64,000 bases of DNA from Capsulimonadaceae bacterium (GTDB lineage: Bacteria; Armatimonadota; Armatimonadia; Armatimonadales; Capsulimonadaceae). Position numbers and translations under genes: made by a program. Below are positions 1 through 64,000 of this stretch, piece by piece (the first letter of the stretch is position 1; each line of letters starts with the position of its first letter). Below the pieces are notes generated by a model. That model did not search any database. It had not been told where the DNA came from and saw only the letters and a program-made list of their open reading frames with translations. The stretch lies in the NCBI GenBank assembly GCA_031292625.1, contig JARLGU010000019.1:248001-312000 (forward strand), given 5' to 3'.

Positions 1-103
1 ACTTTGAATGTGATTAGACGACTAACCTATGTCAAGCAAGCAGACGATCACGCCTGCTCTTGACCGGTATCGCGAACGCCGAGCCTCGGATAAGGAGGGC
101 AAA

Positions 104-946
104 ATGGCCAGAAGCACCAACGACCGTTCCAAGGCTTTTACTCTGATTGAGCTCTTGATAGTTATCGCAATCATTGCGATATTAGCCGCAATACTATTCC
201 CCGTATTTGCCACCGCTCGCGAAAAGGCGCGGCAAACCCAGTGCGCGAGTAACTTGAAGCAGATTGGTCTGGCGCTCACGCAGTACACGCAAGATTACGA
301 CGAGACAATCATCCAGGGCGGATACAGCGGGTCGTACTACTCCTACCGCTGGTTCCAGATCCTCGATCCCTATATCGGCCAGAAGAGCGCAGGGAACACG
401 GCCGCCAACGGCAACCCCGTGTTTCGCTGTCCGGACGATCCCACATTGGCGGACTGGAGCGGCAGTCAGTTTTACATTGGCTATGCCCTGAACGTCAACG
501 TCACCGGCTACAATGCCCCCGGCAAGCTCCTCTCACAAATTCCGCGCCCCGCCAACACATCGTTCGTGGTGGAAACGGCGCAATGCAATTCCACGTTGCA
601 GGGCAGCGCTGACAATCTTAATCCCGCGAATTGGACGAACTACGTCCAGACCGCGGCGAACGGCAACCGCTCGGGGAGCGATTGGGAATGGTTTCCGCCA
701 GGCGGCTGGAACGGAGGCAACTGCAACTACGCGGCCGTCGCGACCTCAAACGCATGCTACACCAACAACACATGTGATTCGTGGCGTCGTCCCATGGCGC
801 GCCATAGCGGCGGATTGAATGTCGAATATGTGGACGGACACGTCAAATGGATGCAGATCCAGGCGTTCTTAGGCCCAATGACGACAACAAGCGGAGTTTG
901 CGGGTGGCCGTTCGGCGATCCCAACAACTCCTGGCAGAACCAATAA
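104..946 (+). CDS. DUF1559 pseudopilin-like protein
   Basis: 280-aa surface or secreted protein of the DUF1559 family. It has a type IV prepilin-like N-terminus ([20 protein letters not shown]) for prepilin-peptidase cleavage and N-methylation, then the typical [13 protein letters not shown] helix. The C-terminus carries the H-x9-DG signature ([16 protein letters not shown]). I chose ATG 104 because AAGGAGG lies at 92-98; an earlier in-frame ATG at 29 would bury the pilin leader behind 25 residues. The next gene encodes a secreted saccharide-active-looking protein 72 bp downstream, a pairing repeated elsewhere in the window. The family function is not established; a role in substrate capture at the surface is only inference. 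Confidence 0.93.
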
Positions 947-1018
947 CGAACGACGACAGCCACGAGGCGGACGCGAATAACGTCTGCGCTTGACGGCACA
1001 GCGCGTTAAGGATAGACC

Positions 1019-3499
1019 ATGCGAATTAGCTTTACCAACGTGACGACACTCGCGATATCGGTGTTGCTTATGGGAATTTCAATCTCTTTCGCGAAGGCCG
1101 CGGACGGATACCAGTCGATCGCGCCGATCGACTTCGATCACTCCGGCTGGGCTCCAAGCGCGCAGCCTGCCTACGGACCTGCTCTCAGCGGCGCCACGCA
1201 GATTGCGTTAGCCTGGCAAGTCGATGCGGCGCCGGTTCTTGACTCGCCGGCAATCGCATCGAATCTACATGATTTGGCGGCGATTAGGTTCTGGCTGTGG
1301 ATCGACCGCCCGCGCGCCTGGTCTCTGACCGTCCTGCTGCTCGGCTCGCCTGGCGGCTACTATTACGAGAAGGTACCGCTCGATTTCACGGGGTGGAAGC
1401 AGATCGTTCTCAAGCCGTCCACGTTCAGCGAAATGCGAAAACCGGATCCGATCACGTGCACGGGGATCGGCTTCCGCGCCCAGGGATACGGTCAGCCTCC
1501 CATCGGGCCCAACACGATATTCTGGTTAGCCGGCTTCGAAGCTTTGCCTCGACCGGGAACGACGCTGATTCCTCCCGGCAGTCCGGCCAACCTGGATGCA
1601 TGGCAAGGGCTCGCAAAGAGCGGCAATCCGCTCATTGAGCTGATCAATGAGAAATTCAAACAACCGATACCCGACTTCGTTCCTCCGGAAACGGTAACGT
1701 CAGGTTGGAAAATGCGCGGCGTCTCGCAGGATATCGCCCCCATTGCGTATGCGGCTGGCGATCCCGCATCTCCCTACCGCGGACGAGCGGATCTGGTGCA
1801 ACACGTCATCAACGGCATCGATTGGCTCGTCAAGAACGAAAGGCCCGACGGGACATGGTGGAGTCCCGGCAGATATAAAGAAGGCGATCCGAACGTTAAT
1901 CGCTTCACCCTCGGTCCGCTGCTTGACAGCGTCCTATGGCTTCAGCAGGTGCCCGGTCAGAGCGCGATTGGCAAACGATGGGCAACCGCCCTCAAACAGG
2001 CAGTCACATTTCAAAAGGACGCCTACGCCGGCAAGATCGACTGGGACTGGGGCGGGCGGGCGAACGGCCTGTACGTCAACCAGGACGTGTTCTATATGCA
2101 GATTCTCGCACAGTCCGATCTGCTCTGGGCGACTCCAGGCGACAAAGCCGCCGCCCACGAGATGATGGTCAAGACCAGCAAGAATCTGTTGCCCGAAGGC
2201 GGCCTGCACTACATAAGCGATGAAATGGAAGCTCCCGTCTATCATTCGCTCGACCTGCACATCATCGCGCGCTATTACACGCTGACCAGGGACCCCCTCG
2301 CGCTGGAAACGCTGAAAAATACCGTCTCCTATTGGCCGCTCACGCTAACGGCGGAAGGCTATCCTGAGTATTGGAGCGACGTCTGGTGGAAGCAAACCTG
2401 GGGCGACGTGAACCCAACCGGTCTCGTCATCGCGGCAGGCGCAACGGGCGACGCGCGGAACCGCTGGTTGATGTGGCAGGTATTAAAGAGAAAACCCGCC
2501 ACAATCGCCACCCTCGACAGCCTCTATGCCTCGCCCTACTGGCCTGGAACGGACATGGGCACGCCGGTCGACGACAACTATCTCCGGGCCGATAATAACA
2601 TCCGCGGCTATCGCGGCCGGGCGGGCAAGTGGTACTACGGGGTCACGCAGGGACGAGGTCTGCGCAGTAGCTTCGCCGGCGGCTTGATCAGCGCCCCCGA
2701 TTGGCCTGGCGCGCTCGTCTCGGCCTTCCGGGGCGCGCATATCGACATCGTCACTGCCTCCGGGCAGGAGCACGGCCTCTGGTTGTCGCAGCGCGGCGAC
2801 AACGCCTCGATCGCGGTCCATCCAAATGCAACGGCCGCCCTTGGCGTACAGTTCAGCCCGCAAGCAAGCCTGGTGAACGGCATACCGCCGCCGCCAACGC
2901 CGGATAACGACTGGCGTGTCAGCGAGATGTGGACCGCCTCCGCCGACGGCGTGGCCGGCGTAATAACCGCCCGAGCCATCGCCGACACGAAAGCGGACTC
3001 GATCGTCGGCCGCATCAAGCTCGGCCCAGCGCCCGTCATTGCACTCGGGGATAACCTGTGGCGATGCGGAGGGCTGATGATCAAACTTTACCAGCCGTTC
3101 GGCGACGTCACCGTAGCGACCATGGCGGGCTATACGCCGACGCCTCAGTGGCCGGGTCTGCAGATCCGGCAAAGCGCGGGCAGCACGATTAAGGCAGGGA
3201 CGCAATATTCGTATGGCGTCTGGGTCGGACCAGTGAACCAAACGCCGCCGTCCGCTCTGACGGCCGGCGCAAGCGGTTGCGCGGTTGCGGAAATCTGGGC
3301 GAACGGGCGAACGCGATGCGCTTACTACAATCCATCCCAAAATCCGGTGCGCCGGACGGCGCTTGCGGCGACCGGAGCATCCTCCGCGTGGAGCAGTTCA
3401 AGCGAGAACGTGGCCCATGCAACGCTTGCAGCGAGTACGGACGAACTCGTTCTGCGCCCAGGCGAATGCTTACTCGTAGAAAGCGGCGCGTCCAAGTAG
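1019..3499 (+). CDS. Secreted protein with probable alpha-toroid catalytic domain
   Basis: 826-aa exported protein with a Sec-type signal peptide (about residues 1-27, ending near FAKAADG). Residues about 30-190 look like a beta-sandwich, carbohydrate-binding type region (aromatic-rich, FTGWKQIVLKPSTF). Residues about 215-560 are helix-rich with HVINGIDWLVKNERPDGTWW and repeated Trp-rich loops, as in alpha/alpha-toroid polysaccharide lyases and glycosidases. The rest resembles the beta-sandwich that follows such toroids. I cannot assign a named family or catalytic residues. It lies 72 bp after a DUF1559 gene and before a LacI regulator, suggesting a sugar-responsive polysaccharide-use unit. 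Confidence 0.75.
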   Translation: MRISFTNVTTLAISVLLMGISISFAKAADGYQSIAPIDFDHSGWAPSAQPAYGPALSGATQIALAWQVDAAPVLDSPAIASNLHDLAAIRFWLWIDRPRAWSLTVLLLGSPGGYYYEKVPLDFTGWKQIVLKPSTFSEMRKPDPITCTGIGFRAQGYGQPPIGPNTIFWLAGFEALPRPGTTLIPPGSPANLDAWQGLAKSGNPLIELINEKFKQPIPDFVPPETVTSGWKMRGVSQDIAPIAYAAGDPASPYRGRADLVQHVINGIDWLVKNERPDGTWWSPGRYKEGDPNVNRFTLGPLLDSVLWLQQVPGQSAIGKRWATALKQAVTFQKDAYAGKIDWDWGGRANGLYVNQDVFYMQILAQSDLLWATPGDKAAAHEMMVKTSKNLLPEGGLHYISDEMEAPVYHSLDLHIIARYYTLTRDPLALETLKNTVSYWPLTLTAEGYPEYWSDVWWKQTWGDVNPTGLVIAAGATGDARNRWLMWQVLKRKPATIATLDSLYASPYWPGTDMGTPVDDNYLRADNNIRGYRGRAGKWYYGVTQGRGLRSSFAGGLISAPDWPGALVSAFRGAHIDIVTASGQEHGLWLSQRGDNASIAVHPNATAALGVQFSPQASLVNGIPPPPTPDNDWRVSEMWTASADGVAGVITARAIADTKADSIVGRIKLGPAPVIALGDNLWRCGGLMIKLYQPFGDVTVATMAGYTPTPQWPGLQIRQSAGSTIKAGTQYSYGVWVGPVNQTPPSALTAGASGCAVAEIWANGRTRCAYYNPSQNPVRRTALAATGASSAWSSSSENVAHATLAASTDELVLRPGECLLVESGASK

Positions 3500-3511
3500 G
3501 ATGGACGCGCC
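3485..3511 (+). terminator. Hairpin over the stop codon, no U-tract
   Basis: Perfect 9-bp inverted repeat GGCGCGTCC / GGACGCGCC with a 9-nt loop that includes the stop codon of the preceding gene. No T-run follows, so it is a terminator-like or mRNA-protecting hairpin rather than a canonical intrinsic terminator. Confidence 0.45.
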
Positions 3512-3532
3512 TCGACCACGATTCGGCTTCCA

Positions 3533-3541
3533 TGGTATAAT
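3533..3541 (+). promoter_or_regulatory. Extended -10 promoter for the LacI regulator
   Basis: TGGTATAAT is a perfect extended -10 element (TGn plus TATAAT). No good -35 hexamer is visible 16-18 nt upstream. A start near 3548 would give a leader of about 40 nt to the ATG at 3587. Confidence 0.5.
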
Positions 3542-3586
3542 CGGCCTACCGAGCTTGGCGTTCGTTCAGAATTGGGACTGATTGCA

Positions 3587-4603
3587 ATGCGTCGCGAACG
3601 ACCGACGACGATGATGGACATAGCCCGCACCGCGGGCGTGACGGATGCGACGGTATCGAACGTCCTCAACGGCAAAGGGCGCGTATCGCCAGCTGTCCGC
3701 GAGCGCGTCCTTCAAATCGCGCGAGAGATGCGCTACTCCTCAAACGTCTTTGCTCGCGGCCTGAAGACGCGCCGGTCGAACATGATTGGCGTCCTGACGA
3801 GCGCGTTAAGCTCGCACGTTACCACGGGACAGATCGCTGGCGTCGACAATCTTGCGCAGCGACGCGGTTACGGCCTCCTGATTGCCTGCGGCAACGAACA
3901 CGATCCCCCGCGGATGGAAGCCTTCGCCGGACGCGGCGTCGACGGCGTCATCTGGCTCCCTTCGGGAGCCAACTTGCCTGCGGGTCTACACGACATCCTC
4001 CACGCCTCGGGCCTGCCGTATACATATTCCTATCGCGCTCCCGACGATGATCCAGCAGCTTCGGGAGCGATGGTGGATCAGATTGCCGGCGGAGAGATTG
4101 CGGCACGGCGCTTGCTTTCGACGGGGCGGACGAAACTCGCTTTCGCGGCGCCCGCCTCAAACCGGGTGGTCTATCGCGAGCGCTTGGAAGGTTTCGCGAA
4201 TGTCGTCGCCTCTGCCGGGCTCACTCTTCCGTGCGACTACGTACTGACCGGCAACAGTACGCTAACCGAGGATATCAACGCGCTCGCGGAGCGGATCGTG
4301 AACCTGCGCCCGCTCCCTGAAGGCATCTTCGCATGCTGGGATTATGTTGCGATGACCGTCCTGCGCCTCTGCCGGAATCGCGGGATCCGGGTACCGGAAG
4401 ACATGGCTGTCATTGGGTTTGACGACCTTCGCGTCTGTGAAATGACCGAACCTCCCCTCACGTCCATCGTCATGCCGCTCGCCGAATGCGGGAGAACGGC
4501 CGCCACAAAGCTGATCGACTTCCTGGAATGCGGCGAGACCGATTCGCCGGAGCCAGGCGTGGACATCTACCGGCCGTCTCTGGTCGAGCGGGAGTCCGTG
4601 TAG
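3587..4603 (+). CDS. LacI-family transcriptional regulator
   Basis: 338-aa repressor-type regulator. The N-terminal LacI helix-turn-helix and hinge are clear (MDIARTAGVTDATVSNVLNG, then SPAVRERVLQIAREMRYSSN). The periplasmic-binding-like effector domain follows, ending with the family segment IPEDMAVIGFDDLRVCEMTEPPLTSI (written RVPEDM here). ATG 3587 is preferred over TTG 3572, which adds only five residues; neither has a strong Shine-Dalgarno site. It stands between two secreted glycan-active genes and probably controls one or both in response to a sugar; the ligand cannot be read from sequence. Confidence 0.92.
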   Translation: MRRERPTTMMDIARTAGVTDATVSNVLNGKGRVSPAVRERVLQIAREMRYSSNVFARGLKTRRSNMIGVLTSALSSHVTTGQIAGVDNLAQRRGYGLLIACGNEHDPPRMEAFAGRGVDGVIWLPSGANLPAGLHDILHASGLPYTYSYRAPDDDPAASGAMVDQIAGGEIAARRLLSTGRTKLAFAAPASNRVVYRERLEGFANVVASAGLTLPCDYVLTGNSTLTEDINALAERIVNLRPLPEGIFACWDYVAMTVLRLCRNRGIRVPEDMAVIGFDDLRVCEMTEPPLTSIVMPLAECGRTAATKLIDFLECGETDSPEPGVDIYRPSLVERESV

Positions 4604-4696
4604 CCTGCATGGCCGCCCCTCCCGCATGACCGCCGCTTGACGCCCCCCCTCCGCAAAACGCGACAAACATCGAAGAGGCAACATCCGTCAAAACGG

Positions 4697-4748
4697 TTGA
4701 CGAACTCTTCGATCCATGATAAACTACAATTCCTATAGCCTACTATAG
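4697..4748 (+). promoter_or_regulatory. Promoter with duplicated CTATAG operator-like sites
   Basis: TTGACG (4697-4702) and TAAACT (4720-4725) are separated by 17 nt. Directly downstream, around the expected start of transcription, CTATAG occurs twice (4733-4738 and 4743-4748); each is self-complementary, so the pair also forms an inverted repeat. This fits a repressor site controlling the secreted beta-helix gene at 4812, possibly bound by the neighbouring LacI protein. Confidence 0.45.
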
Positions 4749-4811
4749 AGGATTTGCATAGACATCCGGACAGCTCGCTCATCAACAATCGTACAGGACA
4801 GGCGCTTACCC

Positions 4812-6620
4812 ATGACACAACTTTCGCCGATATTATTGCTCGTCGTTCTCGCATCGATCGCATCGGGGCTCGCCTCCGGAGCGCAGGTTCCGGCCGCGCA
4901 GGTGTTCAGCGTGGACACGTACGGCGCAAAGGGCGACGGGCAGTCTGACGACGGTCCCGCCATTCGCAAGGCTGTGGCCGACGCGGTCGCGCTCGGCAAG
5001 CCCGCGACGGTCGTGCTGTCCGCGTCGAAGAGCTATTACCTCGCGTACGACGCCGAGACGCCATTCTTGAAGATCGACTCCGCGCAGGATGTCGTGATCG
5101 ACGGTCAAGGCGCGACCATGCTCCTCCAAGCGCCCGAGAGCGCCGCATTGATCTCCAACTCCCAGCGATGCGCCGTCAAGAATCTGGTCATCGAATACCC
5201 GAAGCTCCCCTACACGCAAGGCACGGTGGTCGCGGTCGACCGCGCTGCCCGCTCGTACGACCTCCGTCTCGATCCCAGCTACGACCTGCCAGCCGCCAGC
5301 CCAGCCGGCAAATGGTGGATCAGCGTGCTTGGCCCTACGGGACACGGGCTCAAGCCGACAATTGGCGACGCCATCTTTCTGGAATCCTGCGCTCCGCTTG
5401 AGGGCGCGGAGCGGACCTATCGCGTAACCGTCAAAGAACCTTGGGCATCCGGCAATCTTGGCAACCTTGCGCCAGGCGACCGGTCGTTTCTGCCGACAAA
5501 CGACGGGGTGAAGGGCCTCAAGCGCGGGGCGGTTTTCGCGGCGGCGCTCAGCGCTGATGCGCTATTCGAGAACCTGACGATCTACTCATCGCCCGGCATG
5601 TGTTTCCATCTCTCTCGCAATACAGGGCGAGTCACGATCCGGGGCTGCGCGATCCGCGTCAAGCCGGGAACCAACCGCGTCATGAGTTCCCGAAGCGACG
5701 GCATTCACTGCGACCAAAACCACGTTGGACCGCTTATTGAGAACTGCACGTTCGAGGGGCTCATGGATGACAGCATCAACATCCACTGCATGGGCTGGCC
5801 GGTTAGCGACGTGAGCGGCGACAGCCAAGTTTCCGTCCACTCGCAGTCGGTCTCGTTCGCCGTCGGGGACAAGGTCCAGGCGTTCGACGCCGAGTCCGGG
5901 GCCATCCTGGGCGAAACGACCATCGCGGCGATCTCCTCCGCAAAAGGCGGACAGGCACTGACGCTCGCGAGCGCAATTCCCGGCATGAAGGCGCTCGCCG
6001 ACGACGGACGCCCGAACACGGTTTTCTACAACCTGAATCTGGCGGGAAACGGCTTCATTATACGTCACAACACATTTCTGCCCCAGCGCCGCTACGCTTG
6101 CCTGATTCGCGCGCACGACGGCGTTATCGAGGACAACACGATCGAGGGCGGCGCGGGGATGGATCTTTCCAATGAGACGGGCAACTTCAACGAGGGGCCA
6201 ATCCCGGACGACGTTATCGTAAGGCGCAACAAGTTCGCGAATAGCCCTGGGATCAAGGTGGAAACGAGCTGCCGCAAGCCGTCCGCGCGCGCGGTCCGCA
6301 ACATACTGCTCGAAGACAACGAGTTCGTGAACATGGTCCGCTGGCCAATCATCATCGGCAACGCGGAGAATATCACGCTGCGAAATACGACGATCCGCTC
6401 GACCGGGCAAGGATCGTTCCCGCCGATCTCGATACGCAATAGCGACACGGTTACGTTCGACGGCTCCCTCGCGATCTCGGATCCGTCGCCCACCCTCCCG
6501 TGCCTGCTGCAACTCGCCGGAGTAACCGACGCCGATGTCGCATCGATCAAGCTGGATTGGAGCAAAGCGACGGTCGACGTCCCGGGGTTAACGCCGGGCC
6601 GGTATGTGTCGAGAAAGTAG
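4812..6620 (+). CDS. Secreted right-handed beta-helix glycosidase, GH110-like
   Basis: 602-aa exported protein with a signal peptide (about residues 1-24). It begins with the pectate-lyase-3 type start FSVDTYGAKGDGQSDDGPAI and continues as a right-handed parallel beta-helix with many Asn/Asp-rich turns (VIEDNTIEGG, NILLEDNEFVN). The segment SDGIHCDQNHVGPLIENCTF leading to GLMDDSINIH (about residues 295-325) resembles the active-site region of GH110 alpha-1,3-galactosidases, where paired aspartates in a MDD motif are functionally important; the MDD pair here is at about residues 319-320. The GH110 link is from motif memory; a generic pectin-active epimerase or lyase is the alternative. Confidence 0.78.
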   Translation: MTQLSPILLLVVLASIASGLASGAQVPAAQVFSVDTYGAKGDGQSDDGPAIRKAVADAVALGKPATVVLSASKSYYLAYDAETPFLKIDSAQDVVIDGQGATMLLQAPESAALISNSQRCAVKNLVIEYPKLPYTQGTVVAVDRAARSYDLRLDPSYDLPAASPAGKWWISVLGPTGHGLKPTIGDAIFLESCAPLEGAERTYRVTVKEPWASGNLGNLAPGDRSFLPTNDGVKGLKRGAVFAAALSADALFENLTIYSSPGMCFHLSRNTGRVTIRGCAIRVKPGTNRVMSSRSDGIHCDQNHVGPLIENCTFEGLMDDSINIHCMGWPVSDVSGDSQVSVHSQSVSFAVGDKVQAFDAESGAILGETTIAAISSAKGGQALTLASAIPGMKALADDGRPNTVFYNLNLAGNGFIIRHNTFLPQRRYACLIRAHDGVIEDNTIEGGAGMDLSNETGNFNEGPIPDDVIVRRNKFANSPGIKVETSCRKPSARAVRNILLEDNEFVNMVRWPIIIGNAENITLRNTTIRSTGQGSFPPISIRNSDTVTFDGSLAISDPSPTLPCLLQLAGVTDADVASIKLDWSKATVDVPGLTPGRYVSRK

Positions 6621-6654
6621 AAGCGCCAGCAGAGTGCAGGGGGATTGCAGTCCG

Positions 6655-9282
6655 CTACTTTTCCCGCACCCGCCGCTGCATATCGTAAAGCAACGTCAGC
6701 GCTTCGAGCGGCGACAGCGTCGACACATCGAGTTGTTCGATTTCGTCGATCACCGGATGGCGCTCGGCTTCGAAGAGCGTTAGCTGCAACCGCTTTTGCG
6801 CGGACTGAATATTGAGCTTGCCTTTGCCGTTTTGACGCGCGTTGCTTTCCAAGCCGCGCAGGATCTCCGTTGCGCGCAGAAGCACCGGGTCCGGGATGCC
6901 GGCAAGGCGCGCGACCTGTATGCCGTAGGACTTGTCTGTCCCGCCGGGCATGATCTTACGCAGCCAGACAATGTGATCCCCTTGTTCTTTCACGGCGATT
7001 CGGTAATTCTTCGCGCCGTCGAGCTGGTTTTCCAGCTCATTGAGCTGATGGTAGTGTGTCGCAAACAGAGTCTTTGCCCCGATTGAGTGCAGACACTCCG
7101 CGATCGCCCACGCCAGCGCGAGACCGTCGTACGTGCTCGTGCCGCGTCCGACTTCGTCGAGGATAACCAGGCTCCGATTTGTCGCATTGTTGATAATGTT
7201 CGCGGTTTCGCTCATCTCAACCATGAATGTCGACTGCCCCGACGCGAGGTCGTCTTGAGCGCCCACGCGCGTGAAAATCCGGTCCACGACGCCAATCCGG
7301 GCGCTGTCGGCGGGGACGAACGACCCCATCTGGGTAAGCAAAACGCAAACGGCGACCTGCCGCAAGAACGTCGATTTACCGGCGGCGTTGGGGCCTGTAA
7401 TGATATGCAGCCGTTGCCGGTCGCCATCCATGTGCGCGTCGTTCGGGACGAACAGCGTTCCGTGGTGTAGTTGTTCGACGACCGGATGGCGGGCGTTATG
7501 GAGGGTAATTTCTAGCGTCTCATCGACCTCGGGCCGCACGAAGCGAAGCTGGGCGGCGGTTTCGGCGAGGCCGGAAAGCACATCGATACGCGCGATGGCT
7601 CCCGCGAGGCGGAGCAGCGGGGCGGACCATTGGTCCGCAACCATTTGCCGGATTTGAACGAAGAGGCTGTACTCGCGTTCGACAATCCGCTCCTCCGCGC
7701 CAAGCACTTGCGCCTCATGCTCCTTGAGCGCTGGCGTGATGAAACGTTCGGCGTTCGCGGTCGTCTGTTTGCGAATGTAGTTCTCGGGCACGGACGCGAG
7801 ATTGGTCTTGCTAACCTCGATATAGTATCCGAAGACGGCGTTGAAGCCCACCTTGAGCGTTCGTATGCCGGTCTTCTGGCGCTCCTCTTCTTCGATCGCC
7901 GCGATAAATTGCTTCCCGCCCGAACGCAGGCCGCGCAGCGCGTCGAGTTCCTCATCGTAACCGTCGCGTATGAGACCGCCTTCGCGCAGCAAGATCGGGG
8001 GTTCGTCGGCGATCGAGCGCCGAAGCTGGTCGCGCAGCTCGCCGGGACATCCGCAAATAACGGCGCGTTCGGCCGAAAGCGTCGTCTCCGGCAAGAGGCG
8101 CGAAAGAGCCGCGGCGACGATCTCCATCTGGTCGAGCGAGACGCGCAGGGCGACCAGATCGCGCGCATTGGCCGCGCCGGAGCAGACGCGGGCGGTGAGG
8201 CGTTCGATATCGGCGACCGCGCGCAGGGCATCGCGAATGTCGCCGCGCAGCAGGCTGTCGCGCGCGAACTCCTCGACGCCGTCGTGACGCGCCCGGATCA
8301 TGCCAACATCCAGGAGCGGCTGGTCGAGCCATTTTCGCAAGAGCCGGCCGCCCATCGACGTGATCGTTCGGTCGAGCACATGGATAAGGCTCTTGGTTTT
8401 AGAGCCGTCGATCTGCGACTGCGTAAGTTCGAGGTTCCGGCGCGTGGCGGCATCGAGCATCATAAACTGGTCGGTGGAGTACGCGCCCATTGTCCGGATG
8501 TGAGTGATTGCGCCGTGGTGAGTCGATCGCACGTAGTTGAGCAGCAGCGCCGCGGCATCGAGCCCTGCCGTGTAATCGTCGCAGCCGAATCCGCGCAGCG
8601 ATTGGGTGCCGAAGTGATCCAGCAGTTGCTGACGGGCAGTGCGGCGCTGATCATTACCGCCGTAGACGGTGATTACGGCGTTCGTGTTCTGACGGATCTC
8701 CTCGACAAGAGCGGGGTCTGCGTCGGGACGCACCAGGCACTCCGAAGGCTGGAGGCGAGCGACCTCCTCCACGACCTTTGAGATCCCCTTGCCGTAGGGG
8801 ATCTCGGTCGCGAGAAACTCGCCGGTGCTGACATCGACCACGCCGACGCCGCTCGGGACGCGTTCGCCGGTAATCGCGGCGACCAGATAGTTGTTGCGAC
8901 GCGCATCCAGCAGCGCATCCTCGACCACGGTTCCGGGGGTGAGGACGCGCGTGACGCGACGCTTCACGAGGCCCTTCGCGAGCTTGGGGTCTTCGACCTG
9001 ATCGCAAAGCGCGACCTTGAACCCGCGCGTGATCAACCTGGCGATATAGCGTTCGACCGCGTGGTAGGGCACTCCCGCCATCGGGATGCGCTGCCCGGCC
9101 TGCTTATCTTCGCGTCCAGTGAGGGTGATCTCGAGTTCGCGGGAAATGATCTCGGCGTCTTCGCCATACGCCTCGAAGAAATCGCCCACTCTCATGAGAA
9201 GAACGATCTCCGGCCGCTCCTCCTTGACCTCGAAGTACTGCCGCATGAGGGGTGTGAGATTGCTGAGGGAAAACTGCGCCAT
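6655..9282 (-). CDS. mutS: DNA mismatch repair protein MutS
   Basis: 875-aa MutS, full length. The mismatch-reading motif is VGDFFEAYGEDA (F35 and E37 correspond to the F-x-E of other MutS proteins). Walker A is GPNAAGKST at about residue 629, followed by DEVGRGTSTYDGLA (Walker B) and FATHYHQL. It recognises base mismatches and small loops and starts repair with MutL; mutL is not in the window. The ATG at 9282 has no Shine-Dalgarno site, but TGCTATAAT lies just upstream (see 9292-9300). The 3' end faces the 3' end of the beta-helix gene. Confidence 0.98.
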   Translation of the reverse strand: MAQFSLSNLTPLMRQYFEVKEERPEIVLLMRVGDFFEAYGEDAEIISRELEITLTGREDKQAGQRIPMAGVPYHAVERYIARLITRGFKVALCDQVEDPKLAKGLVKRRVTRVLTPGTVVEDALLDARRNNYLVAAITGERVPSGVGVVDVSTGEFLATEIPYGKGISKVVEEVARLQPSECLVRPDADPALVEEIRQNTNAVITVYGGNDQRRTARQQLLDHFGTQSLRGFGCDDYTAGLDAAALLLNYVRSTHHGAITHIRTMGAYSTDQFMMLDAATRRNLELTQSQIDGSKTKSLIHVLDRTITSMGGRLLRKWLDQPLLDVGMIRARHDGVEEFARDSLLRGDIRDALRAVADIERLTARVCSGAANARDLVALRVSLDQMEIVAAALSRLLPETTLSAERAVICGCPGELRDQLRRSIADEPPILLREGGLIRDGYDEELDALRGLRSGGKQFIAAIEEEERQKTGIRTLKVGFNAVFGYYIEVSKTNLASVPENYIRKQTTANAERFITPALKEHEAQVLGAEERIVEREYSLFVQIRQMVADQWSAPLLRLAGAIARIDVLSGLAETAAQLRFVRPEVDETLEITLHNARHPVVEQLHHGTLFVPNDAHMDGDRQRLHIITGPNAAGKSTFLRQVAVCVLLTQMGSFVPADSARIGVVDRIFTRVGAQDDLASGQSTFMVEMSETANIINNATNRSLVILDEVGRGTSTYDGLALAWAIAECLHSIGAKTLFATHYHQLNELENQLDGAKNYRIAVKEQGDHIVWLRKIMPGGTDKSYGIQVARLAGIPDPVLLRATEILRGLESNARQNGKGKLNIQSAQKRLQLTLFEAERHPVIDEIEQLDVSTLSPLEALTLLYDMQRRVREK

Positions 9283-9291
9283 GGATGCAGA

Positions 9292-9300
9292 ATTATAGCA
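9292..9300 (-). promoter_or_regulatory. Extended -10 immediately before mutS
   Basis: On the minus strand TGCTATAAT ends 9 nt before the mutS ATG. Transcription starting the usual 6-8 nt downstream of a -10 would begin at or within a few bases of the ATG, giving a leaderless mRNA. No -35 consensus and no Shine-Dalgarno site are visible. Confidence 0.5.
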
Positions 9301-9442
9301 TATTCGGGGATAGGGCGGACGCGAGTTGCGGCGTGCATTAGGACCCGGCGTCCACGAAACAATACAGGCATTCGCGCGTCCTGGCGAGGCTCACGGAAGG
9401 AGGGCATCTTGCCATCAGCCGGCGCGGCCTGGAGCGTGATCG

Positions 9443-9472
9443 GCGGCGGCCGTTTGCGCCATCGGCCGCCGC
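9443..9472. other. GC-rich hairpin in the mutS-rbp intergenic region
   Basis: The 484-bp gap between the divergent mutS and RRM genes holds a perfect 10-bp inverted repeat (GCGGCGGCCG / CGGCCGCCGC) with a 10-nt loop. Apart from this and the promoters on either side I see no gene in the gap. Confidence 0.3.
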
Positions 9473-9541
9473 ACGCGAAAACATGCGATTGGGAGAGGAG
9501 TTGATCGCGTTTCTTACAAGATAATCGATTAGCTAACCCGC

Positions 9542-9570
9542 TTGACAAGTGACGGGTCTTCATTTATAAT
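9542..9570 (+). promoter_or_regulatory. Perfect consensus sigma-70 promoter of the RRM gene
   Basis: TTGACA (9542-9547), exactly 17 nt, then TATAAT (9565-9570). Both hexamers match the housekeeping consensus perfectly, the strongest promoter in the window. Start of transcription is expected near 9577. Confidence 0.85.
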
Positions 9571-9576
9571 TGTTAA

Positions 9577-9766
9577 ATCCAAATAGGAGCGCCGTTCAGG
9601 ACAGTCAGTTTGCCCACGACCGTAGGTAAGTTTTCGGATTCCGTTGACTCTGGCTGGTTTTCTGAAAGAGTATCGTCGGCTTTCGGAGTGGATTTGGATA
9701 TCGAGCCCTGGGCTCGCCGGCGCCATCCATCCGCAAGCGTAACGTCCTGAGGAGGACCAGAGTTCA
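9577..9766 (+). promoter_or_regulatory. Long 5' leader of the RRM gene
   Basis: About 190 nt lie between the expected transcription start and the ATG at 9767, ending in a strong ribosome site (GAGGAGGA, 9749-9756). Long structured leaders are known for cold-shock mRNAs and for bacterial RNA-binding-protein genes, so post-transcriptional or autoregulatory control is plausible but not shown. Confidence 0.5.
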
Positions 9767-10228
9767 ATGGCAATTCGACTATATGTAGGAAACCTGTCCT
9801 ACAGCACTACGCAGGAAGAGCTGGCCGAGATTTTCTCGGAGGCCGGAAGCGTCGCAAGCGCGTCGCTGATGACCGACCGCTACAGCGGCCAGTCGCGCGG
9901 TTTCGGCTTCGTCGAGATGGCGACGGATGAAGAAGGGCAAAACGCAATTCGTCTCCTCAATGGCCGCAACATCGGTGGCCGCGATCTCGTCGTCAACGAA
10001 GCTCGTCCGCGCACGGAAGGCGGCTTTGGAGCTGCTCGCGGCGGCGGCGGCGGCGGCGGCGCTCGTTCAAGTTACGGCGGTGGAAACAGCGGCGGTGGAT
10101 CGAGCTATGGCGGCGGCGGCGGCGGTCAGTCGAGCTATGGCGGCGGGCGCGGCGGAGATCGCGGCGGACGCGGCGGCGATCGCGGTGGTCGCGGCAATGC
10201 CGACCGGTACGATCGTGACCGCTACTAG
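9767..10228 (+). CDS. Glycine-rich RRM RNA-binding protein
   Basis: 153-aa single-RRM protein. RNP2 is LYVGNLSY near the N-terminus and RNP1 is RGFGFVEM at about residues 45-52, inside a classic fold (residues about 2-80). The tail (about 85-153) is low complexity, Gly/Ser/Tyr then Gly/Arg/Asp repeats (GGGR.GDRGG), like cyanobacterial Rbp and eukaryotic glycine-rich RNA-binding proteins. Such proteins act as RNA chaperones, often cold-induced. It is monocistronic with a perfect promoter and a long leader, followed by a terminator hairpin. Confidence 0.95.
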   Translation: MAIRLYVGNLSYSTTQEELAEIFSEAGSVASASLMTDRYSGQSRGFGFVEMATDEEGQNAIRLLNGRNIGGRDLVVNEARPRTEGGFGAARGGGGGGGARSSYGGGNSGGGSSYGGGGGGQSSYGGGRGGDRGGRGGDRGGRGNADRYDRDRY

Positions 10229-10371
10229 ACTGTGAACGTCCGAAGCCCGCATTGGCGGCATCTCACTGGCTGAGAAAAGCTGTGGAGAGGCGCGTCAAGG
10301 CATTCAGGTTTCGGGTGATAAGTAACGCACGGTTTTCGCTGTATTGGTTGAGGCCGTGCAAAAGGCGTCCC

Positions 10372-10410
10372 CGGGCTCGACGGTTATTCGCCGCCGAGCC
10401 CGTTGTCGTT
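10372..10410 (+). terminator. Terminator-like hairpin after the RRM gene
   Basis: CGGGCTCGaCGG pairs with CCGcCGAGCCCG across a 7-nt loop (10372-10402), followed by a T-rich stretch (TTGTCGTT). It lies in the 364-bp gap between the convergent RRM and ferredoxin genes, about 145 nt after the RRM stop. I see nothing else definite in that gap. Confidence 0.5.
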
Positions 10411-10592
10411 CATTGACGCGGGACGCGGAGCCCTATCGCGTCGGCAGGTTCGATGATGGCGCCGCCCGGATGTTCTACTGCCTGCATCCAAGACGGTCGC
10501 ATACAATCGCCGGAACGATTACAAAGGAGCGCGAAGTTCACGGGCGCGCTGAACCCCTTGCGGAGGGTGCGTTCCAGACCTGCCGGCCGGGC

Positions 10593-10847
10593 TTACTGCT
10601 TGAAGAACGCCGCGTTAACCGCCTTGAGGCTCTTCGATTCGGCGGGCAGATCGTCTTCGGAGAAGATGGCCATCTCAGGGCAGGACGCCTCGCACGACCC
10701 GCAGTCCGAGCACTTCGTGGGATCGATGAAGAACTGATCGTACTCCGTGCCGTCGACGGTAATCGTTCCTGATGAAATCGCTTCTTCCGGGCAGCCTGAT
10801 GCGCAAATATCATCCTTTGCACACGCACTTGTAATTACGTAGACCAT
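10593..10847 (-). CDS. 7Fe-type ferredoxin
   Basis: 84-aa soluble electron carrier. Cysteines fall at residues 9, 15 and 19 (C-x5-C-x3-CP) and at 46, 49, 52 and 56 (CSDCGSCEASCP). By analogy with FdxA-type ferredoxins, C9, C15 and C56 would hold a [3Fe-4S] cluster and C19, C46, C49 and C52 a [4Fe-4S] cluster. The ATG at 10847 starts MVYVITSACA, the normal length and start for the family; a much longer open frame upstream is not coding. It is divergent from the secreted-protein gene at 10998. The redox partner is unknown. Confidence 0.93.
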   Translation of the reverse strand: MVYVITSACAKDDICASGCPEEAISSGTITVDGTEYDQFFIDPTKCSDCGSCEASCPEMAIFSEDDLPAESKSLKAVNAAFFKQ

Positions 10848-10906
10848 ACTCTTAAACCTTTCGTGGGCTGGGTGGCAAGCCTTGATGAAGCATACCATTG
10901 CTCGTA

Positions 10907-10937
10907 TTGCATGCAAATCAACGTTTTGACGGAAAAC
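10907..10937. promoter_or_regulatory. Two small inverted repeats in a divergent intergenic region
   Basis: TTGCATGCAA (10907-10916) is a perfect 10-bp palindrome. GTTTTgacggAAAAC (10923-10937) is a second inverted repeat. Both sit between the divergent ferredoxin and secreted-protein genes and could be operators; no matching regulator is identified. Confidence 0.3.
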
Positions 10938-10997
10938 AAATGGATCCGTACGTGTCTCACCCATCTTGCGTACTCTCGCTAGAAGGAGTTTCGCGCT

Positions 10998-12893
10998 ATG
11001 AACATGCGCATTTTCGCTCTGCCGTGCGCCGCATTCGTGCTGGCGGCAGGCATTTCTCCCGTATCCGCCGATGGCGTTGCCGCCGTCACCCCGCTCAGCC
11101 GTGCTGAGCGGCTTAACTTCATAGCAGTCGGCCTGCAGAATCAGGCCGATCGGCTCTTGAAGAAGATCGAAGCGCCGAACGCGACGCCAACCGATCGTGA
11201 CCTGCCATGGGCCGCGTTGGCGGAGTTGTCGCTTCGCCGGGACCCCAAACGCGCCGAGGAATTGCTTAAGTGTGCGTTCGACCCTCAGATCATGGACCCG
11301 GCGTCGCCCGCATACGGCAAACTCCCGTGGCAGATCGGTCACCCGGAGATCAAAGACGATAACGCCATCGAATTCGGCACGCAAGCGATCGGGCCGATTC
11401 TTCTGGGCTATCGTGACAAGCTCTCGCCCGAAATCATGACCTACCTCCGTCCACACGTCGACGCCGCATTTGTGGCCCTCGACCGGCATAAGGTGCGTGT
11501 TAGCTATACGAACATATTCCTCATGAAGCTCACCAGTCTGATCCTAATGGGACAAGCCGCCGGCAATGAAACCGCGGTGGACGAAGGACGCAAGATGCTT
11601 GGCGAATGGTTTGACTATACGCGTACGGCCGGCATCCATGAGTACGGCAGTCCGACCTACTACGCGACGAGTCTCAATTCCCTGGTTCTCGGCTACAAGT
11701 ATGCGCCCGATGCGGACACTCGCGAAAAGTATCGCGCCGCGCTCGACTTATTCTGGTCCGATATGGCAGCAAACTATTTTGCGCCGCGGGGCACGCTGAG
11801 CGGTCCGCATAGCCGCGACTACTCATTCCTGAGCGGCGAAGGCGGCATTGGCATCTTCCTATATGCCGAAGGGCTCAAACCCGCGATCAACCCGCGCGAC
11901 GTCGATCTTGAAAAAGCCACGGCGTACGAAGGCCTCATCGGTAATTGTTATCGGCCAAGCGCCAAAATTCTCGCGCTCGCCAACGTCCCCGAAAGAACGG
12001 TTATTGCCCGCTACGATGCGACGCCAGGCTGCGACCGGTACAATTTCATCACCCCGGATTACGCAATCGGTTCGGCGTCGAAAGACTACGGCGAACAAGA
12101 CAAGCTCATCGATATTGAGCTTGCTTCCCCAACGATAATCAATGCGATCACGATCGATCAGGACGCATTCGACAGCCCCTATGGGACTGTTAAGACCGCC
12201 GATCGTTCCGGGCACGACAAACCGACGCATTTGCAAACGCATCCGGCGACCGCACAGTGCAGGAATACGATTCTAACGCTCCTTGACGCGGGACAGAAAA
12301 AGCCAATTACGACGACAAGCCTCGCCACGAACGTCGTCTTCCCGATCAAAGTCGACGAAATCAGATTCGAGGGCGCAAGCGTCACGATCACATCGCCGTT
12401 CGAGCAGGCTGGCAAAGTGGGATCGATCCTTACGCTTCGCGTCGGAAATGCGGCATTGTGCGTTCGCGTCTTTGCGGCGACGGGAGTTGGCGGATCCGCG
12501 CCCGTTATCGTTCTCAAGGCTGACGAAGAAGGATTGAAGCGCGGCGTCGCACGCCTCGCGGTCTACGAATACCGCGGCGAGTCCGCAACGCTCGCTCCGG
12601 AGCATCTTCCCGTAGGCTTGCTTATAGAGGCGTCGCATGTCGATTCGTCAAGTGATCTTCGCACGCTGGAAGACGCGGTTTCCGGCGCCCGCATCACGCA
12701 AATCGCCCCGGACAAGACGGGGGCCGGCGGCTACTCCGCCCAGATCGCCTCGCACGCGCTGGACGTTCGCCGTCCGATCTCGGCGGACGATACGCCGATC
12801 CGGCGCACCGATGGCGTCGATATGTCAGCGCCGGTTTTGTCGGTGAACGGAGAGGATATTGCGACGCCGATTCTAAACGCCGCGGGGCATTAG
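10998..12893 (+). CDS. Secreted protein of unknown function, toroid-like
   Basis: 631-aa exported protein with a signal peptide (about residues 1-24, VLAAGISPVSADG). Residues about 35-330 are helix-rich with conserved-looking motifs YTNIFLMKLTSLILMG, HEYGSPTYYATSLNSL and LSGPHSRDYSFLSG, reminiscent of the alpha/alpha-toroid part of heparinase or alginate-lyase folds. The remainder is beta-rich. I do not recognise a named family. AAGGAG at 10983-10988 supports ATG 10998. A terminator follows. Confidence 0.78.
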   Translation: MNMRIFALPCAAFVLAAGISPVSADGVAAVTPLSRAERLNFIAVGLQNQADRLLKKIEAPNATPTDRDLPWAALAELSLRRDPKRAEELLKCAFDPQIMDPASPAYGKLPWQIGHPEIKDDNAIEFGTQAIGPILLGYRDKLSPEIMTYLRPHVDAAFVALDRHKVRVSYTNIFLMKLTSLILMGQAAGNETAVDEGRKMLGEWFDYTRTAGIHEYGSPTYYATSLNSLVLGYKYAPDADTREKYRAALDLFWSDMAANYFAPRGTLSGPHSRDYSFLSGEGGIGIFLYAEGLKPAINPRDVDLEKATAYEGLIGNCYRPSAKILALANVPERTVIARYDATPGCDRYNFITPDYAIGSASKDYGEQDKLIDIELASPTIINAITIDQDAFDSPYGTVKTADRSGHDKPTHLQTHPATAQCRNTILTLLDAGQKKPITTTSLATNVVFPIKVDEIRFEGASVTITSPFEQAGKVGSILTLRVGNAALCVRVFAATGVGGSAPVIVLKADEEGLKRGVARLAVYEYRGESATLAPEHLPVGLLIEASHVDSSSDLRTLEDAVSGARITQIAPDKTGAGGYSAQIASHALDVRRPISADDTPIRRTDGVDMSAPVLSVNGEDIATPILNAAGH

Positions 12894-12921
12894 AGAAAGC
12901 GATCATTGGTCCGAATTCGAG

Positions 12922-12944
12922 CCGGTTCCCGGGAGCCGGGTTTT
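12922..12944 (+). terminator. Intrinsic terminator
   Basis: CCGGTTCC pairs with GGAGCCGG (one G-T) with a tight turn and is followed by GTTTT, 29 nt after the stop of the secreted-protein gene. Confidence 0.55.
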
Positions 12945-13128
12945 CCGCCGCCGGAATGACATTATCCGCGAGGTATAGTTATTCTAATAAGAAGTCGCAT
13001 CGACTTCGACGCGCGCACGACCTGACGGGTTCGAGACCGCGCCCCGGATGCAATATTCCGGCAAGAGCGCTCCGCCGCTGGGAGTAATTTGCGCGCAAAA
13101 GGAGTTCAGGCTTAGCCTGGGAGGTTCT

Positions 13129-15318
13129 ATGTCTAAAGAAATTTTGGTCAACGCCGCAAGCCGCGAAACGCGGATTGCGGTGCTTGACGATCGCCAGCTC
13201 GTTGAGCTACGAGTTGAGCGTGAGGAGCCGGTTGTCGGCAACGTTTATAAAGGACGCGTTGAAAACGTTCTTCCAGGCATGGATGCCGCGTTTGTCGATA
13301 TTGGCCTTGAGAGGAATGCGTTCCTCTATGTCGCGGACATTCTCCCCGAGGCGCTCGAGCAGGGGGACGAGGAAGACGAGGATGTCGAGGATGATCTGCA
13401 GTCGGCGGAGCCGGATAGCCACGATGAGGTCGATGAGGACGAAGTCGCGGCTGCGATCGAAGAAAGGATCCGTTCAGGCGAGGATGACGGAGGCGATTTA
13501 GTCGCGGAAGCAAACGCCTTGCTCGCCGAAGCGCATGCCGCCGGATACGATCGTTCGCTTGACGAAGAGGATCTCGACATAGCGCTCGATTCCGTCGAGA
13601 ATGCTCACGTCTCCGGCTATCAGGACGATGAAGCGACGGCGCTTGACAGCGCCGACGAGGTCGAAGAGGCATCGTCCGAAGATCAAGACGTGGAGAATGA
13701 TCTGCAAACCGGCACAGCGCAGCCCAAGACGCCTGCCCGTCCCGATCGCCAGGCGCGCCAGGATCGACGTCCCCAGCGCCGGCCGATGCGCGGACGCGGT
13801 TATCGCCGCCAGATCCCTATTCAAGAGCTGGTACAGACACGCCAGGAATTGGTCGTACAAGTCGTCAAGGGCCCGCGCGGAACGAAGGGCTCGCGTGTTT
13901 CCACGCGTATGTCATTCCCAGGCCGCTACCTTGTCCTCATGCCCGATGCCAACAACGTGGGCGTATCCCGGAAGATCGAAGATGCGCGCGAACGGGACCG
14001 CCTCAAGAGGATCGTCGACAAGTTCCGCCAACAGGGGTTCGGCATCATCGTGCGCACGGAAGCCGAAGGCAAGCGCGCTTCCGAGCTGTACCAGGACTAC
14101 CTGATGCTGGTCGAGACCTGGGTGCAGATTCAGCACAACGCCAAAACGACCCCTGCGCCGGGAATCATCCATCAGGACATGAGCCTGATCTACACGATCA
14201 TTCGCGATGCGTTCGGCTCCGATGTCGACAAGCTGATTCTGGACTCGCCGGAAGACTTTGCACGGGCGCATGAAATCGTGAGCAAGATTTCTCCCGAACT
14301 GACCGATCGCATCCACCTTTACGATGGCCTCAAGCCGATGTTCGAGCATTACCGGATCGAGGAAGACATTGAGCGGTTGCTGCGGCGGAAAGTCTGGCTG
14401 CGTTCCGGCGGCTATCTGGTGGTCGACCAGACCGAGGCGCTGACATCGATTGACATCAACACGGGCAAGTTCACCGGAAGCACGGGACTGACCGAGACGA
14501 TCCTGCAGACGAACATGGAGGCGACCGGCGAGATTGCGCGCCAGCTTCGCCTGCGCGACATCGGCGGCATGATCATTCTCGACTTCATTGACATGGATAA
14601 CCCGCGAGACAAGAAGCTTGTCACGGATACCCTCGTCAAAGCGCTCAAGAACGACCGAAGCCGAACCAAGATTTCGAGCATCAGCCCGCTTGGCCTCATC
14701 GAAATGACGCGCAAGCGGACCAAGGAGACGGTCGACGTCGCCTTGACGGACATATGCCCATACTGCCACGGCCTTGGCCGGGTTTCGTCGGCGGAAACCG
14801 TGAGCATGACGGTCGAGCGATATGTTACCAAGTTGTCGACGACGGTCAACAGCGAGGCGATTTTGATCCTCGCGCATCCCGATGTCGCCGCTCAGCTCAT
14901 CGGCGCGGAGGGCGAGGACATCGAGCGGCTCGAGCATACGTTGCGTCGCGCGATCTATGTTCGAGCGCAGCCGAACTGGCATGTCGAGAAATTCGAGGTT
15001 GAGCCGGGCACGATGGCGAAGATCGAGCAGGCCTATCCGCTGCCGCGCCGGGGCACGGTTATCGAATGCGCCGCCATTAAGAACGTTCTCTCCCCGCCGC
15101 CTTGGGCCACGGCGCACCTTCAGGGCGGCTACCAGCTGGACATCATGAACGCCGCCAAGTTCGTCGGGCAGAACATTCGCGTCCGCCTCCGAACGGTCGG
15201 TCGCTCTCTAGCGATTGGCGAGAGTTTGCAAACCGGCGGAAAACCCGGCGACCAGCGCGGAGGCAAGGGCCAGGACAAGGGTCGCGGCCCGCGCACTCCG
15301 GCAGGAACGGCGGCTTAG
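13129..15318 (+). CDS. Ribonuclease E/G family protein with a large charged insertion
   Basis: 729-aa endoribonuclease of the RNase E/G family, acting in mRNA decay and rRNA processing. The start MSKEILVNAASRETRIAV and ATG 13129 are set by GGGAGG at 13119-13125. The S1 domain (GNVYKGRVENVLPGMDAAFV) is interrupted at about residues 72-228 by an Asp/Glu-rich stretch followed by an Arg-rich one (RRPQRRPMRGRGYRRQ), after which S1 resumes at IPIQELVQT. The DNase-I-like catalytic region has SIDINTG and LDFIDMDN; the Zn-link CPYC is at about 543-546. The charged insertion could be an RNA-binding or scaffold region. Confidence 0.94.
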   Translation: MSKEILVNAASRETRIAVLDDRQLVELRVEREEPVVGNVYKGRVENVLPGMDAAFVDIGLERNAFLYVADILPEALEQGDEEDEDVEDDLQSAEPDSHDEVDEDEVAAAIEERIRSGEDDGGDLVAEANALLAEAHAAGYDRSLDEEDLDIALDSVENAHVSGYQDDEATALDSADEVEEASSEDQDVENDLQTGTAQPKTPARPDRQARQDRRPQRRPMRGRGYRRQIPIQELVQTRQELVVQVVKGPRGTKGSRVSTRMSFPGRYLVLMPDANNVGVSRKIEDARERDRLKRIVDKFRQQGFGIIVRTEAEGKRASELYQDYLMLVETWVQIQHNAKTTPAPGIIHQDMSLIYTIIRDAFGSDVDKLILDSPEDFARAHEIVSKISPELTDRIHLYDGLKPMFEHYRIEEDIERLLRRKVWLRSGGYLVVDQTEALTSIDINTGKFTGSTGLTETILQTNMEATGEIARQLRLRDIGGMIILDFIDMDNPRDKKLVTDTLVKALKNDRSRTKISSISPLGLIEMTRKRTKETVDVALTDICPYCHGLGRVSSAETVSMTVERYVTKLSTTVNSEAILILAHPDVAAQLIGAEGEDIERLEHTLRRAIYVRAQPNWHVEKFEVEPGTMAKIEQAYPLPRRGTVIECAAIKNVLSPPPWATAHLQGGYQLDIMNAAKFVGQNIRVRLRTVGRSLAIGESLQTGGKPGDQRGGKGQDKGRGPRTPAGTAA

Positions 15319-15326
15319 GTTGATTG

Positions 15327-15366
15327 CCATAGAGGCCTGGATCAGAAGCGGTCCAGGCCTCTATGG
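15327..15366 (+). terminator. 15-bp perfect hairpin after the RNase gene
   Basis: CCATAGAGGCCTGGA pairs perfectly with TCCAGGCCTCTATGG across a 10-nt loop, 9 nt after the stop. No T-run follows. It is a very strong stem, probably ending or protecting the RNase mRNA. Confidence 0.6.
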
Positions 15367-15550
15367 ATTCCGCAGTGACCGTGCATCTTGGCTACGCGCC
15401 CCGCGAAGAGACCTGCCTTCCCGCCAAAGCCGGTGGACCGCTGCCCCAAAGGGCAACCCGTCTCGCGACGAAAAGAACAAATTGTGCTTTCCTCGCCCGG
15501 CATTGCGGTAGAGACATTATAAAATTTCCCGGTCCCGCGTCTGACGCACG

Positions 15551-15596
15551 TTGATCGCCGGTTGGGTAACCAGTTACAATGCGGAACGCGTTCCGC
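15551..15596 (+). promoter_or_regulatory. Promoter plus 16-bp palindrome before the Ppx/GppA gene
   Basis: TTGATC (15551-15556) and TACAAT (15575-15580) are 18 nt apart. Immediately downstream, GCGGAACGCGTTCCGC (15581-15596) is a perfect 16-bp palindrome at the expected transcription start, a classic operator position. The rest of the 369-bp gap holds only the hairpin listed separately. Confidence 0.45.
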
Positions 15597-15687
15597 GCCT
15601 TGCCCGAAAGGAGTCAACGGTCATCTCTCGCAGAGGTAATTCCCGGATTCCGTTGCTCTATACGGCTGCTCAACATTAGGAAACACC

Positions 15688-17286
15688 ATGATATTCGGCT
15701 CAGTCGACATCGGTACTAACTCTGTGCGGCTTGCGGTGGTCGATCTGCATCCCGACGGGACGTGGACGACGGTCGCAAGCCAAAAGGAAGTCGTACGCCT
15801 GGGTGACGGCGAATTCGTCGGCGGCCATGCGCGGCTGACATCGGCGGCAATGCACCGCGCCGTTCGGGTGCTGTCGCGATTCGCGGATGTCGCCAAGGGC
15901 TACGGGGCGGATGATGTGGTTACCCTTGCCACGGCCGCGTCGCGCGAAGCAGAGAACCAGGAAGAATTCGTCGAGGCTGTCAACAAGGAAAGCGGCGGTT
16001 TTCTAGACGTTCGCGTAATCTCCGGTCACGAAGAGGCCCGTTTGATCTATCTGGGCATCCGTAGCGGGATCGACATGAACCGGCGCGAAAAGGCGCTGTT
16101 CCTCGACATTGGCGGCGGCAGCTCGGAGCTTGTGATCGCCGATTCGCGCACTCACCATTATCTAGACAGCCTCAAGCTCGGCGCGATTCGCTTAACGAGT
16201 GAATTCCTGAGCGGAAAGGCAGGCACGATCAGTCCGGGCGTTTGGTCGAAGCTTTGCGCCAAGGTACGCAGCACTCTGGCCCCTGCGTCGCGCGAGATCG
16301 CCAGCCGCGGGTTCACGCGAATGTACGGTTCGTCGGGAACGATCATGAGCCTGGCTGAAATCGCCGCAAGGCGTTCGCGGCCCGACGGCGATGCCCCGCC
16401 GACGATGCGCAACTACGAATTGACTCTGCCCGATCTCGTCTCGATTAACCAGATGCTGTGCCGGATGACCCTCGAAGAACGTCGCAAGGTTCCGGGTCTG
16501 ACGCCCGAGCGTGCGGACATCGTTATCGGCGGCGCGGCGATCCTGCAGACTGTGATGGAAACCGTCGGCGCCGGGGGCATCCTGATCAGCGACCGGGGCC
16601 TGCGCGAGGGGATCGTGGTGGATTACTTCATCCGCCAACTCCCCCAGCCCGTCGATGTCGCGGTCGAGCCCGAAAGCGTTCGCGTACGAAGTGTCCGCGC
16701 CCTGGCTCGCCGCTGCAAGGTGGACGAAGCACACTCGCGACATATTCGCGACCTGGCGCTGTCTCTATTCGACCAGACATTTGCGATGGGGCTGCATGAA
16801 TTGACATCCTCGCGGGAGCTGCTCGACTATGCATCGTACCTGCACGACTCAGGATTTTTCGTCTCTCACACAAACCACCACCAGCACTCGTACTATCTGA
16901 TCCGCAACTCCGAGTTATTAGGCTTCAACGATATTGAAATCGAGTTGATGGCGCAGATCGCATACTATCACCGCAAATCGCCGCCTCGCAAGCGTCATAC
17001 CCGCTTTGCCCGTCTGACTGAAAAGCAGCAGTCCGCGGTGCGCGTTCTGTCGTGTTGCCTGCGGCTTGCCGAGGCGCTCGACCGGGGCCACCTGGCCAGC
17101 ATTACGGGGGTTCGCCTGCAGCAAAAGCGCCACGGCGAGCCGGTAACCATGGTGATCGAATCGCATCCTGACGTGGACATTTCGCTTGAAGTTTGGGCGG
17201 TCGAAGGGCAGGCTGAGGTCTTCGGACGCGCTTACGGCGTTCCCATGGAGATTCAGCGTCCCCCAACGGCGGGAGTCAAGGCGTGA
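15688..17286 (+). CDS. Ppx/GppA family phosphatase with C-terminal HD-like domain
   Basis: 532-aa enzyme of the exopolyphosphatase / guanosine pentaphosphatase family. It has the two actin-like ATPase-fold lobes (SVDIGTNSVRLAVVDL near the start; DIGGGSSELVIAD at about residues 134-146; GSSGT at about 214). The C-terminal third is HD-like (LLDYASYLHDSGFFVSHTNH, then AYYHRKSPP). It removes terminal phosphate from polyphosphate or pppGpp. The sequence alone does not separate Ppx from GppA. ATG 15688 has a weak TAGGA upstream. Confidence 0.93.
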   Translation: MIFGSVDIGTNSVRLAVVDLHPDGTWTTVASQKEVVRLGDGEFVGGHARLTSAAMHRAVRVLSRFADVAKGYGADDVVTLATAASREAENQEEFVEAVNKESGGFLDVRVISGHEEARLIYLGIRSGIDMNRREKALFLDIGGGSSELVIADSRTHHYLDSLKLGAIRLTSEFLSGKAGTISPGVWSKLCAKVRSTLAPASREIASRGFTRMYGSSGTIMSLAEIAARRSRPDGDAPPTMRNYELTLPDLVSINQMLCRMTLEERRKVPGLTPERADIVIGGAAILQTVMETVGAGGILISDRGLREGIVVDYFIRQLPQPVDVAVEPESVRVRSVRALARRCKVDEAHSRHIRDLALSLFDQTFAMGLHELTSSRELLDYASYLHDSGFFVSHTNHHQHSYYLIRNSELLGFNDIEIELMAQIAYYHRKSPPRKRHTRFARLTEKQQSAVRVLSCCLRLAEALDRGHLASITGVRLQQKRHGEPVTMVIESHPDVDISLEVWAVEGQAEVFGRAYGVPMEIQRPPTAGVKA

Positions 17287-17357
17287 ATCGGCAAGAATCC
17301 CCAATAATAAAAGTTCTTCATCTTGTACAAAAACGTTGGATACCCTCCCGCTAATAG

Positions 17358-17366
17358 TGCTATAAT
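17358..17366 (+). promoter_or_regulatory. Extended -10 promoter upstream of pyk
   Basis: TGCTATAAT, with a poor -35 (TTGGAT, 19 nt upstream). A start near 17373 would leave a 75-nt leader. Confidence 0.5.
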
Positions 17367-17433
17367 AGAGAATCACTCGCTCATCTAACGATTCCTTATG
17401 TTTGCGGCGGCCGTAGTTGTGCGCCCGTGGAAG

Positions 17434-17439
17434 TATAAT
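17434..17439 (+). promoter_or_regulatory. Second -10 immediately before pyk
   Basis: TATAAT ends 8 nt before the pyk ATG, the same spacing as at mutS. It could give a leaderless pyk transcript in addition to the upstream promoter. Confidence 0.4.
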
Positions 17440-17447
17440 AGGCGTTC

Positions 17448-18905
17448 ATGCGACGAACAAAAATTGTATGCACGATCGGGCCGGCTACCCGCGCCCCGGA
17501 AAATTTGCGTCGGTTGGCAGAGGCGGGCATGGATGTCGTACGCCTCAATTTCTCTCACGGAACCCAAGACGAGCATGCGGCGACAATTGCCGATATCCGG
17601 GCGATGTCCCAGGCGATCGGCAAGCCCATTACGATTTTGCAAGACCTATCCGGCCCAAAGGTCCGGGTCGGCACGATTGCCGGGAATCATGCGGTTCTCG
17701 AACCCGATGCTGAGTTTGTTCTAACAAGCGAACCTTGCGAAGGCAACGAGCACGAAGCAAGCGTTTCAATCCCGGAGATTGTCGAATCGGTCCCGGCGGG
17801 AGCCCATTTGCTTCTTGACGACGGGCTCATTGATCTCGTGGTGACGGGACGTAAAGGCGATCGTCTTTATACGAAGGTTGTCATCGGCGGCGTCCTTTCG
17901 ACCCACAAGGGGGTCAATGCCCCCGGGGTGTCGCTTCCGATAGCGGCGGTGACCGACAAAGACCTTGATGACCTGAGATTTGGGATTCAGCAGAAAGTCG
18001 ACTGGATTGCGGCTTCGTTTATTCGCAGCGCCAACGATATTGCGGTCCTGCGCGGAGTGTGCAACGCGGCCCGGGCCCGTATTCCGATCATCGCGAAGAT
18101 CGAAAAGCACGAGGCCGTCTCCAATATCGATGAGATTTTAAGCGCGGTGGACGGCGTCATGGTGGCGCGCGGCGATTTGGGAGTTGAGATTCCGATCGAC
18201 GAGGTGCCGGTCGTCCAGAAGATGATTATCAAGAAGGCAAATGCGGCGGGCAAGCCGGTCATTACGGCCACGCAGATGCTAGACTCGATGATCCGCAACC
18301 CGCGTCCAACCCGCGCCGAGGTCAGTGACGTAGCGAACGCGATCATCGACGGCACGGACGCGATTATGCTATCGGGCGAGACCGCGGTCGGAGCGTACCC
18401 GTTCCTTGCTGTCTCAATGATGGATCAGATTAGCCAGTACACGGAGCCGTCGCTCAGTCTGCGGCCGGCAGTGATTGACAATTGGCCCAGACCTGAGTCG
18501 TCGGACCAACAAGCTTATCTCGAAGCGATTACGCGAACCATTGCGCAAGCCACCTACACGGCGGCTCAAGATCTAAATGCGGCTGCAATTATCGCGGCCA
18601 CATCCACGGGGATGACCGCGCTGGCAATCTCGCGACATCGGCCAAACGTCCCAATCGTGGCGTTTACGACGGTGCAGCGAACGTTCACGAGGCTCGGACT
18701 CGTTTGGGGAGTGATCCCCGTGTTAGCCCGGGAAGTCGTCACGTCCGACGACATGATGCAGGAAAGCATCAGTGCCGCGCTGAGAATTGGCGCGGCGAAG
18801 GATGGCGACATTGTTGTTCTGACAGGCGGCGTACCTGTCAATTTGCCGGGAAGTACGAACTTCCTGAAAGTTCACCGAATCGGCCAACCGCTGCTGCATG
18901 CCTGA
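17448..18905 (+). CDS. pyk: Pyruvate kinase
   Basis: 485-aa glycolytic enzyme converting phosphoenolpyruvate and ADP to pyruvate and ATP. The N-terminus [12 protein letters not shown] is typical, the substrate/metal region contains AKIEKHEAV and [13 protein letters not shown], and [11 protein letters not shown] is the family signature. The C-terminal allosteric domain (about residues 360-475) is complete. Length is normal. The downstream FtsB-like reading frame begins at or just after the stop, so the two genes are probably co-transcribed. Confidence 0.98.
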
Positions 18906-18993
18906 GCTTGCGAGCCGACAGGCGCTTGGCGTCTGTATCGAGCAGCAGCCAGAAATCGCGAACGGCTCCGACCCACGAGTGCAGGGGACGGTC

Positions 18994-19461
18994 ATGTCGC
19001 GAAAGAGGCGCAGGGATAGATCAATGGGCGAAGAGAACAACACCATAGACCCCACGGCGCGCAAGCGCCGTCGCGTGCACAAACGCAAGCCGATCCTCGG
19101 ACTATTGCCCCGCTTCGGCTTACTCGGCACCGGCCTTGCCTTGCTCCTTATAATGGGGGGGCTTATTGTCGGCAAGCTGATCGACCCTTACCAGAAGGGT
19201 GCAGTCCAGCAGCGCCAAATTGCCGAATTGCGCACCGACCTTAACGCAACGCGCACCAAGAACGAGGGCCTCCAGCAACGTCGCGATGCGTTGTACCGTC
19301 CGGAGGGCATCGAGGTGGCGGCGCGATCCGAGGGCTACTTGCGCAAAGGCGAAGTTCGCCTTGTCCTAGAGCGCGACCCTACCCCGCTGCCGGAGCGCGC
19401 GCACAGCGACTCGATCCTCGACCGCTGGCGCGGCGCGTGGCTTGGGTTCGTCGGACGCTAA
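18994..19461 (+). CDS. FtsB/DivIC-like septum formation protein
   Basis: 155-aa bitopic membrane protein. A basic cytoplasmic start (RKRRRVHKRK) is followed by one transmembrane helix (LLGTGLALLLIMGGLIVGKL), a short coiled coil (QRQIAELRTDLNATRTKNEG) and the family end PEGIEVAARSEGYLRKGEV. FtsB/DivIC proteins bridge FtsL and FtsQ in the divisome. Start is uncertain: ATG 18994 (AGGGGA upstream) and ATG 19024 (CAGGGA upstream) are both plausible, and the open frame reaches ATG 18898, overlapping the pyk stop. A strong terminator follows. Confidence 0.82.
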   Translation: MSRKRRRDRSMGEENNTIDPTARKRRRVHKRKPILGLLPRFGLLGTGLALLLIMGGLIVGKLIDPYQKGAVQQRQIAELRTDLNATRTKNEGLQQRRDALYRPEGIEVAARSEGYLRKGEVRLVLERDPTPLPERAHSDSILDRWRGAWLGFVGR

Positions 19462-19490
19462 CACCGGCAACAGATCGCCGCATCATCGTT

Positions 19491-19524
19491 AAACGGCAGG
19501 CGTTTATTCGCCTGCCGTTTTGTC
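19491..19524. terminator. Intrinsic terminator between convergent genes
   Basis: AAACGGCAGGCG pairs with CGCCTGCCGTTT across a TTTATT loop, ending in TTTTGTCTGTTG. It lies between the FtsB-like gene (+) and the SDR gene (-) and could serve both. Confidence 0.8.
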
Positions 19525-19599
19525 TGTTGTAAGATCTGGCGCCTTTCTAAGCCTCTAGCCATACCGCCTTTGCCCGGCCGAACGCTCACCCTTCCAGCC

Positions 19600-20634
19600 T
19601 CACGCCACGGTGCGCACCCAGCCGGCGTAGCGGCGAATGCTCTCTTCGAGCCCAATCCACGGCTCTAGCCCCAATTCGGTGCGCGCGCGCGTCGTATCGG
19701 GAATGTAGCGCGAGCGGAAACCTCCTGGCTGAGGCGCGCCCAGGATACGAACGCCCTGCGCACCTGGGATCGTATCGGCGACAAGCTTAGCGAGATCACC
19801 GATTGATATCGCCTCGCTGGAGCCGACGTTATAGGCCGTCCCGCCGCGCCCGCGCGCTAGCAGAACGGCTAGCCATACGGCCGCATCCGATGCATACAGG
19901 AACGAACGAACGGGGGTGCCGTCGCCGCTGACGACGATTTCGCCGCCGCGCACCGCATCCCGGACAAAGTTGCCGATCGCGAAGTGGCCGAAGGGATCCA
20001 AGAAGGGACCGACAAAAGCAAAGCATCGGGCAATCACCGTCTCGATGCCGTACTGCTGGTGGTAGATCGTGCAGAACTGCTCCGCCATCCGCTTGCTTTG
20101 CGCATAGTTCGAACGAACGTCGGTCGTCGAGCAAGCCCCCTCATAGGTCTCCGGCATCGCCGCCAAATCCGCCGGTTGCGCGCCATAGACTGCCCCTGAA
20201 CTGGTGAGCAGAAGGCGCCGCGCCCCTGATCGGACGGCAAAATCGAGAACTCTGCGTGCGCCAACCAGAATAGTATCCGCCAACTCAAGCGGACGCGCAT
20301 CGGCAGCAGCGGACGTGTCAGCGGCCGCGTGGATAACGTGCGTAAACGGTCCGTCCGGAAACTCGCATGCTCGCACATCCCCCGCGAGCAGTTTGAGGGC
20401 GGGATCCGCGGCGAGACCGGGACAAAGCGATGCAAAGCGGTCGGGATCACGGCTCAGGCAAACAATTGAGAGACCTAAATCATGCGTGCGGTTCGCGTGA
20501 AGGAGCGCCGCGAGGATCCAACGCCCAAGAAAGCCGGTACAACCGGTAGCAAAGATCCTCGCGCCGGATAACTCTTGCCATACGCCGCCGACCTGGTTGG
20601 CGGATTCCGCGATTTCATGGTAAAACTGATTCAT
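19600..20634 (-). CDS. NAD-dependent sugar-nucleotide epimerase/dehydratase (SDR)
   Basis: 344-aa extended short-chain dehydrogenase. The NAD motif is ATGCTGFLGRW at about residues 28-38; SSGAVYG and the catalytic YAQSK (Tyr-x3-Lys) follow. It probably epimerises, dehydrates or reduces a nucleotide sugar. ATG 20634 (MNQFYHE) is chosen over 20640 because TATAAT ends 8 nt before it, matching the leaderless spacing seen at other genes here. Divergent from the NeuB-like operon, so it is likely part of the same glycan locus. Confidence 0.9.
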   Translation of the reverse strand: MNQFYHEIAESANQVGGVWQELSGARIFATGCTGFLGRWILAALLHANRTHDLGLSIVCLSRDPDRFASLCPGLAADPALKLLAGDVRACEFPDGPFTHVIHAAADTSAAADARPLELADTILVGARRVLDFAVRSGARRLLLTSSGAVYGAQPADLAAMPETYEGACSTTDVRSNYAQSKRMAEQFCTIYHQQYGIETVIARCFAFVGPFLDPFGHFAIGNFVRDAVRGGEIVVSGDGTPVRSFLYASDAAVWLAVLLARGRGGTAYNVGSSEAISIGDLAKLVADTIPGAQGVRILGAPQPGGFRSRYIPDTTRARTELGLEPWIGLEESIRRYAGWVRTVA

Positions 20635-20642
20635 TGCCATTT

Positions 20643-20648
20643 ATTATA
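20643..20648 (-). promoter_or_regulatory. -10 element before the SDR gene
   Basis: TATAAT on the minus strand, 2 nt before ATG 20640 and 8 nt before ATG 20634. This supports the second ATG as the real, leaderless start. Confidence 0.4.
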
Positions 20649-20838
20649 CACAGTCTCGTTGCGCGCGCGCTTTGCGCGCGAAACTGCAATGCTTCGCATT
20701 GTAGTCGCGTTGAGAATAACGGCGGTAAGGGGAGAAGCAGGCCAATTGATTGCGGCTCGCGCCAAGTTCGCCTTATTACGCGATATTCCGTCGTTAAATA
20801 ACTTACATCATCGTGCGACGGTCTGGCAGGTCCGACTA

Positions 20839-20867
20839 TTGCGGCAAGCGCCGCTACGTGCTATAAT
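20839..20867 (+). promoter_or_regulatory. Promoter of the NeuB-like operon
   Basis: TTGCGG (20839-20844), 17 nt, then TATAAT (20862-20867) with an extended TGC in front. Start near 20874 leaves about 80 nt of leader. Confidence 0.65.
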
Positions 20868-20953
20868 GCTTTCGCGTCGTCCTCTTATGTTCTCCATCGG
20901 CCTTCCCGGAAGCATCTCGACGTATTGCCTTTTCAGGAGTGGTTTTGTTCAAC

Positions 20954-21829
20954 ATGTCTAACCAAGAAGTTCGGATCGCCAATAAAGCTATCGGGGACGG
21001 TCACCCAGCTTACATCATCGCGGAAATTGGCATCAATCACAACGGAAGCATCGAACATGCGAAAAGGCTGATCAGCGTCGCCTATAGCGCAGGATGCGAT
21101 GCCGTTAAGTTCCAGAAGCGAACAGTAGACGTCGTCTATACCCCGGAAGAGCTTGCCAAGCCGCGCGAAAATCCATTTGGCGAGACAAACGGCGATCTCA
21201 AGCGGGGGCTCGAGTTTAATGCGGAGCAGTATTCCGCCATTGATCAATACTGCAAGACGATTGGCATCGATTGGTTCGCGTCATGCTGGGATGAAGGTTC
21301 CGTCGATCTCATCGACCAGTTTAATCCGCCCTGCTACAAGGTGGCGTCCGCCTCGATTACCGACGACAACCTGCTTCGCCATACCCGCGCCAAGGGGAAA
21401 CCGATTCTGCTATCAACCGGCATGAGCACGATAGCGCAGATCGATCGCGCGGTTGAGATCCTTGGAACCAAGGATCTTGTTCTATTTCACACGTGCAGCG
21501 CGTATCCATCGAAGTACGCCGATCTCAACCTCCGTGTAATTCAAACGCTCCGCCAGCGCTACAATGTCCCGGTCGGCTATTCCGGTCACGAGACCGGCCT
21601 CGCATCGTCCAGCGCCGCCATCGCCCTTGGAGCCTGTTCGATCGAACGGCATATTACACTGGATCGCGCGGGTTGGGGCTCGGATCAAGCGGCATCGCTT
21701 GAGCCGAACGGCATCAACAAGCTGGTCCGCGACGTACGTCTGGTGGAAGAGGCGCTCGGCAGCGGAGAAAAGCGCGTCCTGTCTTGCGAAGAGCCCATCA
21801 TCGCCAAGCTGCGCCGGGTAGGAAGGTAA
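20954..21829 (+). CDS. NeuB-like sialic/nonulosonic acid synthase lacking the SAF domain
   Basis: 291-aa member of the N-acetylneuraminate synthase family, which condenses phosphoenolpyruvate with a hexosamine-type sugar. The TIM-barrel signatures are clear: YIIAEIGINHNGS, GCDAVKFQKRT, STGMST, GYSGHETG. The usual family length is about 340-350 aa; here the protein ends after the barrel and has no C-terminal antifreeze-like (SAF) domain. ATG 20954 fits family N-termini, though TTG 20945 is better spaced from AGGAG at 20935-20939. A HAD phosphatase gene follows 8 bp later. Confidence 0.88.
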   Translation: MSNQEVRIANKAIGDGHPAYIIAEIGINHNGSIEHAKRLISVAYSAGCDAVKFQKRTVDVVYTPEELAKPRENPFGETNGDLKRGLEFNAEQYSAIDQYCKTIGIDWFASCWDEGSVDLIDQFNPPCYKVASASITDDNLLRHTRAKGKPILLSTGMSTIAQIDRAVEILGTKDLVLFHTCSAYPSKYADLNLRVIQTLRQRYNVPVGYSGHETGLASSSAAIALGACSIERHITLDRAGWGSDQAASLEPNGINKLVRDVRLVEEALGSGEKRVLSCEEPIIAKLRRVGR

Positions 21830-21837
21830 CTTACCGG

Positions 21838-22320
21838 ATGCAGGGATCGAACATTAGGGCGATCGCACTCGACGTGGATGGGACACTAACGGACGGATCG
21901 TTCTGGTGGAGCGAAAGCGGTGAGGAGTTCAAGCAGTTCCACTACCTAGATGTCATGGGAATCTCACGGGCTATGCGCCTCGGGATCGTCTTCGCGCTGA
22001 TCTCCGGCGAGGACAGCCCGCTCGTCAGCCGGTTTGCCGCCAAGCTCAAGATCGAGACCGTCTACAGAGGTTGTAAAGACAAAGCGTCCGCTCTGACGGA
22101 ATTTGCGCAGGCATCGTCATTAGACCTTCACGAAATCTGTTTCATGGGCGACGATATCAACGATTTGCCAGCCCTGCGCATCGCGGGGCTGGCAGCGGCC
22201 CCACCCACCGCGCACGAGGCCGTGCTCGCTTGTGCAGCATTTGTCGCAACGCGCCCCGCAGGCAAGGGCGCTGTCCGATCGCTGATCGACCACCTATGGG
22301 GCGATCGAATCAATGTATGA
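21838..22320 (+). CDS. KdsC-like HAD phosphatase
   Basis: 160-aa cap-less HAD phosphatase of the KdsC / acylneuraminate-9-phosphate phosphatase type. The nucleophile motif is ALDVDGTLTDG; later motifs include ISGE and CFMGDDINDLPAL. It probably dephosphorylates the product of the adjacent NeuB-like synthase. ATG 21838 lies 8 bp after the synthase stop with AGGAAGG upstream. KdsC-like and NeuA-C-terminal-like enzymes cannot be separated by eye. Confidence 0.88.
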   Translation: MQGSNIRAIALDVDGTLTDGSFWWSESGEEFKQFHYLDVMGISRAMRLGIVFALISGEDSPLVSRFAAKLKIETVYRGCKDKASALTEFAQASSLDLHEICFMGDDINDLPALRIAGLAAAPPTAHEAVLACAAFVATRPAGKGAVRSLIDHLWGDRINV

Positions 22321-22453
22321 AGAGGCCCGTGGCGCGCAACCGGGCAACCTCCCGTTTGCACCCTCTTACCGTCTCCCATTGCGGGAAGCAGAGGCCCACG
22401 CTTAACGTGAAGCATCAATACAATGCGCCGCAGCGCGCCATTCGGAGTTCTCA

Positions 22454-24253
22454 ATGATTAAGTTAACGGATTATGTGATCGGCAAAATCGCCGATCAAGG
22501 CGCCAAACACATTTTTGCAGTGCCAGGCGGCGCCGCGATGCACCTCAACGATTCGGCCGGACGCAATCGCGACATTACGTTCATCTCCAACATCCACGAA
22601 CAGTGCAGTTCTATTGCCGCCGAAGCGTACGCAAAGGTCACCGAAGGTCTCGGCGTCTGCATGGTTACGGCTGGCCCCGGCGGAACGAATGCGATTACGG
22701 GTCTCTCTGGCGCTTGGCTGGATTCGACGCCATGCATCTTTCTTTCGGGTCAGGTAAAGACGGCCGACCTTAAAGGGGACAGCGGCCTGCGGCAGCTTGG
22801 CAACCAGGAACTGGACATCGTCAAGATCGTTTCGTCGATCACAAAGTATGCCGTAACGATCACAGATCCGGAAACGATCCGCTACCATCTGGAGAAGGCG
22901 CTTTATTTGGCAAACTCGGGACGTAAGGGCCCGGTATGGCTGGACTTCCCGCTCGACGTTCAGGCAGCCATGATCGATCCCGATAATCAGCCCGGCTTTA
23001 CGCCGCCGGACCCGGAACCGCCTAAGTCCGATATTCCCGCCGTCGTTGCTCGCACGCTAGACCTGCTCGCCGAATCCAAACGCCCACTGCTGCTCGGCGG
23101 CAACGGCATCCGTTGCGCGGGCGCAGTCGACGCATTTCGCGAACTGATCGAACTCCTTGGCATCCCTGTAACGACAACGTGGCTTGCCGTCGACTTGATC
23201 CATGACGAGCACCCTCTCTTTACGGGCCGTCCGGGCGGCATGGCTGCGCGCGGAGCAAACTTCACGCTCCAGAACAGCGATTTCCTGTTATCGATTGGAG
23301 CCAGGCTCGACATGGCGACCGTCGGCTACTCGCATGAGCGGTTCGCGCGCAACGCCCGCAAGGTGATTGTCGACCTGGACGAAGCTGAGATCCGTAAGCT
23401 CAAGATGGCAATCGATGAACCTGTCGTGGCGGATGCCGGCGAATTCCTACAGGAACTGCTGCGTCAGGCGAAGCTACGCACGTGGCCAAAGCGAAGCGAA
23501 TGGATCGAGCGCATACATGCGTGGCGCAAGCGCTACCCGCTTATGGCGCCGGCGCGTTCTGGCGGACAGCCAGGCATCAGCACTTACGATTTTTCGGAGG
23601 CGCTCTCAGCCGAATCCCCTGAAGGGGCTCTTCTGGTTCCAGGCAGCAGCGGATTCGCCAGCGAAATCTATTACCTGATGCTCAAGGTTAAGCCCGGTCA
23701 GCGCTGCTTCCACAACAGGGGAACGGGCTCGATGGGCTTTGCCATTCCGTCCGCGATCGGCGCAAGCATTGCCGCCGGCGGCAAGCTGACTATTTCGGTG
23801 GATGGCGACGGCGGCTTCTACTTCAATATCCAGGACCTGGCAACCGTTGCGCGCCTCAACCTTCCCATCAAGTTTTTCGTGGTCAACAATCAGGGGTATG
23901 CGTCGATCCGAGCCAGCCAAACCGGTTACTTTGGCGGCAATCTCGTCGGCTGCGATGCAACCAGCGGCCTTGAACTGCCAGATCTCAGTGCGGTGGCAAA
24001 AGCATTCGGCATCGAATCGCGCGTGATACGTCCGGGCGACGACGTTCGCAAGGCGATCCGGGAGGCGCTCGCAACGCCCGGCCCAGTCATTTGCGACGTC
24101 CGCGTCATTCCCGACGAGCCACGGGAACCGAGGCTCGTCTCGAAGCGTCTTGACGACGGTACGATCGTGTCAAGTCCACTCGAAGACCTGTACCCGTTCC
24201 TGGATAGGGAAGAGTTCGCGGCGAATATGATTACGGCGACTTTAACGAAATAG
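22454..24253 (+). CDS. Acetolactate-synthase-like ThDP enzyme in the glycan locus
   Basis: 599-aa thiamine-diphosphate enzyme with the three-domain acetolactate synthase layout. The cofactor-activating Glu is E49 (SNIHEQCSS), the phosphate/Mg site is VDGDGGFYFNIQDL at about 447-460 with NNQGY. No regulatory subunit gene (ilvN) is near. Its place after neuB-like and HAD genes suggests it adds a two-carbon unit to a keto-sugar, as YerE does in yersiniose synthesis, rather than serving valine/isoleucine synthesis. That role is inference. GGAGT precedes ATG 22454. Confidence 0.85.
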   Translation: MIKLTDYVIGKIADQGAKHIFAVPGGAAMHLNDSAGRNRDITFISNIHEQCSSIAAEAYAKVTEGLGVCMVTAGPGGTNAITGLSGAWLDSTPCIFLSGQVKTADLKGDSGLRQLGNQELDIVKIVSSITKYAVTITDPETIRYHLEKALYLANSGRKGPVWLDFPLDVQAAMIDPDNQPGFTPPDPEPPKSDIPAVVARTLDLLAESKRPLLLGGNGIRCAGAVDAFRELIELLGIPVTTTWLAVDLIHDEHPLFTGRPGGMAARGANFTLQNSDFLLSIGARLDMATVGYSHERFARNARKVIVDLDEAEIRKLKMAIDEPVVADAGEFLQELLRQAKLRTWPKRSEWIERIHAWRKRYPLMAPARSGGQPGISTYDFSEALSAESPEGALLVPGSSGFASEIYYLMLKVKPGQRCFHNRGTGSMGFAIPSAIGASIAAGGKLTISVDGDGGFYFNIQDLATVARLNLPIKFFVVNNQGYASIRASQTGYFGGNLVGCDATSGLELPDLSAVAKAFGIESRVIRPGDDVRKAIREALATPGPVICDVRVIPDEPREPRLVSKRLDDGTIVSSPLEDLYPFLDREEFAANMITATLTK

Positions 24254-24313
24254 CGTTTTTTCCGGACTACCATTCTCTCGCGAAGAGAGGCGACTCGCGG
24301 TCGCGAAGTTCTG

Positions 24314-24362
24314 CGTGGGTTGCCGCGAGCTAGCTCTGCTGACGTTCGCGCCGCAACCCACG
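24314..24362 (+). terminator. Long hairpin after the ThDP gene
   Basis: CGTGGGTTGC pairs with GCAACCCACG, with additional pairing inside the 29-nt loop. It lies 60 nt after the ThDP enzyme stop and may separate the sugar-synthesis genes from the membrane genes. Confidence 0.4.
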
Positions 24363-24500
24363 AAATGTATTGCCGCATCTCGCATCTGACCGTAAGCAGG
24401 TTAACGTTACTTAATTAAGGCACGGCGTTCGTTCATTGTGCCCGGGATGACAGCGCATCTCAAGTTGAGCAGCGTGCGCGGAGATTTTGGGGAGTACATT

Positions 24501-25895
24501 ATGGACCGTTCATCTAAAATCGCATTGATGGAAGTAATTATCCTCTGTGGCTTCATCTGTGCGGTCTCATTTCACTACGTGGCCGGTGTCGCAAAGCATG
24601 GCGAATATCCGTACAGCACGTTTTTGTATCGCCCCGATCTGCAGTTTTCCGATTTCACGGAAACAGTATTTCATAGTTCAACGCCACACGCGAAGCTCGA
24701 AAATGCGGCGTATTCCAGCGGCCCCGCTTATGGCCCTTTTCTTCTTGCTGTAGTCGGCGCTCTATTTCAACACAAGGGCTTGCATGTTCACACGGCGCTT
24801 GTATGGTTCTTGGGGACTTTCGCTGTTGCCTATTTCGTCATCTGCTACAAATACCTCAAGACTGACTGTTGTTCCGAGACGATCCGGCGTTGCGTCATAT
24901 TCTCGTTTTGCTCGTACTCGTTTCTCTACGCGCTTGACAGAGCCAATTTCGAGGTATGGTCGGTCCTCGCCGTCGCCGCGGCGTTTGGAGCGTACAGCGC
25001 TCGCGGCTCATTTAGCAAAGTTAAGCCGTGGCTAGCCATGACTTCCATGGCGCTAGCCCTCAGCTTCAAGCCGTTCGGGATCTTTTTTCTGCCGGCGTTC
25101 ATGGCGCAAAGAACAAAGCGGGAGACAGCCATTACGATCATAATGGCCGTCCTCTTAACACTTTGCGGACTTGTCTACCTCGGTCCGCACATCGGGACGA
25201 CGCTTCATGATATGCTCAACAATATCGAGGCCACGAATCAACGATACGTGATCGGCAAGGACGGCATGGTCAACGGAAGCGGCCTGTACCCGATGTTGAA
25301 GCTTAGCTGCCGCTGGTATTACGGCAACTACCACGCAAGCTGGGTCGAGCCTCTCCATTTTTACTTCTGTATTTCCGCGGTGATCTCGATCATCTGTCTG
25401 TTTCTTTATGTTCTATTGATCGAGCGAGAGGCATGGCGTCAGTTCGCGATTTGCGCGCTGGCAGTCAACCTGCTGCCGACGATTGCATTTCCCTACCGGC
25501 TGCTCTACGTCAATATCGCCATGATGGCCTTTGCCAACGCCGCCGTCAAAAACAAGAACGACCGTCTCTACAGCATTTTGTTTGCCGTCGTCGTGATGCC
25601 TCTCGGCTATCTTTTCTTTGACCCCGTGGAGCTTTCGGAAACGACTCTGATCGAGCCCCTTGCGATGATCGCTCTGACCGCCATGATCGTATGGGACGGA
25701 TACGCGGCCCGTAGGGCGGCCCTCGCGGCAGCGCCCGCCGACACGCCGGTACAGGCCTCCTTCCCGTCGCCATTTGCGGGTACTCCCGCCTATTCGACGG
25801 GAGCGCTTCGCGAGCAACCGTTGGAGCAGTCTCGAGCGGCCATGGAGCACAAATCGGGCTTGCCGCTCACAGCGGAAAGCGACAACGCGGGTTAG
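24501..25895 (+). CDS. GT87-like polyprenyl-linked membrane glycosyltransferase
   Basis: 464-aa multi-pass membrane protein. Roughly ten hydrophobic helices, an Asp/Glu-bearing first outer loop and the motif ALDRANFEVW followed by a Lys-Pro (LSFKPFG) resemble GT87/DUF2029 mannosyltransferases that use polyprenyl-phosphate sugars. TGGGGAG at 24488-24494 fixes ATG 24501; the longer frame from 24438 is unlikely. The cytoplasmic tail (about 420-464) is Pro/Ala-rich. The coding sequence looks less GC-rich than neighbouring housekeeping genes. Confidence 0.75.
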   Translation: MDRSSKIALMEVIILCGFICAVSFHYVAGVAKHGEYPYSTFLYRPDLQFSDFTETVFHSSTPHAKLENAAYSSGPAYGPFLLAVVGALFQHKGLHVHTALVWFLGTFAVAYFVICYKYLKTDCCSETIRRCVIFSFCSYSFLYALDRANFEVWSVLAVAAAFGAYSARGSFSKVKPWLAMTSMALALSFKPFGIFFLPAFMAQRTKRETAITIIMAVLLTLCGLVYLGPHIGTTLHDMLNNIEATNQRYVIGKDGMVNGSGLYPMLKLSCRWYYGNYHASWVEPLHFYFCISAVISIICLFLYVLLIEREAWRQFAICALAVNLLPTIAFPYRLLYVNIAMMAFANAAVKNKNDRLYSILFAVVVMPLGYLFFDPVELSETTLIEPLAMIALTAMIVWDGYAARRAALAAAPADTPVQASFPSPFAGTPAYSTGALREQPLEQSRAAMEHKSGLPLTAESDNAG

Positions 25896-25912
25896 TTCTG
25901 GACGGACAGTAA

Positions 25913-26431
25913 GTGACAACAACGACGACCACAACAATGGGCAAAGAGTTAGTACGCCTCATCAAGTACTGCATTGTCGGCGCAAGCAGCTTTTTGGTTG
26001 GCCTACTAACCTTTAACGTTTCGTGGATATTGCTTCACATTTTCCCCGTATGTAAGGCCGTGTTCCCGGTTTGCAACGCGCTTGCGTATGTCGTGTCTGT
26101 ACTCAATGGCTTCCTGCTCAATCGCTCATGGACGTTTAGCGACAAGCGCGGGCATAGCGTCTGGCAGCAAGCGGGCAGGTTCGCCATCGTCAATATCATC
26201 GGCTGGGCGATGAACACGGTGGTCATCGCGGCCATCGTCGCGTCGGCGATGTCGCTTCATGAAAGCCATAACTTCTTTCACCGTGCCGTTGGCGTGGCCC
26301 TCGACTTACTCACGGGACGCAGCAAGGCGCACTATTCATTGCTGCTGCTCAACGCCGCCGGCGTTGTGGCCACGGGCATCGTTTTGGTGTGGAACTGGCT
26401 AGGCAACCGCCACTGGTCGTTCCGCAAGTGA
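25913..26431 (+). CDS. GtrA family membrane protein
   Basis: 172-aa protein with four hydrophobic helices. The GtrA-type start RLIKYCIVGASSFLVGLLTF and the motif LNGFLLNRSWTFSDK are typical; it ends NWLGNRHWSFRK. GtrA proteins help move or load undecaprenyl-phosphate-glucose, usually with a GtrB-type transferase such as the one at 29302. The start is GTG 25913 (with a run of Thr codons) or ATG 25937; neither has a good ribosome site. Confidence 0.88.
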   Translation: MTTTTTTTMGKELVRLIKYCIVGASSFLVGLLTFNVSWILLHIFPVCKAVFPVCNALAYVVSVLNGFLLNRSWTFSDKRGHSVWQQAGRFAIVNIIGWAMNTVVIAAIVASAMSLHESHNFFHRAVGVALDLLTGRSKAHYSLLLLNAAGVVATGIVLVWNWLGNRHWSFRK

Positions 26432-26514
26432 CTGCGCGGACGATGGCTGGTTTCCGCCATGGCATTTCAGGAAATCGCCGCACTTCGCGGCCAACGTAGA
26501 ACAGGCGCAAGTCC

Positions 26515-27600
26515 GTGCAGCTTAACGAATCCATAACACCAAGGCCCGATCCGCAGGAAACCGGCGGCGCGGATGCCAACGTTTGGCCGGTACTCGGCGC
26601 GCTCAGGTTCCTCCTCGCCTCAGTCGTCTGCTGCAACCACTACTTCATGGTGGCCCCGTTTGAGGCCCAACTTCCTTGGCCAATTTATATTCTCCGCCTC
26701 ATGGGCGGGTACGCCGCCGTTCAGGGCTTTTTTCTGATTTCGGGGTATTCCATCGCGTCGTCTATCAAAAGAGACGCATCGTCCTTCGGGTATCGCCGCT
26801 TCTGGCGAATTTATCCGTTATCGCTGGCCGGCCTATGCTACGCGCTAATCCCTTTTGCGTTTTACGATACTGGAACCATTCATACGCTCGCCTTTGCATT
26901 CAACGAACCGACGCCATCCGAAACACTTGCCGCAGCGGCGGCGTTGCCCTGCATCATCACGAACCCGGTGTCGACATTTGGCGTAACCTGGACACTCACG
27001 TGCGAGATTCTTTACTACATGCTCGCTCCGCTTATTGCCAAATGCAGGACGGGGATCATCCTGTTCACCTGCGCGCTTTCGCTCGGGGCCTTTCTCGTAC
27101 ATGACAACTTCTTCTTGCTTCAGTATCCAACGGATCTGTACCTTGTCGCGCCGGTCTGCATGATCTGGTGGTGGCTGAGCGGTTGGCTTCTCTATCAGTA
27201 CAGGACAAGCGCTACCGCTGGCGTGCTCCTAATGGGCATCTGCCTTACGGCAAACGCCCTGAGCCCTCATACGCCGGAACACCTGAGCGAACTCGCCATG
27301 TTCATCAGCTTGCTCGCGCTCGTATTCGGCAGGCAAGTCAATATGGCGACCTGGATCAAAAAGCTTTGCATCCTGCTCGGCGACATCAGTTACCCATTGT
27401 ACTTGACGCATATCACGACCTACATTTTGATCTATCGGTTCGCGGGCCCCTGGATGATGACTCACAGCATCCTGTACCTGCCGGCCGCGGTAATCGTTGG
27501 CGCAGCGTTCTTCGTTGGCATTGACAAGCCGGTTCGCTCGTTCATCCGGGGGGCCAAGAGCGTTTCTGGTCCCCAAAATGCCGTTGCGGCGGTCAAATAA
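26515..27600 (+). CDS. Acyltransferase 3 family membrane protein
   Basis: 361-aa integral membrane acyltransferase. The N-terminal motif GALRFLLASVVCCNHYF holds the Arg and His expected of the family; FFLISGYSIASS and RRFWRIYPLSLAG follow, with about ten hydrophobic helices. Such enzymes O-acylate surface sugars. It begins with GTG 26515 without a clear ribosome site. A second, different acyltransferase follows at 27682, so the glycan may be acylated at two positions. Confidence 0.88.
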   Translation: MQLNESITPRPDPQETGGADANVWPVLGALRFLLASVVCCNHYFMVAPFEAQLPWPIYILRLMGGYAAVQGFFLISGYSIASSIKRDASSFGYRRFWRIYPLSLAGLCYALIPFAFYDTGTIHTLAFAFNEPTPSETLAAAAALPCIITNPVSTFGVTWTLTCEILYYMLAPLIAKCRTGIILFTCALSLGAFLVHDNFFLLQYPTDLYLVAPVCMIWWWLSGWLLYQYRTSATAGVLLMGICLTANALSPHTPEHLSELAMFISLLALVFGRQVNMATWIKKLCILLGDISYPLYLTHITTYILIYRFAGPWMMTHSILYLPAAVIVGAAFFVGIDKPVRSFIRGAKSVSGPQNAVAAVK

Positions 27601-27681
27601 ACCTAAAGGAAGAGCACGCCTCGTTCCAGCCGATATGGCCGCCAAAGCTCGCCAGGCTTCTCAAGGATACAGTAGAATCGA

Positions 27682-29013
27682 ATGGCAATAGAAACCTCCG
27701 ACGAAACTATGCCGGTGCAAACGGAAAAGCTGGCAAAGGCGACCGCCGACTTGGAAAGCCATTTGCGCGGCTCCAGCGGCGCAAGCAGGATGCCGCACGT
27801 GGACGGTCTCCGGGCAATCGCAATGCTGATCGTCCTATTCGGACATGGCTGGCAAGGTTTTCAATACCACATTCCGGTCAGAATATTCGGACACCAGACG
27901 GACCTTACGCAGTTCCTGCAAGTCGCCTATCTTGGCGTGCCGGGCTTTCTGGCGCTATCGGGCTTCTGCCTGTTTTATCCATACGTTGCGTGCCCCGACC
28001 GCAAAGATCCATCGCTGCTGGACTTTTGGCGAAGACGGATCAGGCGCATCATCCCGCCCTATTATGCGACACTTGCAATCTTCGGCTTAATCGCATTAAC
28101 CAACTTGCAGCCGGGCGGCCCCATGCCCATCGCCTTCATCAAACGATGGTTTCTTTGGCATCTGCCTCTGCTCCACAACCTTCGGCCTGAATATGCAGGT
28201 GCGGTTAATGCCACGATGTGGTCCATGGGCCTAGAATGGCAGCTCTACGTCTTTTTCCCAATTCTATTCGTCCTCTATAAACGGTTCAATCCGGGTTGGG
28301 TTGCATTCGTATCGTTCCTCGTAACCCTCGTCGTTCGCGAGTATGTCCGATCGTCTTGCGAGATCATGGGAAGCGGCGACGACATCAACCTCTACGTCCT
28401 GTCATACAGCGTATTTGGGAGGATATTTGACTTTTCAATTGGGATGTACATTGCCACCAAGCTTGCGAAGCGGCCTGGACACGGAGCCTTCGCAAACGTC
28501 TCGATCGTGGAGCGCGCAATGTTTGTGCTCGCAGGTCTCGCATCCGCATTTCTGCTCGTCCGAAATGCGCTGCAGATGCCCGGTTATCAAGACATTGAAA
28601 ACTTTCCAATCGAGGCTGCCTGGGCAATGTTCTTCGCGGGGCTCATCCTCTGGACGCTAAAGTTCGATATTCTACACAAGATTGTGGCTCATCCGGTTCT
28701 CGTCTTTTTAGGAGTGATTTCGTACAGCGTCTATCTGCTTCAAGGTTCGATACTCTGGCCGATTTGCGGAGCGCTTAGCCGGCATACTCACGGCGTAATC
28801 GTCCCAATGCTGCTAGAGTACGGCCTTGTTCTCCCTCTGGTCATCGGTCTAGGCTACCTCTTTCACCTGGCCTACGAACGCCCTTACATGACGAAACCTG
28901 GCACACAACCGGTGAGCGAGACGAGTCTCGAAGCCCAGCGCAACCACCGCGCATTGGTCTGCCTTGTACCGCTATTGCTCGCCGCCCTCATGGCCATCCT
29001 TTCGAGGTGCTAA
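27682..29013 (+). CDS. Acyltransferase 3 family membrane protein
   Basis: 443-aa membrane acyltransferase. MPHVDGLRAIAMLIVLFGHG (about residues 37-56) is the family start with Arg and His; ALSGFCLF and RRRIRRIIPPYYATL follow. The N-terminal extension of about 36 residues is soluble. TACAGT lies 8 nt before ATG 27682 with no convincing ribosome site, so the mRNA may be leaderless. It is clearly different from the acyltransferase just upstream, so this is not a recent duplication. Confidence 0.88.
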   Translation: MAIETSDETMPVQTEKLAKATADLESHLRGSSGASRMPHVDGLRAIAMLIVLFGHGWQGFQYHIPVRIFGHQTDLTQFLQVAYLGVPGFLALSGFCLFYPYVACPDRKDPSLLDFWRRRIRRIIPPYYATLAIFGLIALTNLQPGGPMPIAFIKRWFLWHLPLLHNLRPEYAGAVNATMWSMGLEWQLYVFFPILFVLYKRFNPGWVAFVSFLVTLVVREYVRSSCEIMGSGDDINLYVLSYSVFGRIFDFSIGMYIATKLAKRPGHGAFANVSIVERAMFVLAGLASAFLLVRNALQMPGYQDIENFPIEAAWAMFFAGLILWTLKFDILHKIVAHPVLVFLGVISYSVYLLQGSILWPICGALSRHTHGVIVPMLLEYGLVLPLVIGLGYLFHLAYERPYMTKPGTQPVSETSLEAQRNHRALVCLVPLLLAALMAILSRC

Positions 29014-29301
29014 GTCGCGTCGTACGTAGGGCCATGGATCTCATGTTCATGGCTATCATTCAAGCGCATTTGACCGGGCGGCCCGTTGCCGCGACATTCG
29101 AGGTATTTTATCAAGGTTAGGAAGCGCGCTATCCGAACGTCTTGTTGACGCCGAAGGAAACGTAAGCTCATCCTCGCGAGACGTGGATAACCCTCGTAAT
29201 TTCACGGTAGACTATAAGGGCGACTGAACTTTCTTTGCGCCTAATCAGGCAACGTCCGGCCTCCAAAAGGAATAGACTCACTCAGCATACAGCTCAGAAA
29301 T
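29014..29301. other. Intergenic region, no gene seen
   Basis: 288 bp between the second acyltransferase and the GT2 gene. It has AAAAGG about 30 nt before the GT2 start and a TATAAG, but no promoter pair or open frame that I would defend. Confidence 0.4.
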
Positions 29302-30306
29302 ATGAAAACAATCAGTATCACAACTCAGTGCTTTAACGAAGAAGAAAACGTCGAGATCCTTTACGAGCGCGTTCGGATCCAGATGGCAAAAATCGGAAAG
29401 TACAAATACGAGCACATATTCATCGATAATCACTCCACGGATCGCACGGTTGAGATCCTGAAGCGAATCGCGGCGGCCGACCCAAACGTGCGGATCATCG
29501 TCAACGCGCGCAACTTTGGTCAGATTCGCTCGCCGATGCACGCCTCGTTGCAAGCCAGGGGAGACGCCGTAATCGGCATCGTCTCGGACCTGCAAGACCC
29601 GCCTGAGATGATTCCAGACTTTATTCGCGAATGGGAGAACGGCTACCTGATGGTGCTGGCGACCAAAACAGCCAGCCACGAGCACACGCTGCTCTATTGG
29701 ATGCGAACCCAATACTATAAGATGATCAACCGCATGGCCGATGCCCCGACCTTCGAAAATGTCACCGGCTTCGGGATCTATGACAAGCGAGTTATGGACA
29801 CGGTCCGATCACTGAAGGATCCCTATCCCTATTTTCGCGGTCTCATCGCGGATCTTGGCTTTTCCTACAAGTTGATCCCATACACCCAGCCGCGAAGATC
29901 GCGGGGGGTTACGAAAAACAACTTCTACACCCTGTACGACATGGCGATGCTTGGTATCGTCAATCTCTCAAAGGTGCCGCTGCGCCTGGCGACGATGGCC
30001 GGCTTCCTGTTCTCGATCATCTCCTTCTTCGTTGCGACCGGCTACTTGCTGTACAAACTGCTGTTCTGGCACAGCTTCGACGTCGGCATCGCGCCGCTGG
30101 TAATCGGGCTGTTCTTTCTGGGATCGATACAGCTTCTGTCGCTCGGGATCCTTGGGGAGTACGTCGGCGCAATCTACACGCACGTGCGGCAGCACCCCTA
30201 TGTCATCGAGCAGGAACGGGTAAACTTTGAAAATGAGCTCGGAGCGCCGCGCCAAACTCCGATCCGCCTGAGCGAAGAACCGGCTCCGACGGGCGAAGCG
30301 CGCTAG
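29302..30306 (+). CDS. GtrB-like family 2 glycosyltransferase
   Basis: 334-aa membrane-anchored GT2 of the dolichol-phosphate-mannose-synthase / GtrB type. The N-terminus ITTQCFNEEENVEILYERV, the DxD-type SDLQDPPEMI and the C-terminal pair of transmembrane helices (about 230-290) are typical. It should transfer a sugar from a nucleotide donor to undecaprenyl phosphate, supplying the GtrA and GT87-like proteins upstream. It resembles the GT2 half of the fusion protein on the opposite strand (31326-33302). The last ~25 residues are charged and variable. Confidence 0.9.
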   Translation: MKTISITTQCFNEEENVEILYERVRIQMAKIGKYKYEHIFIDNHSTDRTVEILKRIAAADPNVRIIVNARNFGQIRSPMHASLQARGDAVIGIVSDLQDPPEMIPDFIREWENGYLMVLATKTASHEHTLLYWMRTQYYKMINRMADAPTFENVTGFGIYDKRVMDTVRSLKDPYPYFRGLIADLGFSYKLIPYTQPRRSRGVTKNNFYTLYDMAMLGIVNLSKVPLRLATMAGFLFSIISFFVATGYLLYKLLFWHSFDVGIAPLVIGLFFLGSIQLLSLGILGEYVGAIYTHVRQHPYVIEQERVNFENELGAPRQTPIRLSEEPAPTGEAR

Positions 30307-30370
30307 CACGGCCCGCACGGCGTCGTCGCGACACGGGGACGCGCCGGCAGGTGTTCTTGCGCGAAGCAAC

Positions 30371-31336
30371 CTACTTGTAGCCAACCGCTCCCAAGTTGCC
30401 CAATGCCAACGTAACCGGCAGATAGCCGGCTCGAAGGCGCTTGATGCCATTCAACAGGGCAATCTTGTTTGCCGCGGGGATTGGGAACAGTTTTACAAGA
30501 TAGTGCAAGGGATACCGGTTGAAGATTGGGAAGACACGGACGCTCTTATACCCTGCCTCGGTAAGCAACCGGCGGAAGCTGGCGGCTGAAAAGAGTTGCA
30601 GATGCTCAATGTCGAAAATCGGCGATCGAGTTTTAAGCAATTTGGCGGAAAGCGCGTCCCGGTTATGGCCAATCAGAAACAGCGCCCCGCCTTCCTTAAG
30701 CAGACCGTGAGCGTCAACGCACAGCTGCAGCGGATCGTAAACGTGCTCGATCGTTTGGAAGCACGTAATCAATATTGCCGATGAAGGTTCGAACTCCGCC
30801 GCACTGAACAGCCCCTGCCGGATAAGCGGCTTTATCCGCGGCTTCGCGGCCAGGATCGGGGCGATGGAAGGTTCGATGCCGGAGACGCCGTCGAAGCCCA
30901 GGTCGAGCAGCTTCTCCAAAAACACGCCATCTCCGCAACCGATATCGATCGCTCCGCAATTGTCCGGCAGCGTCGCCGCAACCTTGCGCGTGTACGCTCC
31001 GTAAGTTCGAGCCGCAAACTCAGCCTCTTCGCCGCTGTCGTACGCAGCCTCCTCGTAGGCGCTTGCAAGCGCCTCGATGCGCGGTGCGGGGTTTGCGTAC
31101 ACGAGATCGCAATCCGGGCAAAGAATCAGGCGGTGGTGCATATATTCGGGAAGCTTGCGCGACGCAAACGCATAGCTGTTCAGCGATGCGGCATCGATGT
31201 TGGCATCACAGAACACATCGGTTGCATCGGATGATCCGCAGATTGGACAAAGTCTGTTTAATGCATCCGGAAAGCCGGAGGAGTGCTCCGACACGGCATC
31301 CTTGGCGCGATCCGCTCCTACGGTATCATCCGGCAT
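30371..31336 (-). CDS. SAM-dependent methyltransferase with N-terminal zinc-ribbon
   Basis: 321-aa class I methyltransferase of the glycan-locus type. Two Cys pairs (CPICG ... CPDCD) form a zinc-ribbon-like start, followed by SAM motif I (GAIDIGCGDGVFLEKL) and the acidic-loop region (TCFQTIEHVYDP). It probably methylates a sugar or sugar nucleotide. ATG 31336 follows AGAGG and overlaps the end of the SDR-GT2 gene by 11 bp, so the two are translationally coupled; the longer frame from 31459 would overlap by over 130 bp. Confidence 0.87.
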   Translation of the reverse strand: MPDDTVGADRAKDAVSEHSSGFPDALNRLCPICGSSDATDVFCDANIDAASLNSYAFASRKLPEYMHHRLILCPDCDLVYANPAPRIEALASAYEEAAYDSGEEAEFAARTYGAYTRKVAATLPDNCGAIDIGCGDGVFLEKLLDLGFDGVSGIEPSIAPILAAKPRIKPLIRQGLFSAAEFEPSSAILITCFQTIEHVYDPLQLCVDAHGLLKEGGALFLIGHNRDALSAKLLKTRSPIFDIEHLQLFSAASFRRLLTEAGYKSVRVFPIFNRYPLHYLVKLFPIPAANKIALLNGIKRLRAGYLPVTLALGNLGAVGYK

Positions 31337-33302
31337 CTTGCCCTGACCTCTCCGCTGATGGCCTGACTTCGCCATCTCGTATAATTGATTTTCTGATAAA
31401 GTGCGGCCGGCGTTTGACCTCTTCAAATATCTTCGCCACGTATTCCGCGAGGACGCCAACGGCGAACATGTTAATCGAGCCGAAGAAAAGAATAAACAGC
31501 AGTTCCGTTGTCACGCCCTTTGGCGAGAGGTGAGGGTACAGCAAACGGAAGATGATTTGAACAAGCCCCAGAACCAGCGAAATGCCTAGAAGGATCGTGC
31601 CAAAAAAACTGAGCATCATCAACGGAGCGTTGCTGAACGATAGAATGCCCTTCTTAGCCCATTCGATATTTCGAGCCAGGTTATTTGTCGTACGCCCGAA
31701 CATTCGCTCCGGCCTGACGTAGTCTACTCCCGTCTGCTTGTAGCCGACGAACGCCCGGACGCCGCGAAGAAAGAGATCTCTCTCCGGAAACTGCAGGACG
31801 GCGTCGACAACGCGGCGGTCCATCAGGGAAAAGTCGCCGGCGTCGTGCGGAATACTGATATATGAAAAGCGGTCGAACAGGCGATAGAACACCTTGTATG
31901 CCACCTGCATGGCGAACGGCGCAACCCGCTTAACCCGCCTCCCGTAAACGACATCGTAGCCCTCGCGCCACTTCTCCACGAACGACTCGATCAGCTCCGG
32001 CGGATCCTGCAGATCGCCATCCATCAGGACGCAAGCATTCTTTGTCGAGATCTCCATCCCGCTCTTAAAGGCGGATTGCGAGCCAAAGTTCCGCGAGTGC
32101 GAGACCCCGATCACGCGCGGGTCGTCGCGCGTGATCGCCCGTATCACCTCTTCCGAATCGTCGGGACTATTGTCATTGACGAATACGATCTCGTACTCCA
32201 CCTTGAGCTTGTCGAAGGTTTTCTTAAGCCGGTCATACATGATCGGAATCGCCTGCCCGTCTTTGTAGCACGCGATAATCGCTGACACGCTGTGGCGCGT
32301 GTCCAGCGCAAATCTCTTCGACGCATGCATGTAGGCATCGACGTCCGGAAGGGATGAATACCACACGGCGGTAAGCTTTAGGCCTTCGCGCAGCTCGACA
32401 TGCGGCGTCCATCCGAGCTCGCGCGCCGCCCGCTCACTGTTCGCATACCAGTCGGACACGTCCCAATCGCGCGCGGGCATTGTAAACGTCGGCTCGCTAT
32501 CGATGCCAAAGACGTCCTTCGCGACATCCGCGACGTCGGCGATCGAAGTCTTCTTGCCCGTACCGATGTTGAACGACTCGCCGTAGATTTCCCGCCGCAT
32601 GGCAAGCGCGGCATCGACAAACGCTTCGCAACAATCGTCGACGTACACAAAGTCGCGAGAGATCTTTGGATTGACGAAATCGGGGTATTCGCCTTGCAGG
32701 CCTTTGCGTACGACCGCCGGAACGAGACGGGAGGCGTCTTCTAGCGGCCCGTAAATCGAATAGAGGCGCAGGTTCATGCCAGGAAAGCCAAACCGCCGGC
32801 CGTAGTATCGCAGGAGATTCGCGCAGGCGACCTTGGACACCGCATAATCGCTATTGGGCAACGGCTCGTCGGACTCGAGCGGTCCGGCTGCCGCGTCGCC
32901 ATACTCCGAAGAGCTTCCCGCGTGGACGTAGGCGGAGACGCCGCGTTCGTACAGCTTTCTGACAATTCGCTCGGTCAGGTTGAAGTTCGTCTGGTAAATC
33001 AGCGAAACATCCGTCTGGAACGAATAGGCGCCGTATGCGACGCAGTTGAATACGGTGCGCGGCTTGACCGTGTTCAGAAGTTCTTCCAGGTTTGATTCGA
33101 CAAGGAGATCGACAGCCCGCACATTTTCCGCCGGCAGGCCGGTCAAGCGCCACGTTGGAATGTGGCTCGACGTACCGATGACATCGGGACGATGCTTTAG
33201 CAGAGTTCGCAGGAGGTTCGCACCGATAAACCCGCTCGCGCCAAGTACCAGGATAGGGCCTTGAAGCCGCATCACTTTGAAACTAAATGATTCGTCCGTC
33301 AT
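31326..33302 (-). CDS. SDR epimerase-GT2 glycosyltransferase fusion
   Basis: 658-aa two-domain protein. Residues about 12-325 are an extended SDR sugar epimerase (NAD motif VLGASGFIGAN, SSSEYG, catalytic YAVSK). Residues about 340-575 are a DPM/GtrB-like GT2 (SAIIACYKDGQAIPIMY, MDGDLQDPPELIESF), followed by two transmembrane helices. One chain could therefore make a nucleotide sugar and transfer it to a lipid carrier. Start ATG 33302 overlaps the upstream transketolase stop by 4 bp (ATGA). It is not a frameshift artefact, since the reading frame is continuous through the joint. Confidence 0.9.
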   Translation of the reverse strand: MTDESFSFKVMRLQGPILVLGASGFIGANLLRTLLKHRPDVIGTSSHIPTWRLTGLPAENVRAVDLLVESNLEELLNTVKPRTVFNCVAYGAYSFQTDVSLIYQTNFNLTERIVRKLYERGVSAYVHAGSSSEYGDAAAGPLESDEPLPNSDYAVSKVACANLLRYYGRRFGFPGMNLRLYSIYGPLEDASRLVPAVVRKGLQGEYPDFVNPKISRDFVYVDDCCEAFVDAALAMRREIYGESFNIGTGKKTSIADVADVAKDVFGIDSEPTFTMPARDWDVSDWYANSERAARELGWTPHVELREGLKLTAVWYSSLPDVDAYMHASKRFALDTRHSVSAIIACYKDGQAIPIMYDRLKKTFDKLKVEYEIVFVNDNSPDDSEEVIRAITRDDPRVIGVSHSRNFGSQSAFKSGMEISTKNACVLMDGDLQDPPELIESFVEKWREGYDVVYGRRVKRVAPFAMQVAYKVFYRLFDRFSYISIPHDAGDFSLMDRRVVDAVLQFPERDLFLRGVRAFVGYKQTGVDYVRPERMFGRTTNNLARNIEWAKKGILSFSNAPLMMLSFFGTILLGISLVLGLVQIIFRLLYPHLSPKGVTTELLFILFFGSINMFAVGVLAEYVAKIFEEVKRRPHFIRKSIIRDGEVRPSAERSGQDAG

Positions 33303-34246
33303 AGCGCTGACGTGATCTCCCTGCGTCCGGCGCTTAGCTCGTTTGACGCTCGTTCGGCGATCTTCGCGGCAGAGATGCCATATCTATCGTTCATGAACTG
33401 CTGTCCCCCGGTGCGGCCGTCCGGCAAGCGGTCGATACCGCAGCGCACGACCCGGCATGCTATTCCGTGCCCGGCGACGACCTCGCAGACCAAAGAGCCC
33501 AAGCCGCCCGTCACATAGTGCGTTTCCGCGGTCACGGCAAGCGGAAACTTCCCGAGCATCTTTGCAAGGTCCGAAATCGGCGGCGGCGACACGCTAGCGA
33601 CGACGGCGACCGTAGCGCTGACGCCCTGCGATTGCAGAATATCGGCGGCGCCGCAGGCCTCCAAAGCGGCATTCCCCATCGCAAGCAGGAGAATGTCCGC
33701 GCCGTCGCGCACAACGTTCAGGCGTCCCACGTCGAAGCGGCCGTTGAGTCCCGGCACGCGGTTCACGTCATCGCGCCCAAGCCGGTAGTACACGGGGCCG
33801 GGCATGTTGTACGTCGCGTTCAGAGCGGTCGTCGTCTGCTCAAAATCTGCTGGGCAGATAATATTCATGCCGGGCTGCAATCTGAGCGCCCCAACATCTT
33901 CAAGCCCGTAGTGGGTCGCACCGTTCGTGCTGTAATCCATTCCCGCGCCGACCCCCGCGATGCGAACGGGCAACGCGTGCATAACCGGCCCGTTGCGCAG
34001 CGCTTCGTAGGGGCGCAGAATCGCAAATGGGATGATCGAGTACAGAAACGGCAAGTAGCCCGATTCCGCCAAGCCAGTCGCCAGACCGAGCATGTTCTGC
34101 TCGGAAACGCCGACGTTGAAGAACCGGTCCGGGAACTCCTCAACGAACGGCTCCACGGTCAAATATCCCAGGTCCGCGGTGAGCAAGAGGATCTTCGGAT
34201 CCTTCCGCGCCAGTTCCACCAATGCGAGAACAAATGCTTTTCTCAT
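33299..34246 (-). CDS. Transketolase-like, C-terminal subunit
   Basis: 315-aa protein holding the pyrimidine-binding and C-terminal domains of a transketolase split in two. The region NVGVSEQNMLGLATGLAESG carries the Glu that activates ThDP. It starts with ATG 34246, overlapping the N-subunit stop by 4 bp. Its partner is the gene at 34243-35109. Split transketolases occur in central metabolism in some bacteria, but here the pair heads an operon with SDR-GT2 and methyltransferase genes, pointing to sugar synthesis for the surface glycan. Confidence 0.9.
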   Translation of the reverse strand: MRKAFVLALVELARKDPKILLLTADLGYLTVEPFVEEFPDRFFNVGVSEQNMLGLATGLAESGYLPFLYSIIPFAILRPYEALRNGPVMHALPVRIAGVGAGMDYSTNGATHYGLEDVGALRLQPGMNIICPADFEQTTTALNATYNMPGPVYYRLGRDDVNRVPGLNGRFDVGRLNVVRDGADILLLAMGNAALEACGAADILQSQGVSATVAVVASVSPPPISDLAKMLGKFPLAVTAETHYVTGGLGSLVCEVVAGHGIACRVVRCGIDRLPDGRTGGQQFMNDRYGISAAKIAERASNELSAGRREITSAL

Positions 34247-35109
34247 GAGGGCTCGCCTACCTGCTCCAGCGCGGACGCGTATTCACTGTCCGACATCGGC
34301 CAGTAATGCCACTTAACCATCCGCTCCATAAAGTCGACGCCCTTACCCGCCACGGTACGCGCGACGATCACGTGCGGCCGGCCTTTGGCCGTAAAGTCGA
34401 TGGAGTTCAAAGCCTGAAGGATCTCTTTGTGGTTATGGCCATCCACCTCGATCGCTTCCCAACCGAACGCCGACCAGCGGCTCGCGAGAGGCGAAAGGTC
34501 GAGGACATCCTTCGTGTAGCCAAGCGCCTGCTGACCGTTTGCATCCACAATTGCAACAAGCTTTCCCAGGTCGTGGTGCGCGGCGAACATGACGGCTTCC
34601 CACGTGGATCCTTCGTTGCACTCAGCATCGCTGAGCAGAGCGAACACGCGCCGGTCAGAGGCCTCAAGGGTGGCGGCAAGAGCAGCGCCCGCCGCGTAGG
34701 AAAGCCCCTGGCCCAGCGATCCCGTGCTAAAATCGACGCCAGGCAAGCGGTTTTCGGGATGGACGCCTAATAGCGTATCGTCCGCGCAATACGTATTCAG
34801 CTCAGCGCCGGAAACCCATCCGCGAAGATTGAGCGCAGAGTACAGTGCAAGAGAGGCGTGGCCTTTAGAAAGCACAAACCGGTCGCGTTCGGGGCTGGCA
34901 GGATCGTCGATGCGAAGAAATCGGCAATAAAGCACGGCTAACAGATCGACAACCGAGAGGCTGGAACCGATATGGCCAACGTGCGCCCGTTTCGCTTGCT
35001 GCAGCACGGTCCGCCGCATTCTGGTCGCGAAGTCCGCAACATCGCCGCATCGCTCATCCTCAACCGGGTTCGTCCCTGATGGCCCTGTTTCGGCATTCAT
35101 GGAACTCAT
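34243..35109 (-). CDS. Transketolase-like, N-terminal subunit
   Basis: 288-aa ThDP pyrophosphate-binding half of the split transketolase. It has the SKGHASLALYSAL region and SDAECNEGSTWEA, where the usual GDG is SDA although the metal-binding Asp remains. GGAGGGA four bases before ATG 35109 makes this start clear, rather than the ATG at 35136. It heads a tightly overlapping four-gene operon ending with the methyltransferase. Confidence 0.9.
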   Translation of the reverse strand: MSSMNAETGPSGTNPVEDERCGDVADFATRMRRTVLQQAKRAHVGHIGSSLSVVDLLAVLYCRFLRIDDPASPERDRFVLSKGHASLALYSALNLRGWVSGAELNTYCADDTLLGVHPENRLPGVDFSTGSLGQGLSYAAGAALAATLEASDRRVFALLSDAECNEGSTWEAVMFAAHHDLGKLVAIVDANGQQALGYTKDVLDLSPLASRWSAFGWEAIEVDGHNHKEILQALNSIDFTAKGRPHVIVARTVAGKGVDFMERMVKWHYWPMSDSEYASALEQVGEPS

Positions 35110-35258
35110 GGTCTCCCTCCGCGCTAATCGGGGCATATGATCGCGCGATCCCGGCGGAACGTCTTCATCGCGCGACGCATAGTCAGCCTCGCGGGCGAAT
35201 GGACGGCTCCCTTGCCGGTGTGCCAGGCTTCCATCTCAAAGCCGTCGCACGCTTCTTC

Positions 35259-35264
35259 ATTATA
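35259..35264 (-). promoter_or_regulatory. Possible -10 for the transketolase operon
   Basis: TATAAT on the minus strand, about 150 nt before the transketolase start; no good -35 is seen. It lies in the 300-bp divergent gap to the TrpG/PabA gene, which otherwise shows no gene. Confidence 0.35.
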
Positions 35265-35409
35265 CATCCCATGCAGCTTATTGCGCTCAATTTGCCGGCG
35301 TCCCGCCAGGGCTGTTTACATTGAAGTCCGCCGGCGAAGTCCGTAAGTCGCCGATCCCCGGAATCGCCCTCGCGCCCCACCCGCTTCCTCCAGCGGGTAT
35401 CATAGCTGC

Positions 35410-35982
35410 ATGAGCACGCGTGTACTCGTTATCGACAATTACGACTCGTTCACCTATAACCTCGTCCAGTATCTCGGCGAGCTGGGCGCGCGGGTCGACA
35501 TTATCCGCAACGACGATGAGACCGTCGAGCAGATCGCGGACCGCAAGGCGGATAAGATCGTCATCTCCCCGGGGCCGTGTACGCCTAACGAGGCAGGGGT
35601 GTCGGTCGACGTCATCCGGCAGCTCGGCGCACAGACGCCGATCCTCGGGGTCTGCCTGGGGCATCAGGCGATCGGGGCGGCCTTTGGAGGCCACATCGTG
35701 CGAGCGCCGGTGCTGATGCACGGGAAGACGTCGAAGATCAATCACCATGGCGAAGGGGTCTTTCGCGGCTTGCCGACGCCGCTGGATGCGACCCGCTACC
35801 ATTCCCTGATCATCGAAGCCGAGACCATGCCCGCCGACCTGCACGTCACCGCGACCACCGACGATGGGATCGTGATGGGAGTCCGGCACAAGACGCTGCC
35901 GATCGAAGGAGTTCAGTTTCACCCCGAATCCGTCCTGACGACGGCCGGGATGGCGATGCTCAAGAACTTCCTCGACAACTAG
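35410..35982 (+). CDS. Glutamine amidotransferase TrpG/PabA
   Basis: 190-aa class I glutamine amidotransferase, component II of anthranilate or aminodeoxychorismate synthase, feeding ammonia for tryptophan or folate synthesis. The nucleophile is C82 in GVCLGHQA and the rest of the triad is H171 and E173 (FHPES). The start VLVIDNYDSFTYNLVQYL is typical. The partner TrpE/PabB is not nearby, so TrpG and PabA cannot be separated. TATCAT ends 6 nt before the ATG and no ribosome site is present, so the mRNA is probably leaderless. Confidence 0.95.
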   Translation: MSTRVLVIDNYDSFTYNLVQYLGELGARVDIIRNDDETVEQIADRKADKIVISPGPCTPNEAGVSVDVIRQLGAQTPILGVCLGHQAIGAAFGGHIVRAPVLMHGKTSKINHHGEGVFRGLPTPLDATRYHSLIIEAETMPADLHVTATTDDGIVMGVRHKTLPIEGVQFHPESVLTTAGMAMLKNFLDN

Positions 35983-36013
35983 CGTTGTAGGCTGGCGAAG
36001 GAGCCCTTCATCC

Positions 36014-36652
36014 ATGTTAAAGGCGATTGTTCTAAGCGCCGAAAACGATCCGGCGCCCCTGATCGATATTCTTGAGGAGGGGCGGCTGTTTGAAATCGAG
36101 CAAGGGATCGATCCCGAAACGCTGCTCGCCGATCCTGAAGCATCGTTCGACTACGACCTGTTTATCATCGACGGCCGCCCGCCCGTGGTTTCGCACGGAG
36201 CCCAACTCAATTTCGACCATTCGCTCGCGAGCGGCGCAGGTTTGCTGCTCATCCGGGCGGCAACAGACCCGGCGCGGCCGTGGCCGCTGATTGAACGGCT
36301 TGCAATCTGGTTGCGCGACGGCGTTACTCAGGCGTCGGTCCATCAGCGCATCCAATTCCTGGACCACTACCATCCGGTTACGCGCGGCCTTCGCGACTTC
36401 GAGATCGACGACTTCCCGGTCAAAGCGCTGGAAATCCCCCACCCCGCCGTCCACCAGATTCTCGCGACCGCATCCCCCTGCCCCACGCTCGCGACAGAGT
36501 GGATCGCGAATCCGGCATTCATCTCGACCAGCCACGGCCGGGGACGCGTCTTCCACAGCATGCTGAACGCGGACGCTCCCGGAGAGCCCATTCGCCGCAC
36601 GCTCGCCCGGGCAGCCGAATGGGCGGCGACGGGAAACGTGCTGGATTTCTAA
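36014..36652 (+). CDS. ThuA-like domain protein
   Basis: 212-aa protein with a flavodoxin/amidotransferase-like fold of the ThuA type. YDLFIIDGRPPVVSHGAQ, GLLLIRAA and the ending GRGRVFHSMLNAD (the pattern often written G.GRvFy..LGH) support this. ThuA-like proteins are tied to sugar use, but their reaction is mostly unknown. AAGGAG at 35997-36002 precedes ATG 36014, 31 bp after the amidotransferase gene, so the two are probably one transcript. The dispersed repeat copy A follows it. Confidence 0.75.
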   Translation: MLKAIVLSAENDPAPLIDILEEGRLFEIEQGIDPETLLADPEASFDYDLFIIDGRPPVVSHGAQLNFDHSLASGAGLLLIRAATDPARPWPLIERLAIWLRDGVTQASVHQRIQFLDHYHPVTRGLRDFEIDDFPVKALEIPHPAVHQILATASPCPTLATEWIANPAFISTSHGRGRVFHSMLNADAPGEPIRRTLARAAEWAATGNVLDF

Positions 36653-36686
36653 CGGCCGGTTTGACTAATGGGCGTAGCGGGGACAA

Positions 36687-36975
36687 GATTCAGGACGGCT
36701 CGTGCCGCCGGGGCATTTTTTAGCCTGCGCCTCGTACACGGCGGCGATCTACGAAGCCGCGTCAACACGCATACGGTCTTTTGCCGCCATCGTCCGCCGG
36801 TCACGGACCGGTCTCGCCCGCGCCTCGTCCACGGCGGTGATTTACGATGCTTCGTCAACACGCGTACAGCGCTTTGCCGCCAACGACCGATTGCAGCTCG
36901 CATCGCGAACCGGTGAAATCGCTGCGCCGACCCTTTATCAAAAACGGCCACGGCGGCCGGGGAGCCGTCTTACAA
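36687..36975. repeat. Dispersed intergenic repeat, copy A (long form)
   Basis: Starts GATTCAGGACGGCTCG, continues GCCGCCGGGGCA then a T-run, and ends with AAAAACGGCC and GGGGAGCCGTCTTACAA. Its two ends are imperfect inverted repeats of each other (GACGGCTC plus GCCGCCGGGGC plus T-run). Inside, a unit of about 70 bp starting CGCCTCGT occurs twice, 93 bp apart (36728 and 36821). A shorter copy is at 45953-46127. It sits in a 399-bp gap between the 3' ends of convergent genes. Confidence 0.7.
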
Positions 36976-37051
36976 ACGCCGTCTTACAACGCATTTCGAT
37001 CTATTGCCCAGGTTCTAAGCTGTCCTCTCTCCGGCCCGATCTGTCTTCTCG

Positions 37052-38905
37052 TCAATCCAACGTCAGTGAGTACCCGATCGTCCCGGCGGCTTGCACCGGC
37101 GATGGCGCGATGACGATCCGGAAGATTCGCGCCGGTTGGGCCAGGTGGTCGTTGTACTCGTGAATATCCACCGACCGAATCACGGAGCCTTCGTCCGGAG
37201 TGACCCGCATGCGCCGGCCCGCCGCGACGATCGCAGCCGTGGCATCGATGCGCTCGACGGGGGCATGAGTGATGATCGCAGTCTCGATCTTCCCTTCAGC
37301 GGCCGCTGTCAAGGCGTACTCATCGCGCACGGTTAGGCGACCTTCGGACCGGTACTCAATCGTGCGGATCAACTTCGCGCAACCGGCGGCTTCGGGGTAG
37401 CAGGCAGTCAGATCGACCACAAATCGGACGACGTCATCGGCCAGCGTGTGCTCGATGACCTTTGACGCATAGCGCGCCCCCTCCGGTTGCTCGATGCCGC
37501 CGACCAGCGGCACCGAATGGCCCAGCGAACGCGCGGCGATGCTCTCGTAACGTTGGGATGCCGTGAAGAACTGCCGCGTGTACTCCGGCGCGCCAATCTC
37601 ACTGACGAACGGCTGACCGTCCACGAGCACGAGATAGCTTCCACAGTCGTTGTGATTGTGCGCTTCGGCATTGTGCCCGCCCTTGGCCGCGAGTTCCCAA
37701 AGGCGGCCTTGCGGATCGGTGCGACGGGCGATCAGGGCGTCGAGATCGCGGAAATAGAACTGCGGTTGCAAATCCGGTTCTGGCGCATTGATGTCGATCG
37801 GCCAGCCGGCGATCAGCCGAGTGTAATACGCGAAGTCGGCGCGCAGCAGTGAATGCTCGACGCCGGTTGTCGCGAGGTCGCGATACCCTTTCGCGGCATG
37901 GCGGGAAAGCTCGTCGATCCCGAGGCGCTTCCCGAGGTAGGCGAGCAGCGTCGGGTCCAGCCGTCCCGTTGCGCCGCCATCGGAGAAGTTGACGAAATGG
38001 TCGGCGGATAGCGTCATCCGGATACCGAAGCGCGCGATCTCAGGAATGCGCGGATCGCCGTCGAACAGCGACAACTCCCCGCCGGTCGCCCATTCGAGCT
38101 GTTCATTGAGCCGGGCGAACCAACCAAATCCGTACCCCCAATAGCCAGGGCCTTCCGATGTGCCGCCATCGATGCCGAATCCGAGCAAAAACCGCGGGAG
38201 TCCCTGCGCGGTGAGAGCCAAGATCTTCGCGAGAACGTCGATGTCTTCCTCAACCTGCAGCGCCGAACCGGCGACACCCTGGTGGCAGACCGCATTCCAA
38301 TTCGCGGTATTCGTGCTCCATCCGCATTCGTCATGCTCATCGATAAAGCTGCGAAAGACCGTGCGCGATAGACGTTCGCGCAGCGATGCCTGCAGATCAT
38401 CGGGAAGAATCGCGCCGAACACGGTCAAGATTTCGGCGACCTGATTGGCCGTCTCGCCTGCGAACAGGTCGATCCGGTTAGGCTCCTTGCCGCTCGACGT
38501 CCTAACATGGGCTGGAAGCGACCACGATTCTTCGTCCCGGATCGTCGACAGCTTGTCGATCATCGAGCGCTTAAGCCGGCCATCCTCGTCGGGACCGGTC
38601 AGCAGCGACGCGGCGGCGCGGCCGAGACGACGCCGGCGCTCGAAGTAGGGACGTTCAAAGCGCGTCCGGTTCCCGCTGCGCGTAATCTCGGCGTAGAGCT
38701 CATCGGTAAGCGGCGGCAATGGCTCATCGGCCTCGCGCAAGGCCGCATCGCGCACGCTTGCGAAAACGGAAGCGAGCACCGGGTTCTGTATGGCGGCACG
38801 CCAAACCGGCGAACCGGCGGGCGGGAAGAGGGGCGTGCGGGATCGCCGCAGAAGAATTTCACGAATGTCCGCTTCGGTAATGCCGGACGTCAATAGATTG
38901 GTCAT
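37052..38905 (-). CDS. Heparinase II/III-like protein
   Basis: 617-aa protein with the alpha/alpha-toroid plus beta-sandwich layout of heparinase II/III and alginate-lyase-type polysaccharide lyases. NTANWNAVCHQG and GPGYWGYGFGWF (holding the usual Tyr) lie in the toroid; GGHNAEAHNHNDCGSYLV is the beta-sandwich signature with its His residues. No signal peptide is visible, so it may act in the cytoplasm on imported oligosaccharides. ATG 38905 is chosen; the longer frame begins with TTG 38968. It is divergent from the Gfo/Idh operon and faces the dispersed repeat at its 3' end. Confidence 0.88.
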   Translation of the reverse strand: MTNLLTSGITEADIREILLRRSRTPLFPPAGSPVWRAAIQNPVLASVFASVRDAALREADEPLPPLTDELYAEITRSGNRTRFERPYFERRRRLGRAAASLLTGPDEDGRLKRSMIDKLSTIRDEESWSLPAHVRTSSGKEPNRIDLFAGETANQVAEILTVFGAILPDDLQASLRERLSRTVFRSFIDEHDECGWSTNTANWNAVCHQGVAGSALQVEEDIDVLAKILALTAQGLPRFLLGFGIDGGTSEGPGYWGYGFGWFARLNEQLEWATGGELSLFDGDPRIPEIARFGIRMTLSADHFVNFSDGGATGRLDPTLLAYLGKRLGIDELSRHAAKGYRDLATTGVEHSLLRADFAYYTRLIAGWPIDINAPEPDLQPQFYFRDLDALIARRTDPQGRLWELAAKGGHNAEAHNHNDCGSYLVLVDGQPFVSEIGAPEYTRQFFTASQRYESIAARSLGHSVPLVGGIEQPEGARYASKVIEHTLADDVVRFVVDLTACYPEAAGCAKLIRTIEYRSEGRLTVRDEYALTAAAEGKIETAIITHAPVERIDATAAIVAAGRRMRVTPDEGSVIRSVDIHEYNDHLAQPARIFRIVIAPSPVQAAGTIGYSLTLD

Positions 38906-38970
38906 AATCAAACTGTGTGGAAAAGAGTCGCCGCGCGCCGTCACTCGTCTGATGACCGGGCATGACAACG

Positions 38971-39000
38971 ATTATGCGACTGCCACACGACAATTGTCAA
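38971..39000 (-). promoter_or_regulatory. Promoter of the heparinase-like gene with overlapping palindrome
   Basis: On the minus strand TTGACA (39000-38995), 18 nt, then CATAAT (38976-38971). The palindrome GACAATTGTC (38989-38998) overlaps the -35 hexamer and could be an operator for the divergent pair of operons. Confidence 0.55.
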
Positions 39001-39053
39001 CACGAAAGACGAAACACGACCCGCGCCAAGGCCGTTTTCGACGGACATACCAC

Positions 39054-40070
39054 ATGATTAAGATTGGCCTCCTCGGCTGCGGAGTCGTTGCAAGTTACGG
39101 GCACCTGCCGGCCATCGTCAACGTTCCCGGCCTATCCCTTACCGCAGTCTACGACCCGAACGCCGAGCGCGCTCGGCAAGCCGCCGAAAAGTTCGGCGCC
39201 GCGCAATGGTTCACGAACCCGGACGCATTTTTCGCATCGGGCATAGACGCCATATCCGTAACCTCCGCCGCGCCGTTTCACAAGGAAAACATTCTTGACG
39301 CCGCCCGCTACGGCAAACACGCTATTTGCGAGAAGCCGCTTGCGTTGGAAGACAGCGACGCTCGCGAGATGATCGAAGCGATGCGAAGCGCCGGGCTGAT
39401 GCTGTTTACGGGCTTTTGCTACCGATTCAGCCCAAGTGCGCTCAAGATCAAGGAGCTTATCGCCGCAGGCGCGATCGGCGCTCCAAAATCACTCCGCCTA
39501 ATCTACGACTGGGATTGCCACGGCAAATACGAGCGGGACCAACCGGGACCGCTCAAAATAAACGAACGGCGCGCCGGACGGATGTACGAAGGCGGACCGA
39601 TGATCGACTGCGGCACGCATCAAATCGACCTCGCGCGTTGGTGGATGGGCGACGTGGTTCAGTCGACCGGGATCGGAGCATGGGTCGACAATTACGAAGC
39701 GCCCGACCACATTTACATGCACATGGACCACGCCTGCGGAGCGCACACGCTCGTCGAGATCAGCTACTCGCACGGCTACACGGCCAAGGAACCGCGTTCC
39801 GAGTTCGTTTACGAAATCGTCGGCGCCGATGGCGTCATCCGCTACGACCGCAATGCCCAGTCGTTCGATATTCGGACGGCGGCAGGGACGCAAACGCTCG
39901 AATGGCATCACGAAAAGAACTTCGAGGAGATGTACCGCGCGTTCGCCCATGCGCTGGAAACCGGCGATCCCGGGCACCTGCCCAGCGGCGAAGACGGTCT
40001 CCTCGCGACCGTCCTCGCGCGCCGCGGCACGCAGGAGGCCATCGAGCGCCGGCCGCCGCACAAGGGGTAA
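39054..40070 (+). CDS. Gfo/Idh/MocA family oxidoreductase
   Basis: 338-aa NAD(P)-dependent dehydrogenase acting on a sugar or inositol-like substrate. The Rossmann start is IGLLGCGVVASYGHLPAI, the catalytic-type motif is CEKPLA, and GGPMIDCGTHQIDLARWW carries the Asp and His of the substrate site. ATG 39054 matches the family start. It is the first of three tightly spaced genes (sirtuin 17 bp later, SnoaL-like 2 bp after that) and is divergent from the heparinase-like gene, suggesting a role in uronic-sugar breakdown. Confidence 0.93.
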   Translation: MIKIGLLGCGVVASYGHLPAIVNVPGLSLTAVYDPNAERARQAAEKFGAAQWFTNPDAFFASGIDAISVTSAAPFHKENILDAARYGKHAICEKPLALEDSDAREMIEAMRSAGLMLFTGFCYRFSPSALKIKELIAAGAIGAPKSLRLIYDWDCHGKYERDQPGPLKINERRAGRMYEGGPMIDCGTHQIDLARWWMGDVVQSTGIGAWVDNYEAPDHIYMHMDHACGAHTLVEISYSHGYTAKEPRSEFVYEIVGADGVIRYDRNAQSFDIRTAAGTQTLEWHHEKNFEEMYRAFAHALETGDPGHLPSGEDGLLATVLARRGTQEAIERRPPHKG

Positions 40071-40087
40071 GCAAGAGGCTCGATCAA

Positions 40088-40798
40088 ATGAAAATACTCG
40101 TCTTTACCGGCGCGGGGATATCGCGCGAGAGCGGGTTGAAGACGTTTCGCGATTCGGATGGCCTCTGGGAGGGGCATCGCATCGAAGATGTCTGCACCGT
40201 GGAAGCGTGGGCCACGCAGCCGGCCAAAGTTCTCGACTTCTACAACGCACGGCGTCGCGAGGTGAGAAACGCGCAGCCAAACGAAGCCCACCACGCAATC
40301 GCCCGCCTGGAAGGCGCGGGGCTTGATGTCGTCGTCGTAACGCAAAACGTCGATGACCTGCACGAGCGCGCGGGATCGTCGCGCGTCGTCCACCTGCACG
40401 GCGAGATCACTAAGATGCGCCCGGACGATATCAACGACCTTGTCGAATGCCCTGGCGACATCAAGATCGGCGATGTGGACGAGCGCGGGCGCCAATACAG
40501 GCCGCACGTCGTATTCTTCGGCGAAGGCGTCTGGAACATGCACGTCGCGATGCGAGCGCAGACCGAAGCCGATGTATTGCTCGTCGCCGGCAGCACGCTC
40601 GCCGTCTACCCGGCGGCGTCCGTCGCCGACGAATGCCCCGCTAGCAACGTCTGGATCGTGGATCCCCAGTTCCCGGACAATGCGCGCCTCCTGCGACGAT
40701 GGGCGAGGGGCGATGTCGAGTTTATTCCCAAGCGCGCCACGGAAGGGGTTCCCGAGGCTGTCCGAGCAATCGTCGCGCTCGCAGCTGAGGATCAGTGA
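40088..40798 (+). CDS. Sirtuin (Sir2-type NAD-dependent deacylase), zinc-less subclass
   Basis: 236-aa sirtuin, removing acyl groups from lysines with NAD. The NAD site is TGAGISRESGLKTFRDSDGLW, with TQNVDDLHERAG and the catalytic-His motif HLHGEI. Classical sirtuins have two Cys pairs binding zinc; here only one Cys (ECPGD) is present between HGEI and VVFFGE, and the segment DIKIGDVDERGRQYRPHVVF resembles the zinc-less bacterial subclass. AGAGG lies 9 nt before ATG 40088. Its operon partners suggest control of, or coupling to, the neighbouring dehydrogenase. Confidence 0.92.
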   Translation: MKILVFTGAGISRESGLKTFRDSDGLWEGHRIEDVCTVEAWATQPAKVLDFYNARRREVRNAQPNEAHHAIARLEGAGLDVVVVTQNVDDLHERAGSSRVVHLHGEITKMRPDDINDLVECPGDIKIGDVDERGRQYRPHVVFFGEGVWNMHVAMRAQTEADVLLVAGSTLAVYPAASVADECPASNVWIVDPQFPDNARLLRRWARGDVEFIPKRATEGVPEAVRAIVALAAEDQ

Positions 40799-40800
40799 CA

Positions 40801-41190
40801 ATGCTTATCAACGACGGTCATCACGAAATCGTCGAGATGGAGCGCGCTGCTCTCGATCGATGGTGCAAGGGGGATCCGTCCGGCTTTCTGGAGATTTGCG
40901 CGCCCGATGTCGTCTATTTCGATCCGTTCCTCGATGCCCGTATCGACGGCCTCGATGCACTGAGTAGCTACTACGACAGTCTCCGAGGGAAAATATGCGC
41001 TCCGCGTTACGAAATAATCGCCCCGCGCGTCCAACAAATCAGCGATGCGGCAATTCTCACCTTTCGCTTCGTTTCGTACAACGATGAGGGCGAGCCGTGC
41101 CGCTGGAACTGCACGGAAGTCTACGATTACACGTCGGGGCAGTGGCGAATCGTGCAGACTCACTGGTCGCTGACCGGCGGCGGATTGTAG
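40801..41190 (+). CDS. SnoaL-like / NTF2-fold protein
   Basis: 129-aa small cone-fold protein. The start LINDGHHEIVEMERAALDRW, the acidic pocket motif DVVYFDPFLDARIDGLDAL and the ending WRIVQTHWSLTGG fit the SnoaL-like/DUF4440 group, which includes isomerases, hydrolases and proteins of unknown use. GCTGAGGA precedes ATG 40801; GTG 40795 would overlap the sirtuin stop. It ends the Gfo/Idh-sirtuin operon. Confidence 0.82.
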   Translation: MLINDGHHEIVEMERAALDRWCKGDPSGFLEICAPDVVYFDPFLDARIDGLDALSSYYDSLRGKICAPRYEIIAPRVQQISDAAILTFRFVSYNDEGEPCRWNCTEVYDYTSGQWRIVQTHWSLTGGGL

Positions 41191-41439
41191 CTGGAGGCGC
41201 CGCAAACCAATCCGCCGAATCGCGGAAAGAGAGTACCGGGAATACGGGTATACTCTGCTTATCGACGAAGCGCCTCGTTGGTACAGCTCCCCTGCTGTTA
41301 TTGCGCGTTGACGCGCAACCCCGCTTGGAGATCGTTCTCCCCCTGAATGTTCGTTCGCAACAGCGTTGTTAATCTCGCAGCATTGCGCATGTATTTTTGA
41401 CATGACGTTATATGCGCTGGCCGCAGACAGGACTACGCG

Positions 41440-42579
41440 ATGAAGGAACGTTCCGAAATACGCAATCAATTGAAAGCGATCCGCACCCGTGTTGGCTTGA
41501 GCCAACAGGAGCTCGCCGACGCCGCCGGGGTCGCACGGCAAACGATCAGCGGAGTCGAAGCCGGAACATACGCCGTTTCGGTCGCAGTCGGCCTGCGGAT
41601 TAGCAAGGCGCTGGGCTGTCCGGTCGAAGAGCTATTTTGGCTCGATGACGATGTCCCCTTGATACACGCGAATGCCGTCTCAGGAAGCGTCTGGAACGCC
41701 AGCGGGACGCGCGCGGCCGTTTACCAGGTCGGAAGCCAGTGGATCGCGCATCCACTGAGCGGTGCGTCAGCCTTTCGCACCGAAATGATCCCCGCCGACG
41801 GTATTGTCGACGAAGCGCCCTTTGGCGCCTCTGTCGCGGTCCGTCCGCTCGACGATGCCCGGTCGCTCAGTCAGGGCGTCGCCATCGCGGGATGCACCCC
41901 GGCCCTTTCGCTCTGGGCGCGTTCGGCGCAGCGCTGGTATCCCGGCCTTCGGGTTCATTGGTTTCACGCCAATAGCATGGATGCGCTTGGCATGCTCAGC
42001 CGCGGGGAAGTTCATGCGGCGGGCCTTCACCTGTACGACAAAGTTTCCCGCAGCTACAATTTGCCATTCGTGCGCCAGACCCTTCCCGGCCGGCCCGTCG
42101 TTCTGGTGAACCTTGGTACATGGGAGGAAGGCTTCGTCACCGCGCCGGGAAACCCCAAGCGGATCACATGCGCATCCGATTTGACGCGCGGAGATGTCGC
42201 AATCGCCAACCGCGAGCTTGGAGCGGGCTCCCGACTTCTGCTCGACGACCTCGTCGCCGACTGCGGCGCGAGCGCCGGCGATGTTCAGGGCTACGACCGG
42301 GTCGAGCGCAGTCACTTTAATGCGGCCCTTGCGGTGCAGTCGGGGACGGCAGACGCCTGCGTCGGGATCGCCTCGGTTGCGGCGGCGCATGGTCTTCATT
42401 TCGAGCCGCTGCGGCAGGTGCGGTACGATTTGGCGATCCTCAAAGACTCGCTGACTCACGAACCTGTCCGCCAGCTAATCAGCACGTTAGATCATCGGTG
42501 GATCCGCACGCAGCTGGAAGTCGCCGGCGGCTACGATACGTCCCGGACGGGCGAGGAGGTTGGATCAAGCGGCCTTTAA
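41440..42579 (+). CDS. XRE-type HTH regulator fused to a periplasmic-binding-like domain
   Basis: 379-aa one-component regulator. Residues about 5-65 are an XRE helix-turn-helix (IRTRVGLSQQELADAAGVAR, QTISGVEAG). Residues about 85-360 form a PBP-like sensing domain of the type fused to MoeA or to HTH domains (VAIAGCTPALSLW, GMLSRGEVHAAGLHLYD, RELGAGSRLLLDDL). Such domains are thought to bind molybdate- or cofactor-related ligands, but the ligand is unknown here and no molybdenum gene is nearby. The 249-bp region before it has TTGACA at 41397 without a matching -10. Confidence 0.88.
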   Translation: MKERSEIRNQLKAIRTRVGLSQQELADAAGVARQTISGVEAGTYAVSVAVGLRISKALGCPVEELFWLDDDVPLIHANAVSGSVWNASGTRAAVYQVGSQWIAHPLSGASAFRTEMIPADGIVDEAPFGASVAVRPLDDARSLSQGVAIAGCTPALSLWARSAQRWYPGLRVHWFHANSMDALGMLSRGEVHAAGLHLYDKVSRSYNLPFVRQTLPGRPVVLVNLGTWEEGFVTAPGNPKRITCASDLTRGDVAIANRELGAGSRLLLDDLVADCGASAGDVQGYDRVERSHFNAALAVQSGTADACVGIASVAAAHGLHFEPLRQVRYDLAILKDSLTHEPVRQLISTLDHRWIRTQLEVAGGYDTSRTGEEVGSSGL

Positions 42580-42595
42580 GCGGCCGCTCCAGACA

Positions 42596-42686
42596 GGCTT
42601 AGACGAAGCACGCGTACGATGGCGAACGTTCGGTTCGGATAAGACACGCAAACGACTGGGTATTAGCCCCAGCGGCTTAGACGAAG
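42596..42686. repeat. 13-nt direct repeat in a pseudopilin leader
   Basis: GGCTTAGACGAAG occurs at 42596-42608 and again at 42674-42686, 78 bp apart, the second overlapping the ribosome site of the next gene. A small hairpin (CTGGG / CCCAG) lies just before the second copy. Confidence 0.4.
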
Positions 42687-42695
42687 GGAACCACC

Positions 42696-43526
42696 ATGAA
42701 CACAGAACGCCGTTTCGCCTTTACGCTCATTGAGCTACTTGTTGTGATCGCCATAATATCGATTCTTGCGGCGATATTATTTCCGGTATTCGCAAGCGCC
42801 CGGGAAAAGGCACGGCAATCGACGTGCACCAGCAACCTGAAGCAGATCGGCGTCGCACTCGCGATGTATCGTTCCGACTATGATATGATCAACTGCCGCT
42901 ACCGATTTTGCGATACGAGCGACGGCAGCAGCGACACCGGCGCCGTCGTAGGCAGCCTGCCTCCGGGCGATGTCGTCAACGGGGGAGTGGACCTATTCTG
43001 CTCCAATCTCGCAAATCCAAACACCTACACAGGGCCCGCCGAAGTCTGGTGGGCGCCGTTCGACAACTCGCAGGCTCCCATAGTTGGACAATCAAAGAGC
43101 CCGACGACTAATATCAGCAAGGGCCCACCGGCCAATTCGAGCGGCTTCTTAATGCCATACGTCAAAAGCACGGGGATTTTCAAATGCCCGTCTTCCGATC
43201 CCAATCTGCAATGTGGCTACGCGATGAGCTATATCTTCAACGGCCCAATGGGTACCGCGGACAATCAGGTCTCCAGTCCTGGCGCATTCGTCGTGTGGGA
43301 TCACGCCAATACACCGGGATGCGCGGACACAAGCGGATCGGGCAAGGAGGACGCTGCGGGGAACGCAAACGAACGCGGAATGTTTCCCGTCGCTCAGGAC
43401 ACGACGTCTGTTCATTACCCCATCCGGCACACGGGCGGCTTTTCGGGCCTTTGTTACGATGGAAGCGTCAAATGGCATAGCCCGGCGACGCTGACGAGCC
43501 AGAACTTCAGCATGGACGGATCATAA
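42696..43526 (+). CDS. DUF1559 pseudopilin-like protein
   Basis: 276-aa member of the same family as the genes at 104, 58743 and 62202. It has the [20 protein letters not shown] leader, [13 protein letters not shown], and the C-terminal signature [16 protein letters not shown] (H-x9-DG). Unlike the other three it is not next to an obvious secreted enzyme; the gene before it is the XRE regulator and the one after is a CDGSH protein on the other strand. AAGGGA precedes ATG 42696. Confidence 0.92.
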
Positions 43527-43745
43527 CGTCAAGACTATCGCTTAATCAGAGAAGATGAGGAGTAAGATGCCCTCTTATGACCGGGCTGGCCATCCTTCTT
43601 TAGCCGCTTAACACCCAGCCTGGTGGCAAGCCGCACGCAAAGCGGTTGAAAAAGCCTAGCGGCCACGGAAGAGTTCCTAAGCCCTGACCAATTTCATTCG
43701 CTTAACGCACAGCAAGCGAATGTCCAAAACCTGTTAGCTCAAGTT
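43527..43745 (+). ncRNA. Structured 3' region / candidate small RNA
   Basis: About 220 nt between the pseudopilin stop and a strong terminator. It contains a perfect 9-bp hairpin (CATTCGCTT / AAGCGAATG, 43695-43722), further GC-rich pairings around 43618-43670, and a 14-codon frame (MPSYDRAGHPSLAA, 43567-43611) after a good GAGGAG site. It could be a 3'-UTR-derived small RNA or a leaderless attenuator; no known family is recognised. Confidence 0.3.
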
Positions 43746-43784
43746 GCCCTCGCCGGAGATTGCTCGCCGGCGGGGGCATTTTTT
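43746..43784 (+). terminator. Strong intrinsic terminator
   Basis: GCCCTCGCCGG pairs with CCGGCGGGGGC (one G-T) across a 10-nt loop and is followed by ATTTTTT. It ends plus-strand transcription 220 nt after the pseudopilin gene and before the convergent CDGSH gene. Confidence 0.8.
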
Positions 43785-43815
43785 GCACCGGAGATGCACG
43801 CCGACCGAGGTCGTG

Positions 43816-44019
43816 TTACGCCGCTTCGACTGCGGTATCAAATTCGACGCTTTTGTGCGTGCCGTCGCAGAAAGGCTTGTCCTTTGATGCGCCGCACCTG
43901 CAAAGAAAAACGGTCTTCTTCTCCGTCGTAATCGTCTCGCCATCCTTATCCTTGACTTCAAAGACGCCGGAAACCTTGTACGGTCCCTTCGGCAACGTTT
44001 CAATCGTCGTATCGGGCAT
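43816..44019 (-). CDS. CDGSH iron-sulfur protein
   Basis: 67-aa protein with a CDGSH-type [2Fe-2S] site. The motif C40-R-C42 ... S45 ... P49-F-C51-D-G-T-H55 supplies the three Cys and one His ligands. Such small proteins carry or sense redox state and labile clusters; the partner is unknown. AAGGAAGG precedes the ATG at 44019. It is divergent from the ECF sigma gene. Confidence 0.93.
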   Translation of the reverse strand: MPDTTIETLPKGPYKVSGVFEVKDKDGETITTEKKTVFLCRCGASKDKPFCDGTHKSVEFDTAVEAA

Positions 44020-44208
44020 GATAACATCCTTCCTTGCGGCAAGGGGCTCAAAGAATCCGCGCTTGCCGCGCTCGATACGCTAATGCTTTGCGGCACGGAG
44101 AAGTTCCACGCGCGCCTCAGATCTCAGGGCTGTATCCCGTTCCCCGCGCTCGCGAAAATATCTTGCCGCGCAGCCAACAAAACGCGCGTCAGCAGATACT
44201 ATCACTGT

Positions 44209-44766
44209 GTGGATGCCCCATTAACGACATGCCTGGATAAACCTGCCGCCACAAACGCGGTTTCCGCTCGTTGCCAAAGGCTATATGCCGAGCACGGAGA
44301 GCGCATCTACCGGTACTGCTACCGCCTCACGGGACGAGCGTCGGACGCGGAAGATCTCACTCAAGAGGTATTTGTCGCCGCCTACCAAGGCTGGGACCGG
44401 TTCGAGCAGCGCTCATCGGTGCTTACCTGGCTCTACAAGATTGCGCTTTACCGCTGGCGACGCGCTCTAACACAAGTTCGAGCCGCGCAATCCAGCATCG
44501 CCGAAGACGCCAAAGACGTCTCCGGCGACCCCGAACGTTTGAGCGTACAGCGGATATTGCTCGATAACGCGCTCGCCCAACTCCCCGACGATCTGCTGGA
44601 TGCGTTCGTGCTTGTCAAAGCGGAAGGGCTGAAGTATCGCGAGGCGGCGATCGCATTGGACATCCCGCAAGGGACCGTCCAATGGCGCGTTTCCGAAGCC
44701 GTTCACCGCCTGCGCGCTCTGCTCAGCGATCCGGTTGCAGAAGGGATGCCTGGCGATGAATTGTAA
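44209..44766 (+). CDS. ECF-type RNA polymerase sigma factor
   Basis: 185-aa extracytoplasmic-function sigma factor. Region 2 is LYAEHGERIYRYCYRLTGRA, then DAEDLTQEVFVAAYQGWDRF; region 4 has LPDDLLDAFVLVKAEGLKYR and the helix-turn-helix IPQGTVQWRVSEAVHRLR. I place the start at GTG 44209, since the open frame reaching ATG 44083 adds 42 unlikely residues and TACTAT ends 6 nt before this GTG, as for other leaderless starts here. Its anti-sigma factor overlaps its 3' end by 11 bp. Confidence 0.88.
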   Translation: MDAPLTTCLDKPAATNAVSARCQRLYAEHGERIYRYCYRLTGRASDAEDLTQEVFVAAYQGWDRFEQRSSVLTWLYKIALYRWRRALTQVRAAQSSIAEDAKDVSGDPERLSVQRILLDNALAQLPDDLLDAFVLVKAEGLKYREAAIALDIPQGTVQWRVSEAVHRLRALLSDPVAEGMPGDEL

Positions 44767-45892
44767 ACGGACGCGCTTTCTGATGAACGCTCTCGTCGAC
44801 CAAGAGCTAAGCGCATGGCAAGCGGCATGCGTCCGTCGCCACATCGCGACATGCGCATCCTGCCGGACCGAGTACGATGCCGTATGCGGGATAACCGCTG
44901 AAGCCAAATTCTGGCGTTCGGTAAGCCCTCCGGCGGCACTCGCGGAAAGGTTTAATAGCCGAGTCTCTGAAGCGGCTACTTCAATGGGCGGAGCCTGCGC
45001 ACCCACTTCACGAAGCTCTTCTTCCCGAACCTGGAGCCCCCCGGAACGCGGCTGGCGCGTTACCATTGCCCTGGGTGCGGCGGCGATAGCTTTGGCGATT
45101 TTGGGCTTTCTTCATTCTGGCAATGTCGTGTACGCAACCGCAGCGTATGCGGATGTTCGCCGCGCCATGTCGAATGTCGCGGCGGTTTCATGGATCGAAA
45201 CGCAGAGCCGGTACGACCCGGAAGGACGTCTGACCCTTCGCAACACGCATCATATTTGGGTGCGCAAGTCCCCTCCCGCGATCGCGGAGGAGGATAGCGC
45301 CAGCACGGTCCCGCAGATCAAAGGCGGCGAGTACGCAGGCGCGGCGCGCGTTCTTTCGGACGCCCACGGCCAGATCCGGTATGATATTCGCGACCATGTC
45401 TATTATTTGCATCCGCCGGCGGATATCGTCCGCGAAGTGCAGTCAGCCGTCGATAGCTTAACGGCACGCGAGATGGCAAGCGGACCGATCCAGAAAAGCT
45501 TCACGACGCTCCATGGGCATCCCGCGATCTTGTTCACCCAGCCAGTTCACTTTCACGCCAGCCCCGATCAGAAGGCACGCATCGCCTTCGACGGCGAAGA
45601 TAAGGTGTGGGCAGACCCGCAAACGTTGCGCGTTCTTCGACGCCGTTCGGATCTCGCCTATGCTCCTTACTGCGTCCCAAACAGCCGCCTCATCCCAGTA
45701 ACGATTTCGGCACAGCGCATCATCGTCGACGCAACGGAATTCGTATATAATACGCCCACGCCGACCGGGATATTCGATCTCCGCCCACCAAAGAATGCGC
45801 ACGTAACCGAGGACGACGGGAAGGGAAACAAGACGGTGGTGATTAGCGCGGCGTCAAGGTCTGAGTCACGTAGCGACAGCAACGGCAAGTAA
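44756..45892 (+). CDS. Membrane anti-sigma factor with zinc-finger and large outer domain
   Basis: 378-aa anti-sigma factor for the ECF protein. The cytoplasmic ZAS-type domain has RRHIATCASCRTEYD (H-x3-C-x2-C). One transmembrane helix follows at about residues 104-124, then a 250-residue outer beta-rich domain reminiscent of LolA/RseB folds (VSWIETQSRYDPEGRLTLRN). AGAAGGGA is well placed for ATG 44756, inside the end of the sigma gene, so translation is coupled. The outer domain probably senses an envelope signal; its ligand is unknown. Confidence 0.87.
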   Translation: MNCKRTRFLMNALVDQELSAWQAACVRRHIATCASCRTEYDAVCGITAEAKFWRSVSPPAALAERFNSRVSEAATSMGGACAPTSRSSSSRTWSPPERGWRVTIALGAAAIALAILGFLHSGNVVYATAAYADVRRAMSNVAAVSWIETQSRYDPEGRLTLRNTHHIWVRKSPPAIAEEDSASTVPQIKGGEYAGAARVLSDAHGQIRYDIRDHVYYLHPPADIVREVQSAVDSLTAREMASGPIQKSFTTLHGHPAILFTQPVHFHASPDQKARIAFDGEDKVWADPQTLRVLRRRSDLAYAPYCVPNSRLIPVTISAQRIIVDATEFVYNTPTPTGIFDLRPPKNAHVTEDDGKGNKTVVISAASRSESRSDSNGK

Positions 45893-45952
45893 CCGTTACT
45901 GCTACCGCCGCGGTCTCAGAGGGTGTGTAATAAACTGGCGTATTGCGAGAAA

Positions 45953-46127
45953 GATTCAGGACGGCTCGCGCCGCCGGGGCACTTTTTTGCGCGCGCCTCG
46001 TTCACGGCGGCAATTTGCGATGCTTTTGCCGCCATCGTCCGATCCCAGCGCACATCGTGAAGCAGTGAAAGCGCGGTGACGGCCCTTTTTCAAAAACGGC
46101 CCCGGCGGCCGGGGAGCCGTCTTACAA
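45953..46127. repeat. Dispersed intergenic repeat, copy B (short form)
   Basis: Matches copy A (36687-36975) at both ends: GATTCAGGACGGCTCG and GCCGCCGGGGCA at the left, CAAAAACGGCC and GGGGAGCCGTCTTACAA at the right, with one instead of two CGCCTCGT units between. The ends form imperfect inverted repeats. Like copy A it lies between the 3' ends of convergent genes (anti-sigma and holA). It encodes nothing obvious. Confidence 0.7.
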
Positions 46128-46226
46128 GACTTTTCGATTTTTACAGACGCTCTCACGTTCCGAAGCCGCCAACAGCCGGCCACGTAGGCGCCCTCGGCGG
46201 CGAGCGGACCTTACGGGCGCCCCGGC

Positions 46227-47402
46227 TTACCTCCCGATACGGCACAGGTCGAGCACAAGGACCCTCAGGTTGGTCGCGGCGTCGTCGCCGGTCATTGGAG
46301 CATGCACGCCGAGAGTGTCGCCGGGAGCGATTCCCTTGGTCATCAGGTCCGAAAGAAGAATTCGCTGTGTCGCATGGTTGATCTCGCTCCACGAAAACCG
46401 TGAGGCCTGTCGACCGTAATTCTGCAGGCGATGCGCCTGTCCGGTCGCAAAGCTGGAAAGCTCCGGCGACAACATTTCCTGTATGTCGGCGGGCAGCGCG
46501 CCGCGGCCGGCATCCCTTCGATCGCCAAGGTATTTCGCAAGCGCCATCAGGCGAAAATGCCGCTGGATCATCACAAACGTCCGCGCCGCAACCCCCTCGG
46601 CCTTGTCGCCGGATTCGAGCATGGCATCGACACGCGCAATGGCGGTCTTGGGATCGCGCGCGCCAATCGCGTCGAGGAGCTGAAAGATGTTCTCCTGGCT
46701 GACGTGCGCGATCACCTGACGCGCATCGTGCACCGTGATCGCGGAAGCGTCGCCAACGTAAGCGATCAGCTTCTGCGTTTCGTTAATCAATGTATTGACG
46801 TCGCCGCCGCTTGTCCCGGATGCCGCCGACGCGCGTGCGACGAGGATCTCGATCACCTCCGGAGGCGCTGATTTGCCGCTACCCGCGATCACCGCATCGG
46901 CGCGCGAGCGCAAGTCTCTTGCCTCTGGCGCATCGCAAACGACCACGACCCCGGCTGCTGCCGCTGCCTTGCGCAAGGCGTTCTCGACGGATTTGCCTTT
47001 CGGCCGGCCAGCCTCAAACTCCTGAGCGCTCGCGACCAATATCAGGCACGACAGTTCGCCGAGCCGCGCGAGACCATTCGCTAAGGCTTCCTGGCGCTCC
47101 TTGGCGAGACGCTGAACGCTCAGGACGTTCACAACACGACGCGGAGACATAAAGGGCGCAGCGGACGCGGCGGAAAGGATCTTGACGACAGGGTCTTCGC
47201 CGCCATCGTTGCCATCGCCCCCAGCGCCGAGATCGATCGTCTCGCGGTCAAAATCCGCGAACGCCGGATCCAGCGCCGCGGCGTAAAGACGGTGAAGCGC
47301 CTCGCGCTTGAGCGCATCGTCGCCGCCGACAATCAGGTAGACGCGCGAGAGGGCGCCTGGGAACTTGTCCGCTGCACTTTTTCCGTAGGCGATTTCGGCC
47401 AA
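46227..47402 (-). CDS. holA: DNA polymerase III delta subunit
   Basis: 391-aa clamp-loader delta subunit, which opens the beta clamp. The N-terminal SRVYLIVGGDDALKREALHR, the VVNVLSVQRLAKERQ region and the C-terminal collar segment with AGVAARTFVMIQRHFRLMAL-like pattern (written EGVAARTFV) fit the family. Length is a little over the usual 340 because of inserted Gly/Asp loops near residue 65. It starts with TTG 47402, one base after the stop of the DUF1854 gene, with GAAGGTG inside that gene as ribosome site, so it is translationally coupled. Confidence 0.9.
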   Translation of the reverse strand: MAEIAYGKSAADKFPGALSRVYLIVGGDDALKREALHRLYAAALDPAFADFDRETIDLGAGGDGNDGGEDPVVKILSAASAAPFMSPRRVVNVLSVQRLAKERQEALANGLARLGELSCLILVASAQEFEAGRPKGKSVENALRKAAAAAGVVVVCDAPEARDLRSRADAVIAGSGKSAPPEVIEILVARASAASGTSGGDVNTLINETQKLIAYVGDASAITVHDARQVIAHVSQENIFQLLDAIGARDPKTAIARVDAMLESGDKAEGVAARTFVMIQRHFRLMALAKYLGDRRDAGRGALPADIQEMLSPELSSFATGQAHRLQNYGRQASRFSWSEINHATQRILLSDLMTKGIAPGDTLGVHAPMTGDDAATNLRVLVLDLCRIGR

Positions 47403-47403
47403 T

Positions 47404-47931
47404 TTAGAGCACCTTCAGCAGCACTTCCAGTGCCTTAGGTCCGTAGGAATGAATATCGGGAAACTCGAAGCGGTCTCCATCGGCATCGGACATGAGAACG
47501 CGCGTCGTCGAGAGCGCGACGGAATTGTCGCGGAGATTGCGGACAACGTAGCGCTTCTGGCCAAAGTCCGTGACGACATCCCAGAGGATGACGCCGAAAT
47601 TGTCAGTCACCTTGTTGACCTTGAGCACCTTAGGGAGCATATACGAGCGCCCGAGCGCCGCTTCAGCCACGCGCAGCGATGTGGCATCGAGACGTCGCCA
47701 GTCGACGACGAGGCCGATGTCGTTGTCCTGCGCGTCACGGATCGCAAGGTAGTGATCGGGGTCCGAAAGTGGAAGCGCGCGGGCAAGGCGAACATCGACG
47801 TAACTTACTTCGTCACGAACGGTCATTCGCGTGCGCGAGTCCCCTTCAGGCTGGTTGAACAAACGGACATCGCCGGGATCGAAGCAATTAATATCGAACT
47901 GGGATTGTGTTGAAGGCTCGTTCTGATCCAC
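47404..47931 (-). CDS. DUF1854 family protein
   Basis: 175-aa protein whose central pattern (ARALPLSDPDHYLAIRDAQD, DIGLVVDWRRLD, MLPKVLKVNKVTDNFG, RYVVRNLRDN, SDADGDRFEFPDI) matches the DUF1854 family; function unknown, in other bacteria sometimes near cyanophycin synthetase or transporters. It begins with GTG 47931; TGGTAAACT (an extended -10) ends 6 nt before it and no ribosome site is present, suggesting a leaderless mRNA. It is the first gene of a two-gene unit with holA. Confidence 0.8.
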   Translation of the reverse strand: MDQNEPSTQSQFDINCFDPGDVRLFNQPEGDSRTRMTVRDEVSYVDVRLARALPLSDPDHYLAIRDAQDNDIGLVVDWRRLDATSLRVAEAALGRSYMLPKVLKVNKVTDNFGVILWDVVTDFGQKRYVVRNLRDNSVALSTTRVLMSDADGDRFEFPDIHSYGPKALEVLLKVL

Positions 47932-48013
47932 GCGATTAGTTTACCACTGGCGGCCGTGAAACCGGATACGAACGCTCCCGCACAGAGCGTCACGCTGCCT
48001 GACGAGGGGCAAC

Positions 48014-48061
48014 TTGACAGATACAGGGCAACGAAGTAGAATCCTGCTAGTATACAATACT
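48014..48061 (+). promoter_or_regulatory. Promoter and operator-like palindrome of the GntR gene
   Basis: TTGACA (48014-48019), 17 nt, TAGAAT (48037-48042). At the expected transcription start lies AGTATacaATACT (48049-48061), an inverted repeat of the kind bound by GntR/FCD proteins, so autorepression is likely. Confidence 0.7.
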
Positions 48062-48078
48062 CCGGCAGGAGAAATGCG

Positions 48079-48864
48079 ATGGATACCTCTCTCAGTCGAA
48101 AAGCCTACGAACACATCCAGGCCAAGCTGCTCTCGGGCGAGCTGCGCGGCGGCAGTTTGATCTCCGAAAATGGGATCGCGGCCGAGATCGGGATCAGCCG
48201 GACGCCCGTGCGTGAAGCCTTGCACAAGATGGAGATGGAGGGGATCGTCGAAACCGTGCCGCGCTACGGCACGCTCGTTCGCGGCCCTGACCAGGATGAG
48301 ATGCTGGAATTGTTCGATCTCCGTGAGGCCCTGGAGGCCCATGCCGCCCGGCAGGCAGCGTCGCGTCTTGTCGCCGAGGATCAGGACCTGCTGCATCTGC
48401 TCGTCCTTGACATGCGGGAATGCGTCCGTCAGTTCCAGGAGTCAAAGGCCGAGTTTCTCGTCGGCGAAGGACTCAAGCGGTTCATTGCCGCCGACATGGG
48501 TTTCCACATGACGATCATCCGGTCGCTCAACAACCGGCGGTTCATGAAAATCATTGACGACTTCCGTGTCATTCGGGGCATTTTTGGGTATTTTCGGATG
48601 GGGCACGATGCGAAGATCCTCGAACAATCCTGCTTGCAGCACGAGAACATTCTGGATCTGCTCACGTCGGGCCAAAGCGATGCCGCGGGGGCCGCAATGG
48701 CGGCGCACATCCGGGCGTCGAAAAAGAACTGGCTCGACGGCAATGCAGCGGCATCGGCGCGAGGCGCTCTGCGCGGCAGGCTTCTCGCCCTGCCCGCCGA
48801 CCTGATGCGCGACATTGAGAGCCTGCCTACCCTGCGCGCAAGCAACGGGGACGGCGACCACTAG
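48079..48864 (+). CDS. GntR-family regulator with FCD domain
   Basis: 261-aa regulator. The winged helix-turn-helix is AYEHIQAKLLSGELRGGSLI followed by IGISRTPVREALHKMEMEG. The C-terminal FCD domain has LFDLREALEAHAARQA and His residues in DMGFHMTII, LQHENIL and MAAHIRASKKNW that fit the family metal site. Such proteins usually respond to organic acids or sugar acids. AGGAG precedes ATG 48079. It lies upstream of hppA; whether it controls hppA is open. Confidence 0.93.
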   Translation: MDTSLSRKAYEHIQAKLLSGELRGGSLISENGIAAEIGISRTPVREALHKMEMEGIVETVPRYGTLVRGPDQDEMLELFDLREALEAHAARQAASRLVAEDQDLLHLLVLDMRECVRQFQESKAEFLVGEGLKRFIAADMGFHMTIIRSLNNRRFMKIIDDFRVIRGIFGYFRMGHDAKILEQSCLQHENILDLLTSGQSDAAGAAMAAHIRASKKNWLDGNAAASARGALRGRLLALPADLMRDIESLPTLRASNGDGDH

Positions 48865-48909
48865 ATCGAGGTTTAGTCTGCACGCTCGCTATGCAGGCGC
48901 GCAGGCACG

Positions 48910-48946
48910 GGAACCTCGATGTCCAGATTTGTTTGCGCGAGGTTCC
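48910..48946 (+). terminator. Hairpin after the GntR gene
   Basis: GGAACCTCG pairs perfectly with CGAGGTTCC across a 19-nt loop, 45 nt after the stop. Only a CT-rich tail follows. Confidence 0.4.
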
Positions 48947-49022
48947 GCTCCTCTCAAAAGCAATTCCGGCCGCGTGTGTTTGGTCACTTGACAAAGATTT
49001 ATCCACGCTGAAATAAAACTGA

Positions 49023-49037
49023 TATAGATTCTCTATA
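49023..49037 (+). promoter_or_regulatory. Palindrome upstream of hppA
   Basis: TATAGAttcTCTATA is a perfect 6+6 palindrome about 120 nt before the hppA start. A TTGACA lies at 48988-48993 with only a weak AT-rich -10 about 20 nt further on. The palindrome may be an operator. Confidence 0.4.
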
Positions 49038-49158
49038 AGGTCTGGTATTCTATCACAATCACGCCGTATTGTCGTCCCTGCTTTCGGAGCGACGGCGCAC
49101 CATTACCGTCCGCCCCGGCGAGGTCACAACCGGCAACCGCGATAAGGAGTGGTCATCT

Positions 49159-51675
49159 ATGGCAGATGCAGCAGCTCGACCTTGCGTGAGTTTTCGGGGG
49201 CTCCCCGAGTGTGCCAGTGGAGCGTTGGAGCGCGTCGCGGCCATCGCTTTCGTTCTCGCGTTCGCACGCGGTCCAGCGGACGCCGCCGGCGAGGGGCAGT
49301 CGGTCCCATTCGACTCATCCGCATTTCTTCCCTTGTCTTTCGTATTGGCAACGGCTTTGATCGCGGTGATGTACGGATTTATCCTCCGCGCGCGCGTCCT
49401 TGCTCTGTCACCGGGCTCGGATGCCATGCAGCGAGTGGGACAGGCGATCCGCGACGGCGCGAAGGCCTACCTCTCCAAGCAAGTGCGCGCCATGCTGCCG
49501 CTGGTCGTCGTGATCTGCATCCTGCTGTTTTTTCTCTTCGCCGGTCAGGCCGGTTATACGCACACGGTCGCCATCGGCATCGCCATCGCCTTCATCGGCG
49601 GCGTCGCCTGCTCGTACACGGCTGGCTACGTCGGCATGAACATGGCGACGCTGGGCAACCAGCGAACGGCCAACGCAGCGCTGACTTCCTATCGCCAGGC
49701 GTTGCGTGCCGCCTTTCACTCCGGCGCGGTCGCGGGCTTGATGACGGTCGGACTTGGACTGCTCGGCGCGGGCCTGATCTTCTTCATTTTCCGCGAGGAC
49801 GCTGCAAAGGTGTTGATCGGCTTCGGATTCGGCGGCTCGCTGGCGGCCCTCTTCATGCGCGTCGGCGGCGGCATCTACACGAAAGCAGCGGACGTCGGAG
49901 CGGATCTTGTCGGCAAAGTTGAAAACGACATTCCCGAGGACGATCCGCGAAACCCGGCCACGATCGCCGACAATGTCGGCGACAACGTCGGCGACTGCGC
50001 CGGCATGTCGGCGGACGTATTCGAGAGCTACCTGGTGACGCTGGTCGCAACGATCATCCTGGGGGCGACCTTTACAATGCCGATCGGACACGGCGGCCTC
50101 GGGCTCACCGGATCGCCTGCGCTCGCGCTGATCCTGTTCCCTGTCCTCGTCCACGCCATTGGCATCCTCGCCTCGATCCTTGGGATCGCGTCCGTCCATG
50201 GCAGCGATGACCTGCGCATCGATCCGCTCAAGATCATCAACGGCGGGTTGACGACGACCGCGCTCCTGGCCGTGATCGGCTTTACGGCGGCAGCGTTTCT
50301 GCTGCCCCAATGGCGGGGCGGGATCACGGTCCCGGTCGTCATCGGATCAGGCGCGGCGGCTGTGATTTCAGGGTACCAGCACTTCGAGATCTGGCGGTTC
50401 GTTCTCTCGACCTTAATGGGCGTCGTCCTCGCCCTTGCAATCAGCTGGCTCACCGAATACTTCACGGGAGCCGATAAGCCCCCAGTCGGCGAAGTGGCGA
50501 TGAGTGCGCGAACGGGTCCGGCGACGCTCATTTTATCCGGCTTTTCGATCGGTCTGGAAAGCGCGACATGGGGCGCCGTGGCGATCTCGGTTGTCTTCGG
50601 CGTTTCGTTGCTCCTCTATCCTGGACAGCCGCTCGTGGCGGCCTACGGGATCGCGCTCTCAGGACTCGGATTGCTCACGACAACTGGCTTTGTCCTCGCA
50701 ATGGACACGTTCGGGCCGATCTCCGATAACGCCAACGGCATATTCGAGATGTCCGGCGCATTGAAGGAGCAGCCTCCGGACTCGCATCCCGAAGGTTACG
50801 CCACGGGCGGTCAGGTCGTCGCGCGCCTCGACGCTGCGGGCAACACGACGAAGGCGATCACGAAGGGTTTCGCAATTTCAACAGCCGTTATCGCCGCCGT
50901 CGCGCTTTTCCGAGGATTCATCAGCGAATCCGGCCTCTCGGGACTTCCAATCGACCAGCCCAAAGTGTTCATGGGCCTTCTGATCGGCGGATCGGCCCCG
51001 TTTCTTTTCTCTTCCTTCGCGATCAACGCGGTCGCGCGTGCCGCATCGAAACTGGTCCTCGAGGTAAGGCGGCAGTTCCGCGAGCATCCCGGGATCATGA
51101 CTTACGACGAAACGCCCGACTACGGCCGGTGCGTCGAGATCGCGACATCCGCGGCGCAGCGCGAGCTGCTTAGCCCTGGCATCCTGGCGATCTGCCTGCC
51201 GATTCTGGTCGGGTATTCGCTTGGTCCGGAGCTGCTCGGCGGGTATCTCGCGGGCGCGATCATTTCAGGGCAGCTGCTGGCCGTTCTGCTCGCCAATAGC
51301 GGCGGCGCGTGGGATAACGCGAAGAAGAAGATCGAGGACGGGCTGCTCGGCGGCAAGGGAAGCGAGGCGCATAAAGCCGCAGTCATCGGCGACACGGTCG
51401 GCGATCCGTTCAAGGACACGGCTGGTCCCGCTCTCAATCCGCTGATCAAGGTGATGAACCTCGTCGGCGTCCTCATCGCGGGAGACATCATTGCCAACAT
51501 TCCGCTTTTCGAGCGTCTGGCGATTTGCATCACCATGGTCATACTGCTTGCCGGCGCCATCCTGTTCTCGAAGAGATCGATCCTGGTGAACACGGACGTC
51601 ACGTCCGCCGCCGAACCAACCATTCCGCCCCTGCCGGGTCCCGGTGACGCGAGAAAGACGCAAACGGGTCACTGA
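49159..51675 (+). CDS. hppA: Membrane-bound proton-pumping pyrophosphatase
   Basis: 838-aa integral membrane pump that uses pyrophosphate hydrolysis to move protons. The core site is ADLVGKVENDIPEDDPRNPA followed by TIADNVGDNVGDCAGM; the later site has DNANGIFEMSG and GDTVGDPFKDTAGPALNPLI. GNTTKAITKGFAI has Lys at the position that marks the potassium-independent subclass (Ala in the dependent one). ATG 49159 follows AAGGAG at 49144-49149. About 55 residues precede the first family helix, with a hydrophobic segment (AIAFVLAFARGPADAAG) that may be a signal or extra helix. Confidence 0.96.
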   Translation: MADAAARPCVSFRGLPECASGALERVAAIAFVLAFARGPADAAGEGQSVPFDSSAFLPLSFVLATALIAVMYGFILRARVLALSPGSDAMQRVGQAIRDGAKAYLSKQVRAMLPLVVVICILLFFLFAGQAGYTHTVAIGIAIAFIGGVACSYTAGYVGMNMATLGNQRTANAALTSYRQALRAAFHSGAVAGLMTVGLGLLGAGLIFFIFREDAAKVLIGFGFGGSLAALFMRVGGGIYTKAADVGADLVGKVENDIPEDDPRNPATIADNVGDNVGDCAGMSADVFESYLVTLVATIILGATFTMPIGHGGLGLTGSPALALILFPVLVHAIGILASILGIASVHGSDDLRIDPLKIINGGLTTTALLAVIGFTAAAFLLPQWRGGITVPVVIGSGAAAVISGYQHFEIWRFVLSTLMGVVLALAISWLTEYFTGADKPPVGEVAMSARTGPATLILSGFSIGLESATWGAVAISVVFGVSLLLYPGQPLVAAYGIALSGLGLLTTTGFVLAMDTFGPISDNANGIFEMSGALKEQPPDSHPEGYATGGQVVARLDAAGNTTKAITKGFAISTAVIAAVALFRGFISESGLSGLPIDQPKVFMGLLIGGSAPFLFSSFAINAVARAASKLVLEVRRQFREHPGIMTYDETPDYGRCVEIATSAAQRELLSPGILAICLPILVGYSLGPELLGGYLAGAIISGQLLAVLLANSGGAWDNAKKKIEDGLLGGKGSEAHKAAVIGDTVGDPFKDTAGPALNPLIKVMNLVGVLIAGDIIANIPLFERLAICITMVILLAGAILFSKRSILVNTDVTSAAEPTIPPLPGPGDARKTQTGH

Positions 51676-51689
51676 GCCTCAAACAACCA

Positions 51690-51725
51690 AGGCCTACCTG
51701 TCCTCCGAGCGGGACGGGTAGGCCT
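51690..51725. terminator. Hairpin between hppA and the PTP gene
   Basis: AGGCCTACCTGTCC pairs with GGACGGGTAGGCCT (one G-T) across a short loop. There is no T-run. It lies between convergent 3' ends. Confidence 0.5.
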
Positions 51726-51739
51726 CGTTACTATCGTGA

Positions 51740-52258
51740 CTAGCCCTTGCTGCGCTCGTGAACAGCCTGACTGAGCTTCGTGTAATACGGCTTGAAGCCG
51801 TAGTGACGCATTTCCTTGTAGGCCCGAGCGTAAGACCACCGGTCGTGGACGACTCGATATATTCCAAACATACAGCCTGTCCGGTCCGCGCCGTGCTGAC
51901 AGTGGACGTAAAGAGGGTGCGCCGGGGCAGCGTTGGCGGCCGCAAGGAAGGCTTCGACCTGCTTGGGAGTCGGCGGATCCGAGCCCATCGGCAAGTTGAC
52001 GAACCCCATGCCTAGCCCCTTGACCAACGCCCGCTCCTTCGCGACCGTTTTCGGCGCAATCCTCAGGTCGACTACGGTCGTCACGCCCATCGCCTTAATC
52101 TCGCGAAGCCCCTCCGGGGTCGGCGCGGCGCCCCGATAGAGACCAGGGCCAACCTGGGCAAAGTTAGGCAGGTCCTTGGAAGGCGCGGCGGCAAGCGCGG
52201 AAGTCGCGGCGAGCGCAGAGACGGCAAACGAGATGAGACGACGCGTGGTGCAATTCAT
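51740..52258 (-). CDS. Secreted PTP/DSP-like phosphatase
   Basis: 172-aa exported protein with a signal peptide (about residues 1-25). The phosphatase loop is HC120QHGADR126TG (C-x5-R), preceded by the beta-strand VVDLRI and the Asp-containing loop NLPMGSDPP. It resembles dual-specificity/tyrosine phosphatases of the Siw14/DSP type, acting outside the cytoplasm on an unknown phosphate ester. TGATAGAAT, an extended -10, ends 8 nt before ATG 52258; AGGGA in between could be a ribosome site only with very tight spacing. Confidence 0.9.
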   Translation of the reverse strand: MNCTTRRLISFAVSALAATSALAAAPSKDLPNFAQVGPGLYRGAAPTPEGLREIKAMGVTTVVDLRIAPKTVAKERALVKGLGMGFVNLPMGSDPPTPKQVEAFLAAANAAPAHPLYVHCQHGADRTGCMFGIYRVVHDRWSYARAYKEMRHYGFKPYYTKLSQAVHERSKG

Positions 52259-52315
52259 ATGTCCCTATTCTATCACACGCCCCATCGATTTTCGGTATCG
52301 AGCGAACCTAACGAC

Positions 52316-52538
52316 AGGGCGATCGCATCTATACCTGTTAACAGCGGCGCGAGTCCGGTCCTGAAAAGGCCGGCCTCTGTTGAGAAAGCCCGTGAACGGG
52401 CCTAATCGGTAGACGCCCAGCATTTTCGTGAGCAGGCAACCCCATTGATGGGGCTTGAAATCTCAGGACGGTCGTTTACGGCCGGAAACCGCGCCAATAT
52501 CGGTGACAATCGTTGATATTAGTGGATGCGATGCCCCT
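52316..52538. mobile_element. 223-bp MITE-like element with 12-bp target duplication
   Basis: The segment begins AGGGCGATCGCATCTA and ends with the near-complement of that sequence (AGGGGCATCGCATCCA on the other strand), 13 of 16 positions matching. It is flanked by a perfect 12-bp direct repeat GAACCTAACGAC (52304-52315 and 52539-52550). Terminal inverted repeats plus a target duplication define a small non-autonomous transposable element; a 12-bp duplication would suit IS4-like transposases. The interior is rich in hairpins and has no complete gene. It sits in the gap upstream of the PTP gene. Confidence 0.72.
52337..52492 (+). ncRNA. Hairpin-rich interior of the element, possible structured RNA
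   Basis: Successive stems: AACAG/CTGTT enclosing CCGGTCCT-gaaa-AGGCCGG; GCCCG-tgaa-CGGGC; CCCCA-ttga-TGGGG; GGTCG-ttta-CGGCC. The first part also reads as a short frame ending ...SPVLKRPASVEKARERA-stop, reminiscent of the end of a TnpB-type gene running into its omega-RNA. This resemblance is from memory and unverified. Confidence 0.3.
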
Positions 52539-52576
52539 GAACCTAACGACGCAACGTGATTCTTCACCGCGCAAAT

Positions 52577-53566
52577 CTAGGCATCGAATATATCGTAGCG
52601 CGCAAGCAGCGTTTGCTCCGGTGTCGGACGCTGTCCGCTCCCCACTCGGATCAGGACCTGCGTGCCGTTTTCGGAAGTCGCGAGAGCCATCGTGTCGACG
52701 GATTCGAGGATCATCGTAAAGCCCATACCGAGCGAATACAGCGAGGAGTATCCCCGCTCCAGCGTTGCGCGCGCCAAATCGACCGGCGAAATGCCGTCTC
52801 CATGATCCTGAATGAACACCAGGACATCGGTCCCGTCGATCCACACAGTCGCCGTTCCTCCGCGTCCGTGCTTAATCGCGTTGGCGGCCGCCTCAACCGC
52901 AGCGGTCTCCAGGTCGTCCAAACGGATATTGGCGAGATGATGGGCTTCGACGAGGCTCCTCAAATCCGCGCGAAGCATGGACGCGTCGCGCGGCTCAACG
53001 ACGGGCATGGTCAGCAACGGAACGCCGTCTGCCAGCTTGGCGATTTCCGCGGCATCACAGAGCAGCAGCCGGCCGTGCGTGACGGCCATCAGGACTTCGC
53101 GGTTAAACGTCACCCGCTGCTCCTCGCTGCGCAAGAGGGAGCTTTTGGCGCGATCGAGTTCCACAAGGACGTCACGAAGGCGGCCGACAATGATCGCGAT
53201 CGTCGCGGAGCCAAAAACAAGGCCAATCATTTCGACTGCGTACGAGGGACTATACCCATTCGGAAATAGGAACGCCGCAGCCAGCGCGACACTGATCGCG
53301 GAGACTAAATAGCCAAAGGACTGACTGACGAACGCCGCGGCGAGAGCAACGGGGAGAAGATAGAAGATCGTATAAGGGCGACCGGCGGTAATGTGCTCCA
53401 GGAGGCGAAGAGCTACGGTGATAATGAGAAGAAGGCCAAGGATCAGCGGACCGTTTCGCGCCGAGTCCGTCACGGTAACCGCACTCAGCGGACGAGCCTT
53501 CCAGAACGATTTCGCCCCGTCGCGGTTAGGCACCGCCGGCGCCGAACGCGACGGAATCAATGTCAT
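52577..53566 (-). CDS. Membrane protein with HATPase domain (RsbW-like output)
   Basis: 329-aa protein. Four hydrophobic helices at about residues 38-130 (LILGLLLIITVALRLLEH, FYLLPVALAAAFVSQ) form a compact sensor-like membrane part. After a short helical linker comes a GHKL ATPase domain: N-box EAAANAIKHG, G1 DHGDGI, and SLGMGFTMI. No phospho-acceptor His (HisKA) motif is visible, so it resembles RsbW/SpoIIAB-type serine kinases or a degenerate sensor kinase. Its ATG overlaps the hflX stop by 4 bp (ATGA). Confidence 0.83.
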   Translation of the reverse strand: MTLIPSRSAPAVPNRDGAKSFWKARPLSAVTVTDSARNGPLILGLLLIITVALRLLEHITAGRPYTIFYLLPVALAAAFVSQSFGYLVSAISVALAAAFLFPNGYSPSYAVEMIGLVFGSATIAIIVGRLRDVLVELDRAKSSLLRSEEQRVTFNREVLMAVTHGRLLLCDAAEIAKLADGVPLLTMPVVEPRDASMLRADLRSLVEAHHLANIRLDDLETAAVEAAANAIKHGRGGTATVWIDGTDVLVFIQDHGDGISPVDLARATLERGYSSLYSLGMGFTMILESVDTMALATSENGTQVLIRVGSGQRPTPEQTLLARYDIFDA

Positions 53567-54888
53567 GACGCCAGCCCGTCCTTCTCTTCAAGTTGCTTGT
53601 AAAAGTTAATGTCGCGGTTCAGCACGTATGGTTCCATTCGTCCGGCCAAATCCCGCGTAACAGACGCCTTTACGAAAATGCCGTCAACCTGGTAATCCAG
53701 CGAGTGGACTTTCCCACTCTCGTAGCACTGCGGGATCAGTTCACTGCGATCGTAGGGAATGGCCGCTTCGATGTTAACCAGCAGGTCCGCGATCGTCAGA
53801 GAAATCCGCTCCATGAGGTCGCTGATTCCCTGGTGCCGGGTCGCCGAAATCGAGCATGAGTTAGGAGTCGCCGCAACCAGGGCGCGCACCGGATATGTAT
53901 CGGCAAGGCAATCGATTTTATTGAAGACGGTGACGACTGGCTTGCCTGTGACTCCCAGATCGGCAAGAACTTCCTCGACCGCGGCCATCTGCCGTTCATA
54001 CTCGACATGGCTGACATCGACGACATGGATTAGGAAATCAGCCTGCACGACCTCTTCCAAGGTCGCACGGAAGGCGGCAATCAGGTCATGAGGAAGGTGG
54101 CGCATGAAGCCGACCGTATCGGTCATTAAGACCGACCAGCCGTCCGGCAAGATTACCCGACGCGTTGTCGGATCGAGCGTGGCGAACAGGCGCGCATCGG
54201 CAAAGACCTCCGCCCCCGAGAGCAGATTGAGCAGCGTCGACTTGCCGGCCGACGTATAGCCGACCAGCGCAGAGGAAGGAAACGGCAATTCGCGTCGCAT
54301 CCGTCGCTGCTGCCCGCGTTGTTCCTTGATCTCATCGATCTCGTGCGAAAGATCGGCGATCCGCTCACGGACCTTGCGGCGGTCGTGTTCCAGCTTCGTT
54401 TCACCCGGTCCACGCCCGCCGATACCGCCCTGTTGGCGTTCAAACTTCGTATACTGCGCGGAAAGACGCGGCAGAAGGTAGGTCAATTGAGCGAGTTCGA
54501 CCTGGAGACGCCCTTCGTGCGTCCGTGCACGCTGCGCAAAGATATCCAAGATGAGCTGCGTTCGATCGACGACGGGAGCGCCCATGATCTCGACCAGGTT
54601 CCGCTGCTGCGTCGGCGACAATTCATCGTCGAAAATGACCAGGTCCGGGCGCAAAACCTTGACCTGCCCGGCAATCTCCGCAGCCTTTCCGGTTCCAATA
54701 TAAGTGGACGAATCCGGCGACCGGCGGCTCTGGCGGCATTCCGCAATAACCGAAGCGCCAGCGGTGCTCGCCAGTTCTCGCATTTCGTCAATGCGCATCT
54801 CCGAGTCGTCCTCCCCTCCGGAGAGGGATAACGACACAATGATCGCCCGTTCGTTGCCTGATGAATCGAAATAATCACTTGACGGCAT
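53563..54888 (-). CDS. hflX: Ribosome-associated GTPase HflX
   Basis: 441-aa HflX. The N-terminal domain has YIGTGKAAEIAGQVKVLRPD, DDELSPTQQRNL and the Gly-rich hinge QQGGIGGRGPGETKLEHDRR; the G domain has GYTSAGKST (about 209-217), DTVGFMRHLPHDL and NKID. HflX splits or rescues stalled 70S ribosomes, notably under heat or antibiotic stress. It starts at 54888 and is translationally coupled to the HATPase gene downstream, an unusual partner. Confidence 0.97.
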   Translation of the reverse strand: MPSSDYFDSSGNERAIIVSLSLSGGEDDSEMRIDEMRELASTAGASVIAECRQSRRSPDSSTYIGTGKAAEIAGQVKVLRPDLVIFDDELSPTQQRNLVEIMGAPVVDRTQLILDIFAQRARTHEGRLQVELAQLTYLLPRLSAQYTKFERQQGGIGGRGPGETKLEHDRRKVRERIADLSHEIDEIKEQRGQQRRMRRELPFPSSALVGYTSAGKSTLLNLLSGAEVFADARLFATLDPTTRRVILPDGWSVLMTDTVGFMRHLPHDLIAAFRATLEEVVQADFLIHVVDVSHVEYERQMAAVEEVLADLGVTGKPVVTVFNKIDCLADTYPVRALVAATPNSCSISATRHQGISDLMERISLTIADLLVNIEAAIPYDRSELIPQCYESGKVHSLDYQVDGIFVKASVTRDLAGRMEPYVLNRDINFYKQLEEKDGLAS

Positions 54889-54953
54889 TAAAGTCTATCT
54901 CACATCTCCCAATCCGATTATCCCCCGTCAAGAAAGACGGTAATCAATATATT

Positions 54954-55004
54954 CATCCCCTGCCGTTCGACGCCCAAAGGAGCGGCGGCGAGGCGCAGGG
55001 GATG
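54954..55004 (-). terminator. Terminator-like hairpin after dapL
   Basis: CATCCCCTGC pairs perfectly with GCAGGGGATG across a 31-nt GC-rich loop in the gap between dapL and hflX, followed on the minus strand by an AT-rich stretch. Confidence 0.5.
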
Positions 55005-55055
55005 AGTGTTTGAATGGGGACGATCCGGATATTGATACGCGTATTAGCGCGTGTT

Positions 55056-56240
55056 CTATTGATCCCAGCGAATATCCAACTTGGTCTTTATGCGATTAAC
55101 CGCCTCGCGAATCCGTTCGCCGTTCTTATCACCGTTGACGGTCAGCGACATGCGTACAAAATTGTCGCCGTACGGACCGTAGCCAAGTCCCGGAATTGCA
55201 AGCACGCCGGCATCTTCGAGCAACAGCTTCGCAAGCGAAACGCTCGTATGCCCGGATGGCACGGGAGCCCATACGTAGAAGGTTGCCTTGGGCTTTTCGA
55301 TTTTCCAACCTAGTTCGTTCAGGCCGTCAACAAGAATATCGCGGCGTCTTTTGATCAGTTCGAGCGACGCCGAGTTATCGGCATGGTTCAGCGCCCAGCC
55401 AGCCGTCAACGCGACCGCCGGGAACGCTTTGCTGTCGACGTTCGACTTCATCGTGTTGAGCGAACGGATAGCCTCTGGGTTGCCCACGGCAAAACCGATG
55501 CGCCAGCCAGTCATGTTGAATGTCTTCGAGAGCGAGTGCATTTCGATCGCGACGTTCTTTGCGCCGTCCACCTGAAGAATGCTCGGCGCTCGGTAGCCGT
55601 CGAAGCACACCTCTGAATAAGCGCAGTCGTGCACGATCAAAGTGTTCGTTTCGGTGGCCCAATCCACCGCCTTCTTAAAGAAGTCCAAAGTCGCCACCGC
55701 CCCAGTTGGGTTGTTGGGGTAGTTCAGGTAGATAATCTTCGCCTTCTTTACAGCCTCGCTATCGATCTTATCGAGATCCGGAAGAAAGCCATTCTCTGCC
55801 GGAAGTTTGAACACGTGCGGCGTCCCTCCCGCGAGAAGCGTGTTGACCTTCACGACCGTATAGGCCGGATCCGGAACAAGCGCAACGTCGCCGGGATCGA
55901 TGGTCGCCCAGACGATATGAGCGAGGCCCTCTTTTGATCCGATAAGTTGGAGCATCTCCGTCTTCGGATCGACCTCGACGCCAAACCGCGCCTTGAACCA
56001 TGTGGCAGCCTCTTCAAGAAACTCGACGCGCCCCGCCGGCGATTCGTCGTACGGGTGCGTCGACGGGTCCCGGATGAACTCGGCCATCTTCTCGACAATC
56101 GGCGCCGGGGTCGGCTGGTCCGGGTCCCCGATGCCCAGATCGATCAGATCCCGCCCTTCGGCCAACGCCTGCGCCTTCAGGCGCGAAATCTCTCCGAAGA
56201 GGTACGGCGGAATAAGTGAGAGTCTCTGTGCTCGGTACAA
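55056..56240 (-). CDS. dapL: LL-diaminopimelate aminotransferase
   Basis: 394-aa PLP-dependent class I/II aminotransferase, making LL-diaminopimelate for lysine and peptidoglycan in one step from tetrahydrodipicolinate. Signatures include DLGIGDPDQPTPAPI, NYPNNPTGA, and the PLP lysine in HSLSKTFNMTGWRIGF. TTG 56240 is the start: AAAGGA lies 6 nt before it and the family begins ...LIPPYLFGEISRLK; the 54 residues of open frame upstream are not coding. A related class I aminotransferase of other specificity cannot be fully excluded. Confidence 0.85.
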   Translation of the reverse strand: MYRAQRLSLIPPYLFGEISRLKAQALAEGRDLIDLGIGDPDQPTPAPIVEKMAEFIRDPSTHPYDESPAGRVEFLEEAATWFKARFGVEVDPKTEMLQLIGSKEGLAHIVWATIDPGDVALVPDPAYTVVKVNTLLAGGTPHVFKLPAENGFLPDLDKIDSEAVKKAKIIYLNYPNNPTGAVATLDFFKKAVDWATETNTLIVHDCAYSEVCFDGYRAPSILQVDGAKNVAIEMHSLSKTFNMTGWRIGFAVGNPEAIRSLNTMKSNVDSKAFPAVALTAGWALNHADNSASLELIKRRRDILVDGLNELGWKIEKPKATFYVWAPVPSGHTSVSLAKLLLEDAGVLAIPGLGYGPYGDNFVRMSLTVNGDKNGERIREAVNRIKTKLDIRWDQ

Positions 56241-56461
56241 TGTGAATCCTTTCTCGTAAGCAAAATGACGCTCCCTACAACGAAGCTTGTAAAGAGTTCG
56301 CCGGACCGAACGCGGAATCCTTGCGAATCGCGAGTGGTTATTGAGAAGGGACGAGAGAGCGTCTGCCCCCGAGGCAAGCCTTCCGTTTGAGGAAGATTGC
56401 AAGGAATGAGATTGAGAGAGGGTTGACGCCAGGGGACGCTGAGTTTAGGCGTCCCAACGGT

Positions 56462-58675
56462 TCACCGGTGAGAGGACGGATCGCCCCAGAAGACGCCGCG
56501 GCCGCCAGTCCCCACAAACACGCGACCATAGGTTTGCTGGCTTCCCGCGATACACCACGGGTTATTGCCAATCGGGTACTTCGGGTCCGAAATGTTGATC
56601 CAGCTTTGTCCCAGATCTACCGACCAGTACATCTGGTCTACGATGTCGCCGTTTAGCCGGCCGTAGACGAACAGAGAGCTTACGCCAGCGGGGGATTTTT
56701 TGCCGAAGGAAAACGAGACCGCGCGCGTCACACCAGACAGCTTGTTCCACGTCGCCCCCCCATCGGTCGAATGATAAAGACCATCGGCGGCGGGCAGCGG
56801 ACCAACATGCTGCCAGGTCATCCAATCATTCTCTTCGGACAGCCAGAGATCACCGGCGACACCCTTCTGACAGGTAAGCTGATACGTTCCTAGATTGGGG
56901 AGGTCGTTAGGATGGCTTACCTGCCCCCAGGTTGCGCCCTTATCTCGAGAACGATAGACCAAACCGTGATTATAGTAGTAGAACGTTCCGTCAATCACCG
57001 AATCCGCGGAAAGAGGACGTTCAGCTTCCACCCTCGTTGGCGCGGGCGGAAGCCCCTGACATGGGAGCCATGTCGTCCCGCCATCGGTTGAGTAGACGTA
57101 ACTTCCGCTGCTCAACACCACGATATTGGTAGGGTCCGTCGCCGACATCGCCACTCTCAAAGCGACCCGCCCCGACGCCGAGAACGATTGGCTCTTGTAC
57201 CACGTTGCCCCAGAATCGGAGGAAAGTGAAACAACACCAGCCAGGCGATTCTCTTGTCCTCCTGCACGGACCATATTGGCGGGGCTTCCCTCCGCATATG
57301 CGATATCGTCCGTAATCCCGCTCCATGATCTTCTTTTGCCATCGTACAGACCAAGCATTTTGGCGGGATATTTCGAGAGTGAGTCCGATGTAAAAGTAAA
57401 GCCATCAACGTCCATCTCCCCGACGACAAGCTCTGGGCCTGCGGGGGGGCACACTAGGTCGGTCGGGACTGTTTCTTCATGGCCTGCCACGGATTGCTCG
57501 AAGACGACCGGACTTGAGGCTAGGTTCGACGTTCGCCAGATCCCAAGCCCATTGACATACCACAAAACATTGGGGTTATGTGGATCAAACGCAAAGTTAG
57601 AAGAACCACCCCTTCGCGTTCTAAACCAGGATACGGGAGTGGCGCTGGATACGACATACGAAAGTTCGCTCCACGTCTCACCTCCATTCGTTGTCGAATA
57701 GGTGTTGGTTTGGTCCACTTCGCTTCTGCTCACAAAAACGCACGCGGGATTTTGCGGATTTATTGCGATCCCAACATAGGGGCCAGGAGCTGACGGCGTA
57801 ACATTTGACCAAACTCGCCGTGCATACTTTGCAACACCGCTCCCATACGTTACCCATAAAGCCCCGTCGCTCCCAATAACCATTCGCCGAACATCGGTAA
57901 TCGAGTTTTGGAGCAAGGTAAACGAGGCGCCGCTATCATACGAGACGTAGATACCTGGGTTTACGGTGAGTGAGCCGTCCGCGGAAACAGCCGCATACAC
58001 GGTGGACGGCGACGACGGGTCGAACACAACCGAGGCGACGCCATAGATCGCTTTTTTCGATGGATTAGGCGACGGAATGCTGGGCGCCTGACTCCAGGAA
58101 GCGCCGCCATCGACCGTTCTCCACAATCCATTCTGCCGTGAGCCGAACAGGATGATTTTCGAGTTCGCAGGGTTGACAGCGAGACGCTCCCCACCCCAAC
58201 GGCGGTCCATGTTCGCCCCCATTGGCAATCCTTCGCCGCCATTCAACCCAATAAGCTTGGTCCACGAAGCGCCCTGGTCAGTCGATTTGAAGATCGCGCC
58301 CCGCACCAGTTTGTCGACGTACATTCCGGCCGCAATATAGAGCGTGTTCTTGTCGGCGGGATCGACGGCGATCGACTCTATCCCGCAGTATTGACGCTGA
58401 TCGAAATTGAATCCGTCCGTAATCGGGATCCACGTCGACATCTTAGCATCCCACCGGTACGCGCCGCCGCAGTCACAGCGCACGTAGAACAATCCGGGTT
58501 GAAGCGGCTGCGCCACAATACCCGTCACGAAACAGTTAGATCCGCTAATCGCAATGTTCCGCCACGTATCGGGGTGCGCGACGGCGGAGGAGGACGATGC
58601 TGGGGAAATGTACAAAACGACGGTAATGACGGCGAGCAAGCATCTTAAACAAGCCGTAGCAAACTTTGGGTTCAT
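56462..58675 (-). CDS. Secreted GH74-like BNR-repeat glycoside hydrolase
   Basis: 737-aa exported protein with a signal peptide (about residues 1-33). The layout follows GH74 xyloglucanases: WRNIAISGSNCFVTGIVAQP, then FYVRCDCGGAYRWD with the expected catalytic Asp, GIESIAVDPADKNTLYIAAG, and Asp-box repeats (STDQGASW, TVDGGASW, TDGGTTW, STDGGATW) building two seven-bladed propellers. Substrate is probably a beta-1,4-glucan such as xyloglucan. It is 67 bp downstream of a DUF1559 gene, itself 44 bp after a LacI gene. Confidence 0.87.
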   Translation of the reverse strand: MNPKFATACLRCLLAVITVVLYISPASSSSAVAHPDTWRNIAISGSNCFVTGIVAQPLQPGLFYVRCDCGGAYRWDAKMSTWIPITDGFNFDQRQYCGIESIAVDPADKNTLYIAAGMYVDKLVRGAIFKSTDQGASWTKLIGLNGGEGLPMGANMDRRWGGERLAVNPANSKIILFGSRQNGLWRTVDGGASWSQAPSIPSPNPSKKAIYGVASVVFDPSSPSTVYAAVSADGSLTVNPGIYVSYDSGASFTLLQNSITDVRRMVIGSDGALWVTYGSGVAKYARRVWSNVTPSAPGPYVGIAINPQNPACVFVSRSEVDQTNTYSTTNGGETWSELSYVVSSATPVSWFRTRRGGSSNFAFDPHNPNVLWYVNGLGIWRTSNLASSPVVFEQSVAGHEETVPTDLVCPPAGPELVVGEMDVDGFTFTSDSLSKYPAKMLGLYDGKRRSWSGITDDIAYAEGSPANMVRAGGQENRLAGVVSLSSDSGATWYKSQSFSASGRVALRVAMSATDPTNIVVLSSGSYVYSTDGGTTWLPCQGLPPAPTRVEAERPLSADSVIDGTFYYYNHGLVYRSRDKGATWGQVSHPNDLPNLGTYQLTCQKGVAGDLWLSEENDWMTWQHVGPLPAADGLYHSTDGGATWNKLSGVTRAVSFSFGKKSPAGVSSLFVYGRLNGDIVDQMYWSVDLGQSWINISDPKYPIGNNPWCIAGSQQTYGRVFVGTGGRGVFWGDPSSHR

Positions 58676-58690
58676 GTAAAACGTTTCCCG
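58676..58690 (-). promoter_or_regulatory. Operator-like site before the GH74-like gene
   Basis: AAACGTTT (58679-58686) within GGGAAACGTTTTAC on the minus strand, directly before the ATG at 58675, has the central CG and symmetry of LacI-family operators. Confidence 0.4.
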
Positions 58691-58742
58691 AATCTATAAT
58701 CTGTCAAAGCGATACCCTGGCAAAAAAAACTATTGCGCTGCA

Positions 58743-59669
58743 TCAGTACGTACTAAATGTCGCGGCGATGTTTGCGCCGCTGCACGTGCTGATGTCCGTC
58801 GATGCAGCCGTCCAAACATTCCATCCGAGAGCAGGACTGAGCGTCCACGTTGCCCCACAACTTCCCAGAACGAAATTGCTCACGCCAGCCGAAACAGCGG
58901 TCGCATTCAGCCATTTCGCATGCCCGTCGGCCATCACGTAATTCGCGCCCGTTGTATGATATGGATTTGCAGTAAAGCTCGCGGACACGGCAGTGCTCGT
59001 CCCTGTTGGAAAATAGCCGTGCATATATCCGGTTGCATAGACGAGCGTCGGACTCCCGCTCGTGTTCACGCCATCGCCGTTCGGGCTGCTCGAACCGACG
59101 AGCCCATTGCCAGTCGACGATTCACCGACAAATGTTAGAGGCGACGACGAGACCTCGCGAGCGTCAGGGCTCTTGCCGCTCCCCGCCCAGGTGTAACCTG
59201 GAATGGACAGATCGACCGTGTACGTCGTGTCGGCATTGCCGTAAACTTCGAACAAGACGACGGTCTTGGCGGCAGAATTTAGCTTCGACGCATTCAACGA
59301 TTGGTTTGGCGCCATGGCACTTGGATTTGAGCGAATCGCGAAGTTGTTGTTGTACCCATACGAATCGAAATCGGCCTGTCGTGTATCGTCAGGACAAAGG
59401 AAGCTCTTCGTGGATTTCACGTAGGGATAGATTTGCCCAGCCCATCCAGTACCGTTGCCGTAGCCATCGACCCCATTCGGAAACTGCTCATCGTAATCTT
59501 GTACGTATTGAACCATCGCCAGGCCGAGTTGCTTCATGTTGCTCAAACATGCGGTGCCCCTCGCTTTCTCCCGAGCTTGCGCGAAGACAGGGAAAAGAAT
59601 CGCAGCTAATATTGCAATAATAGCGATAACTACGAGCAGCTCTATCAATGTGAATCCTTTGGCTCTCAT
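58743..59669 (-). CDS. DUF1559 pseudopilin-like protein
   Basis: 308-aa member of the family with [33 protein letters not shown] and the C-terminal [16 protein letters not shown] (H-x9-DG). ATG 59669 follows AAAGGATG; the frame extends 17 residues further but these would precede the pilin leader. It lies between a LacI gene (44 bp upstream) and the GH74-like gene (67 bp downstream), all in one direction, so it is likely part of a LacI-pilin-glycosidase transcript. Confidence 0.93.
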
Positions 59670-59713
59670 ATATTCATCCTTTCGATAACAACGACGATTG
59701 CCTATCAAGTTCA

Positions 59714-60661
59714 TTAACACGAATCGCGTGGATTGAACTTCGCGATCAACATCGCTTCTTGGCGCGGGATCGACGGGTCGGCAATTCGCCGCCTCAAGAA
59801 ATCCCAGCCGATTTCACACATTTCGTTCACGGGTTGCTCGATCGAACCCAGTGCCGGATACTGATAATCGTTCCAATCGACTCCGTCGCACCCAATGACC
59901 GCGACATCCCTGGGTATCCTGAGGCCGGCTTCTCGCAGGGCGCGATAGCACCCTTGCGCAATCTGATCGTTCTGGCAGAAAAGGGCATCCGGCGCGGAAT
60001 GCTCTCTCAGGTAGGCGGAAAGCGCCGCCCATCCGTCATCCTGCCGGTTTCGCACGACATGAAGCGTCAGCGGCTCAAGCCCCGCGGATTGGATCGTGGC
60101 ATTAAAGGCGACGCTTCGCCCGTCTCGTTCATCGTGCTCGTCAGAGCTTACGTACACGATCCGTCGACGTCCCGTCTTCAGCAAATGTGTCACGGCTTCG
60201 CACGCGCCAACCTTAAGGTCGACGAACACGCTGTCGATGGTTGGCGCGGCATACGAGCCAATTGCGACTAGAGGACAGTGATCGACATCGAGTGGAAGGC
60301 TGTCCCGCGAGAGCAGAAACGCGCCGTCGATCGATGAACGAACTCTTGAGAAGCTCCCGGAAAAACCGTGGACGATCAGATCGTAATCATCCGCGGCAAG
60401 CATCTCCGTCAGCCTTCGCGCAACTCGTTGCATGAAGGGGTTTTCCATATCGAAGATCTGCAGGGCAATGACGCGGCTCTGGCCGGTTGCGAGCGTGCGC
60501 GCCGCATGATTGGGCCGGTAGCCCAATTCCTTGGCCGCCGCCACGATCAGTTCTCGTTTCGCGGCGGAGACCGGAAACTTGCTGTTGGCGCTCAGCACGC
60601 GCGACACCATTGTATGCGAAACGTTCACCCGCCTCGCAATGTCTCGAACCGTGACGGTCAT
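59714..60661 (-). CDS. LacI-family transcriptional regulator
   Basis: 315-aa LacI protein. The HTH is [20 protein letters not shown] and the hinge region [19 protein letters not shown]; the effector domain ends [26 protein letters not shown]. It is the first gene of a unit with the DUF1559 and GH74-like genes. Its own promoter carries two operator-like sites with the TGCAACCGGT pattern that many LacI proteins bind, so autorepression and sugar induction of the whole unit are likely. Confidence 0.94.
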
Positions 60662-60701
60662 CTTTTCAGTCTTTCGGCGATTCTTACCTGATACTCTTCA
60701 C

Positions 60702-60782
60702 TGCACACGGTAAACACGCAATAAATTCACAGGTGCAACCGGTAAACACTCGTAGTATAGCACTGCGGCATCAACCTGTCAA
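60702..60782 (-). promoter_or_regulatory. Strong promoter with two LacI-type operators
   Basis: On the minus strand TTGACA (60782-60777), 17 nt, TATACT (60759-60754). On the plus strand, TGCAACCGGTAAACA lies at 60734-60748, covering the expected transcription start, and TGCACACGGTAAACA at 60702-60716. The two sites are 32 bp apart, about three helical turns, so one repressor could bind both on the same face. Confidence 0.75.
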
Positions 60783-60888
60783 GAAAAGATTTCTCCATTG
60801 TGGGCAATACATTTGGCTCTATGCCGCCGCGCCGGAACGGAGGAAGAAACGTCGGGCACAAGGGACACGGCCGTCAAGGGCCAATACG

Positions 60889-61899
60889 CTATGGCGAGGG
60901 GAGCGAGAGATCCGGCTGAACGGCAATGACGACACGCGGCAAGTCGGGGTGATTGATGCGCCAGATGAGACGATCAACTGCTCCTCGGCCAATCTCGCGC
61001 GAATGAATATCGACGGAGACCGGACGAGGCCGGAGGGCGTTCAGCAACGATTGCTCATTGTTGCACGTAACGATTTCAATGTCCGCGCCCAGGCGAATAC
61101 CGCGCTCCAGCAACATGAAATAGACAGCCGGGGCAAACAGGTCGGCCGGAAGGAAGAGTCCGGAAGGCCTGGGATTGGCCGCAAGAAGCTCGTCCATCAA
61201 TCGACCGATGATTTCCGTGTCCGCGTATTGTTCATCCGCCCGGATTTTGACTGAAGCCTCTGCGTCAAGCGAAAGAACATCCCCGCCGGCCTGCTCCATG
61301 CCCGCGCGGAACGCAGCGTGACGAATGCCCCAGAACGAATCGGAGCCGCGCGTAAGCATCGCCGCATGCGTATGGCCACACGCGACCAAACGCCTCGCGG
61401 CAAGAGCGCCGATCGCCACATTGTCCGGGAGCAGACGATCACACCAGGCGAGGCCCGATGGATCTCCGAAGAGGGCAACGCAGGGAAGATGCGCGAGTTG
61501 CCCCAGCGCCTCTCGATGACGCATATTCCCCATCAATATTAGACCGTCAACCGTCCCGTACAAACGCCTCTGGTCTTCGGGAGTCGATGAGTTGACGATC
61601 ATCATCGTACAATTGTTTGAGCGGGCGGCCGCCTCGACCGCGTGGACCGCATCCACAAACACCGGGCTGCGCAAGTGCGCCACCGGCATATCGGCAATCA
61701 GACCGATGCGATAGGACTTCGGCGATTTTAGCCGCCGTCCCTGGCGCGCGCCCACGGGAGCAGGCGTGTAATTGAGATCCCGCATCGCCTGACGTACTCG
61801 TTCGGCAGTGGCCTGCGGGATCGAGGGTCTATTATTGATGACGAGCGATACGGTCGATTTCGATACGCCTGCGCGACTGGCAATTTCCGTGATGGACAC
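60889..61899 (-). CDS. LacI-family transcriptional regulator
   Basis: 336-aa LacI protein. HTH is ITEIASRAGVSKSTVSLVIN, hinge RVRQAMRDLNYTPAP; the effector domain ends GADIEIVTCNNEQSLLNALR with the dimer tail. Start is GTG 61899, since GAGAGG is 8 nt before it; the GTG at 61908 overlaps that ribosome site. It is only distantly like the LacI protein 230 bp downstream, so they are not recent duplicates. Its target may be the pseudopilin and beta-helix genes on the other strand. Confidence 0.92.
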   Translation of the reverse strand: MSITEIASRAGVSKSTVSLVINNRPSIPQATAERVRQAMRDLNYTPAPVGARQGRRLKSPKSYRIGLIADMPVAHLRSPVFVDAVHAVEAAARSNNCTMMIVNSSTPEDQRRLYGTVDGLILMGNMRHREALGQLAHLPCVALFGDPSGLAWCDRLLPDNVAIGALAARRLVACGHTHAAMLTRGSDSFWGIRHAAFRAGMEQAGGDVLSLDAEASVKIRADEQYADTEIIGRLMDELLAANPRPSGLFLPADLFAPAVYFMLLERGIRLGADIEIVTCNNEQSLLNALRPRPVSVDIHSREIGRGAVDRLIWRINHPDLPRVVIAVQPDLSLPSP

Positions 61900-62082
61900 G
61901 TGCGGCACCTCTCAACTGGATACGTTCAATTGTACCACACTCTCGCGACAGGCCGTTGTTATTTTTAGTGGAATTAACCAATAGATTATCGACACCCTGG
62001 GCGATATTGCGTTGCCCAATAATGCCCTTCCCGCATAATAACCGCTCCTTTTGCCAATTTTAAAAATGTTTTACGCTAGCTA

Positions 62083-62111
62083 TTGACAACATCGGCGCAC
62101 CATGATTTAAT
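62083..62111 (+). promoter_or_regulatory. Promoter of the pseudopilin gene at 62202
   Basis: TTGACA (62083-62088), 17 nt, TTTAAT (62106-62111). Just upstream, TGTTTTACGCTAGC resembles half of a LacI-type site. The remaining 290-bp divergent gap to the LacI gene shows nothing else. Confidence 0.65.
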
Positions 62112-62201
62112 GGAAATACACATCAATCCCGGACCGACCGCTCCGGCCGCGCGAACGGCGGCGGCAAACGGCCTGCCAAGCAGCAGAAAGCCTGAAAATT
62201 A

Positions 62202-63071
62202 ATGACCACAAACACTCGCCAGGACAACCCGCACCTCCAACGTTCCGCATTTACATTGATTGAGCTTCTCGTCGTTATCGCTATCATTGCCATATTGGCA
62301 GCGGTTCTCTTCCCGGTCTTTGCGACTGCACGCGAAAAGGCGCGCCAGTCGACCTGTGCGAGTAACCAAAAGCAAATCGTGCTCGCCATGCTCCAGTATG
62401 CCAACGACTACGACGAAGTCTATCCGGCGGCGGCGGGCAATTCAGATAACACCGGAACGTACGCGCCGACGGCAGGTTGGGCGATGCAGGTTTACCCTTA
62501 CGTAAAGTCTTTCAATGTTTTCCTTTGCCCGGACGACCAGGTTATTAGAAACACGAACCACTTTCCAGGCACTACGACAACCGTTCCCGTCTCGTACGCG
62601 ATGCCGGATAGCGACAACGGAGGCAAGTACGGCTGCACCGGCCCCAATACAAACTGCGCCGGCATGGCCGGGTACTACGATGGCGTAATTTGGATGTCAT
62701 GGAACATGTCGCAGATCCAAGCTGCTGCGACGACGCTCATGTTAGTCGAGTTTTATTCGCCGTATAACAGCCTGCCTGCCACAAACTACGAAACAGACGA
62801 TGCGAACGCGCCGTCTATCAACTATCCGTGCAATATGCCTTCGACGACGGCCGCGTCCGATATTGGCAAGTTCAGCGGATGGGGAGTCAACGCCCAGGAC
62901 GCATCGACGAACGGCATCGCGGTGCACTCCCAGGGCTGGAACTACGGATTTGCCGACGGCCATGTCAAGTTCTTGCAGCCACAACAGACGATCGGAGCGA
63001 CGCCAAGCGGTTGCCTCGTCAACGGCTATAGCAACGTCAAGGGAATGTGGACCGTCAATCCGAACGATTGA
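62202..63071 (+). CDS. DUF1559 pseudopilin-like protein
   Basis: 289-aa family member with [33 protein letters not shown] and the C-terminal [16 protein letters not shown] (H-x9-DG). It is closest in its leader to the gene at 104. It lies 93 bp before the secreted beta-helix gene in the same direction and divergent from a LacI gene, repeating the pilin-enzyme-regulator pattern. No clear ribosome site precedes ATG 62202. Confidence 0.93.
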
Positions 63072-63164
63072 CAGCCTATCGACGGCGGAAGGAGATTCGT
63101 CCGCCAGCATGAATGTATACCAAACGACATATCCGCTCGCTCGCTGAAATTGAGAAAGCAAACT

Positions 63165-64000
63165 ATGAGAATGCCTTTGCCGCCCTTCGTTAGCGTGCCC
63201 TTCGCCGCTTTGCTCTGCGCCTTACTGCTTTTGATAACGCCGGCGCTTTACGCGCAACCGATCACATTCTACGTCTCCCCCACGGGCAACGATGCCTGGA
63301 GCGGACAGACGGCGTCGCCGAACGGCGCGCGCACCAACGGCCCGTTTGCCACGGTAGACCGGGCTCACGATGCGCTCAGAAGCGTTCCCGCGCAGGACCG
63401 CCTCACACGCGGCGTCAACATCGTGCTTCGCGCAGGCACTTATCACCTGCAATGGCCGCTCCAGTTCGAGGCTCAGGATTCCGGGAGCGCGGACGCGCCG
63501 ACTGTGCTGGAGTCCTACCCAGGCGAGCAGGCGACCCTTTCCGGCGGCAGACCGGTAACCAATTGGCGGCCATACCGAGACGGCATCCTGCAAGCAAACA
63601 TTCGCCCGCTTGAATCAGGCAAAGAACACACGCTCGATGCCGTGAAACAAGGGAATGAACTTTTTTGCGGCGACGTTCGCATGGATCTCGCGCGCTGGCC
63701 CAACGCAAACGGCGCGTCAGGCGGCGGCGGATGGGCGTTCACCGCAGGGGTTCCCGTGAAGGACGGCAAGACGCAGTTCTATTACGCAGGCGATGCCCCC
63801 AAGCGCTGGTCGCATCCCGAACTTGCGCAGGCGCACATTTTCGCCAACGTCGACTGGTCCGACGACTACCGCAAGATTGCGTCGATCGATACGAGTCGTC
63901 GGCTGATCACCCTTTCGTCGCCGACCAGCTACGCCATCCAGACCGGACGAAGGTTCTACGTGCGAAACGTTCTTGAGGAACTGGATGCCCCCGGAGAGTG
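63165..64000 (+). CDS. Secreted beta-helix protein, cut by the window end
   Basis: First 278 residues of an exported protein whose frame stays open to the end of the window. A signal peptide spans about residues 1-30 (FAALLCALLLLITPALYAQ). The mature start ITFYVSPTGNDAWSGQ, then GPFATVDRAHDALRSV and NIVLRAGTYHL, is typical of large right-handed beta-helix proteins (DUF1565/GH141-like) that act on plant or algal polysaccharides. ATG 63165 is used; ATG 63171 is equally possible. No motif yet identifies the substrate. Confidence 0.82.
   Translation, partial: MRMPLPPFVSVPFAALLCALLLLITPALYAQPITFYVSPTGNDAWSGQTASPNGARTNGPFATVDRAHDALRSVPAQDRLTRGVNIVLRAGTYHLQWPLQFEAQDSGSADAPTVLESYPGEQATLSGGRPVTNWRPYRDGILQANIRPLESGKEHTLDAVKQGNELFCGDVRMDLARWPNANGASGGGGWAFTAGVPVKDGKTQFYYAGDAPKRWSHPELAQAHIFANVDWSDDYRKIASIDTSRRLITLSSPTSYAIQTGRRFYVRNVLEELDAPGE

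Follow-up and report, generated by a model that had tools for sequence, protein, structure and literature searches.

A short segment lying between two genes of the window (the whole 64,000-nucleotide stretch of a Capsulimonadaceae bacterium genome that was analysed) has inverted ends and a direct repeat on either side, which raises the questions of what kind of element it is, what moves it and why it is found at this place. The sequence GAACCTAACGAC occurs exactly at positions 52304–52315 and 52539–52550, with the inverted ends between the two occurrences, and the first-pass annotation had read this as a 12-bp duplication around a 223-bp segment. The exact repeat and the inverted ends are real, but both lengths had to be revised. 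Clean copies of the same element have exactly 10 bp outside CAGGG...CCCTG; the element in the window is therefore 225 bp long (52315–52539, + strand, CAGGGCGATCGCATC...GATGCGATGCCCCTG), and the family consensus has the same length and identical ends. The target-site duplication (TSD) is AACCTAACGA, with a left copy at 52305–52314 and a right copy at 52540–52549, the two further bases being chance matches to the element's own terminal C and G. A 12-bp TSD was accordingly dropped. The left terminal inverted repeat (TIR; 52315–52331, + strand, CAGGGCGATCGCATCTA) is the exact consensus, matched by the search pattern with 0 mismatches, and the right one (52523–52539, − strand; TGGATGCGATGCCCCTG on the + strand) is imperfect, the family consensus being TAGATGCGATCGCCCTG.

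A family of miniature elements in the source genome

The first-pass annotation had called the segment a transposed, non-autonomous element without an internal transposase, and had looked to the rest of the genome for further copies with differing flanking repeats, a lone copy speaking against the idea. BLAST against the element's own genome gave 41 long copies with 86–100% identity, and the number of matching places rises to 54 (about 50 copies) once the pattern-derived loci are added, which together with the TIRs and the TSD bears the description out. The 225-bp consensus can be written CAGGGCGATCGCATCTA...TAGATGCGATCGCCCTG, and the copies diverge from it by 4–17%. Flanking direct repeats with a score of at least 10 are present in 31 of the 51 scorable copies, compared with 1 of 1,063 re-paired flanks; in clean copies the TSD has a constant length of 10 bp, and its sequence differs between sites. 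As judged from sequence, the family is thus one of miniature inverted-repeat transposable elements (MITEs): short, bounded by TIRs, devoid of a transposase and present in many copies. Forty related genomes yielded no more MITE copies except for a 47-bp hairpin match in one of them (G006), and an exact-pattern contig scan with the MITE core gave no matches in other genomes, the source genome itself probably lying outside that scan. An array of short hairpins (L078, G006:C146, about 6.4 kb), of the types CCCC-ATTGAT-GGGG and CGGTC-GTTTAC-GGCCG, resembles the MITE interior and is without MITE ends.

In about ten copies the direct repeats are 15–44 bp long, one TIR end having given way to the sequence that comes after the TSD on the opposite side. 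Such end-replaced copies, among them L015, L016, L021, L025, L029, L031, L037, L039 and L041, are unusual for a cut-and-paste element. Because target sequence takes the place of some ends, the targets were tested for likeness to the TIR, and no enrichment of TIR-like sites was found (on average 3.8 and 3.9 of 15 positions match, against 4.0 and 3.9 in the null). The sequence flanking the TSD is thus unlike the TIR, so that we read the odd junctions as probable products of repair or conversion, made during or after insertion. Tandem or closely spaced copies are also found (G000, at the start of C10 and at C17:3595–3969, C28:52109–52828 and C55:79961–80367), some of them with a shared flank, and they look as if they had been amplified in place.

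Among copies, the interior positions of the MITE are better conserved than those of the TIRs, which inverts the usual pattern and is partly a consequence of the replaced ends. This conservation, and the folding of the + strand, which is better than that of shuffled sequences (z −4.9), would suit a structured regulatory RNA or riboswitch-like element instead of a plain transposon. We regard that reading as very improbable, given that no Rfam match was obtained, that both sides have changed in 2 of 71 predicted pairs, that the covariation term is unfavourable and that the TIRs, the TSD and the copy number are typical of a transposon.

Ends shared with ISAs1 insertion sequences

The annotation had further proposed that the element is moved by a transposase encoded elsewhere, to be recognised by an insertion sequence (IS) with the same ends, and had suggested an IS4-like origin. 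IS with these ends do exist in other genomes of the phylum, and they belong to the ISAs1 family. When 291 genomes of the phylum were searched for the TIR, several proved to contain the variant CAGGGCGAACGCATCTA, and two complete IS bounded by such ends (L112/L121 and L111/L126; about 1.25 and 1.3 kb, TSD of 9–10 bp) encode transposases that score 412 and 387 bits with the NCBIfam ISAs1 model NF033564, the match of this model to an IS transposase with MITE-like ends reaching E=1e-123. At the ends of L099, L110, L111 and L112, 15–16 of 17 bases agree with those of the MITE. L099, from a genome (G001) that belongs to the source organism's own family, is an IS end with one mismatch leading into an ISAs1 N-terminus.

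The ISAs1 IS (NCBIfam NF033564; "ISAs1-like" in plasmid records) have a TIR starting with CAGGG and a 10-bp TSD, both as in the MITE. They differ from it in being about 1.2 kb long and encoding a DDE_Tnp_1_assoc + DDE_Tnp_1 transposase, whereas the MITE has none and its interior is unrelated. With these ends in common, the MITE is most simply an ISAs1-driven element, and we infer from the sequence evidence that it derives from ISAs1 and would be moved in trans by a transposase of that family, in keeping with the proposed mobilisation from elsewhere. IS4-family elements give 10–12 bp duplications, and this would favour a MITE of the IS231/IS4 type; yet the IS with the same TIRs encode proteins that match the ISAs1 model at 412 bits and the IS4_1 model at 25 bits, below its cut-off of 115. 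The IS4 origin was rejected, and we give it next to no credence.

The source genome yielded ISAs1 relics only, a frameshifted one on contig C12 (L095) and a fragment on C26, and no intact ISAs1 transposase. With the assembly at 96% completeness, an intact partner copy could be missing from it or lost. Other DDE_Tnp_1 transposases of this genome (L072–L077) were rejected as partners, having no matching ends.

Predicted promoters in a fixed register

For the flanks, index 0 is the first base outside the element and counting proceeds outward; on this scale the −35 element starts at about 19 and the −10 hexamer at about 42, promoters being predicted from the consensus. In the window, the insertion appears, like most copies, to keep a constant distance from a predicted sigma70-type promoter on the − strand and to lie upstream of it in a constant orientation; this promoter has a −10 hexamer TAGAAT at 52267–52272 (index 42), a spacer of 17 and a weak −35 position CCGAAA at 52290–52295 (index 19). 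The start codon of a gene for a DSP/PTP-type phosphatase (PF22741; 51740–52258, − strand) is found 8 nt past the −10 hexamer. On the other side, the gene upstream of the insertion, for a histidine-kinase-like ATPase domain protein (PF13581; 52577–53566, − strand), ends 27 bp from the element.

Under a strict −10 rule, a −10 hexamer starts 39–44 from the left end in 27 of 45 MITE copies (p about 6e-26), while other left-side intervals contain a mean of 1.8 and a maximum of 5, and the right side contains 0. TTGAC-type −35 boxes lie about 19 bp out from the left end, and TTG at index 18–20 is present on 14 of 45 left sides, where 2.4 are expected (p=6e-8), and on 3 of 45 right sides. The TSD of the MITE covers about −54 to −45 of the predicted promoter. 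About 18 of the 45 copies have no promoter in register by the strict rule. Since each site has flanks of its own and the promoter is outside the duplicated 10 bp, the promoter predates the insertion. The register was absent from the first-pass annotation, since a single window cannot reveal it.

L060, a second, diverged element in the region of G000:C16:28157, measures about 250 bp and shares the ends of the MITE. It has a TSD matching at 9 of 10 positions (TCAAAGGAAT/TCAAGGGAAT) and TTGACG at index 18; it is probably another MITE subfamily obeying the same target rule.

The register at ISAs1 insertions in other genomes

A scan of named genomes yielded 80 ISAs1 loci from many phyla, of which 37 have recognisable ends; nearly all of these 37 have a TSD of 10 bp, the length of that of the MITE. 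A full promoter in register was predicted on at least one side in 15 of 26 scored IS outside G291, about 1 being expected from other registers. G291 (record CATOSZ), an alphaproteobacterium, contains one ISAs1 IS in at least 40 identical copies, with 171 candidate places; the copies being identical, this is a very recent burst. TTG at index 18–20 is found on 18 of 36 left sides in this genome, where 1.4 are expected (p=2.7e-16), and on 1 of 36 right sides. In G292 and G293 taken together, where the TSD is again 10 bp, the register is present on 14 of 26 left sides, against 2.0 expected (p=1e-9), and on 6 of 26 right sides. The three IS samples overlap in part, and all copies in a given genome depend on a single transposase. 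The left end is turned toward the promoter in the MITE and in G291, and the orientation is looser in the other IS. A promoter-like sequence in a fixed register is thus predicted both at the MITE and at ISAs1 IS of several unrelated genomes. At L112 (G023), an ISAs1 IS is located between two divergent predicted promoters, both of them in register.

The family is not uniform in this respect. Plasmid ISAs1 copies of Aeromonas, Photobacterium and Salinivibrio have no register (0 and 2 of 19), though they have 10-bp TSDs, and their ends are mostly of the type CAGGGC(A/G)AGATC. In a tree of the transposases this gammaproteobacterial group without signal is mainly on a branch of its own, and the IS with an in-register promoter are scattered, labels from single insertions being noisy. 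The preference belongs, on this evidence, to a part of the family. As the control copies lack the register despite their 10-bp TSDs, the register is not a by-product of calling ends or TSDs.

A register of this kind might also arise by selection if insertion were roughly random and the survivors were those copies that are harmless or useful just upstream of a promoter. Many sites are indeed in short intergenic gaps, genic insertions would be lost, and the 4–17% divergence of the MITE copies leaves time for selection to act. Such a filter, however, predicts broad distances and both orientations, while in 20 MITE copies the −10 starts at index 42 or 43, exclusively on the left. In 17 of 34 cases the identical and recent copies of G291 also have TTG at precisely index 19, and at least one such site (L227) is inside an open reading frame, although the ORF test of genic versus intergenic insertion is confounded by the many spurious open frames of GC-rich DNA. 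Selection alone does not explain a one-sided register of 1–2 bases that is present in identical recent copies, and we consider it improbable as the origin of the pattern. The register would then reflect target choice and not later selection.

Proposed target rule

We think it rather likely that the MITE is mobilised by an ISAs1-family DDE transposase and that its target is chosen relative to a sigma70-type promoter. The transposase would recognise ends of the form CAGGGC(G/A)(A)(T/A)CGCAT, act in trans and cut the target with a 10-bp stagger. The cut would span about −54 to −45, immediately ahead of the −35, with the left end of the MITE facing the promoter. We take this interval to be the upstream edge of the position occupied by the RNA polymerase holoenzyme, over the UP-element region.

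The target could be recognised by way of the RNA polymerase holoenzyme, or the −35 could be read directly. A bound holoenzyme may guide the complex, which would suit the MITE, where the −10 signal exceeds the −35 signal. In its fullest form, which we put forward as a possibility falling short of probable, a widespread ISAs1 group would integrate where the sigma70 holoenzyme ends on its upstream side, by contact with RNA polymerase or sigma; this would make it the bacterial equivalent of Ty3 at Pol III promoters, with the MITE as a passenger spread over dozens of promoters in one genome. A variant of the same target rule, to which we lean just as tentatively, leaves RNA polymerase uninvolved, the transposase itself reading a TTG(A/C)C motif about 9 bp from the cut. 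It would suit G291, where the information in the sequence logo is confined to index 19–23, TTG(C/A)C, where some sites have a TTG-type −35 with little −10, and where at least one site is in an open frame. The MITE fits it less well, since its −10 (27 of 45) outweighs its −35 TTG (14 of 45), which is not expected for a pure −35 reader. Under either route of the promoter-relative rule the benefit is likely to be that of a safe haven, as genes and core promoters are left intact, so that copies can accumulate.

Relation to known systems

Bacterial MITEs such as MITEAba12 and repeats of the Correia, RUP and ERIC type are, as here, short, non-coding and TIR-bounded, with many intergenic copies moved in trans. 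We know of no such MITE or repeat with a single fixed distance and orientation to a sigma70 promoter. Ty3 and Ty1 at RNA polymerase III promoters and Tn7 at attTn7 use a host landmark to integrate where it is safe; the logic is similar, but the machinery is unrelated and the landmark here would be an ordinary bacterial promoter. IS5 inserts upstream of E. coli operons, above the promoter, and alters expression (PMC2753651, PMC11894529). Those are individual selected events with no genome-wide fixed −35 register, unlike the MITE and ISAs1 insertions described here. For the ISAs1 family the promoter register is not stated in the open-access papers searched, nor was a description of promoter-directed insertion for any other bacterial IS found in them. 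As the search covered open-access papers, novelty is provisional, and a fixed-distance promoter preference of ISAs1-type elements is apparently undescribed.

Target rules that depend on a general host landmark are very rare among bacterial transposons. If insertion is indeed fixed at about −54 of sigma70 promoters, this would account for the accumulation of dozens to more than 100 copies without death of the host. The genes rewired by these elements would also be predictable, upstream activator sites being displaced by 225 bp or 1.2 kb with the core promoter kept. The insertions might then serve for sequence-based promoter finding in uncultured bacteria, and the ISAs1 transposase would offer a natural promoter-directed integrase for study.
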